Part shown: positions 1 to 42,159 of the stretch, piece after piece | How the letters are laid out: every line of letters begins with the position of its first letter | Position numbering within the stretch: the first letter of the stretch is position 1 | Assembly: GCA_019721075.1 (NCBI GenBank) | Contig: JAHEAD010000018.1 | Coordinates: 1-42,159, forward strand | Source: Candidatus Sysuiplasma jiujiangense | Lineage (GTDB): Archaea > Thermoplasmatota > Thermoplasmata > Sysuiplasmatales > Sysuiplasmataceae | Reading direction: 5' to 3' | Length of the DNA: 42,159 nt | The notes under the pieces: generated by a model | Seen by the model: only the letters and a program-made list of their open reading frames with translations | What the model was told of the DNA's origin: nothing | The model's database searches: none | Translations under genes and position numbers: made by a program

Positions 1-582
1 GAGGATGACATCACTGTCATCCAGCCTCTTTCCCTTCCAGAAGCCTCGATAGAGATCGAGAATGGGAGCGGCCTTCTCCGCGAACTGCGGATCTCTGGGA
101 AATATCCAGGAACGCCGGTACCATGGCCTTATTGCATCAGCGCTCAGCCATTCCTGTATTGTCGTCATGCCCGGTGTCCTCTGCAGCTGTGTTTCCGCCG
201 CCTTCCTTATGTCGTTCAGCGACAGCCTGCTGAGCGGCAGACCGAGCTGTGAAGGCCGTTCGCACGCTATCGCCTTTATGGTTGCCCTGACCTGGTCGTC
301 GTAGATGCGCGGCCTGCCGCTCCTCTCCTCGTCTCCGAGACCGTCAACTCTCTTCTCTGCGAACCTTCTCCTCCATGTGCGTACTGTGTTCGACGCACAG
401 CGGAGTTTCCGCGCTATGCCGTAATTGCTCATACCGTCTGCTGCGAGCAGCACTATGCTTGCACGCAGCACATCACGCTGTGCTGATGTTGATTTCCTTA
501 CAGTTGATTCAAGTTCCTTTCTTTCCTTCTTTGAGAGTTCAATGATTGACTTTGGCGCTATATTTGGCAATACCCATCCCAT
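1..582 (-). CDS. IS630-family transposase, N-terminal part, cut by window edge
   Basis: An open frame of 194 codons reads leftward off the window edge from an ATG at 582; an in-frame TAA lies about 20 codons upstream. The product begins MGWVLPNIAPKS and holds a helix-turn-helix region (residues about 30-75, with NYGIARKLRCASNTVRTWRR), a linker with RSGRPRIYDD, and the segment RDPQFAEKAAPILDLY, which in IS630 transposases comes just before the first catalytic Asp of the DDE domain. The window ends at DDSDVIL, so the catalytic residues cannot be inspected and intactness is unknown. A 6-bp hairpin (583-588 with 597-602) sits directly upstream of the start. The family is inferred from the HTH pattern and the pre-DDE signature. 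Confidence 0.8.
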   Translation of the reverse strand, partial: MGWVLPNIAPKSIIELSKKERKELESTVRKSTSAQRDVLRASIVLLAADGMSNYGIARKLRCASNTVRTWRRRFAEKRVDGLGDEERSGRPRIYDDQVRATIKAIACERPSQLGLPLSRLSLNDIRKAAETQLQRTPGMTTIQEWLSADAIRPWYRRSWIFPRDPQFAEKAAPILDLYRGFWKGKRLDDSDVIL

Positions 583-1051
583 CCCGACGCGCTGCCGTCG
601 GGAATGTTACGGCATTACTACTTCAAAGACTTTACGATTGGAGCACTAGTACCTTGTTTCAGTGACTGAGTTCGGTGCTTTGAATTTCGGCAAACAGTAC
701 CCTGCCAATAATAATGTGGCATAGCCAAGGCACGTTACCAGCCGCTGTAGTCCCTTTCATCCCGGAGTTCGTTCGTTTTGCCTCCTTGAATTTTCTGTAT
801 GGACAGAACAGATTCCTTTCTCTCTTTAGAAGTGGTCATAAGGCCCAGACCGGTGTCTATATAGGACTCTCTTGATTAATTTCTAATGCTCTTCGGCCCT
901 TTGAATAACCGGAATCGTTGAGCCATTCTCACGGGGAAAAATATGGTGCCGCCTCATCGGACGATTCTTCTATCCGTTCTGCATACGGATTGTATTCCAT
1001 GAAACAGTTACCCGCATTGGCACTCATTTCCTGAAAAAAAGGGGCAGAGCA
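583..1051. other. Intergenic region between IS630 transposase and hyuB
   Basis: No convincing gene is seen. The first 20 bases form a hairpin in front of the transposase, and the IS630 terminus is probably between 610 and 720, although no inverted repeat can be paired because the other end is outside the window. A 32-codon ORF on the minus strand (929-1027, product starting MSANAGNCFMEYNPYAERIE) lies just downstream of the hyuB stop; it is hydrophilic, unrecognised, and may be a gene remnant. Confidence 0.4.
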
Positions 1052-2719
1052 TTAAACAATTTCCGTGTTTTCAGAAAAACGCACAGGAGGGGAAACCGCC
1101 TGAGTCAGGCCCTGCCGCTCGTCATTAATGCGGTCCGTGAGAGTCCTTTCGTTTGCATTTCCGTATCCGCCGCCTCCGGCAGTGCGGATGAGAAAAATGT
1201 CTCCCTGTTCCATTTCAATGGAACACTTTGAGGGTACGCGCTTCCAGGTTCCAGGCGAAGAATTTTTCATTAAGTGGAATTCAGAACCTTTGCCGTCCTC
1301 TCCCCCTTCAAGGCCATACGGGAATGTATTCTCCCTTTCGGCGACAACTGTGAGCGTCATTTTTTCCAGGGCCCTGTAAGCACGATCGATGCCGCAGCCG
1401 CCACGCCATCTGCCGGCCCCCCCGCTTCCGGTCCGAAGTTCATATCTGACTATCTCAATGGGATAATCAAGCTCGACTATTTCCGCGGGCGTGTTCATCG
1501 TGTTGGTCATATTGCACTGTATGCCACTGACGCCGTCGCCCCCGTCATATGCCCCCGAGCCGACGCCGTTCGTCTCGTAGAACGACCAGGTCGAGCCGTG
1601 CGAAACTCCTCCAATCATCACGTTGTTCATTGAACCGCCGCATGCGGCGGGCACCTTTCCCGGAGCAAACCCTGCAAATGCGCGGAAAAGGACATCGACG
1701 TTTCTCATGCTTGTTTCAGTGTTACCTGCGGAAACAGGGAACGGAAATTCCGGATTCAGCAGGCTGCGTTCGGGAACCCTGACATCGACCGGTGAAAAGC
1801 AGCCATCGTTCGTCACTATGTCCGTTCCTGCAATTGCCCTGAGTACAAAATACACACCTGAAAGCGTGACGCCGAAAACAGCATTCAGCGGTGTCCTCAC
1901 CTGCTCCGCTGTTCCTTCGTAGTCGGCAGTCAGCCGCCTGCCCTTCTTCTTAAGTCTGACGCGCAGCACTACCTTCCTGCCGTCCGGCAGTTCCATGTAA
2001 TCCTCCGCGCCGGAAATGCCGTCCTTCATTTCCGATAGCCTGTGTTCAGTTATTTCCCTCGAGCGCTGTATTGCTGTTTCGTTTGCTTCTTCAAAACTCC
2101 GGATACCGTATTTTTCGAGCAGTGCCCGCAGCCTGGTTTCACCGAGCAGATTTGCTGCAATCTGTGCCCTGATGTCTCCACGTCTCTGATAAGGATCCCT
2201 TGAATTGGAAGACAGAAGCCTTATGAAAGACACATCTGTCCTTCCCTTCTTCATAAGCTTCACCGGATCAATTATAAAACCTTCCTGGAAGAGTTCCTCT
2301 GCATCGAACGGAATGCTTCCGGGAACCTTTCCACCCACGTCCGAATGATGAGCCTTGTTCGCCGCGAATGCTGCTAGCTTTCCTTTGTGGAAGACAGGCC
2401 TTATCACCGTTATGTCGTTAAGATGCGTTCCGGAGAGGTAGGGGTTGTTTACAGCAATCATGTCTCCCACGGAAATCTGCATGCCTTCCCTCCTCATGTG
2501 CTGCAGCGTCCTGCCGAGTCCCCACGGCAGGGATCCGAGATGAACCGGTATATGCTCCGCCTGCGCGATGAGCCGTCCCTCCCTGTCCAGCAGGGCGCAG
2601 GAGTGATCCATCCTGTCCTTTATGTTCGGAGAATAGGCTGAATTCCGCAGGACTATGCCCATCTCCTCGCTGGCATACATGAGCGATGATGAGATGATTT
2701 CTGAAGTGAATGACTCCAC
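1052..2719 (-). CDS. hyuB: Hydantoinase/5-oxoprolinase subunit B (HyuB)
   Basis: The 555-residue product matches the HyuB family end to end (usual size about 520-590). It starts MESFTSEIISSSLMYASEEM and carries the typical segments HSCALLDREGRLIAQAEHIP (about 39-58), HLGSLPWGL, and a Gly-rich C-terminal part (GSGGAGRWRGGCGID; TAGGGGYGN). HyuB works with HyuA in ATP-dependent ring opening of N-methylhydantoin or 5-oxoproline, or in related acetone carboxylase-type reactions. The GTG start at 2719 lies 4 bases after the hyuA stop, and a very strong ribosome binding site (AGGAGGAGGTGA) overlaps the end of hyuA, so translation is coupled. The exact substrate cannot be read from sequence. No acetone carboxylase gamma subunit is nearby, which makes the hydantoinase/oxoprolinase reading more likely. 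Confidence 0.92.
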   Translation of the reverse strand: MESFTSEIISSSLMYASEEMGIVLRNSAYSPNIKDRMDHSCALLDREGRLIAQAEHIPVHLGSLPWGLGRTLQHMRREGMQISVGDMIAVNNPYLSGTHLNDITVIRPVFHKGKLAAFAANKAHHSDVGGKVPGSIPFDAEELFQEGFIIDPVKLMKKGRTDVSFIRLLSSNSRDPYQRRGDIRAQIAANLLGETRLRALLEKYGIRSFEEANETAIQRSREITEHRLSEMKDGISGAEDYMELPDGRKVVLRVRLKKKGRRLTADYEGTAEQVRTPLNAVFGVTLSGVYFVLRAIAGTDIVTNDGCFSPVDVRVPERSLLNPEFPFPVSAGNTETSMRNVDVLFRAFAGFAPGKVPAACGGSMNNVMIGGVSHGSTWSFYETNGVGSGAYDGGDGVSGIQCNMTNTMNTPAEIVELDYPIEIVRYELRTGSGGAGRWRGGCGIDRAYRALEKMTLTVVAERENTFPYGLEGGEDGKGSEFHLMKNSSPGTWKRVPSKCSIEMEQGDIFLIRTAGGGGYGNANERTLTDRINDERQGLTQAVSPPVRFSENTEIV

Positions 2720-2723
2720 CGTC

Positions 2724-2736
2724 TCACCTCCTCCTC
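2724..2736 (-). promoter_or_regulatory. Strong Shine-Dalgarno site for hyuB inside the hyuA 3' end
   Basis: The last codons of hyuA plus its TGA read AGGAGGAGGTGA, an extended match to the anti-Shine-Dalgarno sequence, followed after 4 bases by the hyuB GTG. It decides the hyuB start and implies translational coupling. Confidence 0.8.
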
Positions 2737-4808
2737 AGAACGATATTTTTCCACCGGTCCATCTCTGCCCTCCACCCCTTCGGAATGACTGTCGTTGTGT
2801 CGTACTGCCTTACGAGTGCAGGTCCGTCGAATCTGTTTCCGGGAACGATTTTCTCCCGTGAAACAACAGGTGTTTCTTCCGCCTCATCGCCAAACCATAC
2901 CTCAGTCCAGCCTGTCACCGCCTCCTTCGACAATCTCCTGCTGCCGGTTGCGCATCCTTCCATGACTGCCTTCTTCCTTACTCCGACGGCCGTAACACGT
3001 GCGGACACAAAGAGCACAGGGTCTTCTGCCGAAACGTAACCATAGAGTCTTCTGTGCCTTCTGCCGAACAGTCGCGCGATCTTTTCCGGCAGGTCTTCCC
3101 CCTTCCACCATCCCCCACGGGAGGGAAGCGTTATTGCAGTTTCTGCGCCCTGTCCCTCATAACGGAGCATCGCCTGTCTTATGAAGTGGAATCGGCCTGT
3201 GTCAGTGAAATCGCCGGAAATTTCCGCATGGGCCTTCTCCTCCAGCTTTTCGAAATATGCGGATATTTCGCGCGAATCCAGTTCATCAAGCTTTTTCATT
3301 GCGCCCGCAAAGTATTCTCTCCTGATGTCCGAAACAACAAGTCCGAGTGCGGAGAAGAGTCCGGGATGCTCCGGGACAATTATCGATTTGATGCCGATAT
3401 CCTCTGCAAGTTCCGCTGCATGAAGAGGACCTGCACCGCCGAAGCACAGCATTGAGAATCCTCTTGGATCGAGTCCGCGTTCAATGCTCACTATCCTCAG
3501 GATCTTTGACATGTTCAGATTTGCCACTGCCAGGATGCCCAGGGCTGTTTCGCAAATGCCTGTCCCGAGTCTTGAACACAACCTTTCGGACAGCGCGTCT
3601 TCCGCCGCCTTTCTGTCCAGCGGCATTGCCCCACCAAGAAGAGCATCTCCCGGCAGTCTGTTAAGCAGCAGATTGGCGTCTGTAACGGTTGGCTCCCTTC
3701 CCGCCCTGCCGTAGCATGCCGGACCGGGTATGGAACCGGCACTCTGCGGTCCCACGCGAAGGGAGCCGCCATCATCCAGCCAGGCTAAGGAGCCTCCTCC
3801 TGCGCCGGTCTCCGCAAGATCTATGAATGGAAATCTGACGGTATAACCGCTGCCCCTGATCGAGCGTCCGCTGTGAGTGGTGCCGGCCGCCTCGAACTCG
3901 TAGGAATGCTCGATCTCGCCATTGTGAATCACGCCGGCCTTTGCAGTCGTGCCTCCCATATCGAATGTGATAATGTCTCTGATCCCTGTCAGTCTTGAAA
4001 GATGCAGCGCAGAAACCACGCCGCTTGCTGGACCCGACTCTATCATCGAGACAGGTCTGTCTACCACATCCGCTGCGGTGTTGAGGCCGCCGTCGGACTG
4101 CATTATGTACAGGGGGACAGATCCGAACTCCTTCTTCAGGCGCTCTGTTATTCCGCTGATGTAACCGGAGACAGCCGGGCTGAGAACCGCATTCACCACA
4201 GCGGTGCTCGTCCTCTCGAACTCCCCCGGCTGCGGATCTATGTCGCTGGAGGAGACGGTTCTGAAGCCCATGCTGCGCAGGAAACCTGCGGCAAATTGCT
4301 CATTGCTCCCGTTTGCATAGGAGTTGATGAATGAAACGACTACGACCCCGGGAGAAATTTTCCGCAGGGAAGCTGACGCCGTCTCAAGCTCCGCTTCAGC
4401 TGGTTTCATCAGAACTCTTCCGCCTGCGTCAGTGCGTTCCCTGACCGTTATTCTCCGCTCTCTTGTCACAATCTGTTCCGGTCGCTTCAGTTTAAGATTG
4501 TATAATTCAGCTCTCCTCATCCGTCCTATCTCTATAACATCCCTGAAACCTTCTGTCGTCACGAGCGCAACCCGCGGCCAGTTTTTGTGTGTCAGCAATG
4601 TATTGGTTGCAATCGTGCCCGAATGCAGCACGAGGCCCGGTTTGCCGGGGGAAGATGCGGCTCTCACCCCTTCAATCAGAGCGTCTTCGGGCTTCTCCGT
4701 CGTAGCTATCTTGACTGTGAAAAGTCTTCGCCCGTGGTCGTCAGACGCGACGATGTCTGTGAATGTTCCCCCTATGTCGATGCCTACGACGACTGCTTCC
4801 GGTTTCAC
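2724..4808 (-). CDS. hyuA: Hydantoinase/5-oxoprolinase subunit A (HyuA)
   Basis: The 694-residue product is a full-length HyuA. The N-terminus has the actin/acetokinase-type phosphate loop GIDIGGTFTDIV (residues about 9-20). Typical internal motifs are HSGTIATNTLL, MIESGPASGVV, TFDMGGTTAK and ETGAGGGSLAW. HyuA supplies the ATP-dependent activating activity for HyuB. It is a cytosolic enzyme for cyclic amides such as hydantoins or 5-oxoproline (pyroglutamate); in a peptide-degrading cell 5-oxoproline to glutamate is the most plausible reaction, but this is inference. The start is GTG at 4808, with a TATA-like box at 4841-4850 giving a leader of about 10 bases. hyuA and hyuB form a two-gene operon, diverging from lysS. 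Confidence 0.93.
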   Translation of the reverse strand: MKPEAVVVGIDIGGTFTDIVASDDHGRRLFTVKIATTEKPEDALIEGVRAASSPGKPGLVLHSGTIATNTLLTHKNWPRVALVTTEGFRDVIEIGRMRRAELYNLKLKRPEQIVTRERRITVRERTDAGGRVLMKPAEAELETASASLRKISPGVVVVSFINSYANGSNEQFAAGFLRSMGFRTVSSSDIDPQPGEFERTSTAVVNAVLSPAVSGYISGITERLKKEFGSVPLYIMQSDGGLNTAADVVDRPVSMIESGPASGVVSALHLSRLTGIRDIITFDMGGTTAKAGVIHNGEIEHSYEFEAAGTTHSGRSIRGSGYTVRFPFIDLAETGAGGGSLAWLDDGGSLRVGPQSAGSIPGPACYGRAGREPTVTDANLLLNRLPGDALLGGAMPLDRKAAEDALSERLCSRLGTGICETALGILAVANLNMSKILRIVSIERGLDPRGFSMLCFGGAGPLHAAELAEDIGIKSIIVPEHPGLFSALGLVVSDIRREYFAGAMKKLDELDSREISAYFEKLEEKAHAEISGDFTDTGRFHFIRQAMLRYEGQGAETAITLPSRGGWWKGEDLPEKIARLFGRRHRRLYGYVSAEDPVLFVSARVTAVGVRKKAVMEGCATGSRRLSKEAVTGWTEVWFGDEAEETPVVSREKIVPGNRFDGPALVRQYDTTTVIPKGWRAEMDRWKNIVLRRR

Positions 4809-4840
4809 CTGTCAATCAGCAGTCAATCAAGAGGCACTCT

Positions 4841-4850
4841 TTATTTAAAT
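4841..4850 (-). promoter_or_regulatory. TATA-like box for hyuAB
   Basis: ATTTAAATAA on the minus strand lies 33-42 bases before the hyuA GTG, placing transcription initiation about 10 bases before the start codon by the usual archaeal spacing. Confidence 0.5.
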
Positions 4851-5013
4851 TTTCATTCCGTGCAATGCCCCGTGCACCAGTCAGTCAGCAGCAGGTGCGT
4901 TGGGCAGCAAACTGCATTTTCCCGCATGCTTCCTGCTCAGCACGTTTTCGCAACTATTATTATACGGAGGCTGTCAATACCTTGAAGTCAAAAACGGTTC
5001 AGATGATGCGAAA

Positions 5014-6516
5014 ATGCAGGAATCCCCGGACAGTGGAAAGGCCGACGAAGTCAACAGGCTCATGGAAGTCAGGAGAAACAAGCTGAAGAGGCAGATAGAG
5101 CTGGGACTGAATCCGTTCGCATATTCCTTCAGCAGGACACACACTTCAGCAGCAGTCAGGGAGAATTATGCCTCCGCAACACATGAACCCTCTGCCGATA
5201 CAGTAAGAGTGGCGGGCAGGGTTATGTCCGTCAGGGATCACGGGAAGTCATGTTTCATGAGCCTGAAGGACAGAAGCGGTACCATACAGTTGTATGGACG
5301 GGAGGATAAACTCGGCAGTGACCTCTACCCGCTTTTCAAGGAGATCGATGCCGGCGACATAGTTGGCATAGAGGGCCGGGTTTTCAGGACCAGACGGGGT
5401 GAAATCACAATTGATGTCACCTCCTTCACACCGCTGGCAAAGTCTCTCAGACCGCTTCCCGAGAAATTCCATGGCCTTCGGGACGTCGAGGCAAGGTACA
5501 GGATGCGTTATGTCGATCTTGCTGTAAACGATGAAGTGCTGAGCACGTTTATAATGAGGAGCAGAATTATCTCAGCAATACGGCGCTGGCTGGATGACCG
5601 GGATTTCATTGAGGTCGAGACACCGGTACTGACGCCTGTACCGGGCGGCGCCCTCGCCCGGCCGTTCGTGACTCATTACAATTTTCTCGAACAGGATTTC
5701 TATCTGAGGATCGCCACCGAACTTTACCTGAAGAGGCTGATCGTGGGTGGAATGGAGAAGGTTTACGAGATAGGCAAGGATTTCAGGAACGAGGACATCG
5801 ATACCACCCACAATCCGGAGTTCACCATGCTTGAGCTGTACCAGGCATACGCAGACTACAATGATATCATGTCACTGACAGAGAGCCTGGTAAGCGACGC
5901 ACTGCTGTCGGTGAAGGGCGATTACACTGTAAGCTACAGAGGGAACAGTCTGGACTTCAAGCCGCCATGGCGGAGAATAACAATGGTCGACGCAATAAGG
6001 GAAATCGGTGAAATAGATATCGATGCCGACGATGCTGAGTCGCTTCAGAAAACAGCGGCGAAACTGAAGCTTGAGGACATCCAAGACGGGATGAGCGCCG
6101 GTGAACTCATTGCAGAGATTTTCGACCAGAAGGTCCAGGAAATGATCGTGCAGCCGACAATCGTCTACGACCATCCCGTCGAAGTCAGCCCGCTTGCCAA
6201 GAAGAAGCGGGGTAACCCCAGGTTCGCCGAACGATTCGAGCCGTTCGTGTGCGGCATGGAATTTGGGAATGCATTTTCGGAGCTGAATGATCCCATTGAG
6301 CAGAAAGAAAATTTCGAGAGGCAGAGAGTCAGGCGGGAAGGCGGGGACGTGGAGGCGCATCCTTATGATGAGGATTATATCGTCGCGATGGAATACGGCC
6401 TGCCGCCGACTGGTGGTCTGGGTCTTGGCATAGACAGGCTCTGCATGGTGTTCTCCGGCACAGATTCGATAAAGGAAGTGATTCTCTTCCCTCAACTGAA
6501 GAGGAAAGAGGAGTGA
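5014..6516 (+). CDS. lysS: Lysyl-tRNA synthetase, class II
   Basis: The product of about 500 residues matches class II LysRS, a cytosolic enzyme that attaches lysine to tRNA-Lys. After a charged N-terminal helix (EVNRLMEVRRNKLKRQIELG) comes an OB-fold anticodon-binding domain (VRVAGRVMSVRDHGKSCFMS), then the class II catalytic core with motif 2 (FRNEDIDTTHNPEFTMLE) and motif 3 (GLGLGIDRLCMVF) near the C-terminus. The frame stays open upstream to a TTG at 4900, but those codons encode a hydrophobic, non-conserved stretch; ATG 5014 matches the usual start of the family and follows a TATA-like TTATTATAC (4955-4963). Many archaea use the unrelated class I LysRS instead, so the class II form is informative. 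It is flanked by divergent hyuAB and a convergent transporter gene. Confidence 0.95.
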   Translation: MQESPDSGKADEVNRLMEVRRNKLKRQIELGLNPFAYSFSRTHTSAAVRENYASATHEPSADTVRVAGRVMSVRDHGKSCFMSLKDRSGTIQLYGREDKLGSDLYPLFKEIDAGDIVGIEGRVFRTRRGEITIDVTSFTPLAKSLRPLPEKFHGLRDVEARYRMRYVDLAVNDEVLSTFIMRSRIISAIRRWLDDRDFIEVETPVLTPVPGGALARPFVTHYNFLEQDFYLRIATELYLKRLIVGGMEKVYEIGKDFRNEDIDTTHNPEFTMLELYQAYADYNDIMSLTESLVSDALLSVKGDYTVSYRGNSLDFKPPWRRITMVDAIREIGEIDIDADDAESLQKTAAKLKLEDIQDGMSAGELIAEIFDQKVQEMIVQPTIVYDHPVEVSPLAKKKRGNPRFAERFEPFVCGMEFGNAFSELNDPIEQKENFERQRVRREGGDVEAHPYDEDYIVAMEYGLPPTGGLGLGIDRLCMVFSGTDSIKEVILFPQLKRKEE

Positions 6517-6601
6517 CACTGCCGCCTGCGGGCATTCGGCAGTATGTGCTGTATCATCGAACCGCTGAGCTGACGAAACTGAAAATACCCGAGCTGCGGG
6601 G

Positions 6602-7516
6602 CTATTCCCGGAACCGCTGCACTGTTTCCTCTGGATGCTCCGGCGCGGAGACTTTTTTGGGCCCGTCCCTGGAACCTATGAATATCCCAAGCGATATCAG
6701 TGCGAAACCGAAATACGTGTAGATGCTGTTGGTCTCTCCGAGAAGTGCATAACTCAGTACGACCGAAACCGCAGGCACGAGGAAAAACATTCCTGAAATC
6801 CGGGTTACGTCGTATTTGCGCATCAGCTGGAAGTAGATGAGATAGGCAAAAGCGGAGCCGAACAGCCCCATATACACCGCTATCAGAATGAAAGTCAGAT
6901 TTATCCCCGATACGCTGAACTTTTCGGAAACTGCTGCCCACAGCAGGACAAACGGGACGGAGTATGCGAACTGAAGTGCGTTTACGCCGCCGACGCTTCT
7001 TCCCACAAGGTACTTCTTGTAGATGACCGCAGAGACTGACCATACGAATGCCGCAAGCACAAGATAGATAAGTCCTGGATTCAGGCTGAGGCTCAGCTGT
7101 TCTGCAAAAATTATGAACATACCGGCGAAACCTGTCACAACACCTGCGATTCTCGTCCCAGTCACTCTCTCCTTCAGGAAAAAATAGGAGAGGACAACAT
7201 TCATGATCGGGAAGGTGTAGATTATTATTGAAGAAATGGACGCGGGTTCCGTATTTTCTCCCAGAAACCAGAATCCCATGAAAAGCGCCGAATTGAGCAG
7301 CCCGGTAACCATGACGAGCAAGTTGTCCCCCAGTCCTCTGGGAATGTTCCTGAAACCGCCTATAATGACAAGAGAGAAGAGTGCGCCAAAGGCGACACGG
7401 AACAGCAGCACAAAAAGCGGCGCTTCATACTGCAGCGCAATTTTCAGCAGCGGATAGTTCAGGGCCCACATGGTAGCCATTGCCATGAAATAGACCGCAT
7501 CCCTGACCGAAGACAC
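6602..7516 (-). CDS. DMT-superfamily (EamA) transporter
   Basis: The 304-residue product is made of about ten hydrophobic segments arranged as two EamA repeats of five helices each. Repeat one starts MATMWALNYPLLKIALQYEA; repeat two starts near LIYLVLAAFVWSVSAVIYKK, and each ends with the short cytosolic helix typical of the family. Such proteins are metabolite or amino acid exporters of the drug/metabolite transporter superfamily; the substrate cannot be deduced. A TATA-like box (TATTATTAAA, 7541-7550) centred about 29 bases before the GTG at 7516 suggests a leaderless transcript. The gene converges on lysS (85-base gap). A second, distantly similar EamA gene lies at 26342-27268. Confidence 0.9.
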   Translation of the reverse strand: MSSVRDAVYFMAMATMWALNYPLLKIALQYEAPLFVLLFRVAFGALFSLVIIGGFRNIPRGLGDNLLVMVTGLLNSALFMGFWFLGENTEPASISSIIIYTFPIMNVVLSYFFLKERVTGTRIAGVVTGFAGMFIIFAEQLSLSLNPGLIYLVLAAFVWSVSAVIYKKYLVGRSVGGVNALQFAYSVPFVLLWAAVSEKFSVSGINLTFILIAVYMGLFGSAFAYLIYFQLMRKYDVTRISGMFFLVPAVSVVLSYALLGETNSIYTYFGFALISLGIFIGSRDGPKKVSAPEHPEETVQRFRE

Positions 7517-7540
7517 AGGAAAGCTGATGCCTCAATTCCG

Positions 7541-7550
7541 TTTAATAATA
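7541..7550 (-). promoter_or_regulatory. TATA-like box of the EamA transporter gene
   Basis: TATTATTAAA on the minus strand is centred about 29 bases from the GTG at 7516, consistent with a leaderless mRNA. Confidence 0.5.
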
Positions 7551-7813
7551 TTCGGTGGGAAGGCAGGTTTGGTCCACAACAGCGGACCGCTGCGGACTTT
7601 GGAAGCACCGTTCTGGTGACTGCTGAATGTCCTCTATGCCCGAGCGGGCAGTATGCCGCCTGTTCGCACGGCAATGCGCGGATCCGGTGTTTTCCTGAAC
7701 CGATTCCGGCCTTAAGCCCTCTGCCTGGCGTCGCCTGCCGCCGAAATCACCCACGCTGATTTTCACCCGTCAATTCAAAAGTTTGAATAACATCTTAATT
7801 GCTCCCCCGGCCG

Positions 7814-8893
7814 ATGATAAAATCTGTTGAGCACAGGATACTCGAAATTCCGATGAAGAAAGCTTTCAGGATTTCGCTCGGAAGTACGCAGTCGTACGAG
7901 GGTTTCCTCATTACTGTCAGAACCGACGACGGACTGACAGGTTACGGCGAAGCGGTGCCGACACCGTTCATTACAGGCGAAACACTGGGCTCAATCCGGG
8001 AGGCGCTGGGAATTCTGGGCCCTGTTCTCACCGGGCTTGATGAAACGGGAACGGAGCTGATAGCCGAAATCATGGAAAAAACGATTGCCGGATCCTATGC
8101 GGCCAAGTGCGGCATAGACATGGCACTTTGGGATCTCATGGGCAAAAGGGCCGGTCTGCCGCTGTCATCCCTGCTTGGAGGTTACAGGAAAAGCATACCG
8201 ACTTCTTTTACGGTGGACATCGGAACGATGGATGAAGTGGAGAAATACACGAAGGAATTTGTCGAGACGGGCATCAGGACAGTGAAGGTAAAGCTCGGCC
8301 GTGGACTGCGGGAGGATTATGAACGGGTAAAGAGGGCAAGACAGACTGCTGGAGACAGCGTGATGATATATGTTGATTTCAACCAGTCCTATTCGGCTAA
8401 GAAGGCCGTAGAGCTCAGCTCCATCATCCATAAATTCGAAATAGAATTCCTGGAACAGCCGACTCCTGCGAGCGATATTTCAGGGCTAAGATTTGTGAGG
8501 GAGAAAAGCGGCATTCCTGTCATGGCGGATGAGGCCGTTCATGGGCCGGAAGATGCAATGAGGATTGTAAAGGCAGAAGCAGCGGATATGATAAACATGA
8601 AGCTGATGAAGGCCGGCGGCATCAGCAGGGGCAGAAAAATTATAGAGATTGCGGAGGCGGCGGGAATGCCTGTAATGATTGGATGCATGGTGGAAACAAA
8701 GATAGCCGTGACGGCCGGAACGCATCTTGCGCTGGGCATGAAAAATGTGAAATATGCAGATCTTGACGGCTACTCAAGCCTGGTGCAAGACATAACCGCC
8801 GGCGGGCTTGTTCTGGAGAACGGGGAGAACAGCGTGTCCGGAAAACCGGGCCTGGGCCTTTCCATAGCACAGGAGGTTGGCACTCACGGATGA
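7814..8893 (+). CDS. Dipeptide epimerase (enolase superfamily, L-Ala-D/L-Glu epimerase type)
   Basis: The product is a muconate-lactonizing subgroup enolase. Counted from a possible TTG at 7799 it has the catalytic K-x-K pair (TVKVKLGRG, Lys163/Lys165), metal ligands Asp193 (VDFNQ), Glu219 (EFLEQP) and Asp244 (MADEAV), the second catalytic base Lys268 (NMKLMKAGG), and the D-x-D motif (DLDG, Asp321/Asp323) that in dipeptide epimerases binds the peptide amino group. These features place it with L-Ala-D/L-Glu epimerases, which convert the D-Glu of murein-derived dipeptides to L-Glu. The ATG at 7814 is preferred because a weak TATA-like box (7782-7791) is about 28 bases upstream, giving a leaderless start. 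Its last four bases overlap the next gene (ATGA), an NlpC/P60 peptidase, which supports a murein-peptide role. Other dipeptides are possible substrates. Confidence 0.9.
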   Translation: MIKSVEHRILEIPMKKAFRISLGSTQSYEGFLITVRTDDGLTGYGEAVPTPFITGETLGSIREALGILGPVLTGLDETGTELIAEIMEKTIAGSYAAKCGIDMALWDLMGKRAGLPLSSLLGGYRKSIPTSFTVDIGTMDEVEKYTKEFVETGIRTVKVKLGRGLREDYERVKRARQTAGDSVMIYVDFNQSYSAKKAVELSSIIHKFEIEFLEQPTPASDISGLRFVREKSGIPVMADEAVHGPEDAMRIVKAEAADMINMKLMKAGGISRGRKIIEIAEAAGMPVMIGCMVETKIAVTAGTHLALGMKNVKYADLDGYSSLVQDITAGGLVLENGENSVSGKPGLGLSIAQEVGTHG

Positions 8894-9636
8894 ATTGCGC
8901 GGCACAAAGGTGTCCGGAAAATGAAAAAGACGGAGAAGTGAGGAATCTGAAACTGAGGACAATTATCGGCGTATCGGATCTGAGGGCGGAACCGAAATTC
9001 AGATCTGAAAGGGTAAGCCAGACCATTTTCGGCGAGGCGGTCGATGTGCTGAAAGGCGGAAGCGGCGACTACATGCATGTCAGGGCTGCCGACGGATACG
9101 AGGCATACACGTCCAGAAACGGTTTCGGGAAGGTGTCGGCAGAACCGGAATACAAGATTGTGCAGGCCTGGAAGACAGGCGATATCAGGCTGCCGGTAGG
9201 CTCCCTTCTGACAGAGGATGACGTGGAAAAAATGCTTATCCCCCGGAAATTTTACAGGCCGCTTGATTATTCTGTTGATGTGCTGGGGCTGGCACGCGGA
9301 TATCTCGGCGTTCCCTACCTGTGGGGCGGAGTGTCGGAATTCGGTATAGACTGCTCCGGACTGGTTCAGCGCGTGTTCGGATTCAACGGTGTGAAACTTC
9401 CCAGGAATGCGGGTGAGCAGGAACATGCCGGTAAAATCGTATCATCTCTTGATGAGGCGGAGCCTGAGGATACTGTCTTCTTTCCGGGACATGTCGGAAT
9501 ATACATGGGAAAGGGGCGCCTGATTCATGCCAATCTGCACAATCAGAGGGTGAGCATAACCGATCTGTCTGACCGTAGCGCATATTCATCCTATCTGAGG
9601 AAACATGTGACATCAATAAGGAGGATAAGGAACTGA
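8890..9636 (+). CDS. NlpC/P60 family peptidase (murein peptide hydrolase type)
   Basis: The 248-residue product has an N-terminal bacterial SH3-like part (about 20-90: TIIGVSDLRAEPKFRSERVS) and a C-terminal NlpC/P60 domain (about 125-240). The catalytic residues are visible: Cys155 (GIDCSGLVQRVF), His201 (FFPGHVGIYMG) and His213 (LIHAN). The Cys-His-His triad, with 12 residues between the histidines, resembles gamma-D-glutamyl-L-diamino acid peptidases such as YkfC. No signal peptide or membrane segment is seen, so it probably acts in the cytosol on imported peptides. The start ATG overlaps the epimerase stop by 4 bases, so the two are coupled. In Bacillus the same two activities are neighbours and release L-Ala-D-Glu and then epimerise it. 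The host presumably has no murein of its own, so the source would be foreign peptides. Confidence 0.88.
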   Translation: MNCAAQRCPENEKDGEVRNLKLRTIIGVSDLRAEPKFRSERVSQTIFGEAVDVLKGGSGDYMHVRAADGYEAYTSRNGFGKVSAEPEYKIVQAWKTGDIRLPVGSLLTEDDVEKMLIPRKFYRPLDYSVDVLGLARGYLGVPYLWGGVSEFGIDCSGLVQRVFGFNGVKLPRNAGEQEHAGKIVSSLDEAEPEDTVFFPGHVGIYMGKGRLIHANLHNQRVSITDLSDRSAYSSYLRKHVTSIRRIRN

Positions 9637-9740
9637 AGTTCAGACACGGGTTTATGGAATGGTCTTTCGAATTGGGCTGCAGTCTTTCTTGTTAGTCACG
9701 GGCAATCAGAACTGGCACCTCGATGGGCAGAATCGGCCTT

Positions 9741-9751
9741 CAATATTATTT
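9741..9751 (+). promoter_or_regulatory. TATA-like box of the D-aminoacylase gene
   Basis: CAATATTATTT is centred about 32 bases before the GTG at 9778, so this gene can be transcribed separately from the epimerase-peptidase pair with almost no leader. Confidence 0.45.
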
Positions 9752-9777
9752 CATACATGTAGGGTATAACCTCTTTC

Positions 9778-11340
9778 GTGTTCGAAATTGTCAACGGCTT
9801 AATTGCCGACGGAAGCGGCAGGCCCCTTTTTGAAAATCCCGGTATAATCGTCAGGAAGGACAGAATGTTCTTTGACACCAGGGCCGGGAAGAATCCCCGG
9901 GCAAAGGTGATCGACGCCGGCAGTCTGGTCATTGCCCCCGGGTTCATCGACGCCCATTCACACTCCGATGTAGCTGTCCTGCGCAATCCACGTGCAGAAA
10001 ACAGGATACTCCAGGGTATAACTACCGAGGTAACGGGTAATTGCGGCTTTTCCCCTTTTCCTGTGACGGATCTCAACAGGGATGCGATGAAACGGGAATA
10101 TGTGCGATCCGGCGTCAGGCTGAGATGGAACAACCTGAGCGGATATGCGGAAGCGGTCAACAGGGTCAGGCCGGCAATCAACATTGCACCCCTGCAGGGA
10201 CACGGGAATCTCAGGGCCGCTGCCATGGGTTATGCCGGAAGGGCGCCGGACGGCAAAGAGCTAAGGCTGATGAAGAAACTCCTTTCCGAAAGTATGGCAG
10301 CCGGCTCTTTCGGCCTTTCATCCGGGCTGGAATACACGCCATCATCATTTGCGAACTGGAAGGAACTTGCCTCGCTCTGTTCAGTCGTTTCAAAATTCGG
10401 CGGGGTCTATGCGACCCACATGAGAAACGAGGATGATTTCCTTGAGAAATCTGTCGCCGAATCGCTGAAGGTATCCAGAGAAGGGGGCGTCAGGCTGGAA
10501 ATATCCCACCTGAAGTCAACGAGGAGGGCCAACTGGGGCAAGGTGGTGACGGTCCTCGCTGAGCTTGAAAGAAAATCGGCCAGGAACAGGGCAATAGCAT
10601 GGGATGCATACCCGTATGCGGCCTGCCACACAGATCTGACAATCACCCTTCCCTCGTACATAATGGACGGCGGTTTCTCCTCGATGCTCACGGCAGTTGC
10701 GGATGCGAAGACAAGAGCGAAGGTTATGGCCGACATGGAAAAGGACAGGGATATGGAAGACTGGAATGCGATTGTCGTGGAAGACATCACTTCAGGCGAA
10801 ATTTCGCATTTCAATAACAGAAATATCGGTGACATTGCCAGGCAGATGAACACGGTAGCCCCGGAGGCTGTATTGAAACTGCTTGAGATCAACGGTCATG
10901 ATATCGCAATTATCGTGCACAACATGGCACAGGAGGACGTCGACAGGGTGTTCAGCCATCCGCTGACCGGAATAGGCAGCGACAGTTCCGTTTATACAGG
11001 CGGCCATCCCCACCCGCGGGCATTCGGCACTTTTCCAAGGGCGTTTGCACGTTACGTCAGGGAACTCAAAAGCTGTCCGATGGAGCTCATGGTAATAAAA
11101 GCATCGGGACTCAATGCTGAAAGATTTTCAATACAGATGAGAGGATTCCTGCGTGACGGATATTTTGCCGACATAGTCATATTCAGCCCGGTGGTCATTG
11201 CAGACAGGAGCACTTATGAGCAGCCTTCCATAGAGCCGGAGGGCATAAGACACCTGTTTGTAAACGGCGTTCCTGAAATAGAAGATGGGAAGGTTACAGG
11301 CAGGCGGGGCGGGAGAGTGCTTAAGCTGAATGCCGCATGA
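9778..11340 (+). CDS. N-acyl-D-amino-acid deacylase (D-aminoacylase, amidohydrolase superfamily)
   Basis: The 520-residue product is a full-length D-aminoacylase-like amidohydrolase (family members are about 480-530). Metal-site residues follow the family: His60 and His62 (DAHSHSD), Cys89 (TGNCGFSPFP), His214 (YATHMRNEDD), His244 (EISHLKS) and Asp402 (GIGSDSSVYTGG), followed by the typical HPRAFGTFPR. The Cys ligand between the first His pair and the barrel distinguishes this group from dihydroorotases and hydantoinases. The reaction is hydrolysis of N-acyl-D-amino acids to the free D-amino acid; dipeptides with a C-terminal D-residue are also possible. It starts with GTG at 9778 and follows the dipeptide epimerase/NlpC-P60 pair by 141 bases on the same strand, which suggests joint use of D-amino acid containing peptides. 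Confidence 0.9.
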   Translation: MFEIVNGLIADGSGRPLFENPGIIVRKDRMFFDTRAGKNPRAKVIDAGSLVIAPGFIDAHSHSDVAVLRNPRAENRILQGITTEVTGNCGFSPFPVTDLNRDAMKREYVRSGVRLRWNNLSGYAEAVNRVRPAINIAPLQGHGNLRAAAMGYAGRAPDGKELRLMKKLLSESMAAGSFGLSSGLEYTPSSFANWKELASLCSVVSKFGGVYATHMRNEDDFLEKSVAESLKVSREGGVRLEISHLKSTRRANWGKVVTVLAELERKSARNRAIAWDAYPYAACHTDLTITLPSYIMDGGFSSMLTAVADAKTRAKVMADMEKDRDMEDWNAIVVEDITSGEISHFNNRNIGDIARQMNTVAPEAVLKLLEINGHDIAIIVHNMAQEDVDRVFSHPLTGIGSDSSVYTGGHPHPRAFGTFPRAFARYVRELKSCPMELMVIKASGLNAERFSIQMRGFLRDGYFADIVIFSPVVIADRSTYEQPSIEPEGIRHLFVNGVPEIEDGKVTGRRGGRVLKLNAA

Positions 11341-11498
11341 TGCGTCTGCCCCCTTGTGCCGGAAGCGCCGATGCGGACTGTGCGAACATACGCCATAGCG
11401 CCGGTCAGTGGGCTGTTCCGCCGCAATGGCCTGCAGAAGGCGCCAGCAGGCACTCGTCTCCCTGATACCAGGTCAGATCCGCAATAGTCCTGCAGCTA

Positions 11499-11542
11499 TT
11501 TTTATATCTGAACACTACTGATTAAACATGCCTCAAAGGTGA
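11499..11542 (+). promoter_or_regulatory. TATA-like box and Shine-Dalgarno site of the pirin gene
   Basis: TTTTTATAT (11499-11507) would start transcription near 11530, and AAAGGTGA (11535-11542) sits 9 bases before the ATG at 11552. This is one of few genes here with both a short leader and a clear Shine-Dalgarno site. Confidence 0.5.
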
Positions 11543-11551
11543 ATTGGAAAT

Positions 11552-12478
11552 ATGGAAACAAGACGTGTCGCCGAAGTTCTGAAGAGCAGACCGACGATGG
11601 AAGGAGCAGGGGTCAGGCTGATGAGGGGTTTCGGGAATCAGCAGCTTGCATATGTTTTCGACCCTTTTCTTCTCTTTGACGATTTCGGTTCGCATTATCC
11701 CCATGAATACATGGCAGGTTTTCCTTGGCATCCGCACAGGGGAATAGAGACGGTAACATACCTTCTGAAAGGAGAGGTGCACCACGAAGACAGCACAGGG
11801 ACAAAGGGTGTAATACGCAGCGGCGATCTCCAGTGGATGAGCGCAGGCAGCGGAATCTACCATGCCGAAATGCCGAGACCGCCACCGAAGGAAAATGGCA
11901 GCCAGAAGGAGGACAGCGAGATGAGGGGCTTCCAGCTTTGGGTCAATATCCCTGCGGACAGGAAAATGAGCGAGCCGAACTACAAGAATCTGCTCAGGCA
12001 GAATGTGGCGGATGTCGAGCTCAATGACGGTACGAGGGTAAAGCTTGTCGCAGGCGAGCTCAAAAAGGTTCCCGGTGTCGGAGACATTTCCGGTCCTGTC
12101 AGGGACCTGCCTGTTGACGCACATTATCTCGATGTTACCATGAAGAATGAAAGCGAATTGAGCTACAACGTGAAGGACGGTTACACGACATTCGCTTATG
12201 TGGTTGAAGGCGAGGCAATATTCGATACAAGGAACAACATACGCGCCGGGCCGAGATCCGTTGTTCTTTTCGAGCGCTATGGCGACAATGTGAACATCAG
12301 GACGGATGAGACAGGGGCACGCTTCCTCCTCATCTCGGGGAGGCCTCTGAAAGAACCCATCGCATGGCATGGCCCTATTGTTATGAATACAAGGGAACAG
12401 CTGATGGAGGCCTTCCAGGAACTTCAGACCGGCGAATTCATAAAGCACAAGGCTACATCATACGATTACATCGAATAG
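11552..12478 (+). CDS. Pirin family bicupin protein
   Basis: The 308-residue product is a typical pirin with two cupin domains. The N-terminal cupin carries the metal-binding signature FPWHPHRGIETVTYLLKGEV (about 53-72) with two histidines, a third His in VHHEDSTG, and a downstream Glu in AGSGIYHAEMP; the C-terminal cupin (about 165-290) lacks such ligands, as usual. Pirins are iron-binding proteins described variously as quercetin dioxygenase-like enzymes or redox-sensitive regulators, so the cellular role is not clear from sequence. A short Lys/Glu-rich insertion (PPPKENGSQKEDSEMRG) interrupts the domain near residues 110-126. The neighbours give no functional hint. It converges on the agmatine deiminase gene, leaving only 15 bases between them. 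Confidence 0.92.
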   Translation: METRRVAEVLKSRPTMEGAGVRLMRGFGNQQLAYVFDPFLLFDDFGSHYPHEYMAGFPWHPHRGIETVTYLLKGEVHHEDSTGTKGVIRSGDLQWMSAGSGIYHAEMPRPPPKENGSQKEDSEMRGFQLWVNIPADRKMSEPNYKNLLRQNVADVELNDGTRVKLVAGELKKVPGVGDISGPVRDLPVDAHYLDVTMKNESELSYNVKDGYTTFAYVVEGEAIFDTRNNIRAGPRSVVLFERYGDNVNIRTDETGARFLLISGRPLKEPIAWHGPIVMNTREQLMEAFQELQTGEFIKHKATSYDYIE

Positions 12479-12493
12479 CTCCCGGCCAGTGTA

Positions 12494-13540
12494 TCAGGGT
12501 GACGGCTGCTGCTGGGTGGCGCAGTGTATCGTTCCGAAGCCATGAACCATGGCACTGCAGTCAATGCCCACGATACGCCTCCCCCTGAAAACATCTTTCA
12601 GGGCATCCAGTATGATGTCATCATTTCTGCATCCGAATACAGGCACCAGCACCGCTGAGTTCCCTATGTAGAAATTGGCGTAACTTGCCGGCAATCCTGC
12701 GGTGTCCGGTGTCCTGACCGGCATGGGCACCTCCACGATATCCACTTCATCCCTGCCCAGGGAAAAAGCTCTCTTCAAAATCTTCAGATTGGCATCCAGT
12801 ACTCCCCGGTTGGAATCATCCCTGTTGCTTTCCACCATGCATATGACGGTGTCCATGGAAACGAAACGGGCTACGTCGTCAATGTGACCGTCCGTGTCAT
12901 CGCCCTCTATACCGCCGCTCAGCCAGATTACCTCTTTCGCGCCGAGATACTCCCCAAGCTTCATCTCGATATCCCTCCTTCCAAGTGCCGGGTTCCTGTT
13001 TTTGTTGAGGAGGCACTGCTCTGTGGTGAGGAGCCTTCCGCTGCCGTCTACATCGATTGAACCCCCTTCAAGCACCATACCTGTCTCGACAATTTCCAGT
13101 TCGGCCGATTTGGCTATTTCCATTCCTGCAATGTTGTCCGGAAGCAGATCATCGTATTTGTTCCCCCATGCATTGAATGTCCATTTTGTCGCAACAATCT
13201 TTCGTGCATTCCTTTTTCTGACGAAAATCGGCCCGTAGTCGCGGACCCAGACGTCCGCTGCCTGTATGGTGTGGAATTTTACGTTCCTGGTGCTGTTGAG
13301 CATGGAAGTTATGTGCTCCTCAAGAGATGCGTCTGCGGCGAGTATGTCGATCCTTTCGCCCCGGGACAGTTCCTCCACTATACCGACGAATGTCTGCTCC
13401 ACCTCTTCCATTATGTCGTCCGGAAAGGTCAGTCTGTTCCCGGGCCAGGAAATCCATGTGGACTCATGTTTTTCCCACTCCGCCGGCATCCTGTACTCCG
13501 GTATCCCGTCCTTCGTAATATCATGCGGTAAGCGGATCAC
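12494..13540 (-). CDS. aguA: Agmatine deiminase (agmatine iminohydrolase)
   Basis: The 348-residue product belongs to the peptidyl-arginine deiminase fold and matches agmatine deiminases. It begins with MPAEWEKHESTWISWP, has the DVWVRDYGPIFV segment (substrate acid residues), the ggIEGDDTDGHIDD motif with the catalytic His, and the nucleophile Cys340 in GFGTIHCATQQQP at the C-terminus. It converts agmatine to N-carbamoylputrescine and ammonia in the cytosol. The ATG overlaps the stop of the upstream aguB by 4 bases, so the two steps agmatine to N-carbamoylputrescine to putrescine are encoded in one transcript. Length is usual for the family and all catalytic positions are present. Confidence 0.94.
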   Translation of the reverse strand: MIRLPHDITKDGIPEYRMPAEWEKHESTWISWPGNRLTFPDDIMEEVEQTFVGIVEELSRGERIDILAADASLEEHITSMLNSTRNVKFHTIQAADVWVRDYGPIFVRKRNARKIVATKWTFNAWGNKYDDLLPDNIAGMEIAKSAELEIVETGMVLEGGSIDVDGSGRLLTTEQCLLNKNRNPALGRRDIEMKLGEYLGAKEVIWLSGGIEGDDTDGHIDDVARFVSMDTVICMVESNRDDSNRGVLDANLKILKRAFSLGRDEVDIVEVPMPVRTPDTAGLPASYANFYIGNSAVLVPVFGCRNDDIILDALKDVFRGRRIVGIDCSAMVHGFGTIHCATQQQPSP

Positions 13541-14373
13541 CTGACCAGTCTGCCATATGTTGAGGGCATCCTGTTCCTCAGGAACCCCCAGCCTTTTTCA
13601 ATGTTTCTTCCGAGACCAGGATCGCATTCGGCAATCAGTGCCTCTTCCCCGCGTCCTCCCCTGGCAATGAAATTTCCAAACTGATCACAGACGAATGAGC
13701 CGCCCCAGAAATTCATGTCACCTTCCCTGCCTGTTCTGTTTGCGCATGCTACAATCAGACTGTTGGCTATGGCATGCCCCCTCTGTACGGCGGTCCACGC
13801 GTCCTTCCAGCTGCCTTCCGTCTGTTCTATGCCTCTCACCGTTCCTATCGCTGTCGGATAAAAAAGTATGTCCGCACCCATGAGCCTGTTGATTCGTGCA
13901 GCCTCGGAATACCACTGGTCAAAGCAGATGAGCACGCCGATCCTGCATTTCTCAGTTTTTACAACGGTGTATCTGTTTCCCGGCGAGAAGTAGTTTTTTT
14001 CATAAAAATAGGGATCCTGGGGAACATGGACTTTCCTGTATTTCCCTATCAGTCTTCCCTTCGCGTCAAAGATGAGGGAGGTGTTGTACCTCCTTCCCCC
14101 GGCCGACTCAAAGAGCGAGCCGCCTACAAGCACGACCCTGTTCTCCCTGGCTGCTGCCGAAAGCATGTCGCTCGAAGGGCCGGGAATCCTTTCTGGTTTC
14201 ACCGTACTGTTTCTGGAAGCAGGAAAGTATCTGGTGCCAAAAAGTTCGGGAAGGCAGACTATTTCCGCTCCGGATTTCGCCGCCCTGCCGACCATTTCCG
14301 ATGCCCTGTGCAGGTTCTTTTCGGCATCCCCGTGCGTCTTCATCTGAACAAGACCGACCTTGAGTTTCTCCAT
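13537..14373 (-). CDS. aguB: N-carbamoylputrescine amidase (nitrilase superfamily)
   Basis: The 278-residue product is a carbon-nitrogen hydrolase with the full Glu-Lys-Cys triad: Glu43 (CLPELFGTRYF), Lys114 (KYRKVHVP) and Cys150 (VLICFDQWYSEAAR). The LFGTRYF and FDQWYSE contexts are characteristic of N-carbamoylputrescine amidases rather than omega-amidases or beta-ureidopropionases. It hydrolyses N-carbamoylputrescine to putrescine, CO2 and ammonia. It is the first gene of the aguBA operon, with a 4-base overlap to aguA, which is the strongest support for the substrate. A 152-base gap separates it from the hyf-like operon on the same strand, so an own promoter is likely; a stretch with AATAATAAG on the minus strand near 14430 could serve. 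Confidence 0.92.
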   Translation of the reverse strand: MEKLKVGLVQMKTHGDAEKNLHRASEMVGRAAKSGAEIVCLPELFGTRYFPASRNSTVKPERIPGPSSDMLSAAARENRVVLVGGSLFESAGGRRYNTSLIFDAKGRLIGKYRKVHVPQDPYFYEKNYFSPGNRYTVVKTEKCRIGVLICFDQWYSEAARINRLMGADILFYPTAIGTVRGIEQTEGSWKDAWTAVQRGHAIANSLIVACANRTGREGDMNFWGGSFVCDQFGNFIARGGRGEEALIAECDPGLGRNIEKGWGFLRNRMPSTYGRLVR

Positions 14374-14525
14374 TTACTGTTTCCCGCCTTACGACACGGC
14401 AGTGTGTTGAAAATAGTCTGTCTTATTATTCTTTGTCCATGGTGGTGAATTTGATGCAGTCTGTCCGGTGCAGACTGTGAAGAGAAGCTGTCATGCGGAC
14501 ATGCTTTCGCGATACGGCAGGACAC

Positions 14526-16376
14526 TCAGATCCACACGTATAGCAGAACGGCAATGAGTGCAGCCAGTATGTAAAGCATGTATCTTCCAATGGAGCTGTT
14601 CATGATACTTCTGCCGGAATGGTATGATATACTTCTGTATGCTCTTCCGGCCGCTTCGAGGGCATTCCACTCCCTGTTGAGAGGCGTCGTCGCGCCTGTT
14701 TCTCTTCCAAAGAGGTATCTGAACATCAGTCTCACCGGATTTGAATACTGAAACGGGCCGTAAGATCCAGGCTCAGCCATCAGGCCGCCTGCCCATACCG
14801 GTACTGTTCTTCCCTTCCTTCCTGCACCGATCAGCACGTATGCTGTTGTCGAGAAGATGAAGATCAGGCCTGCTATAAAGAACGGTGAAATAAGTCCGAA
14901 TACACCGGACGGACCAGGCGAGGTTATCAGCAGTCCATCCGGCACTGCGAGGAGACCGCCTATCAGTGACGAAATGCCGTGTCCCGTCACCATTTCTATT
15001 GCGCTATCTGCGAAATAAAGAAAGTAAGAGGACAGGATTCCCAGAAAGAGAACAACGATCCCGGCAACGGCGACTCCCGACGAAAGCAGTTTTCCGCTGC
15101 TATTACTGCCTCCTGCCGTTCCATAGCCGAAAAGTTTGCTCATCGAAACAAGCGACATGCCCCCTCCCAGTGCAACTGCGGCACCTACAAAAACTGAGAT
15201 GACAGAAACGCCTGTTCCGCCGAAGGTTACGAGAATGAACAGTGTTTCGAGCAGCATCCATTCTCCCAGTCCTCCGCCGAACGGAAGCAGACCTGCAAGG
15301 GATAATGCGCAGATGAAACCGCCTGCCGCTGCGCCCGTTCCTGGTCCCTCTGATACATTTCCGAGCAGGCCGCTCCGGGACTTCTTTTCTATGATGCCGG
15401 AAAACATGAAGAGGCCTGCCTTTCCCAGTGTATGTGCAAAGACGAACACGATCGATGTTCCAGCAGCAAAAGCGGCCAGAAGATAGTCATGATAATAGAG
15501 TGCGACCACTACGGATCCGAGTGCTATCAGCATGGAACCTCCATTTTCAACTGTGCTGTAGGCCGGTATGATCTTGACATGCTCCGCGGTTGCCGCAAAC
15601 ACGGATGCGAATACGGCGGTGAATGCTCCTGCAACCATCATGAGTATGCCGGCACCGATGGATGGTGGAGTCAGGGATATCAGACGTAATATGCAGTAGA
15701 CTGCCAGCATAGTCATTGTTGCGCTGAAGAGAACAGAACCGTTGGTGGGCGCACTGCTGTGGGCAACAGGCAGCCAGTCTGATATCAGGAAGGGCGTGAC
15801 ACCCATCTTCACCGCGAAACCGAATATTCCGAGCAGAAATGCGACTGTGGAAGTGAAGTATGTCATTTCAAACGTTCCTGTTTCAAAATACAACACTGCA
15901 GTCATCAGAAGTATGAGCAGGGTGCTCAGTTCGCTGAATATGATGAAGAGCAGCGGCGCCCTTCCATTCACATTTTTTACTGAGATTATCTGCAGATATC
16001 CTGCGATGCTCATCATTTCCCAACCGAAGAGCAGGGTGAAGAAGGAGTGCGACAGCAGTACCACCACCATCGAGAGTATTGAAACTGAATAGCCGATGGC
16101 GTTTGTTCTGGAGTTCCTGTCGTAGCCTGCAGAATAGATGGAAGAAGCTGTCCAGGCAATTGCACCGATCATCAGGAATAGTGACGAAAGTGCGTCGAGC
16201 CTGAACGATATCAGCCCGTCAATGTAGAATGTGTCGGGTGGTGCATTTATGGACAGTATGGATATGATAAATGTGATCACTGAAACAGAACCCGTCAGGG
16301 CATAGGAAAGTCTTACCCGTGCCGTCGCAACCAGTGGCGGCAGGAAGAAAAGGGCCATGACGATAAACGGATTCAC
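14526..16376 (-). CDS. HyfB/NuoL-like ion-translocating membrane subunit
   Basis: The 616-residue product has about 15 membrane segments and is a Mrp/NuoL-type antiporter-like subunit, closest in appearance to HyfB/HycC. The proton-channel helix TM5 contains the conserved Glu (LLFGWEMMSIAGYLQI), TM7 a Lys (LGIFGFAVKMGVTPF), followed by the family signature SDWLPVAHSSAPTNGSVLFSATM, and a second buried Lys in HTLGKAGLFMFSG. The C-terminal helices and an amphipathic stretch (about 540-600) resemble HyfB. It is the last gene of the six-gene operon and its ATG overlaps the stop of the small-subunit gene (16373-16376). The role is proton or Na+ translocation driven by electron transfer in the peripheral arm. 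Confidence 0.88.
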   Translation of the reverse strand: MNPFIVMALFFLPPLVATARVRLSYALTGSVSVITFIISILSINAPPDTFYIDGLISFRLDALSSLFLMIGAIAWTASSIYSAGYDRNSRTNAIGYSVSILSMVVVLLSHSFFTLLFGWEMMSIAGYLQIISVKNVNGRAPLLFIIFSELSTLLILLMTAVLYFETGTFEMTYFTSTVAFLLGIFGFAVKMGVTPFLISDWLPVAHSSAPTNGSVLFSATMTMLAVYCILRLISLTPPSIGAGILMMVAGAFTAVFASVFAATAEHVKIIPAYSTVENGGSMLIALGSVVVALYYHDYLLAAFAAGTSIVFVFAHTLGKAGLFMFSGIIEKKSRSGLLGNVSEGPGTGAAAGGFICALSLAGLLPFGGGLGEWMLLETLFILVTFGGTGVSVISVFVGAAVALGGGMSLVSMSKLFGYGTAGGSNSSGKLLSSGVAVAGIVVLFLGILSSYFLYFADSAIEMVTGHGISSLIGGLLAVPDGLLITSPGPSGVFGLISPFFIAGLIFIFSTTAYVLIGAGRKGRTVPVWAGGLMAEPGSYGPFQYSNPVRLMFRYLFGRETGATTPLNREWNALEAAGRAYRSISYHSGRSIMNSSIGRYMLYILAALIAVLLYVWI

Positions 16377-17002
16377 CTTCCTCCCCTCGCCTTGATAAGC
16401 GCGTCAAGAATTGTAAAAGGACTCGGCGGGCATCCCGGGACAAGCACATCGACTCTGACCGCGCCGGTAACTGGTCTGCCTATGATTCCGCCCGAAATTG
16501 CACAGGTACCTGCCGCTATCACCAGTTTGGGTTCAGGCATGGCATCGTATGCCGCAATGAGCACGTCATGCATTCTTTCGGCCAGCACTCCGACAACAAT
16601 CAGCGCATCCGCGTGTCTGGGTGTGCTGGTGAAGAAAATTCCGAGTCTGTTGAAGTCATAAACCGGGTTTGAAAGCGCATGCACTTCCGTATTGCATGCG
16701 CCGCAGGAACCGGTATCTATGAGATAGATGTGAAACGACTGTCTGAATGTCCTGTTGCTCTCACTCAGCAGGGCAATTCTGACATCTCCTGCCGGTTCAA
16801 ACTGTGGAGCGCATCTTCCGCAGGAAATGCACCTCTCCATGTTGACACTGTCCGCTTCAACGGCATCTGCCGGGCATTCAACGCGCCCCTCCATTTTTCT
16901 GACCGGCTTTGTGCTCCATGCCGATACGCTCTCCGCATCTCCGTCAGGAAAACGCGTGGTCACAATACCCTTCCTGAGGCCGCTTAAAATCCAGGATTTC
17001 AC
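16373..17002 (-). CDS. HyfH-HyfI fusion: ferredoxin domain plus NuoB-like small subunit
   Basis: The 209-residue product joins two subunits usually encoded separately. Residues 1-90 resemble the HyfH/HycF ferredoxin start (MKSWILSGLRKGIVTTRFPD) but keep only enough cysteines for one 4Fe-4S cluster: Cys43 (VECPADAV) with Cys58, Cys61 and Cys64 (CISCGRC). Residues 91-209 are the NuoB/HyfI-like small subunit with the four ligands of the proximal cluster: Cys100 and Cys103 (GSCGACNTEV), Cys167 (AGTCAISGG) and Cys191 (PGCPPSP). The protein would pass electrons between a soluble donor or acceptor and the membrane arm. It overlaps the genes on both sides by 4 bases. No frameshift is needed to read it as one protein. 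Confidence 0.85.
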   Translation of the reverse strand: MKSWILSGLRKGIVTTRFPDGDAESVSAWSTKPVRKMEGRVECPADAVEADSVNMERCISCGRCAPQFEPAGDVRIALLSESNRTFRQSFHIYLIDTGSCGACNTEVHALSNPVYDFNRLGIFFTSTPRHADALIVVGVLAERMHDVLIAAYDAMPEPKLVIAAGTCAISGGIIGRPVTGAVRVDVLVPGCPPSPFTILDALIKARGGR

Positions 17003-18210
17003 AACACATCACCCATCTCCGATATCCAGAAGCCGAAGCTTTCCCAGGCGAACGGAAAATCAGTCAAAACGCTGTTCTTAATTCCCTCGGCAAATGCAGG
17101 GATGTTTGCAGTCGAGGGAGACATTATGTGCAGTTCTCCGACTCCGCCTGTTCCTGTGCGCATCCAGAGGATTGTTTCCCCTCCCGGAGACTCAATTTTG
17201 CCCAGACCTTCCCCCTCTCTCAGCTCAACAGCAGACGTCTCTGCGGCATTCACATGTTCCAGGTGAGCGCAGATCTGCCCGATCACTGACGCCGATTCCT
17301 CAATTTCCTGGGCGCGAACAAGTGCTCTTGACAGCGCATCGCCCTCATATTCCCTTCTGTAGTTGAAAGAATAGTCTCCATAAGGGAGCAATTTCCCCTT
17401 CCATCTGGCGTCCACCGGAAAACCAGCAGCCCTTACAGCCGGCCCGACCATCCACTCCCTGCGGACTGTGCAGGTTCTCTGTATCCTGTCCAGAAAAAGA
17501 GTCGATTCGGACAGATGGTTCCATGTTTTCGAGAATTCACTGACTATTGCGTCCGTTGCTGCCGGCAGTCCTTCGAAGTCGATGTCTCTTCCGATGCCGC
17601 CAATCCTGTTGACGCCAAAGAAGTATCTATGGCCGAAATGCTCCGATACCAGTCTCAGCACCTTTTCCCTCAGGGTGAATATGTGTGAGGTTGCAACATT
17701 CTGTGAAGCCGCTTCGCACAGTCTCCCTATGACAAAAAGGTGGGATGCTATTCTCTCAAGTTCACACATCACCATTCTGGTCTTCTTTACATCCGGGTTT
17801 ACATCAGTTTCGCATATATTTTCGATCGTGCCGCAGAAGAGTGATGAATATGCTGCCGAATGAAATCCGTTCAGCCTCTCCAATTTTAACAGTGCCATGT
17901 CCTGCTGCATGCCGGAAATCCGAAGGCGCCTGTCCTTGAACAGGAAGTATGGAACGACTTCATCGATTGTTTCGCCCTTTGTGCTCATCAGGAATCTCAC
18001 CGCCTCAATCATCCCCCCGGAACTCGGACCATAGACGAACATACGCGTCCTGCCTGATGCTTCCGGCAGATTTGCAAAATATCTGTAATTCTCATATCTG
18101 CCGGGAACTGATTCATCTACAATTTCGGCATCATTGCTGTCTCTGAATACGGCTCTCCAGCCGCCACCTGATTTGAATGCACAGGATAGTATTCTGCCAT
18201 CGCCCGCCAT
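16999..18210 (-). CDS. Hydrogenase/complex I large subunit homologue lacking NiFe ligands
   Basis: The 403-residue product is homologous to HyfG/HycE and NuoD. The N-terminal 60 residues may be a NuoC remnant; the NuoD-like domain begins near FVYGPSSGGMIEAVRFL. In NiFe hydrogenases the first metal motif has the form R-x-C-G-x-C followed by a His/Ser; here the matching place reads LKLERLNGFHSAAYSS (about 108-123), with both cysteines absent. The C-terminal DPCxxC motif is also absent: the protein ends FPFAWESFGFWISEMGDVL. The downstream family segment CELERIASHLFVIG (about 149-162) is intact, as are conserved helices with REKVLRL. So the fold is kept but the NiFe site is gone, as in complex I and in energy-converting hydrogenase-related (Ehr) complexes. 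The ATG abuts the stop of the HyfF-like gene. The electron acceptor is unknown, perhaps a quinone. Confidence 0.86.
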   Translation of the reverse strand: MAGDGRILSCAFKSGGGWRAVFRDSNDAEIVDESVPGRYENYRYFANLPEASGRTRMFVYGPSSGGMIEAVRFLMSTKGETIDEVVPYFLFKDRRLRISGMQQDMALLKLERLNGFHSAAYSSLFCGTIENICETDVNPDVKKTRMVMCELERIASHLFVIGRLCEAASQNVATSHIFTLREKVLRLVSEHFGHRYFFGVNRIGGIGRDIDFEGLPAATDAIVSEFSKTWNHLSESTLFLDRIQRTCTVRREWMVGPAVRAAGFPVDARWKGKLLPYGDYSFNYRREYEGDALSRALVRAQEIEESASVIGQICAHLEHVNAAETSAVELREGEGLGKIESPGGETILWMRTGTGGVGELHIMSPSTANIPAFAEGIKNSVLTDFPFAWESFGFWISEMGDVL

Positions 18211-19557
18211 CTACAAACCTCCTGCCAGGAAGAATATGATGGAAACTGCCGCTGAGAGGGTGATTGATGATACAGCCACTGCCCTCTGCAGCCTTCCAGC
18301 TTCGTGCATCGTGTCGCCCGGAGAAGGGGAAAATAGCATCGAACCGACCTTCATGTTAACAGAACTGAAGGTGATGAGAATCAGCGGCGCTGTCAGTGCA
18401 ATCATTACGAACAATCCGGCATGCGCCAGTCCCATGAAAATGAGAAATATGCCAACAAAAGTACCGAACGGCGGAGCGCCTGTTACCGCGAGAGAAGAAA
18501 ACAGCATGTAAAAGGAGCTCTGAGGCATCGTCACAAGCAGTCCCTTTACATCGCCGATATTCCTCTTTCCTGTTGCAGAAAGGATGTTTCCGGAAGAGTA
18601 GAAAGCGCCCGCCTTGGCGAATGCATGTGAAACCAGAAGTACAATGGCACCGGTAAGTCCTATTCCGCCGATAACAAGACCTATGACTATCAATGCCATA
18701 TTCTCCATCGTCGAATACGCGAACATTCTCTTGTAGTAGCGTTGCGATGGCATCAGCAGTGCAGCCACTGCGATCGTGATGAACGCAAAAAACAGGTAAA
18801 GTCCTTCCACCCTGCTGCTGTATGTGATCTCATAGATGCGGTACAGGGCATAAACAGCGACCGGCAGAAGAACTCCGGAAAACATGGAACTTATTTCTGA
18901 CGGTGCCTCGCTGTGCGCATCAGGCAGCCAGGTGTGCATAGGCACGAGCCCGATCTTTGTGCCGAAACCTATCAGTGCAGTTGCTGCCGCAATTTCAGTT
19001 ATCAGAGATACGGAGTGGACAGAGGAGATCAGATTGTATATGTCAAGTGTTCCGAATGCCCTGTATATCATAACGATTGAAATCAGACTTATGGCAAGAC
19101 CTGACGAAACTATTATGACGTATCTCCAGGCAGCTTCAACATTGAGTCTGTTTTCCTCTATGACGAGCAGAAGGGCACTGCTTACGGTGGTCAGCTCGAT
19201 CCCGATCCAGAGAAAACCGTAGTTGTTGACTGTCAGTGAAAAGAGCATGGAGGCGACAAACAGATGCATCATTGAAAGATGCAGGCGCATATTCCTGGAT
19301 TCGCCGAGATGGTGATGGTAGCCAAGGGCAAACAGGGTGGACATCAGATATACAATCGAGACTGTGAGGATCAGAATGCGACTCATTGTGTCAAGCAGAA
19401 AGAATCCGTGCGAGTCAGTCGAAAGCATGTTCAATGCCGCTGCAAGCAGCAAGGTCAGCAGTGCCGACACCACCGAAAGAGCTTTGAACCTGGCAAAAAA
19501 ATAGGATGCGGAGAAGAGGGCAGGCACAGATATCAGAAGTAATATCAGGAGATTCAT
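18211..19557 (-). CDS. HyfF/NuoN-like ion-translocating membrane subunit
   Basis: The 448-residue product has about 13-14 membrane segments and belongs to the NuoM/NuoN/HyfF antiporter-like family. Conserved charged residues are in place: Glu in TM5 (YGFLWIGIELTTVSSALLL), Lys in GFGTKIGLVPMHTWLPDAH, the signature SEAPSEISSMFSGVLLP, and Lys in HAFAKAGAFYSSGN. Length and the pattern after LPDAH fit HyfF (hydrogenase-4 component F). It is the third gene of the operon, overlapping the HyfE-like gene by 4 bases upstream and touching the large-subunit gene downstream. Together with the HyfB-like subunit it gives the complex two ion-pumping modules. Confidence 0.88.
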   Translation of the reverse strand: MNLLILLLISVPALFSASYFFARFKALSVVSALLTLLLAAALNMLSTDSHGFFLLDTMSRILILTVSIVYLMSTLFALGYHHHLGESRNMRLHLSMMHLFVASMLFSLTVNNYGFLWIGIELTTVSSALLLVIEENRLNVEAAWRYVIIVSSGLAISLISIVMIYRAFGTLDIYNLISSVHSVSLITEIAAATALIGFGTKIGLVPMHTWLPDAHSEAPSEISSMFSGVLLPVAVYALYRIYEITYSSRVEGLYLFFAFITIAVAALLMPSQRYYKRMFAYSTMENMALIVIGLVIGGIGLTGAIVLLVSHAFAKAGAFYSSGNILSATGKRNIGDVKGLLVTMPQSSFYMLFSSLAVTGAPPFGTFVGIFLIFMGLAHAGLFVMIALTAPLILITFSSVNMKVGSMLFSPSPGDTMHEAGRLQRAVAVSSITLSAAVSIIFFLAGGL

Positions 19558-20171
19558 CCCATCAGCTCCTCAATGTCCCTGTGAACTATCTCCTGCCGCA
19601 CAAGGACCGCGCTTATAATCACCAGAGCAAGGACGTCAAGCAGTACGCTTATCTCGATCAGGAGCGGGAGTGGAGCAATAGTCAGGCTCATGAATATTAT
19701 TCCGTTCTCCTCTTCGACATAACCTATAACGTGGGCAAAACTGTTCCTTCTGGACATTATCAGAAGAAAACCCTGAAGCATGACTGCGAAGCCTATTGAG
19801 CCAAGCGGATCGGAGACTGCCGGATAAATTACAATGCGGTATATCACAAAGGACAGTATGAGCACGAGGACGGATGCCACAGCAACAGTCGCAGCCTCAT
19901 GTGAGTACTCCCTGGCATACATACCCCTAAGCGGTATCTTTCTTTCAAGTATCCTGGTGAGAAGGTATCCCCGCAACACGAATATCAGTACGGCAAGCAC
20001 TATCAGAGCTGGAGATTGACCGATGATGCCAAAATATCCGACCGCAAGAGCCAGCAGCACTGACTGGGTTGTTACAGTGCGTACGGCCGGCCTTATGTAT
20101 GATCTCAACTGTATGCTCAGCGCCGAGACAATTATCAGAACGCCCAGTATTGCAAGTATTTCGTAATTCAA
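19554..20171 (-). CDS. HyfE-like membrane subunit
   Basis: The 205-residue product has about six membrane helices and resembles HyfE, the component of hydrogenase-4 type complexes whose C-terminal half is related to NuoK. The last part (GYVEEENGIIFMSLTI, then LPLLIEISVLLDVLALV) holds membrane-buried acidic residues in the NuoK-like arrangement. Its position between the NuoH-like and NuoN-like genes, with 4-base overlaps on both sides, supports the assignment, which rests on pattern and context more than on a strong motif. It would link the ion path between the heel subunit and the antiporter-like subunits. Confidence 0.8.
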   Translation of the reverse strand: MNYEILAILGVLIIVSALSIQLRSYIRPAVRTVTTQSVLLALAVGYFGIIGQSPALIVLAVLIFVLRGYLLTRILERKIPLRGMYAREYSHEAATVAVASVLVLILSFVIYRIVIYPAVSDPLGSIGFAVMLQGFLLIMSRRNSFAHVIGYVEEENGIIFMSLTIAPLPLLIEISVLLDVLALVIISAVLVRQEIVHRDIEELMG

Positions 20172-21115
20172 ACAATACCACCAAGCGAGTATGTTATAAT
20201 GGAAAGAATCGCCAGTGCAAAGGAAACAGACAGGAAATCCTGAATCTTGAAAAGGCGTAGTTTTGCAAATGTTTCCTCAAAGCCTGCAAGTATCATAATG
20301 AGAAGTATCCACTTTGCCAGCATGATTGGAAAATCAGCAGCCGTTCCGGCGATTCCGCTCTGCATGAACCATGGAAAAAGGAAGACATTCAGGAACACGG
20401 AACCGAGAAGGTACTGCTTTATCATCGACGAATACTTCAGAAGGAAAAGATTTTTTCCGCTGTATTCATACAGCCTCCCCTCATCTATCATACCGAGCTC
20501 GTTGAGACTCTGGCTTTCCACCGGAAGCTTGCCTGTTTCAAAGAGAAGAAGCATGAAGAATGCGGCCGTCGATAGTAGATGGGGGAGCGACATATAAGAG
20601 GCGGACGAGGCGACGAGCACGTTGTTTGTGACGTACGGATTGTTTGTTCCGCTTATGATTGCAACTGCAAAGAAGACCATGATAAGTGTAGGTTCGGCGA
20701 ACGCAGAAAAGACAACAGATCTGCTAGCACCCAGTCTGGTGAACTGATTTCCCGCATTGATGGCTGCTATTACCTGCAGGAATGATGCAAGGGTGAAAAG
20801 TAGGGCGCCTCCAAGGAAATCGGCGGAAGGCGTGAAAAAGACTGGGAATGGCGCTATAACCGGTATAATGAATGAAATGAGTATGTATATTCCGAAGACG
20901 ATAAAGGGAACTGCTGAAAAGATTATCGAGGAACTGTGGTTTTTTAAATTCTCCTTGCGCAGGAGTTTCGCGAGGTCAAAATAAGGCTGCAGTATACGCA
21001 CGCCCTTTCGCGACTCGATCCTTGATTTTACCTTCGAAAGCAGGCCGGCTACCAGTGGCGCAAGTACAAGAACTCCAGCAAGCTGCATTGCCGTCTCCGC
21101 CAGGATTGCAAACAT
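20168..21115 (-). CDS. HyfC/NuoH-like membrane subunit
   Basis: The 315-residue product has about eight membrane helices and matches the NuoH/HyfC/HycD family. Family features are the first cytosolic loop (SKVKSRIESRKGVRILQPYFDLAKLLRKE, seen as an R-x-G-x-x-I-x-Q-P-Y-x-D-x-x-K-L pattern), the acidic membrane helix FMLLLFETGKLPVESQSLNELGMIDEGRLYEYSGK read in pieces (ETGKLPVES; EGRLYEYSG), and a C-terminal helix pair. This subunit anchors the peripheral arm and lines the proposed quinone/proton site. It is the first gene of the six-gene operon; a TATA-like box at 21206-21216 would give a leader of about 70 bases. The next gene overlaps by 4 bases. Confidence 0.88.
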   Translation of the reverse strand: MFAILAETAMQLAGVLVLAPLVAGLLSKVKSRIESRKGVRILQPYFDLAKLLRKENLKNHSSSIIFSAVPFIVFGIYILISFIIPVIAPFPVFFTPSADFLGGALLFTLASFLQVIAAINAGNQFTRLGASRSVVFSAFAEPTLIMVFFAVAIISGTNNPYVTNNVLVASSASYMSLPHLLSTAAFFMLLLFETGKLPVESQSLNELGMIDEGRLYEYSGKNLFLLKYSSMIKQYLLGSVFLNVFLFPWFMQSGIAGTAADFPIMLAKWILLIMILAGFEETFAKLRLFKIQDFLSVSFALAILSIITYSLGGIV

Positions 21116-21205
21116 GGTATCGCCTTCAATCCAGACGTCATCGACCGGCAGCCAGCCGGTGGTTTAAGCGAACGTCACCGCTATTCTGTGTGTGGTAGAT
21201 CAACC

Positions 21206-21216
21206 CTATATTTATC
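21206..21216 (-). promoter_or_regulatory. TATA-like box of the hyf-like operon
   Basis: GATAAATATAG on the minus strand is centred about 96 bases before the HyfC-like ATG at 21115. If used, the operon has an untranslated leader of about 70 bases, unlike most genes in the window. Confidence 0.45.
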
Positions 21217-21245
21217 CTTGATGTTATGTGCGCCAATGTTGATTG

Positions 21246-21298
21246 ATTACAGGAAAAGGTCGCGAAAGCCCATGAATTTATTCGTGGAAGGATGTCGG
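21246..21298 (+). repeat. Hairpin-containing repeat, copy 1 (plus orientation)
   Basis: The core at 21255-21277 differs by one base from the reverse complement of 38163-38185. It ends in a stem-loop: 21270-21276 pairs with 21281-21287 (one G-T wobble) around a 4-base loop. The 9 bases before the core are also nearly the same in both copies. The arrangement, a GAAAGCCC-type segment followed by a stem, is like right ends of TnpB-carrying IS200/IS605-type elements, where the omegaRNA 3' end lies. No tnpB or tnpA remnant is seen next to it. Confidence 0.6.
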
Positions 21299-21400
21299 GC
21301 CCGGCGCAGATCAGTCTTCTGCCTCCCCTGTTTAAGACAGGCGGAATTCAAAGCGGGCAATGCTGCGTCACAAGATTAAAAGGATGTATGCCGATTGACG

Positions 21401-22015
21401 ATGCTCCTCCGCAGGTTGTTGAAATTATGGTCCTTTGTGCTTCTGGCCGTAGGCATCATCTGGCTTCTGATTGCCGCTTATGTCCTGCTGCGAAATTTCA
21501 ACGCAGGATTCATCATCGCCACAGCACTTGTGGCAGCGGCTTCGTTCGTCTATCCGAGAGCCATGAAGAGTCAAAGACTGAGGCCATGGACAAAATTGAA
21601 GTTTGCCCGGCTGACTACAGTAACACTGATTTACCTGCTCATCGTCCTCTCGTCATTTCTCTTCATATCCCTGCGTGGAAGGACACATACGATCCTTTTC
21701 GTCGCGGGGCTGTTCGTCCTTTACATGGGTTACACATCTGTCAGGGGCTGGTACTCAGCTAAATCCGCTTCCGCTCTTTCACCTGATGCCGCAACAGTTG
21801 TTGCGCTTGTCATCAACGTAGCGGCATCTGTCATCTCGCTGCATGATTTGCTGTCAAGTTTCGGATCCGGCGTACTCATAGATATTGCCATAGTGATGGT
21901 TGTCATAAGCACCACCTCAACAAAGCACAGCATCATCAGCTACATTCTCCACTCCTTACAGAACTGGTTCAAATCAATTCGCGGAAAACCGCCTGAAACA
22001 GCGCCCAGACAGTGA
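21401..22015 (+). CDS. Unknown integral membrane protein
   Basis: I do not recognise this family. The product of about 204 residues has five or six hydrophobic segments (for example SFVLLAVGIIWLLIAAYVLL, LIYLLIVLSSFLFISL, LFVAGLFVLYMGYTS and GVLIDIAIVMVVISTT), short basic loops, and a polar C-terminal tail rich in Lys, Arg and Pro. There is no signal peptide cleavage pattern and no catalytic motif. It reads away from the hyf-like operon; the 285-base gap between them contains the operon promoter and hairpin repeat copy 1. The ATG at 21401 is about 24 bases after a weak TATA-like AGATTAAAAG; a TTG at 21395 is also possible. Hydropathy and clean codon use make a real gene likely. Confidence 0.7.
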   Translation: MLLRRLLKLWSFVLLAVGIIWLLIAAYVLLRNFNAGFIIATALVAAASFVYPRAMKSQRLRPWTKLKFARLTTVTLIYLLIVLSSFLFISLRGRTHTILFVAGLFVLYMGYTSVRGWYSAKSASALSPDAATVVALVINVAASVISLHDLLSSFGSGVLIDIAIVMVVISTTSTKHSIISYILHSLQNWFKSIRGKPPETAPRQ

Positions 22016-22078
22016 ATTTCCCCGTTGCAGTCTGCCGGAAGCGAATGACCGATGAGCACATTGCTTGTATTGTCTTCG

Positions 22079-22615
22079 TCATGCCGGATGATCATCCGCT
22101 CTGATAGAAACATCGGCAATCCGGTATCCCAATTTTTCGGAAAGCAGCCCGGGTCTTATTCTCATGACGGCATGTGTCTCGCCTGCTGCCGCCCAGGAAG
22201 CGATAAAGCGGAAAATTGACCTGTCAGCAAGCACAATGATATCATCATTGTGAGGAAACGGGGGCACACCGCCAACAACATAACCCGTTCTATTCCTCAC
22301 CTCAGCGGCGGTCAGTTTCCTGACACTGATGCATTTCATCTCTCTCTGGAGTCTGTCCCTGTCCACCAGCATGTCGCCTGAAAGAACAACAATGACAGTC
22401 CTGTCCGTGGAAATATCCGCAGTACCCAAGGTGCATCCGAACGCAATTGATTTGGAAATTTCTGCCACGGGACATCCTATTGCCGAGGCTGCCGAAGCTG
22501 AAGTTCTTGTGCTTTCTGGAGCGAGCTCAAGAATTTCCGCCTCTATGCCCGATTTTTCTATAAATTCTCTTACATCACGGAGTCCTTTCAACTTCCCGTT
22601 GCCCCTGTTGCACAC
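22079..22615 (-). CDS. YbaK/ProX-type aminoacyl-tRNA deacylase
   Basis: The 178-residue product has the YbaK/aminoacyl-tRNA deacylase domain over most of its length. The conserved catalytic-site Lys is seen as Lys55 in CPVAEISKSIAFGC, followed by the family strand TVIVVLSGDMLVD, the LTAAEVRNRTGYVVGGVPPFPH segment (the GG-V-x-P-F turn), and the C-terminal FIASWAAAGETHAVMRI. Such enzymes remove wrongly attached amino acids (for example Cys or Ala from tRNA-Pro) in the cytosol. The frame begins at GTG 22615; a TTG at 22591 (residue 9) is an alternative. It diverges from the CtaA-like gene across an 85-base region with TATA-like boxes for both directions. Confidence 0.88.
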   Translation of the reverse strand: MCNRGNGKLKGLRDVREFIEKSGIEAEILELAPESTRTSASAASAIGCPVAEISKSIAFGCTLGTADISTDRTVIVVLSGDMLVDRDRLQREMKCISVRKLTAAEVRNRTGYVVGGVPPFPHNDDIIVLADRSIFRFIASWAAAGETHAVMRIRPGLLSEKLGYRIADVSIRADDHPA

Positions 22616-22659
22616 ATGCTCCGGCTATGGCAAGCTTCACCGCCGGTCCGGAAACAGTA

Positions 22660-22680
22660 AATAATCACATGCTTTTTAAA
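22660..22680. promoter_or_regulatory. Divergent promoter region between ybaK-like and ctaA-like genes
   Basis: CTTTTTAAAT (about 22671-22680) lies about 25 bases before the ATG at 22701 on the plus strand, which fits a leaderless CtaA-like mRNA. ATTATTTA on the minus strand (22660-22667) could serve the ybaK-like gene. Confidence 0.4.
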
Positions 22681-22700
22681 TCAGATGCAAATCAGTGATT

Positions 22701-23153
22701 ATGGATAGCAAGAGGCAGGTTGTGCTGATTCTTTCCCTGCTTGTCCTCATCGAATATGTTCTCGGAGGCTTTGTTACATTTGATGATCCGACAAACGCCG
22801 GTTTCAGTCTTGCATCATTCTCTCTATCGTATCCGGCGGTTCTTCCGCTAATTCACAGGCTGTTTGCCGTTTTGCTCATTCTGTCATGGATTGTAGGCTC
22901 CTTTTACCTCAAAGGCACGGCTGCATTCAGGATGTCCCATATGACAATCGGACTGATGTTCATTCAGGCGTTTATAGGGGCGCTGATACCGGCAACACTG
23001 TCGGACGGTGTGCTCAACGCCTATGTGATAATAGCCCATTTCAGCGTTAGCGGGCTTGTCATCATAGGAACCGGTTTCACGCTGTACCTCGGCTGGTTTC
23101 TGAAAGGCCATCCCGCCCCCAGTACAGCGCATAGGCTGCAAGAAACGAGGTGA
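22701..23153 (+). CDS. Half-size CtaA/Cox15-like protein (heme A synthase type), copy 1
   Basis: The product (150 residues from ATG 22701) has four membrane helices and corresponds to half of an eight-helix heme A synthase. Numbering from a possible GTG at 22695, His54 in PLIHRLFAVLLILSW and His115 in IIAHFSVSGLVI are placed as the heme-ligand His pair of a CtaA half. TM1 carries LIEYVLGGFVTFDDP, and TM3 carries FIQAFIGALIPAT, both similar to the second copy. Half-size members are known from archaea such as Aeropyrum. The role would be heme A formation (oxidation of the heme O methyl group) for a terminal oxidase, or another heme-linked membrane function. It is convergent with, and overlaps by 77 bases, copy 2. 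Confidence 0.78.
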   Translation: MDSKRQVVLILSLLVLIEYVLGGFVTFDDPTNAGFSLASFSLSYPAVLPLIHRLFAVLLILSWIVGSFYLKGTAAFRMSHMTIGLMFIQAFIGALIPATLSDGVLNAYVIIAHFSVSGLVIIGTGFTLYLGWFLKGHPAPSTAHRLQETR

Positions 23154-23523
23154 CGAGAAGAAGGAGACCCGCATTGCCCTCATGGAGGACAACGAAAGGC
23201 GGATAGTCGTAGTTCCATATCGTGATCGCTCCAAATGATGCCTGCAGTATTAGAAGGACAAAAGCAACTATGGACAACTCCTTAAGCCCTCTGGGCGCCT
23301 TTCTTTCCGTAAAGACAACTATTATGTTGATGAGAAAAACAAGTACGATAACCAGCGCGACAAGCCTGTGCACTTCCTCTATCACGCCAGGCCAGCTAAG
23401 GACAATTTTTGTGTAAGGGAAATCGTTGTATGACGGATCCAGGAAGACAACCGATGCGGCAACAACATACTCAATCCATACGGTTATGAGTGAAACGAGG
23501 GCTGTCAATTTGTAAGGTTTCAT
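23077..23523 (-). CDS. Half-size CtaA/Cox15-like protein (heme A synthase type), copy 2
   Basis: The 148-residue product has four membrane helices. His52 (EEVHRLVALVIVLVF) and His114 (FVVLHEGNAGLLLL) match the positions of the His pair in copy 1, and the preceding LILQASFGAITIWNYDYPP is a good fit to the CtaA segment between TM3 and TM4. TM1 has WIEYVVAASVVFLDP, similar to copy 1. A Shine-Dalgarno-like GAAAGGA lies just before the ATG at 23523. The last 77 bases overlap the end of copy 1 on the opposite strand, so the non-conserved C-terminal tails are encoded antisense to each other. The two proteins could form a heterodimer equal to a full heme A synthase; that is inference. Confidence 0.82.
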   Translation of the reverse strand: MKPYKLTALVSLITVWIEYVVAASVVFLDPSYNDFPYTKIVLSWPGVIEEVHRLVALVIVLVFLINIIVVFTERKAPRGLKELSIVAFVLLILQASFGAITIWNYDYPPFVVLHEGNAGLLLLVTSFLAAYALYWGRDGLSETSRGTA

Positions 23524-23631
23524 TTTTCCTTTCTCCCCCTGTTCTTCTGATTACTTTAGTTTTACTGTTTCAGGCGGTAGACCGCTCATGCCGCAGTGTT
23601 TTCCTGTTTCAGGCAGGATGCAATTTTATCA

Positions 23632-25188
23632 TCAGGTCCGATCTTTTCTGCCGCCGGGCACTGTCCCTTCACCGCCTTTTTTCCCCTCGGAGTCCGATCC
23701 CCTGCCTTTATCAGAGTCGCCGCTCCATCTTTTGATGCCGATGGAAACAAATGTTTCATACAGATTCCTTGCCCTGGACTTAACTATCTCCTTAATGTCG
23801 AGTGTGCTGTCAATGTCGGACACAACCTCGGCCAGTTTGTCCCTTTCGTACTCGAGTCCTGCTGCAAATTCAGCCTCTGTAATCGTATGATTCTCATGTA
23901 GGAGTTTCAGCTCCTCCATTCTGGACATTGTTCTAGAAAGACGTTTTTCCGCTGCCTCCTTCTCCTGCACAGTTTCAGTTTCAAAGTTGCGCTTGATGTA
24001 GCTGGAGAGAAACGGCCCCTGGAATATTATCGATATGAAGACAACGCCGAGAACCATAGTCACCAGGGTGCTTCTCAGCGGCAGGTTTACCGGAATGGAT
24101 GCAATGAGAACAACGGAAAGAGCTCCGCGCATTCCGCCGAGCAGTGCCACATTTTTCCAGCTCCTTGGAACCTTTCTCTTTCTGCCGAAGAATGCCAGGA
24201 TAGGGTATACTGCAACCGCACGGGCAACGAAAACGGAAACGGAGGCGATAATTATCAGTACAAATGCGTGCGAAAGGTTCAGCAGATCCGTGTTCAGCCC
24301 GATGAAAAGAAACGCGACCGAATTGGCTATGAACGCCATTATCCTCCAGAATGAACGAAGCGCCTCCTTCGAAAGAGGATGAACCACCGAACGCATAGTG
24401 ATGTTTCCGTAGTACAGCCCTGTGACTGCAACTGCAACCAGACCTGAGAATCCGAGAGAGCCTGCAAGCGCGTATGCTCCGTAGACAATTGATATGGACA
24501 GCACCGCTTCCGAAAGTGTGTCGTTTATCAGCGAGGATACAATCTCCGCTCCAAATCCGACCGCCAGGCCTATCAGCACGCCGCCGCCGAAGATCAGACT
24601 GAAGCTGGTGATGCCGTGCAGCAGCGCCAGGTGTGAAACAGATCCTGTCGTAAGGACTATGGAGAAGACAATTATTCCGGTTGCGTCGTTGAATGCCGCC
24701 TCAGCGTCCATCAGCGCACTCAGCCTCCTCGGTACTTTCAGTCTCCTGAATATCTCCAGGACGGATGCCGTATCAGTAGGTGAGATCAGCGAAGAGAAGA
24801 GAAATGAGTCATATGGCGGAAGTCCTACAATCTTCCAGAGTATGAGGCCGCCGACAAGCGTGGCTATAAGCACACCAGCAGTTGCCAGCACCAGTCCAAC
24901 CCTTATTGACGACCGGAATTCAACGGATCTTATGCCCATCATCGCCTCGAAGAGGAGAGGCGGTATTACCAGGCCGACAAACACGCTCCCGAGAAGATTG
25001 TTGTAGAACACGCTTATTCCGATGACCGATGAGACGGAGGATGCGGCGAGTATAATGCCGATTATGACAAGAACGATTGTATATGGTAACCTTATCCACC
25101 GCGAAACAATCGAGCCTATGAGCATAACGCCGAGAAGCCCTGTTATGATTATTTCCAGATTCGGTATCGCTGTCAATTCGAATCCCAA
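23632..25188 (-). CDS. CPA1-family Na+/H+ antiporter (NhaP type)
   Basis: The 518-residue product has about 12-13 membrane helices (residues 1-400) and a soluble C-terminal tail of about 115 residues with a predicted coiled coil (KEAAEKRLSRTMSRMEELK) and very charged end. Family motifs are SSLISPTDTASVLEIFRRLK (TM4-5 region), EAAFNDATGIIVF with the Asn-Asp ion-binding pair of electroneutral CPA1 exchangers, and GGMRGALSVVLIASIP near TM11. It exchanges Na+ (or K+) for H+ across the cytoplasmic membrane. The start is uncertain: a TTG at 25188, or a TTG at 25176 that would be leaderless with respect to a TATA-like box at 25199-25207. The gene stands between copy 2 of ctaA and the galE-like gene, all on the minus strand. 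Confidence 0.9.
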   Translation of the reverse strand: MGFELTAIPNLEIIITGLLGVMLIGSIVSRWIRLPYTIVLVIIGIILAASSVSSVIGISVFYNNLLGSVFVGLVIPPLLFEAMMGIRSVEFRSSIRVGLVLATAGVLIATLVGGLILWKIVGLPPYDSFLFSSLISPTDTASVLEIFRRLKVPRRLSALMDAEAAFNDATGIIVFSIVLTTGSVSHLALLHGITSFSLIFGGGVLIGLAVGFGAEIVSSLINDTLSEAVLSISIVYGAYALAGSLGFSGLVAVAVTGLYYGNITMRSVVHPLSKEALRSFWRIMAFIANSVAFLFIGLNTDLLNLSHAFVLIIIASVSVFVARAVAVYPILAFFGRKRKVPRSWKNVALLGGMRGALSVVLIASIPVNLPLRSTLVTMVLGVVFISIIFQGPFLSSYIKRNFETETVQEKEAAEKRLSRTMSRMEELKLLHENHTITEAEFAAGLEYERDKLAEVVSDIDSTLDIKEIVKSRARNLYETFVSIGIKRWSGDSDKGRGSDSEGKKGGEGTVPGGRKDRT

Positions 25189-25259
25189 TGCGCACGCTCT
25201 CTATAACCGTTTTTCCAGCGCCGGAGCATGGTCAACAGAAGTGGCGGCCGCAAATTCCG

Positions 25260-26210
25260 TCAGCTGATCTGGGACAGAACTTCGTCGACGGCCACCTGCA
25301 CAGCTTCATCGCTTCCGTACCTGTTCTTCCAGCCCGTTCCGTCCAGTTTTTCAACGCCAAGCTCAGCATGTCTGACGTCGCCCATCCAGCCTCTTCCCTC
25401 GAAGCCGCCTGTAAATGCAAGCGGTACGTCATGAAGCTTCATTTTGTCGATCACAATCTTTGCGATTTTCAGGACGGAAGTCGTGCCCCTGTTTCCGAGA
25501 TTGTATATGTCGGTTTTGCTGCTCCTTTCATGGACGTATACCATTGAACCGACGCAATCGGAAACATGAAGATAAGACTTCTTCTGCGTCCCGTCTCCAA
25601 GTATCTCCAGTCTGCTGCCGTCATTCTGCAGTTTCCTGATGAAGTCGAAAATCACGCCGTGGGTCGAGTTCCTTCCAACTATGTTCGCGAACCTGAAAAT
25701 TGTGCCGCGTATGCCGTAATAGTGCGAGTAGGCCGTGATGAAACCTTCTGCCGCCATCTTGGATGCGCCGTACGATGAAATAGGCATGTACGGCCCGTAA
25801 TCTTCAGCCGTCGGTATCCTGCTCGCTTCCCCGTATACCGTGGAACTTGACGCAAATGCTATTTCCTTCACATCGTTCTTCCTCATGAATTCCAGTATGT
25901 TGAGCGTCCCTTCGGCATTGACCCTGAAGTCGAAAACAGGATTCTGCGAGCCGCCCCTTACATCGGAGTCGGCTGCAAGGTGGAAGACAATATCGTAACC
26001 GTCCAGATCCTCAAGATCCTCCGTTCTTGTTATGTCCTTCCTGTGTATCCGGAAGCCCTTTCTGCTTCTGAATCCGGTTATGTACCGGTCATCTACCGAC
26101 GAAAAATTGTCGAGAACATGAACCTCATTCCCGGATAAAAGATAGTCAACAAGATTCGAGCCTATGAAACCGGCTCCGCCCGTCACCAGAACTGACTTCC
26201 CTTTGATCAT
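25260..26210 (-). CDS. NAD-dependent nucleotide-sugar epimerase/dehydratase (GalE-like)
   Basis: The 316-residue product is an extended short-chain dehydrogenase. It has the NAD-binding GGAGFIGS (11-18), an Asp after the second strand (VLDNFSS, which favours NAD over NADP), the FASSSTVYGEAS strand with the active-site Ser/Thr, and the Y-x3-K pair Tyr147/Lys151 (SSYGASKMAAEG). The RFANIVGRNSTHGVI and LGDGTQKKSYLHVSD segments are typical of UDP-glucose 4-epimerase-like enzymes that use nucleotide sugars for glycan or glycoprotein synthesis. The exact sugar is not determined. The TATA-like box at 26235-26243 lies about 29 bases before the ATG, so the mRNA is leaderless. Confidence 0.9.
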   Translation of the reverse strand: MIKGKSVLVTGGAGFIGSNLVDYLLSGNEVHVLDNFSSVDDRYITGFRSRKGFRIHRKDITRTEDLEDLDGYDIVFHLAADSDVRGGSQNPVFDFRVNAEGTLNILEFMRKNDVKEIAFASSSTVYGEASRIPTAEDYGPYMPISSYGASKMAAEGFITAYSHYYGIRGTIFRFANIVGRNSTHGVIFDFIRKLQNDGSRLEILGDGTQKKSYLHVSDCVGSMVYVHERSSKTDIYNLGNRGTTSVLKIAKIVIDKMKLHDVPLAFTGGFEGRGWMGDVRHAELGVEKLDGTGWKNRYGSDEAVQVAVDEVLSQIS

Positions 26211-26234
26211 CAGGTGCTTTGTGAAATTCTAACC

Positions 26235-26243
26235 GTATATTAT
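26235..26243 (-). promoter_or_regulatory. TATA-like box of the galE-like gene
   Basis: ATAATATAC on the minus strand is centred about 29 bases before the ATG at 26210, indicating transcription initiation at or next to the start codon. Confidence 0.5.
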
Positions 26244-26304
26244 GATTCGCACGTTCGTGCACACAGCACGGGATGCAGCACCGGACAGTACTGCTGCCGG
26301 CCAC

Positions 26305-26314
26305 AAATATGATA
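26305..26314 (+). promoter_or_regulatory. TATA-like box of the second EamA gene
   Basis: AAATATGATA is centred about 33 bases before the ATG at 26342, giving a leader of only a few bases. Confidence 0.45.
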
Positions 26315-26341
26315 AGCAGGCGCCGGTTTTGAATTTCCCGG

Positions 26342-27268
26342 ATGAACTTGAAAAATAACTATTTCAGGGGAGCCGCCTTCGCGCTGGCGGGTGCGACTCT
26401 GTGGGGCCTCTCAGGCACTGCGTCGTCCGCGCTTTTCACGGTTTACGGGATGCCGTATCTTTCTTTGCTTACTGTCAGGATGCTTCTTTCCGGCGGTCTC
26501 ATGTATCTGGTGCTGAGACCAAAGTTTCCGGGTGATAAGAGATTGCTTTTTATGCTGTTCGCCTTCAACCTGATGGCTGTCCAACTCACATATCTTGCCG
26601 CAATAAAATACACGAATGCGCCTACTGCGACGATGCTCCAGTACCTGTTCCTTCCAATCGTGTTCGTTTTCGAACTTGCCGTCCACAGAATACGATCTTC
26701 CGCAATTCTCTATGCTGCAATGGCAGTGTCAATTTTAGGCATCTTCGAACTCACAACGAGTTTCCCCCTGAAGGGCATCTCACTTGTAATCAACCCGGTA
26801 GGATTTGCGTTCGGTGTCGTATCAGCCGTCACCGCTGCCCTGTATGTCCTTCTTTCAGCACCGCTGATAGAAAGGATGGGAGCAGTGAACTCCGTCCTCT
26901 GGGGGCTGCTGATAGGCGGTGTCATGTCAGTACCGCTCGGACTGTTTCCGTCTTTTGCATACTTTTCTGCACTTCATTTCAGCGAACTCATTCCAGTCTC
27001 GCTCCTCGTGCTCTTCGTCGCAATATTCGGAACAATGCTGGCGTTTACGCTCTTCATAAAAAGCATGGAGACAATAACCGCCACTCAGGCATCAATTGCA
27101 GGCACCATGGAACCCGTTGCAGCTGCCGTCTCCTCTCTTCTCTTTCTCGGTGTGCTGATGACCGCACAGCAGTATTTTGGCGGAGCGCTCATTATAGTTT
27201 CGATAATTGTGGTGCAGAAGACAAATGCTGTTGCGAGGGCAGATGCACCGCCTGAGCTCAAAATCTGA
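26342..27268 (+). CDS. DMT-superfamily (EamA) transporter, second copy
   Basis: The 308-residue product has ten membrane helices in two EamA repeats. Repeat one begins AFALAGATLWGLSGTASSAL, repeat two begins near VNPVGFAFGVVSAVTAALYV, and the end of each repeat has the family pattern (NAPTATMLQYLFLPIVFVFE; ITATQASIAGTMEPVAAAV). It is likely an exporter or importer of amino acids or other metabolites; the substrate cannot be told. It is only distantly similar to the EamA protein at 6602-7516, so a recent duplication is unlikely. A hairpin of 10 base pairs with a one-base bulge (27305-27333) follows the stop. Confidence 0.9.
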   Translation: MNLKNNYFRGAAFALAGATLWGLSGTASSALFTVYGMPYLSLLTVRMLLSGGLMYLVLRPKFPGDKRLLFMLFAFNLMAVQLTYLAAIKYTNAPTATMLQYLFLPIVFVFELAVHRIRSSAILYAAMAVSILGIFELTTSFPLKGISLVINPVGFAFGVVSAVTAALYVLLSAPLIERMGAVNSVLWGLLIGGVMSVPLGLFPSFAYFSALHFSELIPVSLLVLFVAIFGTMLAFTLFIKSMETITATQASIAGTMEPVAAAVSSLLFLGVLMTAQQYFGGALIIVSIIVVQKTNAVARADAPPELKI

Positions 27269-27304
27269 TACACTGAAGGAGACTGAAACGCTCCATGAGC
27301 CACA

Positions 27305-27333
27305 GGCGCGCAAAAGCGGTGGATTTTCGCGCC
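27305..27333 (+). terminator. Hairpin downstream of the EamA gene
   Basis: GGCGCG plus AAAA (27305-27315, one bulged C) pairs with TTTT plus CGCGCC (27324-27333) around an 8-base loop. It stands 36 bases after the EamA stop. No T-run follows, so function as a terminator is uncertain. Confidence 0.3.
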
Positions 27334-27490
27334 GCCCGGCTGTTATTGAGCGCAGGAATTGCATGCTCCGGCCCCTTTTGGTTCCCCGCGCTTATAGATG
27401 GCGGAAAGATGCCAGGAATGAAATGAATTTATCTTCGAGTCTTCGCCGGTATCATTAAACTTTAATTGTTATATAGTCATTAATGGTCGT

Positions 27491-28072
27491 ATGAAGTTAT
27501 CTGTATGGGCACGGAAAGAGGGCATTGGTTATCGTGCCGCATGGCGCATGTGGAAAGCGGGTCAGCTGAAAGCGCATCAGCTGCCTACCGGCACAATCAT
27601 AGTTGAAGAGGAGAGACCCTCCATACTGCCGGACAGTGTTGCCATATATGTCCGTGTCTCCAGTTCGGAAAAGAGGGGCAATCTTTACAGCCAGGCAGAG
27701 CGTCTCACATAGTATGCCATCGCACGCGGGTACAGGATATACAGAGTAGTGAAGGAGGTGGGCAGCGGCGTGAATGACAGCAGGAAGCAGCTGCTCAAAC
27801 TGCTCACAGACGACGGCTACTCGAAGATAGTAGTGGATCACAGGGACAGGCTCACGCGCTTCGGTTTCAACTACATCGACACGCTGCTCAGGCAGCACGG
27901 CAAGTGGGACAGGCGAAGCCGCAGCGGCAAGGTGTTCAGGTGCATCCATTGTGGACACAGGGATGACGCCGACATGAATGGCGCACAGAACATCAGGCTG
28001 CTGGGGCTGGCGGGAGTCTATAGTCTCCGTTCGCTGCCAAACGAATTCACAGGCAGGAATATCTGTCTATGA
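27491..28072 (+). pseudogene. IS607 tnpA-tnpB fusion remnant with in-frame stop
   Basis: The frame from ATG 27491 encodes the N-terminal MerR-type helix-turn-helix (MKLSVWARKEGIGYRAAWRM), the serine recombinase start with catalytic Ser57 (AIYVRVSSSEKRGN), and then a TAG at 27710-27712 after AERLT. Past the stop the same frame continues with normal TnpA sequence (KEVGSGVNDSRKQLLKLL; HRDRLTRFGFNYIDTLLRQHG). Near 27900 it changes, still in frame, into the TnpB C-terminus (GKVFRCIHCGHRDDADMN, then GAQNIRLLG), which holds the second Cys pair of the zinc finger and the last RuvC Asp. About 300 TnpB codons and the TnpA C-terminus are missing. The reading frame is otherwise intact to the TGA at 28070. 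Confidence 0.85.
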
Positions 28073-28186
28073 AATCAGTAACTATCTGCCGCTCTTCCGG
28101 AAGACCAGAAAATGACGCTGCATATGATGCCGTTTGTCCGAAGCAGATTTCCGTTGCAGCGCATGTTAAGCGGGATCGCTGAATTT

Positions 28187-28199
28187 GGGCTGAAAGCCC
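28187..28199 (+). repeat. Terminal hairpin of the IS607/TnpB remnant
   Basis: GGGCT pairs with AGCCC around GAA, in the context CTGAAAGCCCCATAAG. It lies about 115 bases after the tnpB remnant stop, where the structured omegaRNA end and right end of TnpB elements are usually found. A related GAAAGCCCAT string occurs in the repeat at 21.26 and 38.17 kb. Confidence 0.45.
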
Positions 28200-28213
28200 C
28201 ATAAGAACTGCGT

Positions 28214-29596
28214 TCAGACACTTTCCTCTATTCCGAAATCGCTGAAATGCAGAGATATCCTGGGTGCTACAGTCTTGAAGGACTCGACGGTTTTTTCTAT
28301 ATCCTCCTCGTTATGGACGACGGATACGGTCCACTGTTCGTCCGGACCCGGAGCTGCCGGGATTACACCAAGATTGGTCATGGCGAGGTAGTAGTAATTC
28401 CATTTGCCGGTATTGCCTAGTAGGAATTCCCTCCAGTTTTCAGGCTGCCTGCTGTTGAATGAAATGGCACCGCTTACCCCTGCAACAGGGACGTGCGAAA
28501 CTATTTCGTTCATTGACAGTATGTCGCCATATGCGGAGGCAAGTTCGGAGGATAATTTCTGTGCATGTGAGATTGCGTTACGGGTGAGGATTTGTTCAAG
28601 CGATATGACGACCGCCTCCATGCTGAGCGGATTGGAATTGAAGGTACCTGCATGAGAAACCATTCCGGGTCCCACATTTTCCATTATCTCCTTCCGCCCC
28701 GCAATTGCCGAAACAGGCAGGCCGCTGCCTATCGCCTTTCCCAGTATCTTCATGTCCGGCTTCACTCCGAGGGCTTCTTCAGCACCGCCATAGAACTTAC
28801 CGCAGGTCTTTACCTCGTCAAAAATAAGTATTATGCCGTAACGGTCGCAGAGCTTCCTGAGACCGGATATGAATTCCTTTCGGGGTATGACCACACCCAT
28901 ATTCATTGGATAGGGCTCCAGTATGATTGCTGCGATATTACCATTGGCTGATTCCACTATTCTTTCAGTTGATGCGATATCATTGAACGGCGCGACAATG
29001 ACGCCTTCTTTCATCCCGGACGGGATGCCGGGACCTGCGGGTATCGTATTGGGTCTCTCAGAGGGACCGGCCACTTCCACCGATGGTTTGACGCTGAAGA
29101 GCAGATCGCTGTTGCTGCCATGGTAGCATCCTTCGAACTTCATTATGGCATCCCGTCCGGTGAAGGCTCTTGCCATTCTGAGGCCATGCATTGTCGCCTC
29201 AGTGCCGGTGTTTGAAAAACGAACCATGTCAGCGGAAAATCTGCCGGCGACTGCCTCAGCCGCCCTTATCCCGATTTCGTCTTCGAAGCCAAGCATTGGA
29301 GACTCCTCGAGCCTTCTTTTCAGGGACTGAACGACAAGCGGATGCGAATGCCCGGCCAGCAGTGCGCCATATCCCAGGCTGAAATCTATGTATTCATTAC
29401 CGTCTGCATCGTAGATTTTCTGCCCCCTTCCTCTCCGAGCAAATATAGGATACGGTCTGGTGAACCTGTAGTTGGAATGCACACCAAACGGAGTCACGAG
29501 GGATGCGGTTTTCCACAGTTCGCCTGATTTACGAGTCCTTTTCAGGAATTTCTCATTCTCTGCGCTGAGCACTGCTTCCGAACTGATTCTATCCAA
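28214..29596 (-). CDS. Class III aminotransferase (glutamate-1-semialdehyde aminomutase-like)
   Basis: The 460-residue product is a fold-type I, class III PLP enzyme. It has DADGNEYIDFSLGYGALLAGH, the FSNTGTEATMHGLRMARAFTGR phosphate-binding segment, the EGCYHGS motif, IIFDEV-type strand (ILIFDEVKTCGK) with the pyridine-nitrogen Asp, and the Schiff-base Lys in MKILGKAIGSGLPVSAIAG. The overall order resembles HemL-like aminotransferases/aminomutases, but the gene has no heme-pathway neighbours; it diverges from an aldehyde dehydrogenase gene, which suggests a role in amine or amino acid breakdown. The start is TTG at 29596 with AAGGAG about 14 bases upstream. Substrate is unknown. Confidence 0.86.
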   Translation of the reverse strand: MDRISSEAVLSAENEKFLKRTRKSGELWKTASLVTPFGVHSNYRFTRPYPIFARRGRGQKIYDADGNEYIDFSLGYGALLAGHSHPLVVQSLKRRLEESPMLGFEDEIGIRAAEAVAGRFSADMVRFSNTGTEATMHGLRMARAFTGRDAIMKFEGCYHGSNSDLLFSVKPSVEVAGPSERPNTIPAGPGIPSGMKEGVIVAPFNDIASTERIVESANGNIAAIILEPYPMNMGVVIPRKEFISGLRKLCDRYGIILIFDEVKTCGKFYGGAEEALGVKPDMKILGKAIGSGLPVSAIAGRKEIMENVGPGMVSHAGTFNSNPLSMEAVVISLEQILTRNAISHAQKLSSELASAYGDILSMNEIVSHVPVAGVSGAISFNSRQPENWREFLLGNTGKWNYYYLAMTNLGVIPAAPGPDEQWTVSVVHNEEDIEKTVESFKTVAPRISLHFSDFGIEESV

Positions 29597-29832
29597 TGTA
29601 TCACTTTCTTACTCCTTACCTGCATTTGTGGAAATTATCCAGCAATACAGTTAAATTTAGACACGTTATCAATGTTTACTGAGTATAAAATGAATTCTGG
29701 TCCCGTAACAGCATAAATTGAGAAAAATTCGATATTTGGCTGATTCAATCGTAAAGGACCGGATAAAGTATTTCAATTCACAGAAGACTCATGGGTGTTC
29801 GAAACAGGTGAAACAAAGGAAGGGGAATTTGA

Positions 29833-31338
29833 TTGAGTGAAAATATGCAATTGTACAGAGACTACATTAACGGCGAATGGACGGATGCTGATAACGGTGC
29901 GACACAGAAGATCATAAATCCGGCAACCGAAGAGATAATAGCGGAAGTTCCGAGGGGTGGTGCATCCGATGCAAAGAAGGCGATAGACGCCGCGAGAGAT
30001 GCATTCGACAACGGGAAATGGCCAAGAATGACACCCGGCGAGCGTTCGCTCGTAATGCTGAATCTCGCATCGCTCGTCGAGGTAAACATCGATGAGCTTG
30101 CCAGGCTGGAAACAATGAATCAGGGAAAGACGATAAAGCAGTCGAGAGACGGCGACTTTCCCTTCAGCGTTGACAACATAAGGTTTTATGCCGGGGCGGC
30201 CAGGGCACTGCCAGGTCTGCCGGCAATGGAATACATGTCGACCGGAACCAGCTATGTGAGAAGGGAACCTGTCGGCGTTGTGGCCCAGATTACACCCTGG
30301 AACTATCCATGGATGATGGCCATCTGGAAAGCTGGACCTGCGCTTGCTACGGGAAATACAGTGGTACTCAAGCCTGCGAGCCTCACTCCGCTGACGACGA
30401 TAAAATTTGCAGAGTTGTGCGAGAAGGCTGGTTTTCCCAGGGGTGTCGTCAATGTGGTCACCGGACCCGGGGAAGTTATCGGAAGCGAGTTCACAGGCAG
30501 TCCAAAGGTTGACATGATTTCAATAACCGGCGACACGGCGACGGGAAAAAAGATAATGGAAAAATCCGCTGCGACGCTGAAGAAACTGCACCTGGAGCTC
30601 GGCGGCAAGGCGCCGTTCATTGTGTTCGAGGATGCGGATCTTGAGGCGGCGGTGCGGGGAGCCGCTGCGGCCGGATACGTCAACGGCGGACAGGATTGCA
30701 CGCAGGCTGCACGATTCTATGTCCATGAGAAACTTTATGATAGATTTGTCAGACACCTGGTTGAAGAAAGTTCCAAGGTCAGGATCGGCGATCCGCTGAA
30801 CAGAAACACGGATCTCGGCCCGCTTGTATCAGCAACTCAGAGAGACAGGATTGAAAACTACGTGCTGCATGGCCGGGAGGAGGGGGCGAAACTGGAATTT
30901 GGCGGCAAAAGACCGGATGCAATGAGGAAGGGGTTCTATTTCGAGCCTACTGTGTTCAGCAACGTAACCCAGGACATGAAAATCGCAAGAGAGGAGATAT
31001 TCGGCCCGGTCCTTCCGGTGCTCAGCTTCTCGTCGTTTGACGAGGTTATAGGCAATTCGAACGACACCGTCTACGGCCTCCACAGCTCTGTGTGGACATC
31101 CAGTGTCGGAACTGCGATGAAGGTTGCGTCCAGGCTGAGATTCGGGGCAGTCCAGGTAAACGACCACCTGCCCATAACATCAGAAATGCCTCACGGCGGC
31201 TACAAGCAGTCAGGCTTCGGCAAGGACATGTCGCTCTATTCGCTTGAGGAATACACCCAGATCAAGCATGTGTATTTCGACATGACTGGAGACAGGAGAA
31301 AGGGCTGGCATTACATAACATACGGCGATCCTTCCTGA
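29833..31338 (+). CDS. NAD(P)-dependent aldehyde dehydrogenase (aminoaldehyde dehydrogenase-like)
   Basis: The 501-residue product is a complete ALDH. Catalytic residues are Asn157 (ITPWNYPWMM), Glu255 (HLELGGKAPFIVF) and the nucleophile Cys289 (YVNGGQDCTQAARFY). The NGGQ-x-C-T context and the PWNYPWMMAIWKAGPALATG segment are typical of betaine aldehyde and 4-aminobutyraldehyde dehydrogenases. With the neighbouring aminotransferases and the aguBA route to putrescine, oxidation of 4-aminobutyraldehyde or of aminoadipate semialdehyde is plausible, but the substrate is inferred. The start is TTG at 29833, chosen because GGAAGGGG sits 7-8 bases upstream; ATG 29845 is an alternative. It converges on the S9 peptidase gene. 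Confidence 0.9.
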   Translation: MSENMQLYRDYINGEWTDADNGATQKIINPATEEIIAEVPRGGASDAKKAIDAARDAFDNGKWPRMTPGERSLVMLNLASLVEVNIDELARLETMNQGKTIKQSRDGDFPFSVDNIRFYAGAARALPGLPAMEYMSTGTSYVRREPVGVVAQITPWNYPWMMAIWKAGPALATGNTVVLKPASLTPLTTIKFAELCEKAGFPRGVVNVVTGPGEVIGSEFTGSPKVDMISITGDTATGKKIMEKSAATLKKLHLELGGKAPFIVFEDADLEAAVRGAAAAGYVNGGQDCTQAARFYVHEKLYDRFVRHLVEESSKVRIGDPLNRNTDLGPLVSATQRDRIENYVLHGREEGAKLEFGGKRPDAMRKGFYFEPTVFSNVTQDMKIAREEIFGPVLPVLSFSSFDEVIGNSNDTVYGLHSSVWTSSVGTAMKVASRLRFGAVQVNDHLPITSEMPHGGYKQSGFGKDMSLYSLEEYTQIKHVYFDMTGDRRKGWHYITYGDPS

Positions 31339-31409
31339 AGACAGCAGCATCAGCTGAGGCCGAGGACAACTGACTATACTCAGAAGCTGACTGATAAGGC
31401 GCATCCTGC

Positions 31410-33365
31410 TCATTTTAGATTTTCAATTTCAACAGGTTCAATGTCCTCGGCTGTTCTGAAGTTCAGAATCCTGGAATAGAAATAGTACTCTGCCTCAAAC
31501 GCGCGTTTGATGTTCCGGGCATCACGGAAACCGTGCTGTTCTCCTTCGAAGAGCAGGTACGAGGTGGGAATGCCTTTCCGTTTGAGCGCACTGAATATCA
31601 GTTCTGCCTGATCCGGGGGAACAATCCTGTCTTCCTTTCCCTGGAATAATATCACGGGAGCATCAATGCTCTCAACATGATGTATTGCAGAACGTTCACG
31701 GTAGATGTCCCTCCTCGCTGGATACGGACCCACGAGCGTGTCAAGATATCGTGATTCGAATTTATGGGTCTCCCTGACCATAAGTTCAAGATCGCTCAGA
31801 CCGTAGTAACTTGCGCCTGCCCTGAACACCTTTCTGAAGGTAAGGGCACAGAGCGTTGTGTAACCGCCAGCGCTTCCTCCGAGGATGAGGAGTCTGTTCC
31901 TGTCAACCCTGCCTGTTGAGCTCAAAAACAGCGCCCCGCTGACGCAGTCGTCGACGTCCGCAATGCCCCACTGCCCATTCAGTTTCATCCTGTATGCACG
32001 GCCGTATCCCGAGCTTCCGCGATAGTTGACATCCAGAACAGCGAATCCTCTGGAAGTCCAGTACTGTATGGCCGGACTGAAACGGGTTGAAGCGGCGCTT
32101 GTCGGACCTCCGTGGCTCATAACTATCAGAGGAGGAAGTTCGCCCGCAGGCTGGACATGCATGCTGTTTCTGGGCGCATAAAATAGGGCATAGGCGCTCC
32201 CGCCGCCTGCAGCCGGAAATGCCAGGTGTTCCGGGAATGAAATTGAGTCCCCGGGAATGCCGGTTACGGAAGGACAGTACAACTTGTCAAACACACCGTT
32301 GGTCGGATCAAACCTTACAAGAGAAGACGGAATTGCGGGAGATGAGGCAACGAAATATGCGTTTCCGCCTGCAGACTGAACGTAGGAGAAGTCGGTATAC
32401 CTTGATGGAATCTGTTTGATACTGCCGTCAGCCGCATCAATAATTCCAAGATGCCATGTGCCATTCTGCGAATATGCACAGATTATTTTGTCTCCGGGGA
32501 GAAAGGCATAATGCGAAATGCCGAAAACCCACGCAGGCCTGGAAAAGTCGGCTTCAACGGGGCTGATGCATTCAACCACCCCCCTTCTGTATGCATGAAT
32601 ATTCCACCATCCTGACTCCCGGTCAGAGACAAAGAAGAGTGTTCCATCGGCAGACCATCCGGGCTCGGAAATGCATTCATCGTCTCCGCCCGCTACTTTA
32701 ATCCTGTTCAGAATGCTGCCGCCGGATGATATGTCACCCAGCCAGAGTTCAGTACTGTAGAAAGGCATTGATGGATGATTCCACGTCAGCCATGCAACCT
32801 TTTTTCCGTCGGGTGAAACTCTGGGGGACGAATAGAAGTCATTGCCTTCTACAAGCACCCTGGATTCGCCACCTGCTTCAGCATCCAGAGACGCGATTGT
32901 GTTCTCTGCTTCTGTCCCATCGGAAAAGTGTTTTTCCCTGACAAGAATTATTCTGCGGTTCATACTGTCGTATGCCGGATCTGCATAGAAGACATCCGAT
33001 TCTGAGCTGAAAGGTTCGGGTTGACCTTTGCCGTCCAGGTCCTGCACGTAAATCTTCTGATCTCTGAAATTCGAGAAATAAACTTTGCCGTCAACGACGA
33101 TATAACACAACCCGCCGTACTCGTGTACCCTCGTGCGTGCATTGAATCCCGGCGGGATTATGTCGTAAACCTGTTTTCCTGCAGTTCTGCACATGATGAC
33201 GTTCCTGCCCGATTCGGAAGGTCTCTGCTCGGTCCAGAGGATTCGTCCATTCTCGAGGGCAAGCACACTGCTGAGTTCGCTGGCTGACGACGCGGTTGCT
33301 TCCGCGCTGACAGGCGACTTCCACGTACCATAGGGTGCAGTAATCATTCCCGCACTGTCCGACAT
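31410..33365 (-). CDS. S9 family serine peptidase (acylaminoacyl-peptidase / prolyl oligopeptidase type)
   Basis: The product has an N-terminal beta-propeller (repeated SPDGKKVAW- and SADGTLFFVS-type blades) and a C-terminal alpha/beta-hydrolase domain with the triad Ser506 (GGSAGGYTTL), Asp587 (GKEDRIVPP) and His619 (EGEQHGFRD), numbered on the 659-residue frame from GTG 33389. It would cleave acylated or unblocked short peptides in the cytosol, feeding amino acid catabolism. A TATA-like box at 33391-33400 abuts that GTG, so an mRNA made from it would begin downstream; the ATG at 33365 (MSDSAGMITAPYGTWKSP) gives a nearly leaderless start and is preferred. All catalytic residues are present and the length is usual. 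Confidence 0.9.
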   Translation of the reverse strand: MSDSAGMITAPYGTWKSPVSAEATASSASELSSVLALENGRILWTEQRPSESGRNVIMCRTAGKQVYDIIPPGFNARTRVHEYGGLCYIVVDGKVYFSNFRDQKIYVQDLDGKGQPEPFSSESDVFYADPAYDSMNRRIILVREKHFSDGTEAENTIASLDAEAGGESRVLVEGNDFYSSPRVSPDGKKVAWLTWNHPSMPFYSTELWLGDISSGGSILNRIKVAGGDDECISEPGWSADGTLFFVSDRESGWWNIHAYRRGVVECISPVEADFSRPAWVFGISHYAFLPGDKIICAYSQNGTWHLGIIDAADGSIKQIPSRYTDFSYVQSAGGNAYFVASSPAIPSSLVRFDPTNGVFDKLYCPSVTGIPGDSISFPEHLAFPAAGGGSAYALFYAPRNSMHVQPAGELPPLIVMSHGGPTSAASTRFSPAIQYWTSRGFAVLDVNYRGSSGYGRAYRMKLNGQWGIADVDDCVSGALFLSSTGRVDRNRLLILGGSAGGYTTLCALTFRKVFRAGASYYGLSDLELMVRETHKFESRYLDTLVGPYPARRDIYRERSAIHHVESIDAPVILFQGKEDRIVPPDQAELIFSALKRKGIPTSYLLFEGEQHGFRDARNIKRAFEAEYYFYSRILNFRTAEDIEPVEIENLK

Positions 33366-33390
33366 CGGGAAGAGCATGGTTTCGGTCACT

Positions 33391-33400
33391 TTATATTTAT
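33391..33400 (-). promoter_or_regulatory. TATA-like box of the S9 peptidase gene
   Basis: ATAAATATAA on the minus strand is centred about 31 bases before ATG 33365 but directly next to GTG 33389, so it decides in favour of the shorter protein. Confidence 0.5.
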
Positions 33401-33463
33401 CACGGCATCAGGCGGATATGCTGGAAATCGAATACCTGCCACCCGTTTCAGTGGTGATTGACT

Positions 33464-34615
33464 TCAGAATGTCCTGTGCACCATCCTGACGTCCAGATCC
33501 CGGAGTATTTCAAAGTACCTGTCAGGATTCAGATGTTCGGGCGGATATATGCCCGGCGATATGTGATCGTCTTCAAGCAACTGCAGCGCTCCTGCTGCTG
33601 CACCGGTACCGGTCAGGTAGGAAGTTGCGGTTACGCCGTATTTCCTGTAGCAATACTTGTGATCCAGGACGGCGTAGAGCACATGCTTTACCTTCTTCCC
33701 CTTCTTCCTGCCTGCAACCTCGACAAGTACTATTGCCTTGCCTGTAATATCGGAGCCAAGCTGTGCGGGCTGTGGTATCAGTTTCAGCGTGACATCAATG
33801 GGTCTGACTTCGATGTCCCCCACTCTGATTTTTGTCTCTGAAGTGAAGCCAAGATTCTCCATAACTTCAAGATACTTCAGCGTATCATCTGTCAGTGCCA
33901 GCTTGAAGTCGACATACTTTATTCCCTTGCCAATAGTTTTCGAGAGACTGTAAACTTCCTCATGATCAACACTGTACACGGGGAGTCTGCCGATGCCCCC
34001 CGGGAAGTCGTACCATTCTTTGTCGCTGAATTTGTCTATGCGGTTGAGTTTTCCGTTCCTGAATATCGCAGGCTTCTCCATGGTTTCACCGATGAATGTT
34101 GCAGGCGAGAAGAGGCAAACGAACGGGTATTTCCTGCTGTTTGCAGTTTCACCATCTCTTATTCTGACGGATTCGACCCGGTCGAGCCTGTTTGCCGCAT
34201 ACATCGCTGCTATGTTGCTTATGCCCGGATCTTCTCCAAGGCCCAGTATTGCCGTGTTGCCTCTCTTTTTCCAGGCATCGTTAAAACGATACTGTTCATT
34301 CATATCCTCGGTTGAAGCGAGATCGATGTATTTTGCCCCGGCTTCCAGAGCAGCATTCATTATCCCCACATTGAAACGGGGAAGGGATGAATTTATGACG
34401 AGACCTTTTCCCTTCAACGCATCTTCAACTTCGGAAACATTTGCCGCGTCCAGTTTTACCGGTTCGACCTTCTTCTTGCCAATTCTCGTTGCAACCCTTT
34501 CGGCCTGCGCAATGTCTATATCTGCAAGTTGAAGGCTGTCAACCTTTTTGCTGGACGAGAGATGTCTCGCGATTACCGTGCCTACTCCACCTGTTCCTAT
34601 CAACAGAACTTCCAA
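33464..34615 (-). CDS. Saccharopine/lysine 6-dehydrogenase-like protein, copy 1
   Basis: The product has an N-terminal Rossmann fold (VLLIGTGGVGTVIARHL), Asp at the end of strand two (LADIDIAQAERV), the DPGISN motif of the saccharopine dehydrogenase family (GLGEDPGISNIAAMY), and the C-terminal family domain. Relatives are saccharopine reductase (Lys9) and lysine 6-dehydrogenase; which reaction is catalysed is not clear. The frame is open up to GTG 34672 (402 residues), but a TATA-like box at 34685-34691 is too close to it. TTG 34615 is preferred: GGTGA lies 3 bases upstream, and the protein then starts right at the Rossmann fold with 383 residues, like the 385-residue paralogue at 39777-40934. 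It is upstream of the S9 peptidase gene on the same strand. Confidence 0.82.
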   Translation of the reverse strand: MEVLLIGTGGVGTVIARHLSSSKKVDSLQLADIDIAQAERVATRIGKKKVEPVKLDAANVSEVEDALKGKGLVINSSLPRFNVGIMNAALEAGAKYIDLASTEDMNEQYRFNDAWKKRGNTAILGLGEDPGISNIAAMYAANRLDRVESVRIRDGETANSRKYPFVCLFSPATFIGETMEKPAIFRNGKLNRIDKFSDKEWYDFPGGIGRLPVYSVDHEEVYSLSKTIGKGIKYVDFKLALTDDTLKYLEVMENLGFTSETKIRVGDIEVRPIDVTLKLIPQPAQLGSDITGKAIVLVEVAGRKKGKKVKHVLYAVLDHKYCYRKYGVTATSYLTGTGAAAGALQLLEDDHISPGIYPPEHLNPDRYFEILRDLDVRMVHRTF

Positions 34616-35075
34616 AATTTCACCACTATTGACCTCAGAATCCCATTCGGCTGCCGAGATCGAGGTTTCCACTTAAGATATGGTATTTATTGGTTGTTCC
34701 TAATCTGCATACTTGAAGCGGATGTGCTCAAAAGATTAATAACAGAAGATGCCTAGACCGGTGAAATTCGGATAATTTTTATGTTTTTCGTAATGAATTT
34801 TAGACACTGTTTTATCATAAAATATGGAAATCATCTAATTTTCCGGATATATTGTGGCGGAAATTTCAATGTTTGATGCAGAAGCTAAATTATGAAAAAT
34901 AATCAGAAACTTTTATATCGCATCAGAACAATCCCGCCAGAACAGCAAATAGGTTGAGGGGATTAGTTTTGAACGTGTGTTTAAGGTCAGGGGCTGCATC
35001 GGTTCGTCTACGAACAGAATGTTTTTTTATTCATTTGCGATATGAATGCAGCGGGCATTGTGGTCTGGTGAGAAT
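34616..35075. other. Intergenic AT-rich region upstream of the peptide-binding protein gene
   Basis: This divergent region is AT-rich and has no solid ORF. It has ATAAATA (34685-34691, minus) for the saccharopine dehydrogenase-like gene and CTTTTATAT (about 34910-34918, plus), which would start a leader of about 130 bases for the binding-protein gene. Within that leader GTTCG (35002-35006) pairs with CGAAC (35011-35015), followed by a run of seven T (35022-35028). A 36-codon ORF from TTG 34968 ends over the ATG at 35076 and is doubtful. Confidence 0.45.
35002..35028 (+). promoter_or_regulatory. Leader hairpin followed by T-run
   Basis: A 5-bp stem with a 4-base loop is followed after 6 bases by TTTTTTT, 48 bases before the ATG of the peptide-binding protein gene. 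It may be an attenuator-like or archaeal T-rich stop; alternatively the T-run (TTTTTTTATT) is itself the AT-rich core promoter for a short leader. Confidence 0.35.
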
Positions 35076-36836
35076 ATGAATTTTAAGGTTATAGTGGCAA
35101 TCATTGTTGTGATCGTACTTGTTATTGCAGGATCGGCTGCCTATGTGCTTCTTTCACATAAACCGGCAGTTGTTCCCTCGACAATAGTGGTGGACGCTTC
35201 AACTCAGCCGGGTACAGTTGACCCTGCTGCGGCCGGTTCGACATCAAGCTGGGGTGCCGTACAGCAGATTTACCAGACACTGGTTGCCTATAACGGTTCC
35301 TCCGATACAAGTTTTGTAGGCCAGCTGGCATATAATTGGAGCCACGGTCCGACCTATATGAACTGGACGTTCTATCTGAGACATAATGTCACATTCAGCA
35401 ATGGCGATCCCTTCAATGCCTATGTTATGTGGTACTCGCTCTACAGGGGTATGGTCATGAACCTTACGATGTCCTATGTCCTGTGGGAGAGCTTCAACGA
35501 CACTACGATAGGACCAGCTTTCCTCAACAGTGCGAATTTCAGTTCACCCAGTGCATCTCAGCTGGCTGTAATGGAAAACACGAGTCTGCCCATTTATGTC
35601 ATAAATCAGTATGAGATACACTTCGCACAGGGCTCGGGTTACTTCGGTGATGTCCCGTATGCACATTTCCTCGCAACTCTTACTGTTCCGGTCTGTGCAG
35701 CAGTCGATCCCATTTATATTGATGCTCACGGTGGTGTGGTGGCAGATCAGAAGAATGGCTACCTTTCAGACAATGCTATGGGGACAGGTCCCTACGAGCT
35801 CAAGACTTGGGTAAAGGGGTCGTATATGGAGTTCGTAAAGTCACCTGATTACTGGGGACTGCAACTACCCTCCTCCCAGTTGAATAACGCCATCGATCCT
35901 GCGAGAAGCAATGTGACAGTCGATTATGTCGGCGTGGCAACAACTGCAATAGCCAATATCAAGAGCGGGAAGGCACAGATTATTGATGCCGAATACAGCC
36001 CTACAGTCATTAACTCGCTGAAGTCAACACCAGGCATAACCGTTACAGAGATGCCGCCCATTTATGGCTCCACGCAGGCGTCCTGGTTCATGTACATGAA
36101 TACGTCGTATGAGTACTTCAGCAACCTGTCTGTCAGAGCGGCCATAGTTCATGCCCTGAATTATTCAGAAATCATCAGTCTTGCGTTTGGAGGATATGCA
36201 TACCCATGGGTCGGACCCGTGGTACCCGGCTATCCTGATTACAATCCCAACAACCTTTCGCCTTACCAGTATAATCTGACCCTTGCCAAGAGCGAAATGA
36301 AGGCTGCCGGCCATCCCAATGGCTTACCCGGCACCTTCAATTTTCTCTATGTATCATCCACGGACATAACTTCAGCAGCGGATATCATCAAATCCGACCT
36401 CAGTGCTATAGGGATCAACATAACACTTGAGGGAGTTTCCCTGTCTTCGTTCGACAGCATTACTTTTCCGCCCACCGCCAACGTTTCCGCGTATCCCCTG
36501 GGTTTGGATTTCTACTCTGCGGATTATGTTTCACCGGATGACGCTACCCAGCAGATAGTTCTGCCGGGCGGAACAGCCTGGCCGCCTTCAAACTGGACCA
36601 ACACCACAATAGACAACGAAGCATACAGTGCGATGTCCAACGTAAGTGCTTCAGCGGTAAGTCAGATGTATGCAAACATCACAGCCGCAATGTATAACCA
36701 GTACATTGATGCGTGGCTTGCTGTTCCAGCCGTCTTCGCAATATATTCGTCAAATCTTCACGGTATGGTTTTCAACGCCATGGGCAGTGTCGCTCCCAAC
36801 TTTGTCATGTACTTCAATACGCTGTATTTGACCTGA
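35076..36836 (+). CDS. ABC transporter substrate-binding protein, family 5 (peptide type)
   Basis: The product of 586 residues starts MNFKVIVAIIVVIVLVIAG, a single membrane anchor or uncleaved signal, then an extracellular domain of the DppA/OppA family (SBP_bac_5). Family features are TQPGTVDPAAAGS near the start, GQLAYNWSHGPTYMNWTFYL, the NVTFSNGDPFNAYVMWYSLY segment, MGTGPYELKTWVKGSYMEF, and VRAAIVHALNYSEIISLAFGG. No lipobox Cys is present; the hydrophobic N-terminus probably tethers the protein outside, as in other archaea. Many N-x-S/T sites (for example NLTMS, NDTT, NVTFS, NITL) suggest surface N-glycosylation. It likely collects peptides for the permease that follows 154 bases downstream. 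A longer frame from 35046 lacks the expected start pattern. Confidence 0.9.
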   Translation: MNFKVIVAIIVVIVLVIAGSAAYVLLSHKPAVVPSTIVVDASTQPGTVDPAAAGSTSSWGAVQQIYQTLVAYNGSSDTSFVGQLAYNWSHGPTYMNWTFYLRHNVTFSNGDPFNAYVMWYSLYRGMVMNLTMSYVLWESFNDTTIGPAFLNSANFSSPSASQLAVMENTSLPIYVINQYEIHFAQGSGYFGDVPYAHFLATLTVPVCAAVDPIYIDAHGGVVADQKNGYLSDNAMGTGPYELKTWVKGSYMEFVKSPDYWGLQLPSSQLNNAIDPARSNVTVDYVGVATTAIANIKSGKAQIIDAEYSPTVINSLKSTPGITVTEMPPIYGSTQASWFMYMNTSYEYFSNLSVRAAIVHALNYSEIISLAFGGYAYPWVGPVVPGYPDYNPNNLSPYQYNLTLAKSEMKAAGHPNGLPGTFNFLYVSSTDITSAADIIKSDLSAIGINITLEGVSLSSFDSITFPPTANVSAYPLGLDFYSADYVSPDDATQQIVLPGGTAWPPSNWTNTTIDNEAYSAMSNVSASAVSQMYANITAAMYNQYIDAWLAVPAVFAIYSSNLHGMVFNAMGSVAPNFVMYFNTLYLT

Positions 36837-36990
36837 CCGGGCACTGCATTCCAAACCTTTTCCCATAACCGGTTGGCAATCTGTTAGTGTGCTTCGCATG
36901 ACGCTCATCATGTCATGATCACAGAATTAAGTGAAGTGTTTTCCAATGAAGGTCCAATGAAGGGTGAGGATGAGGAGAAACCCGGGAGAT

Positions 36991-37998
36991 ATGCTGATTT
37001 TTATCCTGAAAAGGATAGGCCTGATGTTTTTTCTTCTGATAGGGACAACGTTTATTGTCTTCGTATTATCCCACATGATGCTCCCTGACCCGGCCGTTGT
37101 CTGGGCTGGAAGGCATGCGAGCCATTCCGAAATAACTGCTATCGTTGCTGAATACCACCTCAACGCTCCTTTCTACACACAGTATTACTACTACATGAAG
37201 GGAATTCTGACGGGTAACTGGGGAACAAATACAATCAATGGCGCCCCCATACTGCCTGAACTGTTGCATTATTTTCCGGCCACGCTGGAACTGGTCCTCG
37301 CCTCCCTTCTTATCATGATGGCCGTTGGCATTCCGCTGGGTGTGATTGCCGCGTCCAGACAGGGTAAAACCGCAGATCACATTGTGAGGGCACTATATCT
37401 CAGCGGCTGGGCGACACCGACATTTCTGGGAGGTGTAATACTCGTCCTGATATTCGGTCTTTACATCCGCATTCTACCCGACACGGGTATGATCAATCCT
37501 TCCCTGACCCCGCCGCCGACAATAACGGGAATGCCCGTTGTCGACAGTCTTCTTGCGCTGAATTTCACCGATTTCGTAAGTTCGGTCAGGCATCTCATTC
37601 TGCCGGCAGTATCGCTTGCATTTCTGAACTTCGGCATAACCACCAGAATGACGCGTTCTTCCATGCTGGAGGTCTTATCTCTCGATTATATCAAGGCTGC
37701 CCGCTCTAAAGGGCTTGCAGAATCGGTGGTGCTCTTTAAACATGTACTGCGCAATGCACTGACTTCCACCGTAACAGTTCTGGCGTTGATGACAGGTTCA
37801 CTTCTTTCGGGCACGGTCGTCATTGAAGAGATTTTTGGCTGGCCGGGAATCGGGACGTTCGCATACAATTCAATTGTAGTGTCGGATTTTCCCGCAATTA
37901 TCGGCGTTACAATTTTCTTTGCCGCCGGAGTAATAATCGCAAATCTGATCGCTGACGTTCTCTACGCTGTCCTCGATCCCAAGGTTGAATGGGGATAA
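36991..37998 (+). CDS. ABC transporter permease, DppB/OppB type
   Basis: The product (335 residues from ATG 36991) has six membrane helices and the BPD_transp_1 domain. It starts MLIFILKRIGLMFFLLIGTT, as DppB-type permeases do, has the long first extracellular loop (HLNAPFYTQYYYYMKGILTG, NWGTN), and carries the EAA-loop that docks on the ATPase (AARSKGLAESVVLFKHVLRN) plus the EEIFGWPGIGTFAYNS segment. GGGAG lies 5 bases before ATG 36991; longer frames from GTG 36964 or ATG 36970 are possible. It should form a heterodimer with a DppC-type permease, but no dppC or ATPase gene follows: the next 339 bases are non-coding and the next gene is on the other strand. The transporter is thus incomplete here, or its other parts are encoded elsewhere. 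Confidence 0.9.
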   Translation: MLIFILKRIGLMFFLLIGTTFIVFVLSHMMLPDPAVVWAGRHASHSEITAIVAEYHLNAPFYTQYYYYMKGILTGNWGTNTINGAPILPELLHYFPATLELVLASLLIMMAVGIPLGVIAASRQGKTADHIVRALYLSGWATPTFLGGVILVLIFGLYIRILPDTGMINPSLTPPPTITGMPVVDSLLALNFTDFVSSVRHLILPAVSLAFLNFGITTRMTRSSMLEVLSLDYIKAARSKGLAESVVLFKHVLRNALTSTVTVLALMTGSLLSGTVVIEEIFGWPGIGTFAYNSIVVSDFPAIIGVTIFFAAGVIIANLIADVLYAVLDPKVEWG

Positions 37999-38337
37999 AT
38001 GGATTTCTTCCAATATTTACTGCAAGTTCCTGAAATGCCATTCATCACTTGAATCTCTTGCTCTCCGGAAAGCGATTGATACTGAGATCTTATGGCACTC
38101 CCTGAAAATTCTGCTGAAAACGTCCAATCTGTCCAATGTCAGTCGCTTCATCCCATGAATTCATTCATGGGCTTTCACGACCTTTCCGGTAATACAATTC
38201 GACAGACCTGTGTGCAAATGGTTTCAGAATCCGACAAAGGTTAATGAGTGGACTTGCGCAGGATGCAGCAAACGGAAGGAAAAAGGTGCCTGCGAGCACA
38301 GCTTAACCAAAGACCGCTGCAGTCGATTAAACCCATA
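37999..38337. other. Intergenic region after the permease gene
   Basis: No gene is seen and no DppC-like sequence can be recognised in any frame. The region contains hairpin repeat copy 2 (38142-38193). A 78-codon plus-strand ORF with several Cys codons (38210-38446) runs into the antisense of the aminotransferase gene and is not convincing. Confidence 0.5.
38142..38193 (-). repeat. Hairpin-containing repeat, copy 2 (minus orientation)
   Basis: The core at 38163-38185 (read on the minus strand) equals the core of copy 1 at 21255-21277 in 22 of 23 bases. The stem is a perfect 8 base pairs: 38152-38159 (CCCATGAA) with 38164-38171 (TTCATGGG) around a 4-base loop. In copy 1 the stem is kept with a G-T wobble although the loop differs, which suggests selection on structure or common origin from a mobile element end. 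Confidence 0.6.
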
Positions 38338-39759
38338 TCACCGACTGAATCGACGTAAAGCATCTTCCATTGTGCTTAGTGCCCGATCCAGTGTATCCTT
38401 CTCTATGGTAAGCGGAGGTTCAATCCGCAGGACATGGTCACCATAATTGTAAAGCGGAATAGTTCCGTTCCTGACACATTCGAAGAAAACCTTTCGTGTC
38501 AGACCAGGATCCGGGATCCCGGTCCCTTTGTCCTTTACAATCTCAATGCCAAGACACAATCCGAGTCCTCTCACCTCGCCTATGCTGTCTAATGCTTCGA
38601 GCTCCTTAAGTCTCTTCAGTGCCTCCTTTCCGAGACGTTCGGATTTTTCCACCAGCCGATCGCGTGTCAGCAGCTCAATCGTCTTGATGCCAGCAGCACA
38701 TGCCGCCGGCATGCCTCCAAAAGTAGTTCCGGCTGCGACCGTTTCTCTGCCAAGTGTCTTTTCGGTCCCGAGGACTGCGGAAATCGGCAGAAGACCGCCA
38801 CTGAGTGCCTTGCCTATCACGAGCAAGTCTGGAGAAACATTGAAATGCTCAATGGCCCACATTTTACCTGTCCGGCCCAGGCCTGTCTCGACTTCGTCGG
38901 CAATAAATAACCATCCATGTTCATCACACAGTTTTCGCAGACCCCGGACAAAGTTTGCCGGTGGGATCCAGACACCCGCTTCACATGCAACCGGCTCAAA
39001 TATTACGCCTGCGATCCTGTCTGGAGCGGCAACATATCTCAGAACCTGATTTTCTATGTGCCCCAGAATGTGTTCACCAAACTCGTCTTCGCTCATGCCG
39101 GGATGTCTTCTGTATGGAAACGGGTAGGGCACATGGACCACGCCCCCCTGATATGCTTCCCAGTATCTCCGTTCCGAAGCGCTCAGGGAACCGATAACGC
39201 CGGCCCCTATCGACAGTCCATGATACTGTCCCATGAAACTCAGTATCTGTGGTCTCTTGCTGGTCTCGACGGCGAATTTAACCGCTGCCTCTGCGGCTCC
39301 GGTGCCCGACAGTTCCAGGAATACACGTTTCAAATTACCTGAAGGGCTGATGGAAAGCAGTTTTTTTCCAAGCTCTATCATTGGAACGTGAGGATTCATG
39401 AAATAAATGAGGAAGCCGTACCGTTTCAGTGCGTCGATGGCCGTATCAAGTATTTCCGGGTTCACATTGCCCAAGTTGTTTGTCGCCCACTGGCTCGTGA
39501 GATCTATGAATATGCGGCCGTTGACGTCCCTGACAGTCGATCCGGACGCACCGGAAACAACGATGCTGGCAAGACGTGTGTCATCCCCCCAGAAATATTT
39601 TGGAAAAATATTCTGATACTGCTTCCAGTAGCTGTCAACTCCAACCCGCCTGTTGCTTCGATTCTGCTTCTTTCCGCCCGATATTGTGAATTCTTCGTGA
39701 GCTCTCTCTTCGGTCTCTCCGAACCCCTTTTCCTTTTTCATGTCACTGCATCTCCGCAT
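38338..39759 (-). CDS. Class III aminotransferase (4-aminobutyrate / lysine aminotransferase-like)
   Basis: The 473-residue product is a class III PLP enzyme of the GabT/ornithine aminotransferase branch. It has VRDVNGRIFIDLTSQWATNN, ELSGTGAAEAAVKFAVE (phosphate site), FMGQYHGLSIGA, GVIFEPVACEAGVWIPP, the Asp of LFIADEVETGLGRTGKMWA, and the Schiff-base Lys in LLVIGKALSGGLLPISAVLG, then AGTTFGGMPAACAAG. The first 40 residues are very charged and probably outside the fold; ATG 39741 (MKKEKGFGE) is an alternative start. Archaeal members act on GABA, ornithine or lysine, or are amino acid racemases. It follows the saccharopine/lysine dehydrogenase-like gene by 17 bases on the same strand, so an omega-amino group of lysine or a diamine is a likely target. 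Confidence 0.88.
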   Translation of the reverse strand: MRRCSDMKKEKGFGETEERAHEEFTISGGKKQNRSNRRVGVDSYWKQYQNIFPKYFWGDDTRLASIVVSGASGSTVRDVNGRIFIDLTSQWATNNLGNVNPEILDTAIDALKRYGFLIYFMNPHVPMIELGKKLLSISPSGNLKRVFLELSGTGAAEAAVKFAVETSKRPQILSFMGQYHGLSIGAGVIGSLSASERRYWEAYQGGVVHVPYPFPYRRHPGMSEDEFGEHILGHIENQVLRYVAAPDRIAGVIFEPVACEAGVWIPPANFVRGLRKLCDEHGWLFIADEVETGLGRTGKMWAIEHFNVSPDLLVIGKALSGGLLPISAVLGTEKTLGRETVAAGTTFGGMPAACAAGIKTIELLTRDRLVEKSERLGKEALKRLKELEALDSIGEVRGLGLCLGIEIVKDKGTGIPDPGLTRKVFFECVRNGTIPLYNYGDHVLRIEPPLTIEKDTLDRALSTMEDALRRFSR

Positions 39760-39776
39760 GATCTGTACGGTCGCTT

Positions 39777-40934
39777 TTATTCTCCTCTGTTTATTTTCAG
39801 TTTAATTCCAAAATCTTCTATTCTCTTAAGGAAGTATTCGGGCTCTATACACGCCTCGGGAGGAATCATCCCGTGCATGGTTATTTTTCCGTTTGCAATC
39901 ATTTCGGCGCCTATTGCAGCGGAAGTTCCGGTGAGGACATGGCCGCCTACGGCTTTCCATTCCTTTCTGGAAAATGCAAGCGCATACGCGTTCCTTCTCA
40001 CAGGCTTTCCATTGCTGATGCCATCGACACTTACCAGCACGCAGCTCACATCCGTAATTTCGCCTGGCGAGTTGCTCGACTGATACCTGCTCAGATAGCT
40101 GGCGAGGAAATCGTATGGGGATATGTTTGTTTCGTCGTTTATCCTGACATTCTTTTTTTCGAGGAGGCCAAGACTCTTCAGTACTGAAAACATTTCATAG
40201 GGTTGTGCAAGCATGAAATCAACATGATCAACAGGCTTGCCAAGGAACTTCGGAAGGGTAATAGGTTCCTCATGAGGAGTGAGATATGTCCTGAGTGTGT
40301 TGATGGGTTCCGGAAAGACCGTGTCTTCCCATCTGCTGAGTGGAGGTTCAAGTTTGAATTCCCCCCTGTCCCATGTCACGGCATCCCATGTCCACTCCTC
40401 CAGGACTCCTCTAACTGTAAATCTGAAGGGATGTTCAACAGTTCCAATGTCTCTGTCTGCATCCCTGATGCGGATAGAATTCACGCTCTCCATATCCTCT
40501 GTGAGCTTCCTTGCGAAAACATTGCTTATGCCCGGATCAACACCAAGCTCCAGTATTATGGTAATGCCTGCATCGATAGCCTCCTGGGTCCTTCCAATCT
40601 GAAGAAGTTCCGAACCCGACATGCTTGAAGAAAGGTCAACCATGTCTGTAGAGGTTCTGACTGCCGCATCTGTCACGATATGATTGAAATCGTCCCAGCT
40701 GCAATTCACAGCAACATCGGCCTTCGTGAGAACCCTGTCTATGTCGTCACTGACCCTGAAATCCAGTTTTCTCCCCGAAATCTTATCGGAACCTATTGAA
40801 CGAATCATCGAATCTATCCGGCGTTCGTCGATGTCAGCTATCAGCACCGTATCGAACGCATTCATGTCAGCCAGTACTCTTGAAACCACGTTACCTATTC
40901 CCCCCGCACCTCCCAAAACTGCAGCAGTAGCCAT
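39777..40934 (-). CDS. Saccharopine/lysine 6-dehydrogenase-like protein, copy 2
   Basis: The 385-residue product starts directly with a Rossmann fold (AAVLGGAGGIGNVVSRVL), has Asp at the end of strand two (LIADIDERRIDSM), the family motif ELGVDPGISNVFARKL, and the C-terminal saccharopine dehydrogenase domain (GVLEEWTWDAVTWDRGEF onward; HVLTGTSAAIGAEMI near the end). It is a diverged paralogue of the protein at 33464-34615. The family includes saccharopine reductase and lysine 6-dehydrogenase, an enzyme of the same size; both act on the lysine side-chain carbon. The aminotransferase gene follows 17 bases downstream, so the two are co-transcribed. An AT-rich run on the minus strand near 40982-40998 may be the promoter. 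Confidence 0.85.
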   Translation of the reverse strand: MATAAVLGGAGGIGNVVSRVLADMNAFDTVLIADIDERRIDSMIRSIGSDKISGRKLDFRVSDDIDRVLTKADVAVNCSWDDFNHIVTDAAVRTSTDMVDLSSSMSGSELLQIGRTQEAIDAGITIILELGVDPGISNVFARKLTEDMESVNSIRIRDADRDIGTVEHPFRFTVRGVLEEWTWDAVTWDRGEFKLEPPLSRWEDTVFPEPINTLRTYLTPHEEPITLPKFLGKPVDHVDFMLAQPYEMFSVLKSLGLLEKKNVRINDETNISPYDFLASYLSRYQSSNSPGEITDVSCVLVSVDGISNGKPVRRNAYALAFSRKEWKAVGGHVLTGTSAAIGAEMIANGKITMHGMIPPEACIEPEYFLKRIEDFGIKLKINRGE

Positions 40935-41480
40935 AAGAAATCATTCCTGATCGTCCAATGTTCTATCGGCACTATAAGCCATTTTTTATTTATTCTTTGT
41001 CCAGATGACGCGCTGTTTCATATTTTGTATTAAATCGTGCATTTTCTCCAATCTCTGTTGGCAAATATGGCATTTGTTGCATAACAGTCCGCAGACATAG
41101 ACAGCATCCTGAAAATCTGCAAATACAGTAAGCCTTGGGAAGTGTCATGCTCCTTGCAGCAATCCAGTTTCCTGGAGTGCTCTTCAATTCAAAAAATTTT
41201 CATTCAGGCAGCAGAAGATACTCCCTCTGTTTAGATGTTTCAGAACGGTGAGAGGCAAGGCGGCAACGTAAAGCACGAGTGCTCCATTTGATTTCGGAGG
41301 TTTCATAATGAGGTATGCTGATGCTTGAACGGTCAAATCATCTGCAAACTATGCAGTTACATCAGGATTTCTCTTGCGAAAGTTAAAGTTTTGCTTGCAG
41401 TATCCAGCTCCAGACGCCAAAGCAAAATGGGATTTCAACAGTCGATATATTTTAATGCGAGACAGTAATACGCAAAACCA
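40935..41480. other. Intergenic region left of the second IS607 element
   Basis: No reliable gene is present. CGGAGG (41297-41302) precedes an ATG at 41309, but this frame has only six codons before TGA, so it may be the stub of a gene lost to rearrangement or a chance match. ATATATTTTA (41445-41454) is a TATA-like box for the IS607 frame. The left element end must lie somewhere between about 41400 and 41445; no repeat marks it. Confidence 0.45.
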
Positions 41481-42159
41481 GTGAAGCTGTCAGACCGGGC
41501 ACGCAAGAACGGCATAGACTACAGGACGGCCTACAGGCTTTATCGTTCTGGCAGATTTCCAGGACCTACCGGGCAGTTGGCAACGGGAACAAAACTTGTC
41601 CATGAACCTGAGCCGGGACATGCACCTGCGGAAAGGGTTGTGCTGTATGCCCGTGTGTCATCCGCCGACCGGAAGAGCGGCACCGGCAGGCAGATGAAAA
41701 GACTGGAGGACTATGCAGCGGCGCGTGGATCGCACGCCGGTGCGGAAATATCTGAAATCGGTTCGGGGCTCAACAGGCTGAAGAAAGGAAATCTCTCATG
41801 GATGTATGAGATATCCAAGTGTGCACCGCAGGAGGCACTGCGCGATCTCGACAGTGCATTCACCCGGTTCTTTGACGGTAATGCCGATTTCCCGAAATTC
41901 AAGTCGAAAAAGCACGGCTGTGGCTCGTTCAGGCTCACCGGTGCGATGAAGGCACAGGGTTACAGCATACAGCTGCCGTGCATCGGCACGATGAGTCTGA
42001 AGGAGAACGGCTGCCTTCCGGCGGATGGGCACATACCCAGTACGACAGTATCGGAAAGGGGCGGCAGATGGTTTGTATCGCTCGCAGTCATTGAGGAACA
42101 CACAGTACCGGAGAACAGCGGCAGTATTTGCGGTGTGGACCTCGGAGTCAAAAACCTTG
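41410..42159 (+). mobile_element. IS607-type element, second copy, right end outside the window
   Basis: The element carries one long frame joining TnpA and TnpB parts (41481 to the edge), with a TATA-like box 27-36 bases upstream of the GTG. IS607 elements lack inverted repeats, so the left boundary is only estimated. Confidence 0.7.
41481..42159 (+). CDS. TnpA-TnpB in-frame fusion of an IS607 element, partial
   Basis: From GTG 41481 the frame stays open for 226 codons to the window edge. Residues 1-45 are the MerR-like helix-turn-helix of IS607 TnpA (VKLSDRARKNGIDYRTAYRL, with the first V read as Met). Residues 53-98 are the start of the serine recombinase domain with catalytic Ser60 (VVLYARVSSADRKSG) up to EISEIGSGLN. 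At residue 99 (base 41775) it switches directly to TnpB: RLKKGNLSWMYEISKCAPQE, then ALRDLDSAFTRFF, FPKFKSKK, and the first RuvC Asp220 in CGVDLGVKNL. The rest of the recombinase domain and the TnpB N-terminus are missing. Recombination activity is unlikely, but the TnpB nuclease core from here on might be whole; it runs past the edge. Another view is a simple deletion derivative. Confidence 0.85.
   Translation, partial: MKLSDRARKNGIDYRTAYRLYRSGRFPGPTGQLATGTKLVHEPEPGHAPAERVVLYARVSSADRKSGTGRQMKRLEDYAAARGSHAGAEISEIGSGLNRLKKGNLSWMYEISKCAPQEALRDLDSAFTRFFDGNADFPKFKSKKHGCGSFRLTGAMKAQGYSIQLPCIGTMSLKENGCLPADGHIPSTTVSERGGRWFVSLAVIEEHTVPENSGSICGVDLGVKNL

Follow-up and report, generated by a model that had tools for sequence, protein, structure and literature searches.

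Energy-converting hydrogenase-related (Ehr) complexes are relatives of hydrogenases and complex I. They have been described in Sulfobacillus (PMC4378227), comammox Nitrospira (PMC10284858) and Margulisbacteria (PMC6349859), with functions that are at most conjectured, and the papers on Ehr function that our searches turned up were all comparative genomics. Yelton et al. (2013; PMC3750248) reported putative group 4 hydrogenase or hydrogenase 4 genes without both nickel-binding motifs, possibly with another function, in acid-mine Thermoplasmatales, which belong to the same class as the archaeon studied here. Relative to MBH, the MBS complex of P. furiosus lacks three residues of the proximal loop, leaving one iron free for catalysis (PMC7684303).

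We analysed a 42,159-nucleotide stretch of DNA (the window), contig C18 of the 2.29-Mb, 97% complete genome of the acid-loving archaeon Candidatus Sysuiplasma jiujiangense, to which Thermoplasmata metagenome assemblies are the closest named relatives. The window contains a minus-strand operon (21115-14526) of six open reading frames in the order C-E-F-G-HI-B, and the evidence supports its assignment as an Ehr complex rather than a hydrogenase. Because loss of the motifs had already been reported in 2013 (PMC3750248), in a publication missed by an earlier model annotation of the same DNA (the sequence-only reading), the window complex adds a member to a known class. The 2013 study covered presence and motif loss; here, for another species, we describe how the operon and its subunits are built, together with a tree and the genome context.

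Comparison with described complexes

As in the Ehr complexes of Sulfobacillus, Nitrospira and Margulisbacteria, HyfB-, HyfE- and NuoH-like subunits accompany a large subunit without both CxxC motifs; for some of those complexes formate dehydrogenase has been proposed as a partner, whereas the window genome has no molybdopterin oxidoreductase. A six-gene cluster on the Mycobacterium branderi plasmid pJCM12687 (L082:3427-10866) matches the window operon in gene content and order and encodes the nearest bacterial large subunit in our tree, although that protein is longer, with an N-terminal extension, and has Glu in place of the first Cys and Gly in place of the last. E. coli Hyf and Hyc have homologous membrane and arm subunits but, unlike the window complex, retain all four nickel ligands, have HycF and HycG as separate proteins and are encoded near maturation genes. 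In P. furiosus MBS and complex I, too, the arm and pumps are related and the nickel site is incomplete, but MBS has the shortened proximal loop and complex I a His/Tyr quinone pair and tandem Cys, neither of which occurs in the window complex.

Operon organization

Each open reading frame matched its expected family, bearing out the gene order and coordinates of the sequence-only reading; down the operon, the Pfam and NCBIfam matches were NADHdh/NuoH, hydrogenase 4 membrane subunit, Proton_antipo_M, Complex1_49kDa, Oxidored_q6 and Proton_antipo_M. The products are a 315-aa NuoH/HyfC-like membrane subunit (20168..21115; PF00146, E = 1.9e-28), a 205-aa HyfE-like membrane subunit with a TTG start (19554..20171; NCBIfam hydrogenase 4 membrane subunit, E = 8.2e-10, under its cut-off), a 448-aa HyfF-like antiporter-type pump subunit (18211..19557; PF00361, E = 1.1e-44), the 403-aa large subunit (16999..18210; PF00346, E = 3e-24), a 209-aa fused HyfH-HyfI-like small subunit (16373..17002; PF01058, E = 2.3e-23) and a 616-aa HyfB-like antiporter-type pump subunit (14526..16376; PF00361, E = 2.6e-18), all encoded on the minus strand. 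The 4-base overlaps described earlier are present at four of the five junctions (TTGA between the first two genes, then ATGA, GTGA and GTGA); genes F and G merely abut (18211/18210). The gene order was identical in all 18 complete related loci.

Loss of the nickel-iron site

Alignment with E. coli HycE and HyfG placed N114, H117, W395 and E398 at the four nickel-ligand Cys positions of the large subunit, in agreement with the earlier claim that both Cys pairs are gone. The residues R112-L-N-G-F-H117 (17860..17877, minus strand) stand in place of the first R-x-C-G-x-C motif, and S391-FGFWISE-398 (17017..17040, minus strand) in place of the C-terminal S-x-D-P-C-x-x-C motif. The protein has seven Cys and no CxxC, and ends five residues past E398 without a cleavable tail. 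In an alignment of 19 rows of the window type, N occupies the first Cys site in 14 rows and a single Cys in one; H, Y, F or L stands at the second site, mostly W at the third, and E or D at the fourth in 18 rows, with the remaining row gapped.

Two other features are hydrogenase-like: the first motif retains its glycine and the GPxxGGxxE loop its E69. Both quinone ligands of complex I are absent, with I68 for Nqo4 H38 and G115 for Nqo4 Y87, the ligand positions in the complex I structure. The predicted structure of the large subunit (pLDDT 88.8, pTM 0.91) matched the E. coli FHL large subunit 7z0s_E (HycE) with a TM score of 0.86, the best query-normalised value among the matches listed, versus 0.75-0.79 for complex I 49-kDa subunits. 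The PF00346 match, the pLDDT and the conserved gene order in the 18 complete loci together reject a chance match.

The sequence-only reading had raised two ways in which the loss might be illusory, a sequencing error and a second large-subunit gene that keeps the Cys motifs. None of the large-subunit relatives retrieved by search has a CxxC, and since the loss is common to relatives and the frame is intact, we reject sequencing error as its cause, and decay likewise. We found no second nickel-iron large subunit in the host genome, where PF00374 matched only the NuoD of a separate complex I on contig C12, the sole other 49-kDa-family protein. Genome G161 has a second large-subunit copy that is broken into two frames (L080:6713-7923).

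Electron wire and membrane subunits

The small subunit has eight Cys that do not vary among the 14 sequences compared. C43, C58, C61 and C64 form one ferredoxin-type 4Fe-4S site, and C100, C103, C167 and C191 the proximal 4Fe-4S site. The sequence-only reading listed four cluster Cys in this subunit among the key residues kept; of the two ferredoxin-type clusters for which HycF/HyfH have Cys, however, the window protein retains one. The proximal-cluster loop has hydrogenase length (ID-TGS-CGAC in the window, VD-CGG-CNGC in HycG), and the tandem Cys of NuoB is missing. In an f13 genome, the small subunit (L055:8629-9177) lacks most of the N-terminal ferredoxin-type Cys.

The membrane subunits largely, though not entirely, fit the earlier statement that key residues are kept. 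Equivalents of NuoH E157/E228 (E141/E217) are present in 19/19 sequences of the C subunit; E120, K190 and K319 of the B subunit are invariant in 22/22 sequences, with E372 in 17; and E121, K201 and K315 of the F subunit are invariant in 21. The exception lies in the HyfF-like subunit, where the TM12 Glu (NuoM E407) is Ile370 in the window (bases 18448-18450), Val in the same-genus relative L038 (L038:8144-9490) and Glu in 18 others. Ile370 may weaken one pump.

Phylogeny, distribution and genome context

The sequence-only reading had proposed a large-subunit tree together with the alignment. In our tree, which is unrooted and is without Ehr proteins of Geobacter and Sulfobacillus, nickel-iron hydrogenases and complex I were split by a branch of 100/100 support from the window-type Thermoplasmata clade, M. 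branderi and a second Cys-less type. A root outside complex I would mean separate losses of the nickel ligands in Ehr and complex I. The second Cys-less type is marked by the motifs ERISGD ... PDFPLxNKSFNLSYSGxDL and was seen both in other Thermoplasmata and on plasmids of bacteria (L061, L062, L064-L067, L070, L076, L077, L081, L083-L086 and L088).

The window-type complex is conserved in five families of the class, and its large subunit is carried by 44 of 200 class genomes, a score-based figure counted by hand from a table, with a subset read residue by residue. Carriers rarely have HypD (4/44, versus 103/156 other genomes) and mostly have a heme-copper or bd oxidase (40/44, versus 45/156). 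These co-occurrences follow phylogeny, so the Fisher test, which ignores it, overstates them and its values are indicative only. Four carriers (G013, G059, G173 and G136) lack both oxidases.

The host genome has lost the nickel maturation system: hypD, detected in 107 of the 200 class genomes, is absent. Neither the NADH-module protein NuoF (PF01512) nor any molybdopterin oxidoreductase, including the formate dehydrogenase type (PF00384), was found in this 97% complete genome, and two genes for 2-oxoacid:ferredoxin oxidoreductases are present. G020, a genome of the same family, encodes a nickel-iron large subunit in which CGIC and CFGC are present (L056:8981-10213), ~7 kb from hypD.

Assignment of the complex

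The large subunit is group-4-hydrogenase-like without both nickel-iron CxxC motifs, it clusters with other Cys-less proteins, and a small subunit, a NuoH-like connector and antiporter-type subunits are encoded with it in one operon. The residue replacements, the absence of HypD and of a second nickel-iron large subunit, the five-family conservation, the tree and the bacterial six-gene cluster bear out the proposal of the sequence-only reading that this is an Ehr-type complex and not a hydrogenase. Its warning about automatic annotation was also justified: NCBIfam 'hydrogenase 4 subunit F' scored 430.1 bits on the F subunit (cut-off 437), and the labels 'hydrogenase 4' and 'formate hydrogenlyase' on genes of this operon are wrong.

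Proposed function

As our best explanation, at a probability of roughly 0.45, we propose that the complex oxidizes reduced ferredoxin and pumps protons, and that in species that respire its most probable acceptor is quinone. Ferredoxin reduced by the 2-oxoacid:ferredoxin oxidoreductases would donate electrons to the small subunit's N-terminal cluster, from which they would pass to the proximal cluster and on to an acceptor in the former nickel-iron cavity. This two-cluster wire in a hydrogenase-like arm, joined to the NuoH-like connector, the HyfE-like subunit and two antiporter-type pumps, would allow the energy of electron transfer to drive proton transport. In respiring species, the quinone pool would most likely act as the acceptor, with binding that dispenses with the complex I His/Tyr pair. 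We counted in favour of this proposal the intact operon with its pump families, the eight invariant Cys, the 100/100 half of the tree, the M. branderi cluster, the lack of HypD, of another nickel-iron large subunit, of NuoF and of molybdopterin oxidoreductases, the two 2-oxoacid:ferredoxin oxidoreductases, the oxidase co-occurrence and the retained E69. Its probability is held down mainly by the missing quinone ligands and by the four carriers without oxidases, which imply that one acceptor may not serve all carriers.

A fuller version appears doubtful. It would make the Thermoplasmata type a two-cluster, six-subunit ferredoxin:quinone oxidoreductase with quinone in a hydrogenase-derived cavity lacking His/Tyr, and with pump stoichiometry altered in the window genus by Ile or Val for the TM12 Glu. 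If true, quinone binding without His/Tyr would be a third solution beside those of hydrogenase and complex I. A compact two-cluster archaeal Ehr complex, in a genome without nickel maturation, molybdopterin formate dehydrogenase or an NADH module, leaves fewer candidates for donor and acceptor and would offer a simple system for learning Ehr function.

It is unlikely that the complex passes electrons from ferredoxin to NAD(P)+ or a disulfide as soluble acceptor, by way of a partner whose gene lies elsewhere. In the related loci compared, no neighbouring gene accompanies the operon from one genus to another, so that a partner could be unlinked, and carriers that lack oxidases may depend on an acceptor other than quinone; the lack of any accompanying gene also speaks against such a partner, as does the lack of a NuoF-type NADH module. 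With zero PF01512 and zero PF00384 proteins in the genome, we rejected both an NADH-module and a formate-dehydrogenase partner.

Some Thermoplasmatales respire sulfur, which would suit an MBS-like ferredoxin:sulfane sulfur reductase, with polysulfide reduced by the proximal iron-sulfur cluster itself. The large subunit of P. furiosus MBS is also partly stripped of Cys and is accompanied by two pumps (PMC7684303), but the Cys that it retains (C85 and C385) are absent from the window protein too. MBS catalysis needs the shortened proximal loop, with a cluster held by three Cys, whereas the window loop, judged by length against HycG, lacks the three-residue shortening, and the site has four invariant Cys. 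Loop length thus disfavours the MBS mechanism, and we regard this function as quite unlikely.

A redox-silent proton or sodium transporter with a purely structural arm would agree with an old site devoid of known catalytic residues, but eight cluster Cys would hardly stay invariant across the family without electron transfer, making this highly improbable. Formate hydrogenlyase or hydrogenase activity, suggested by subunit names from NCBIfam matches, is contradicted by the absence of nickel ligands, HypD and molybdopterin formate dehydrogenase and merits virtually no weight.

Neighbouring genes

A partner sought by gene neighbourhood was rejected, none being conserved. Genes for agmatine deiminase and N-carbamoylputrescine amidase (window 12494-14373) lie downstream on the same strand and adjoin the operon only in the closest relative. 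Two convergent, overlapping genes for small membrane proteins (22695-23153, plus strand; 23077-23523, minus strand) are both present in L038, and one of them matches part of COX15-CtaA.
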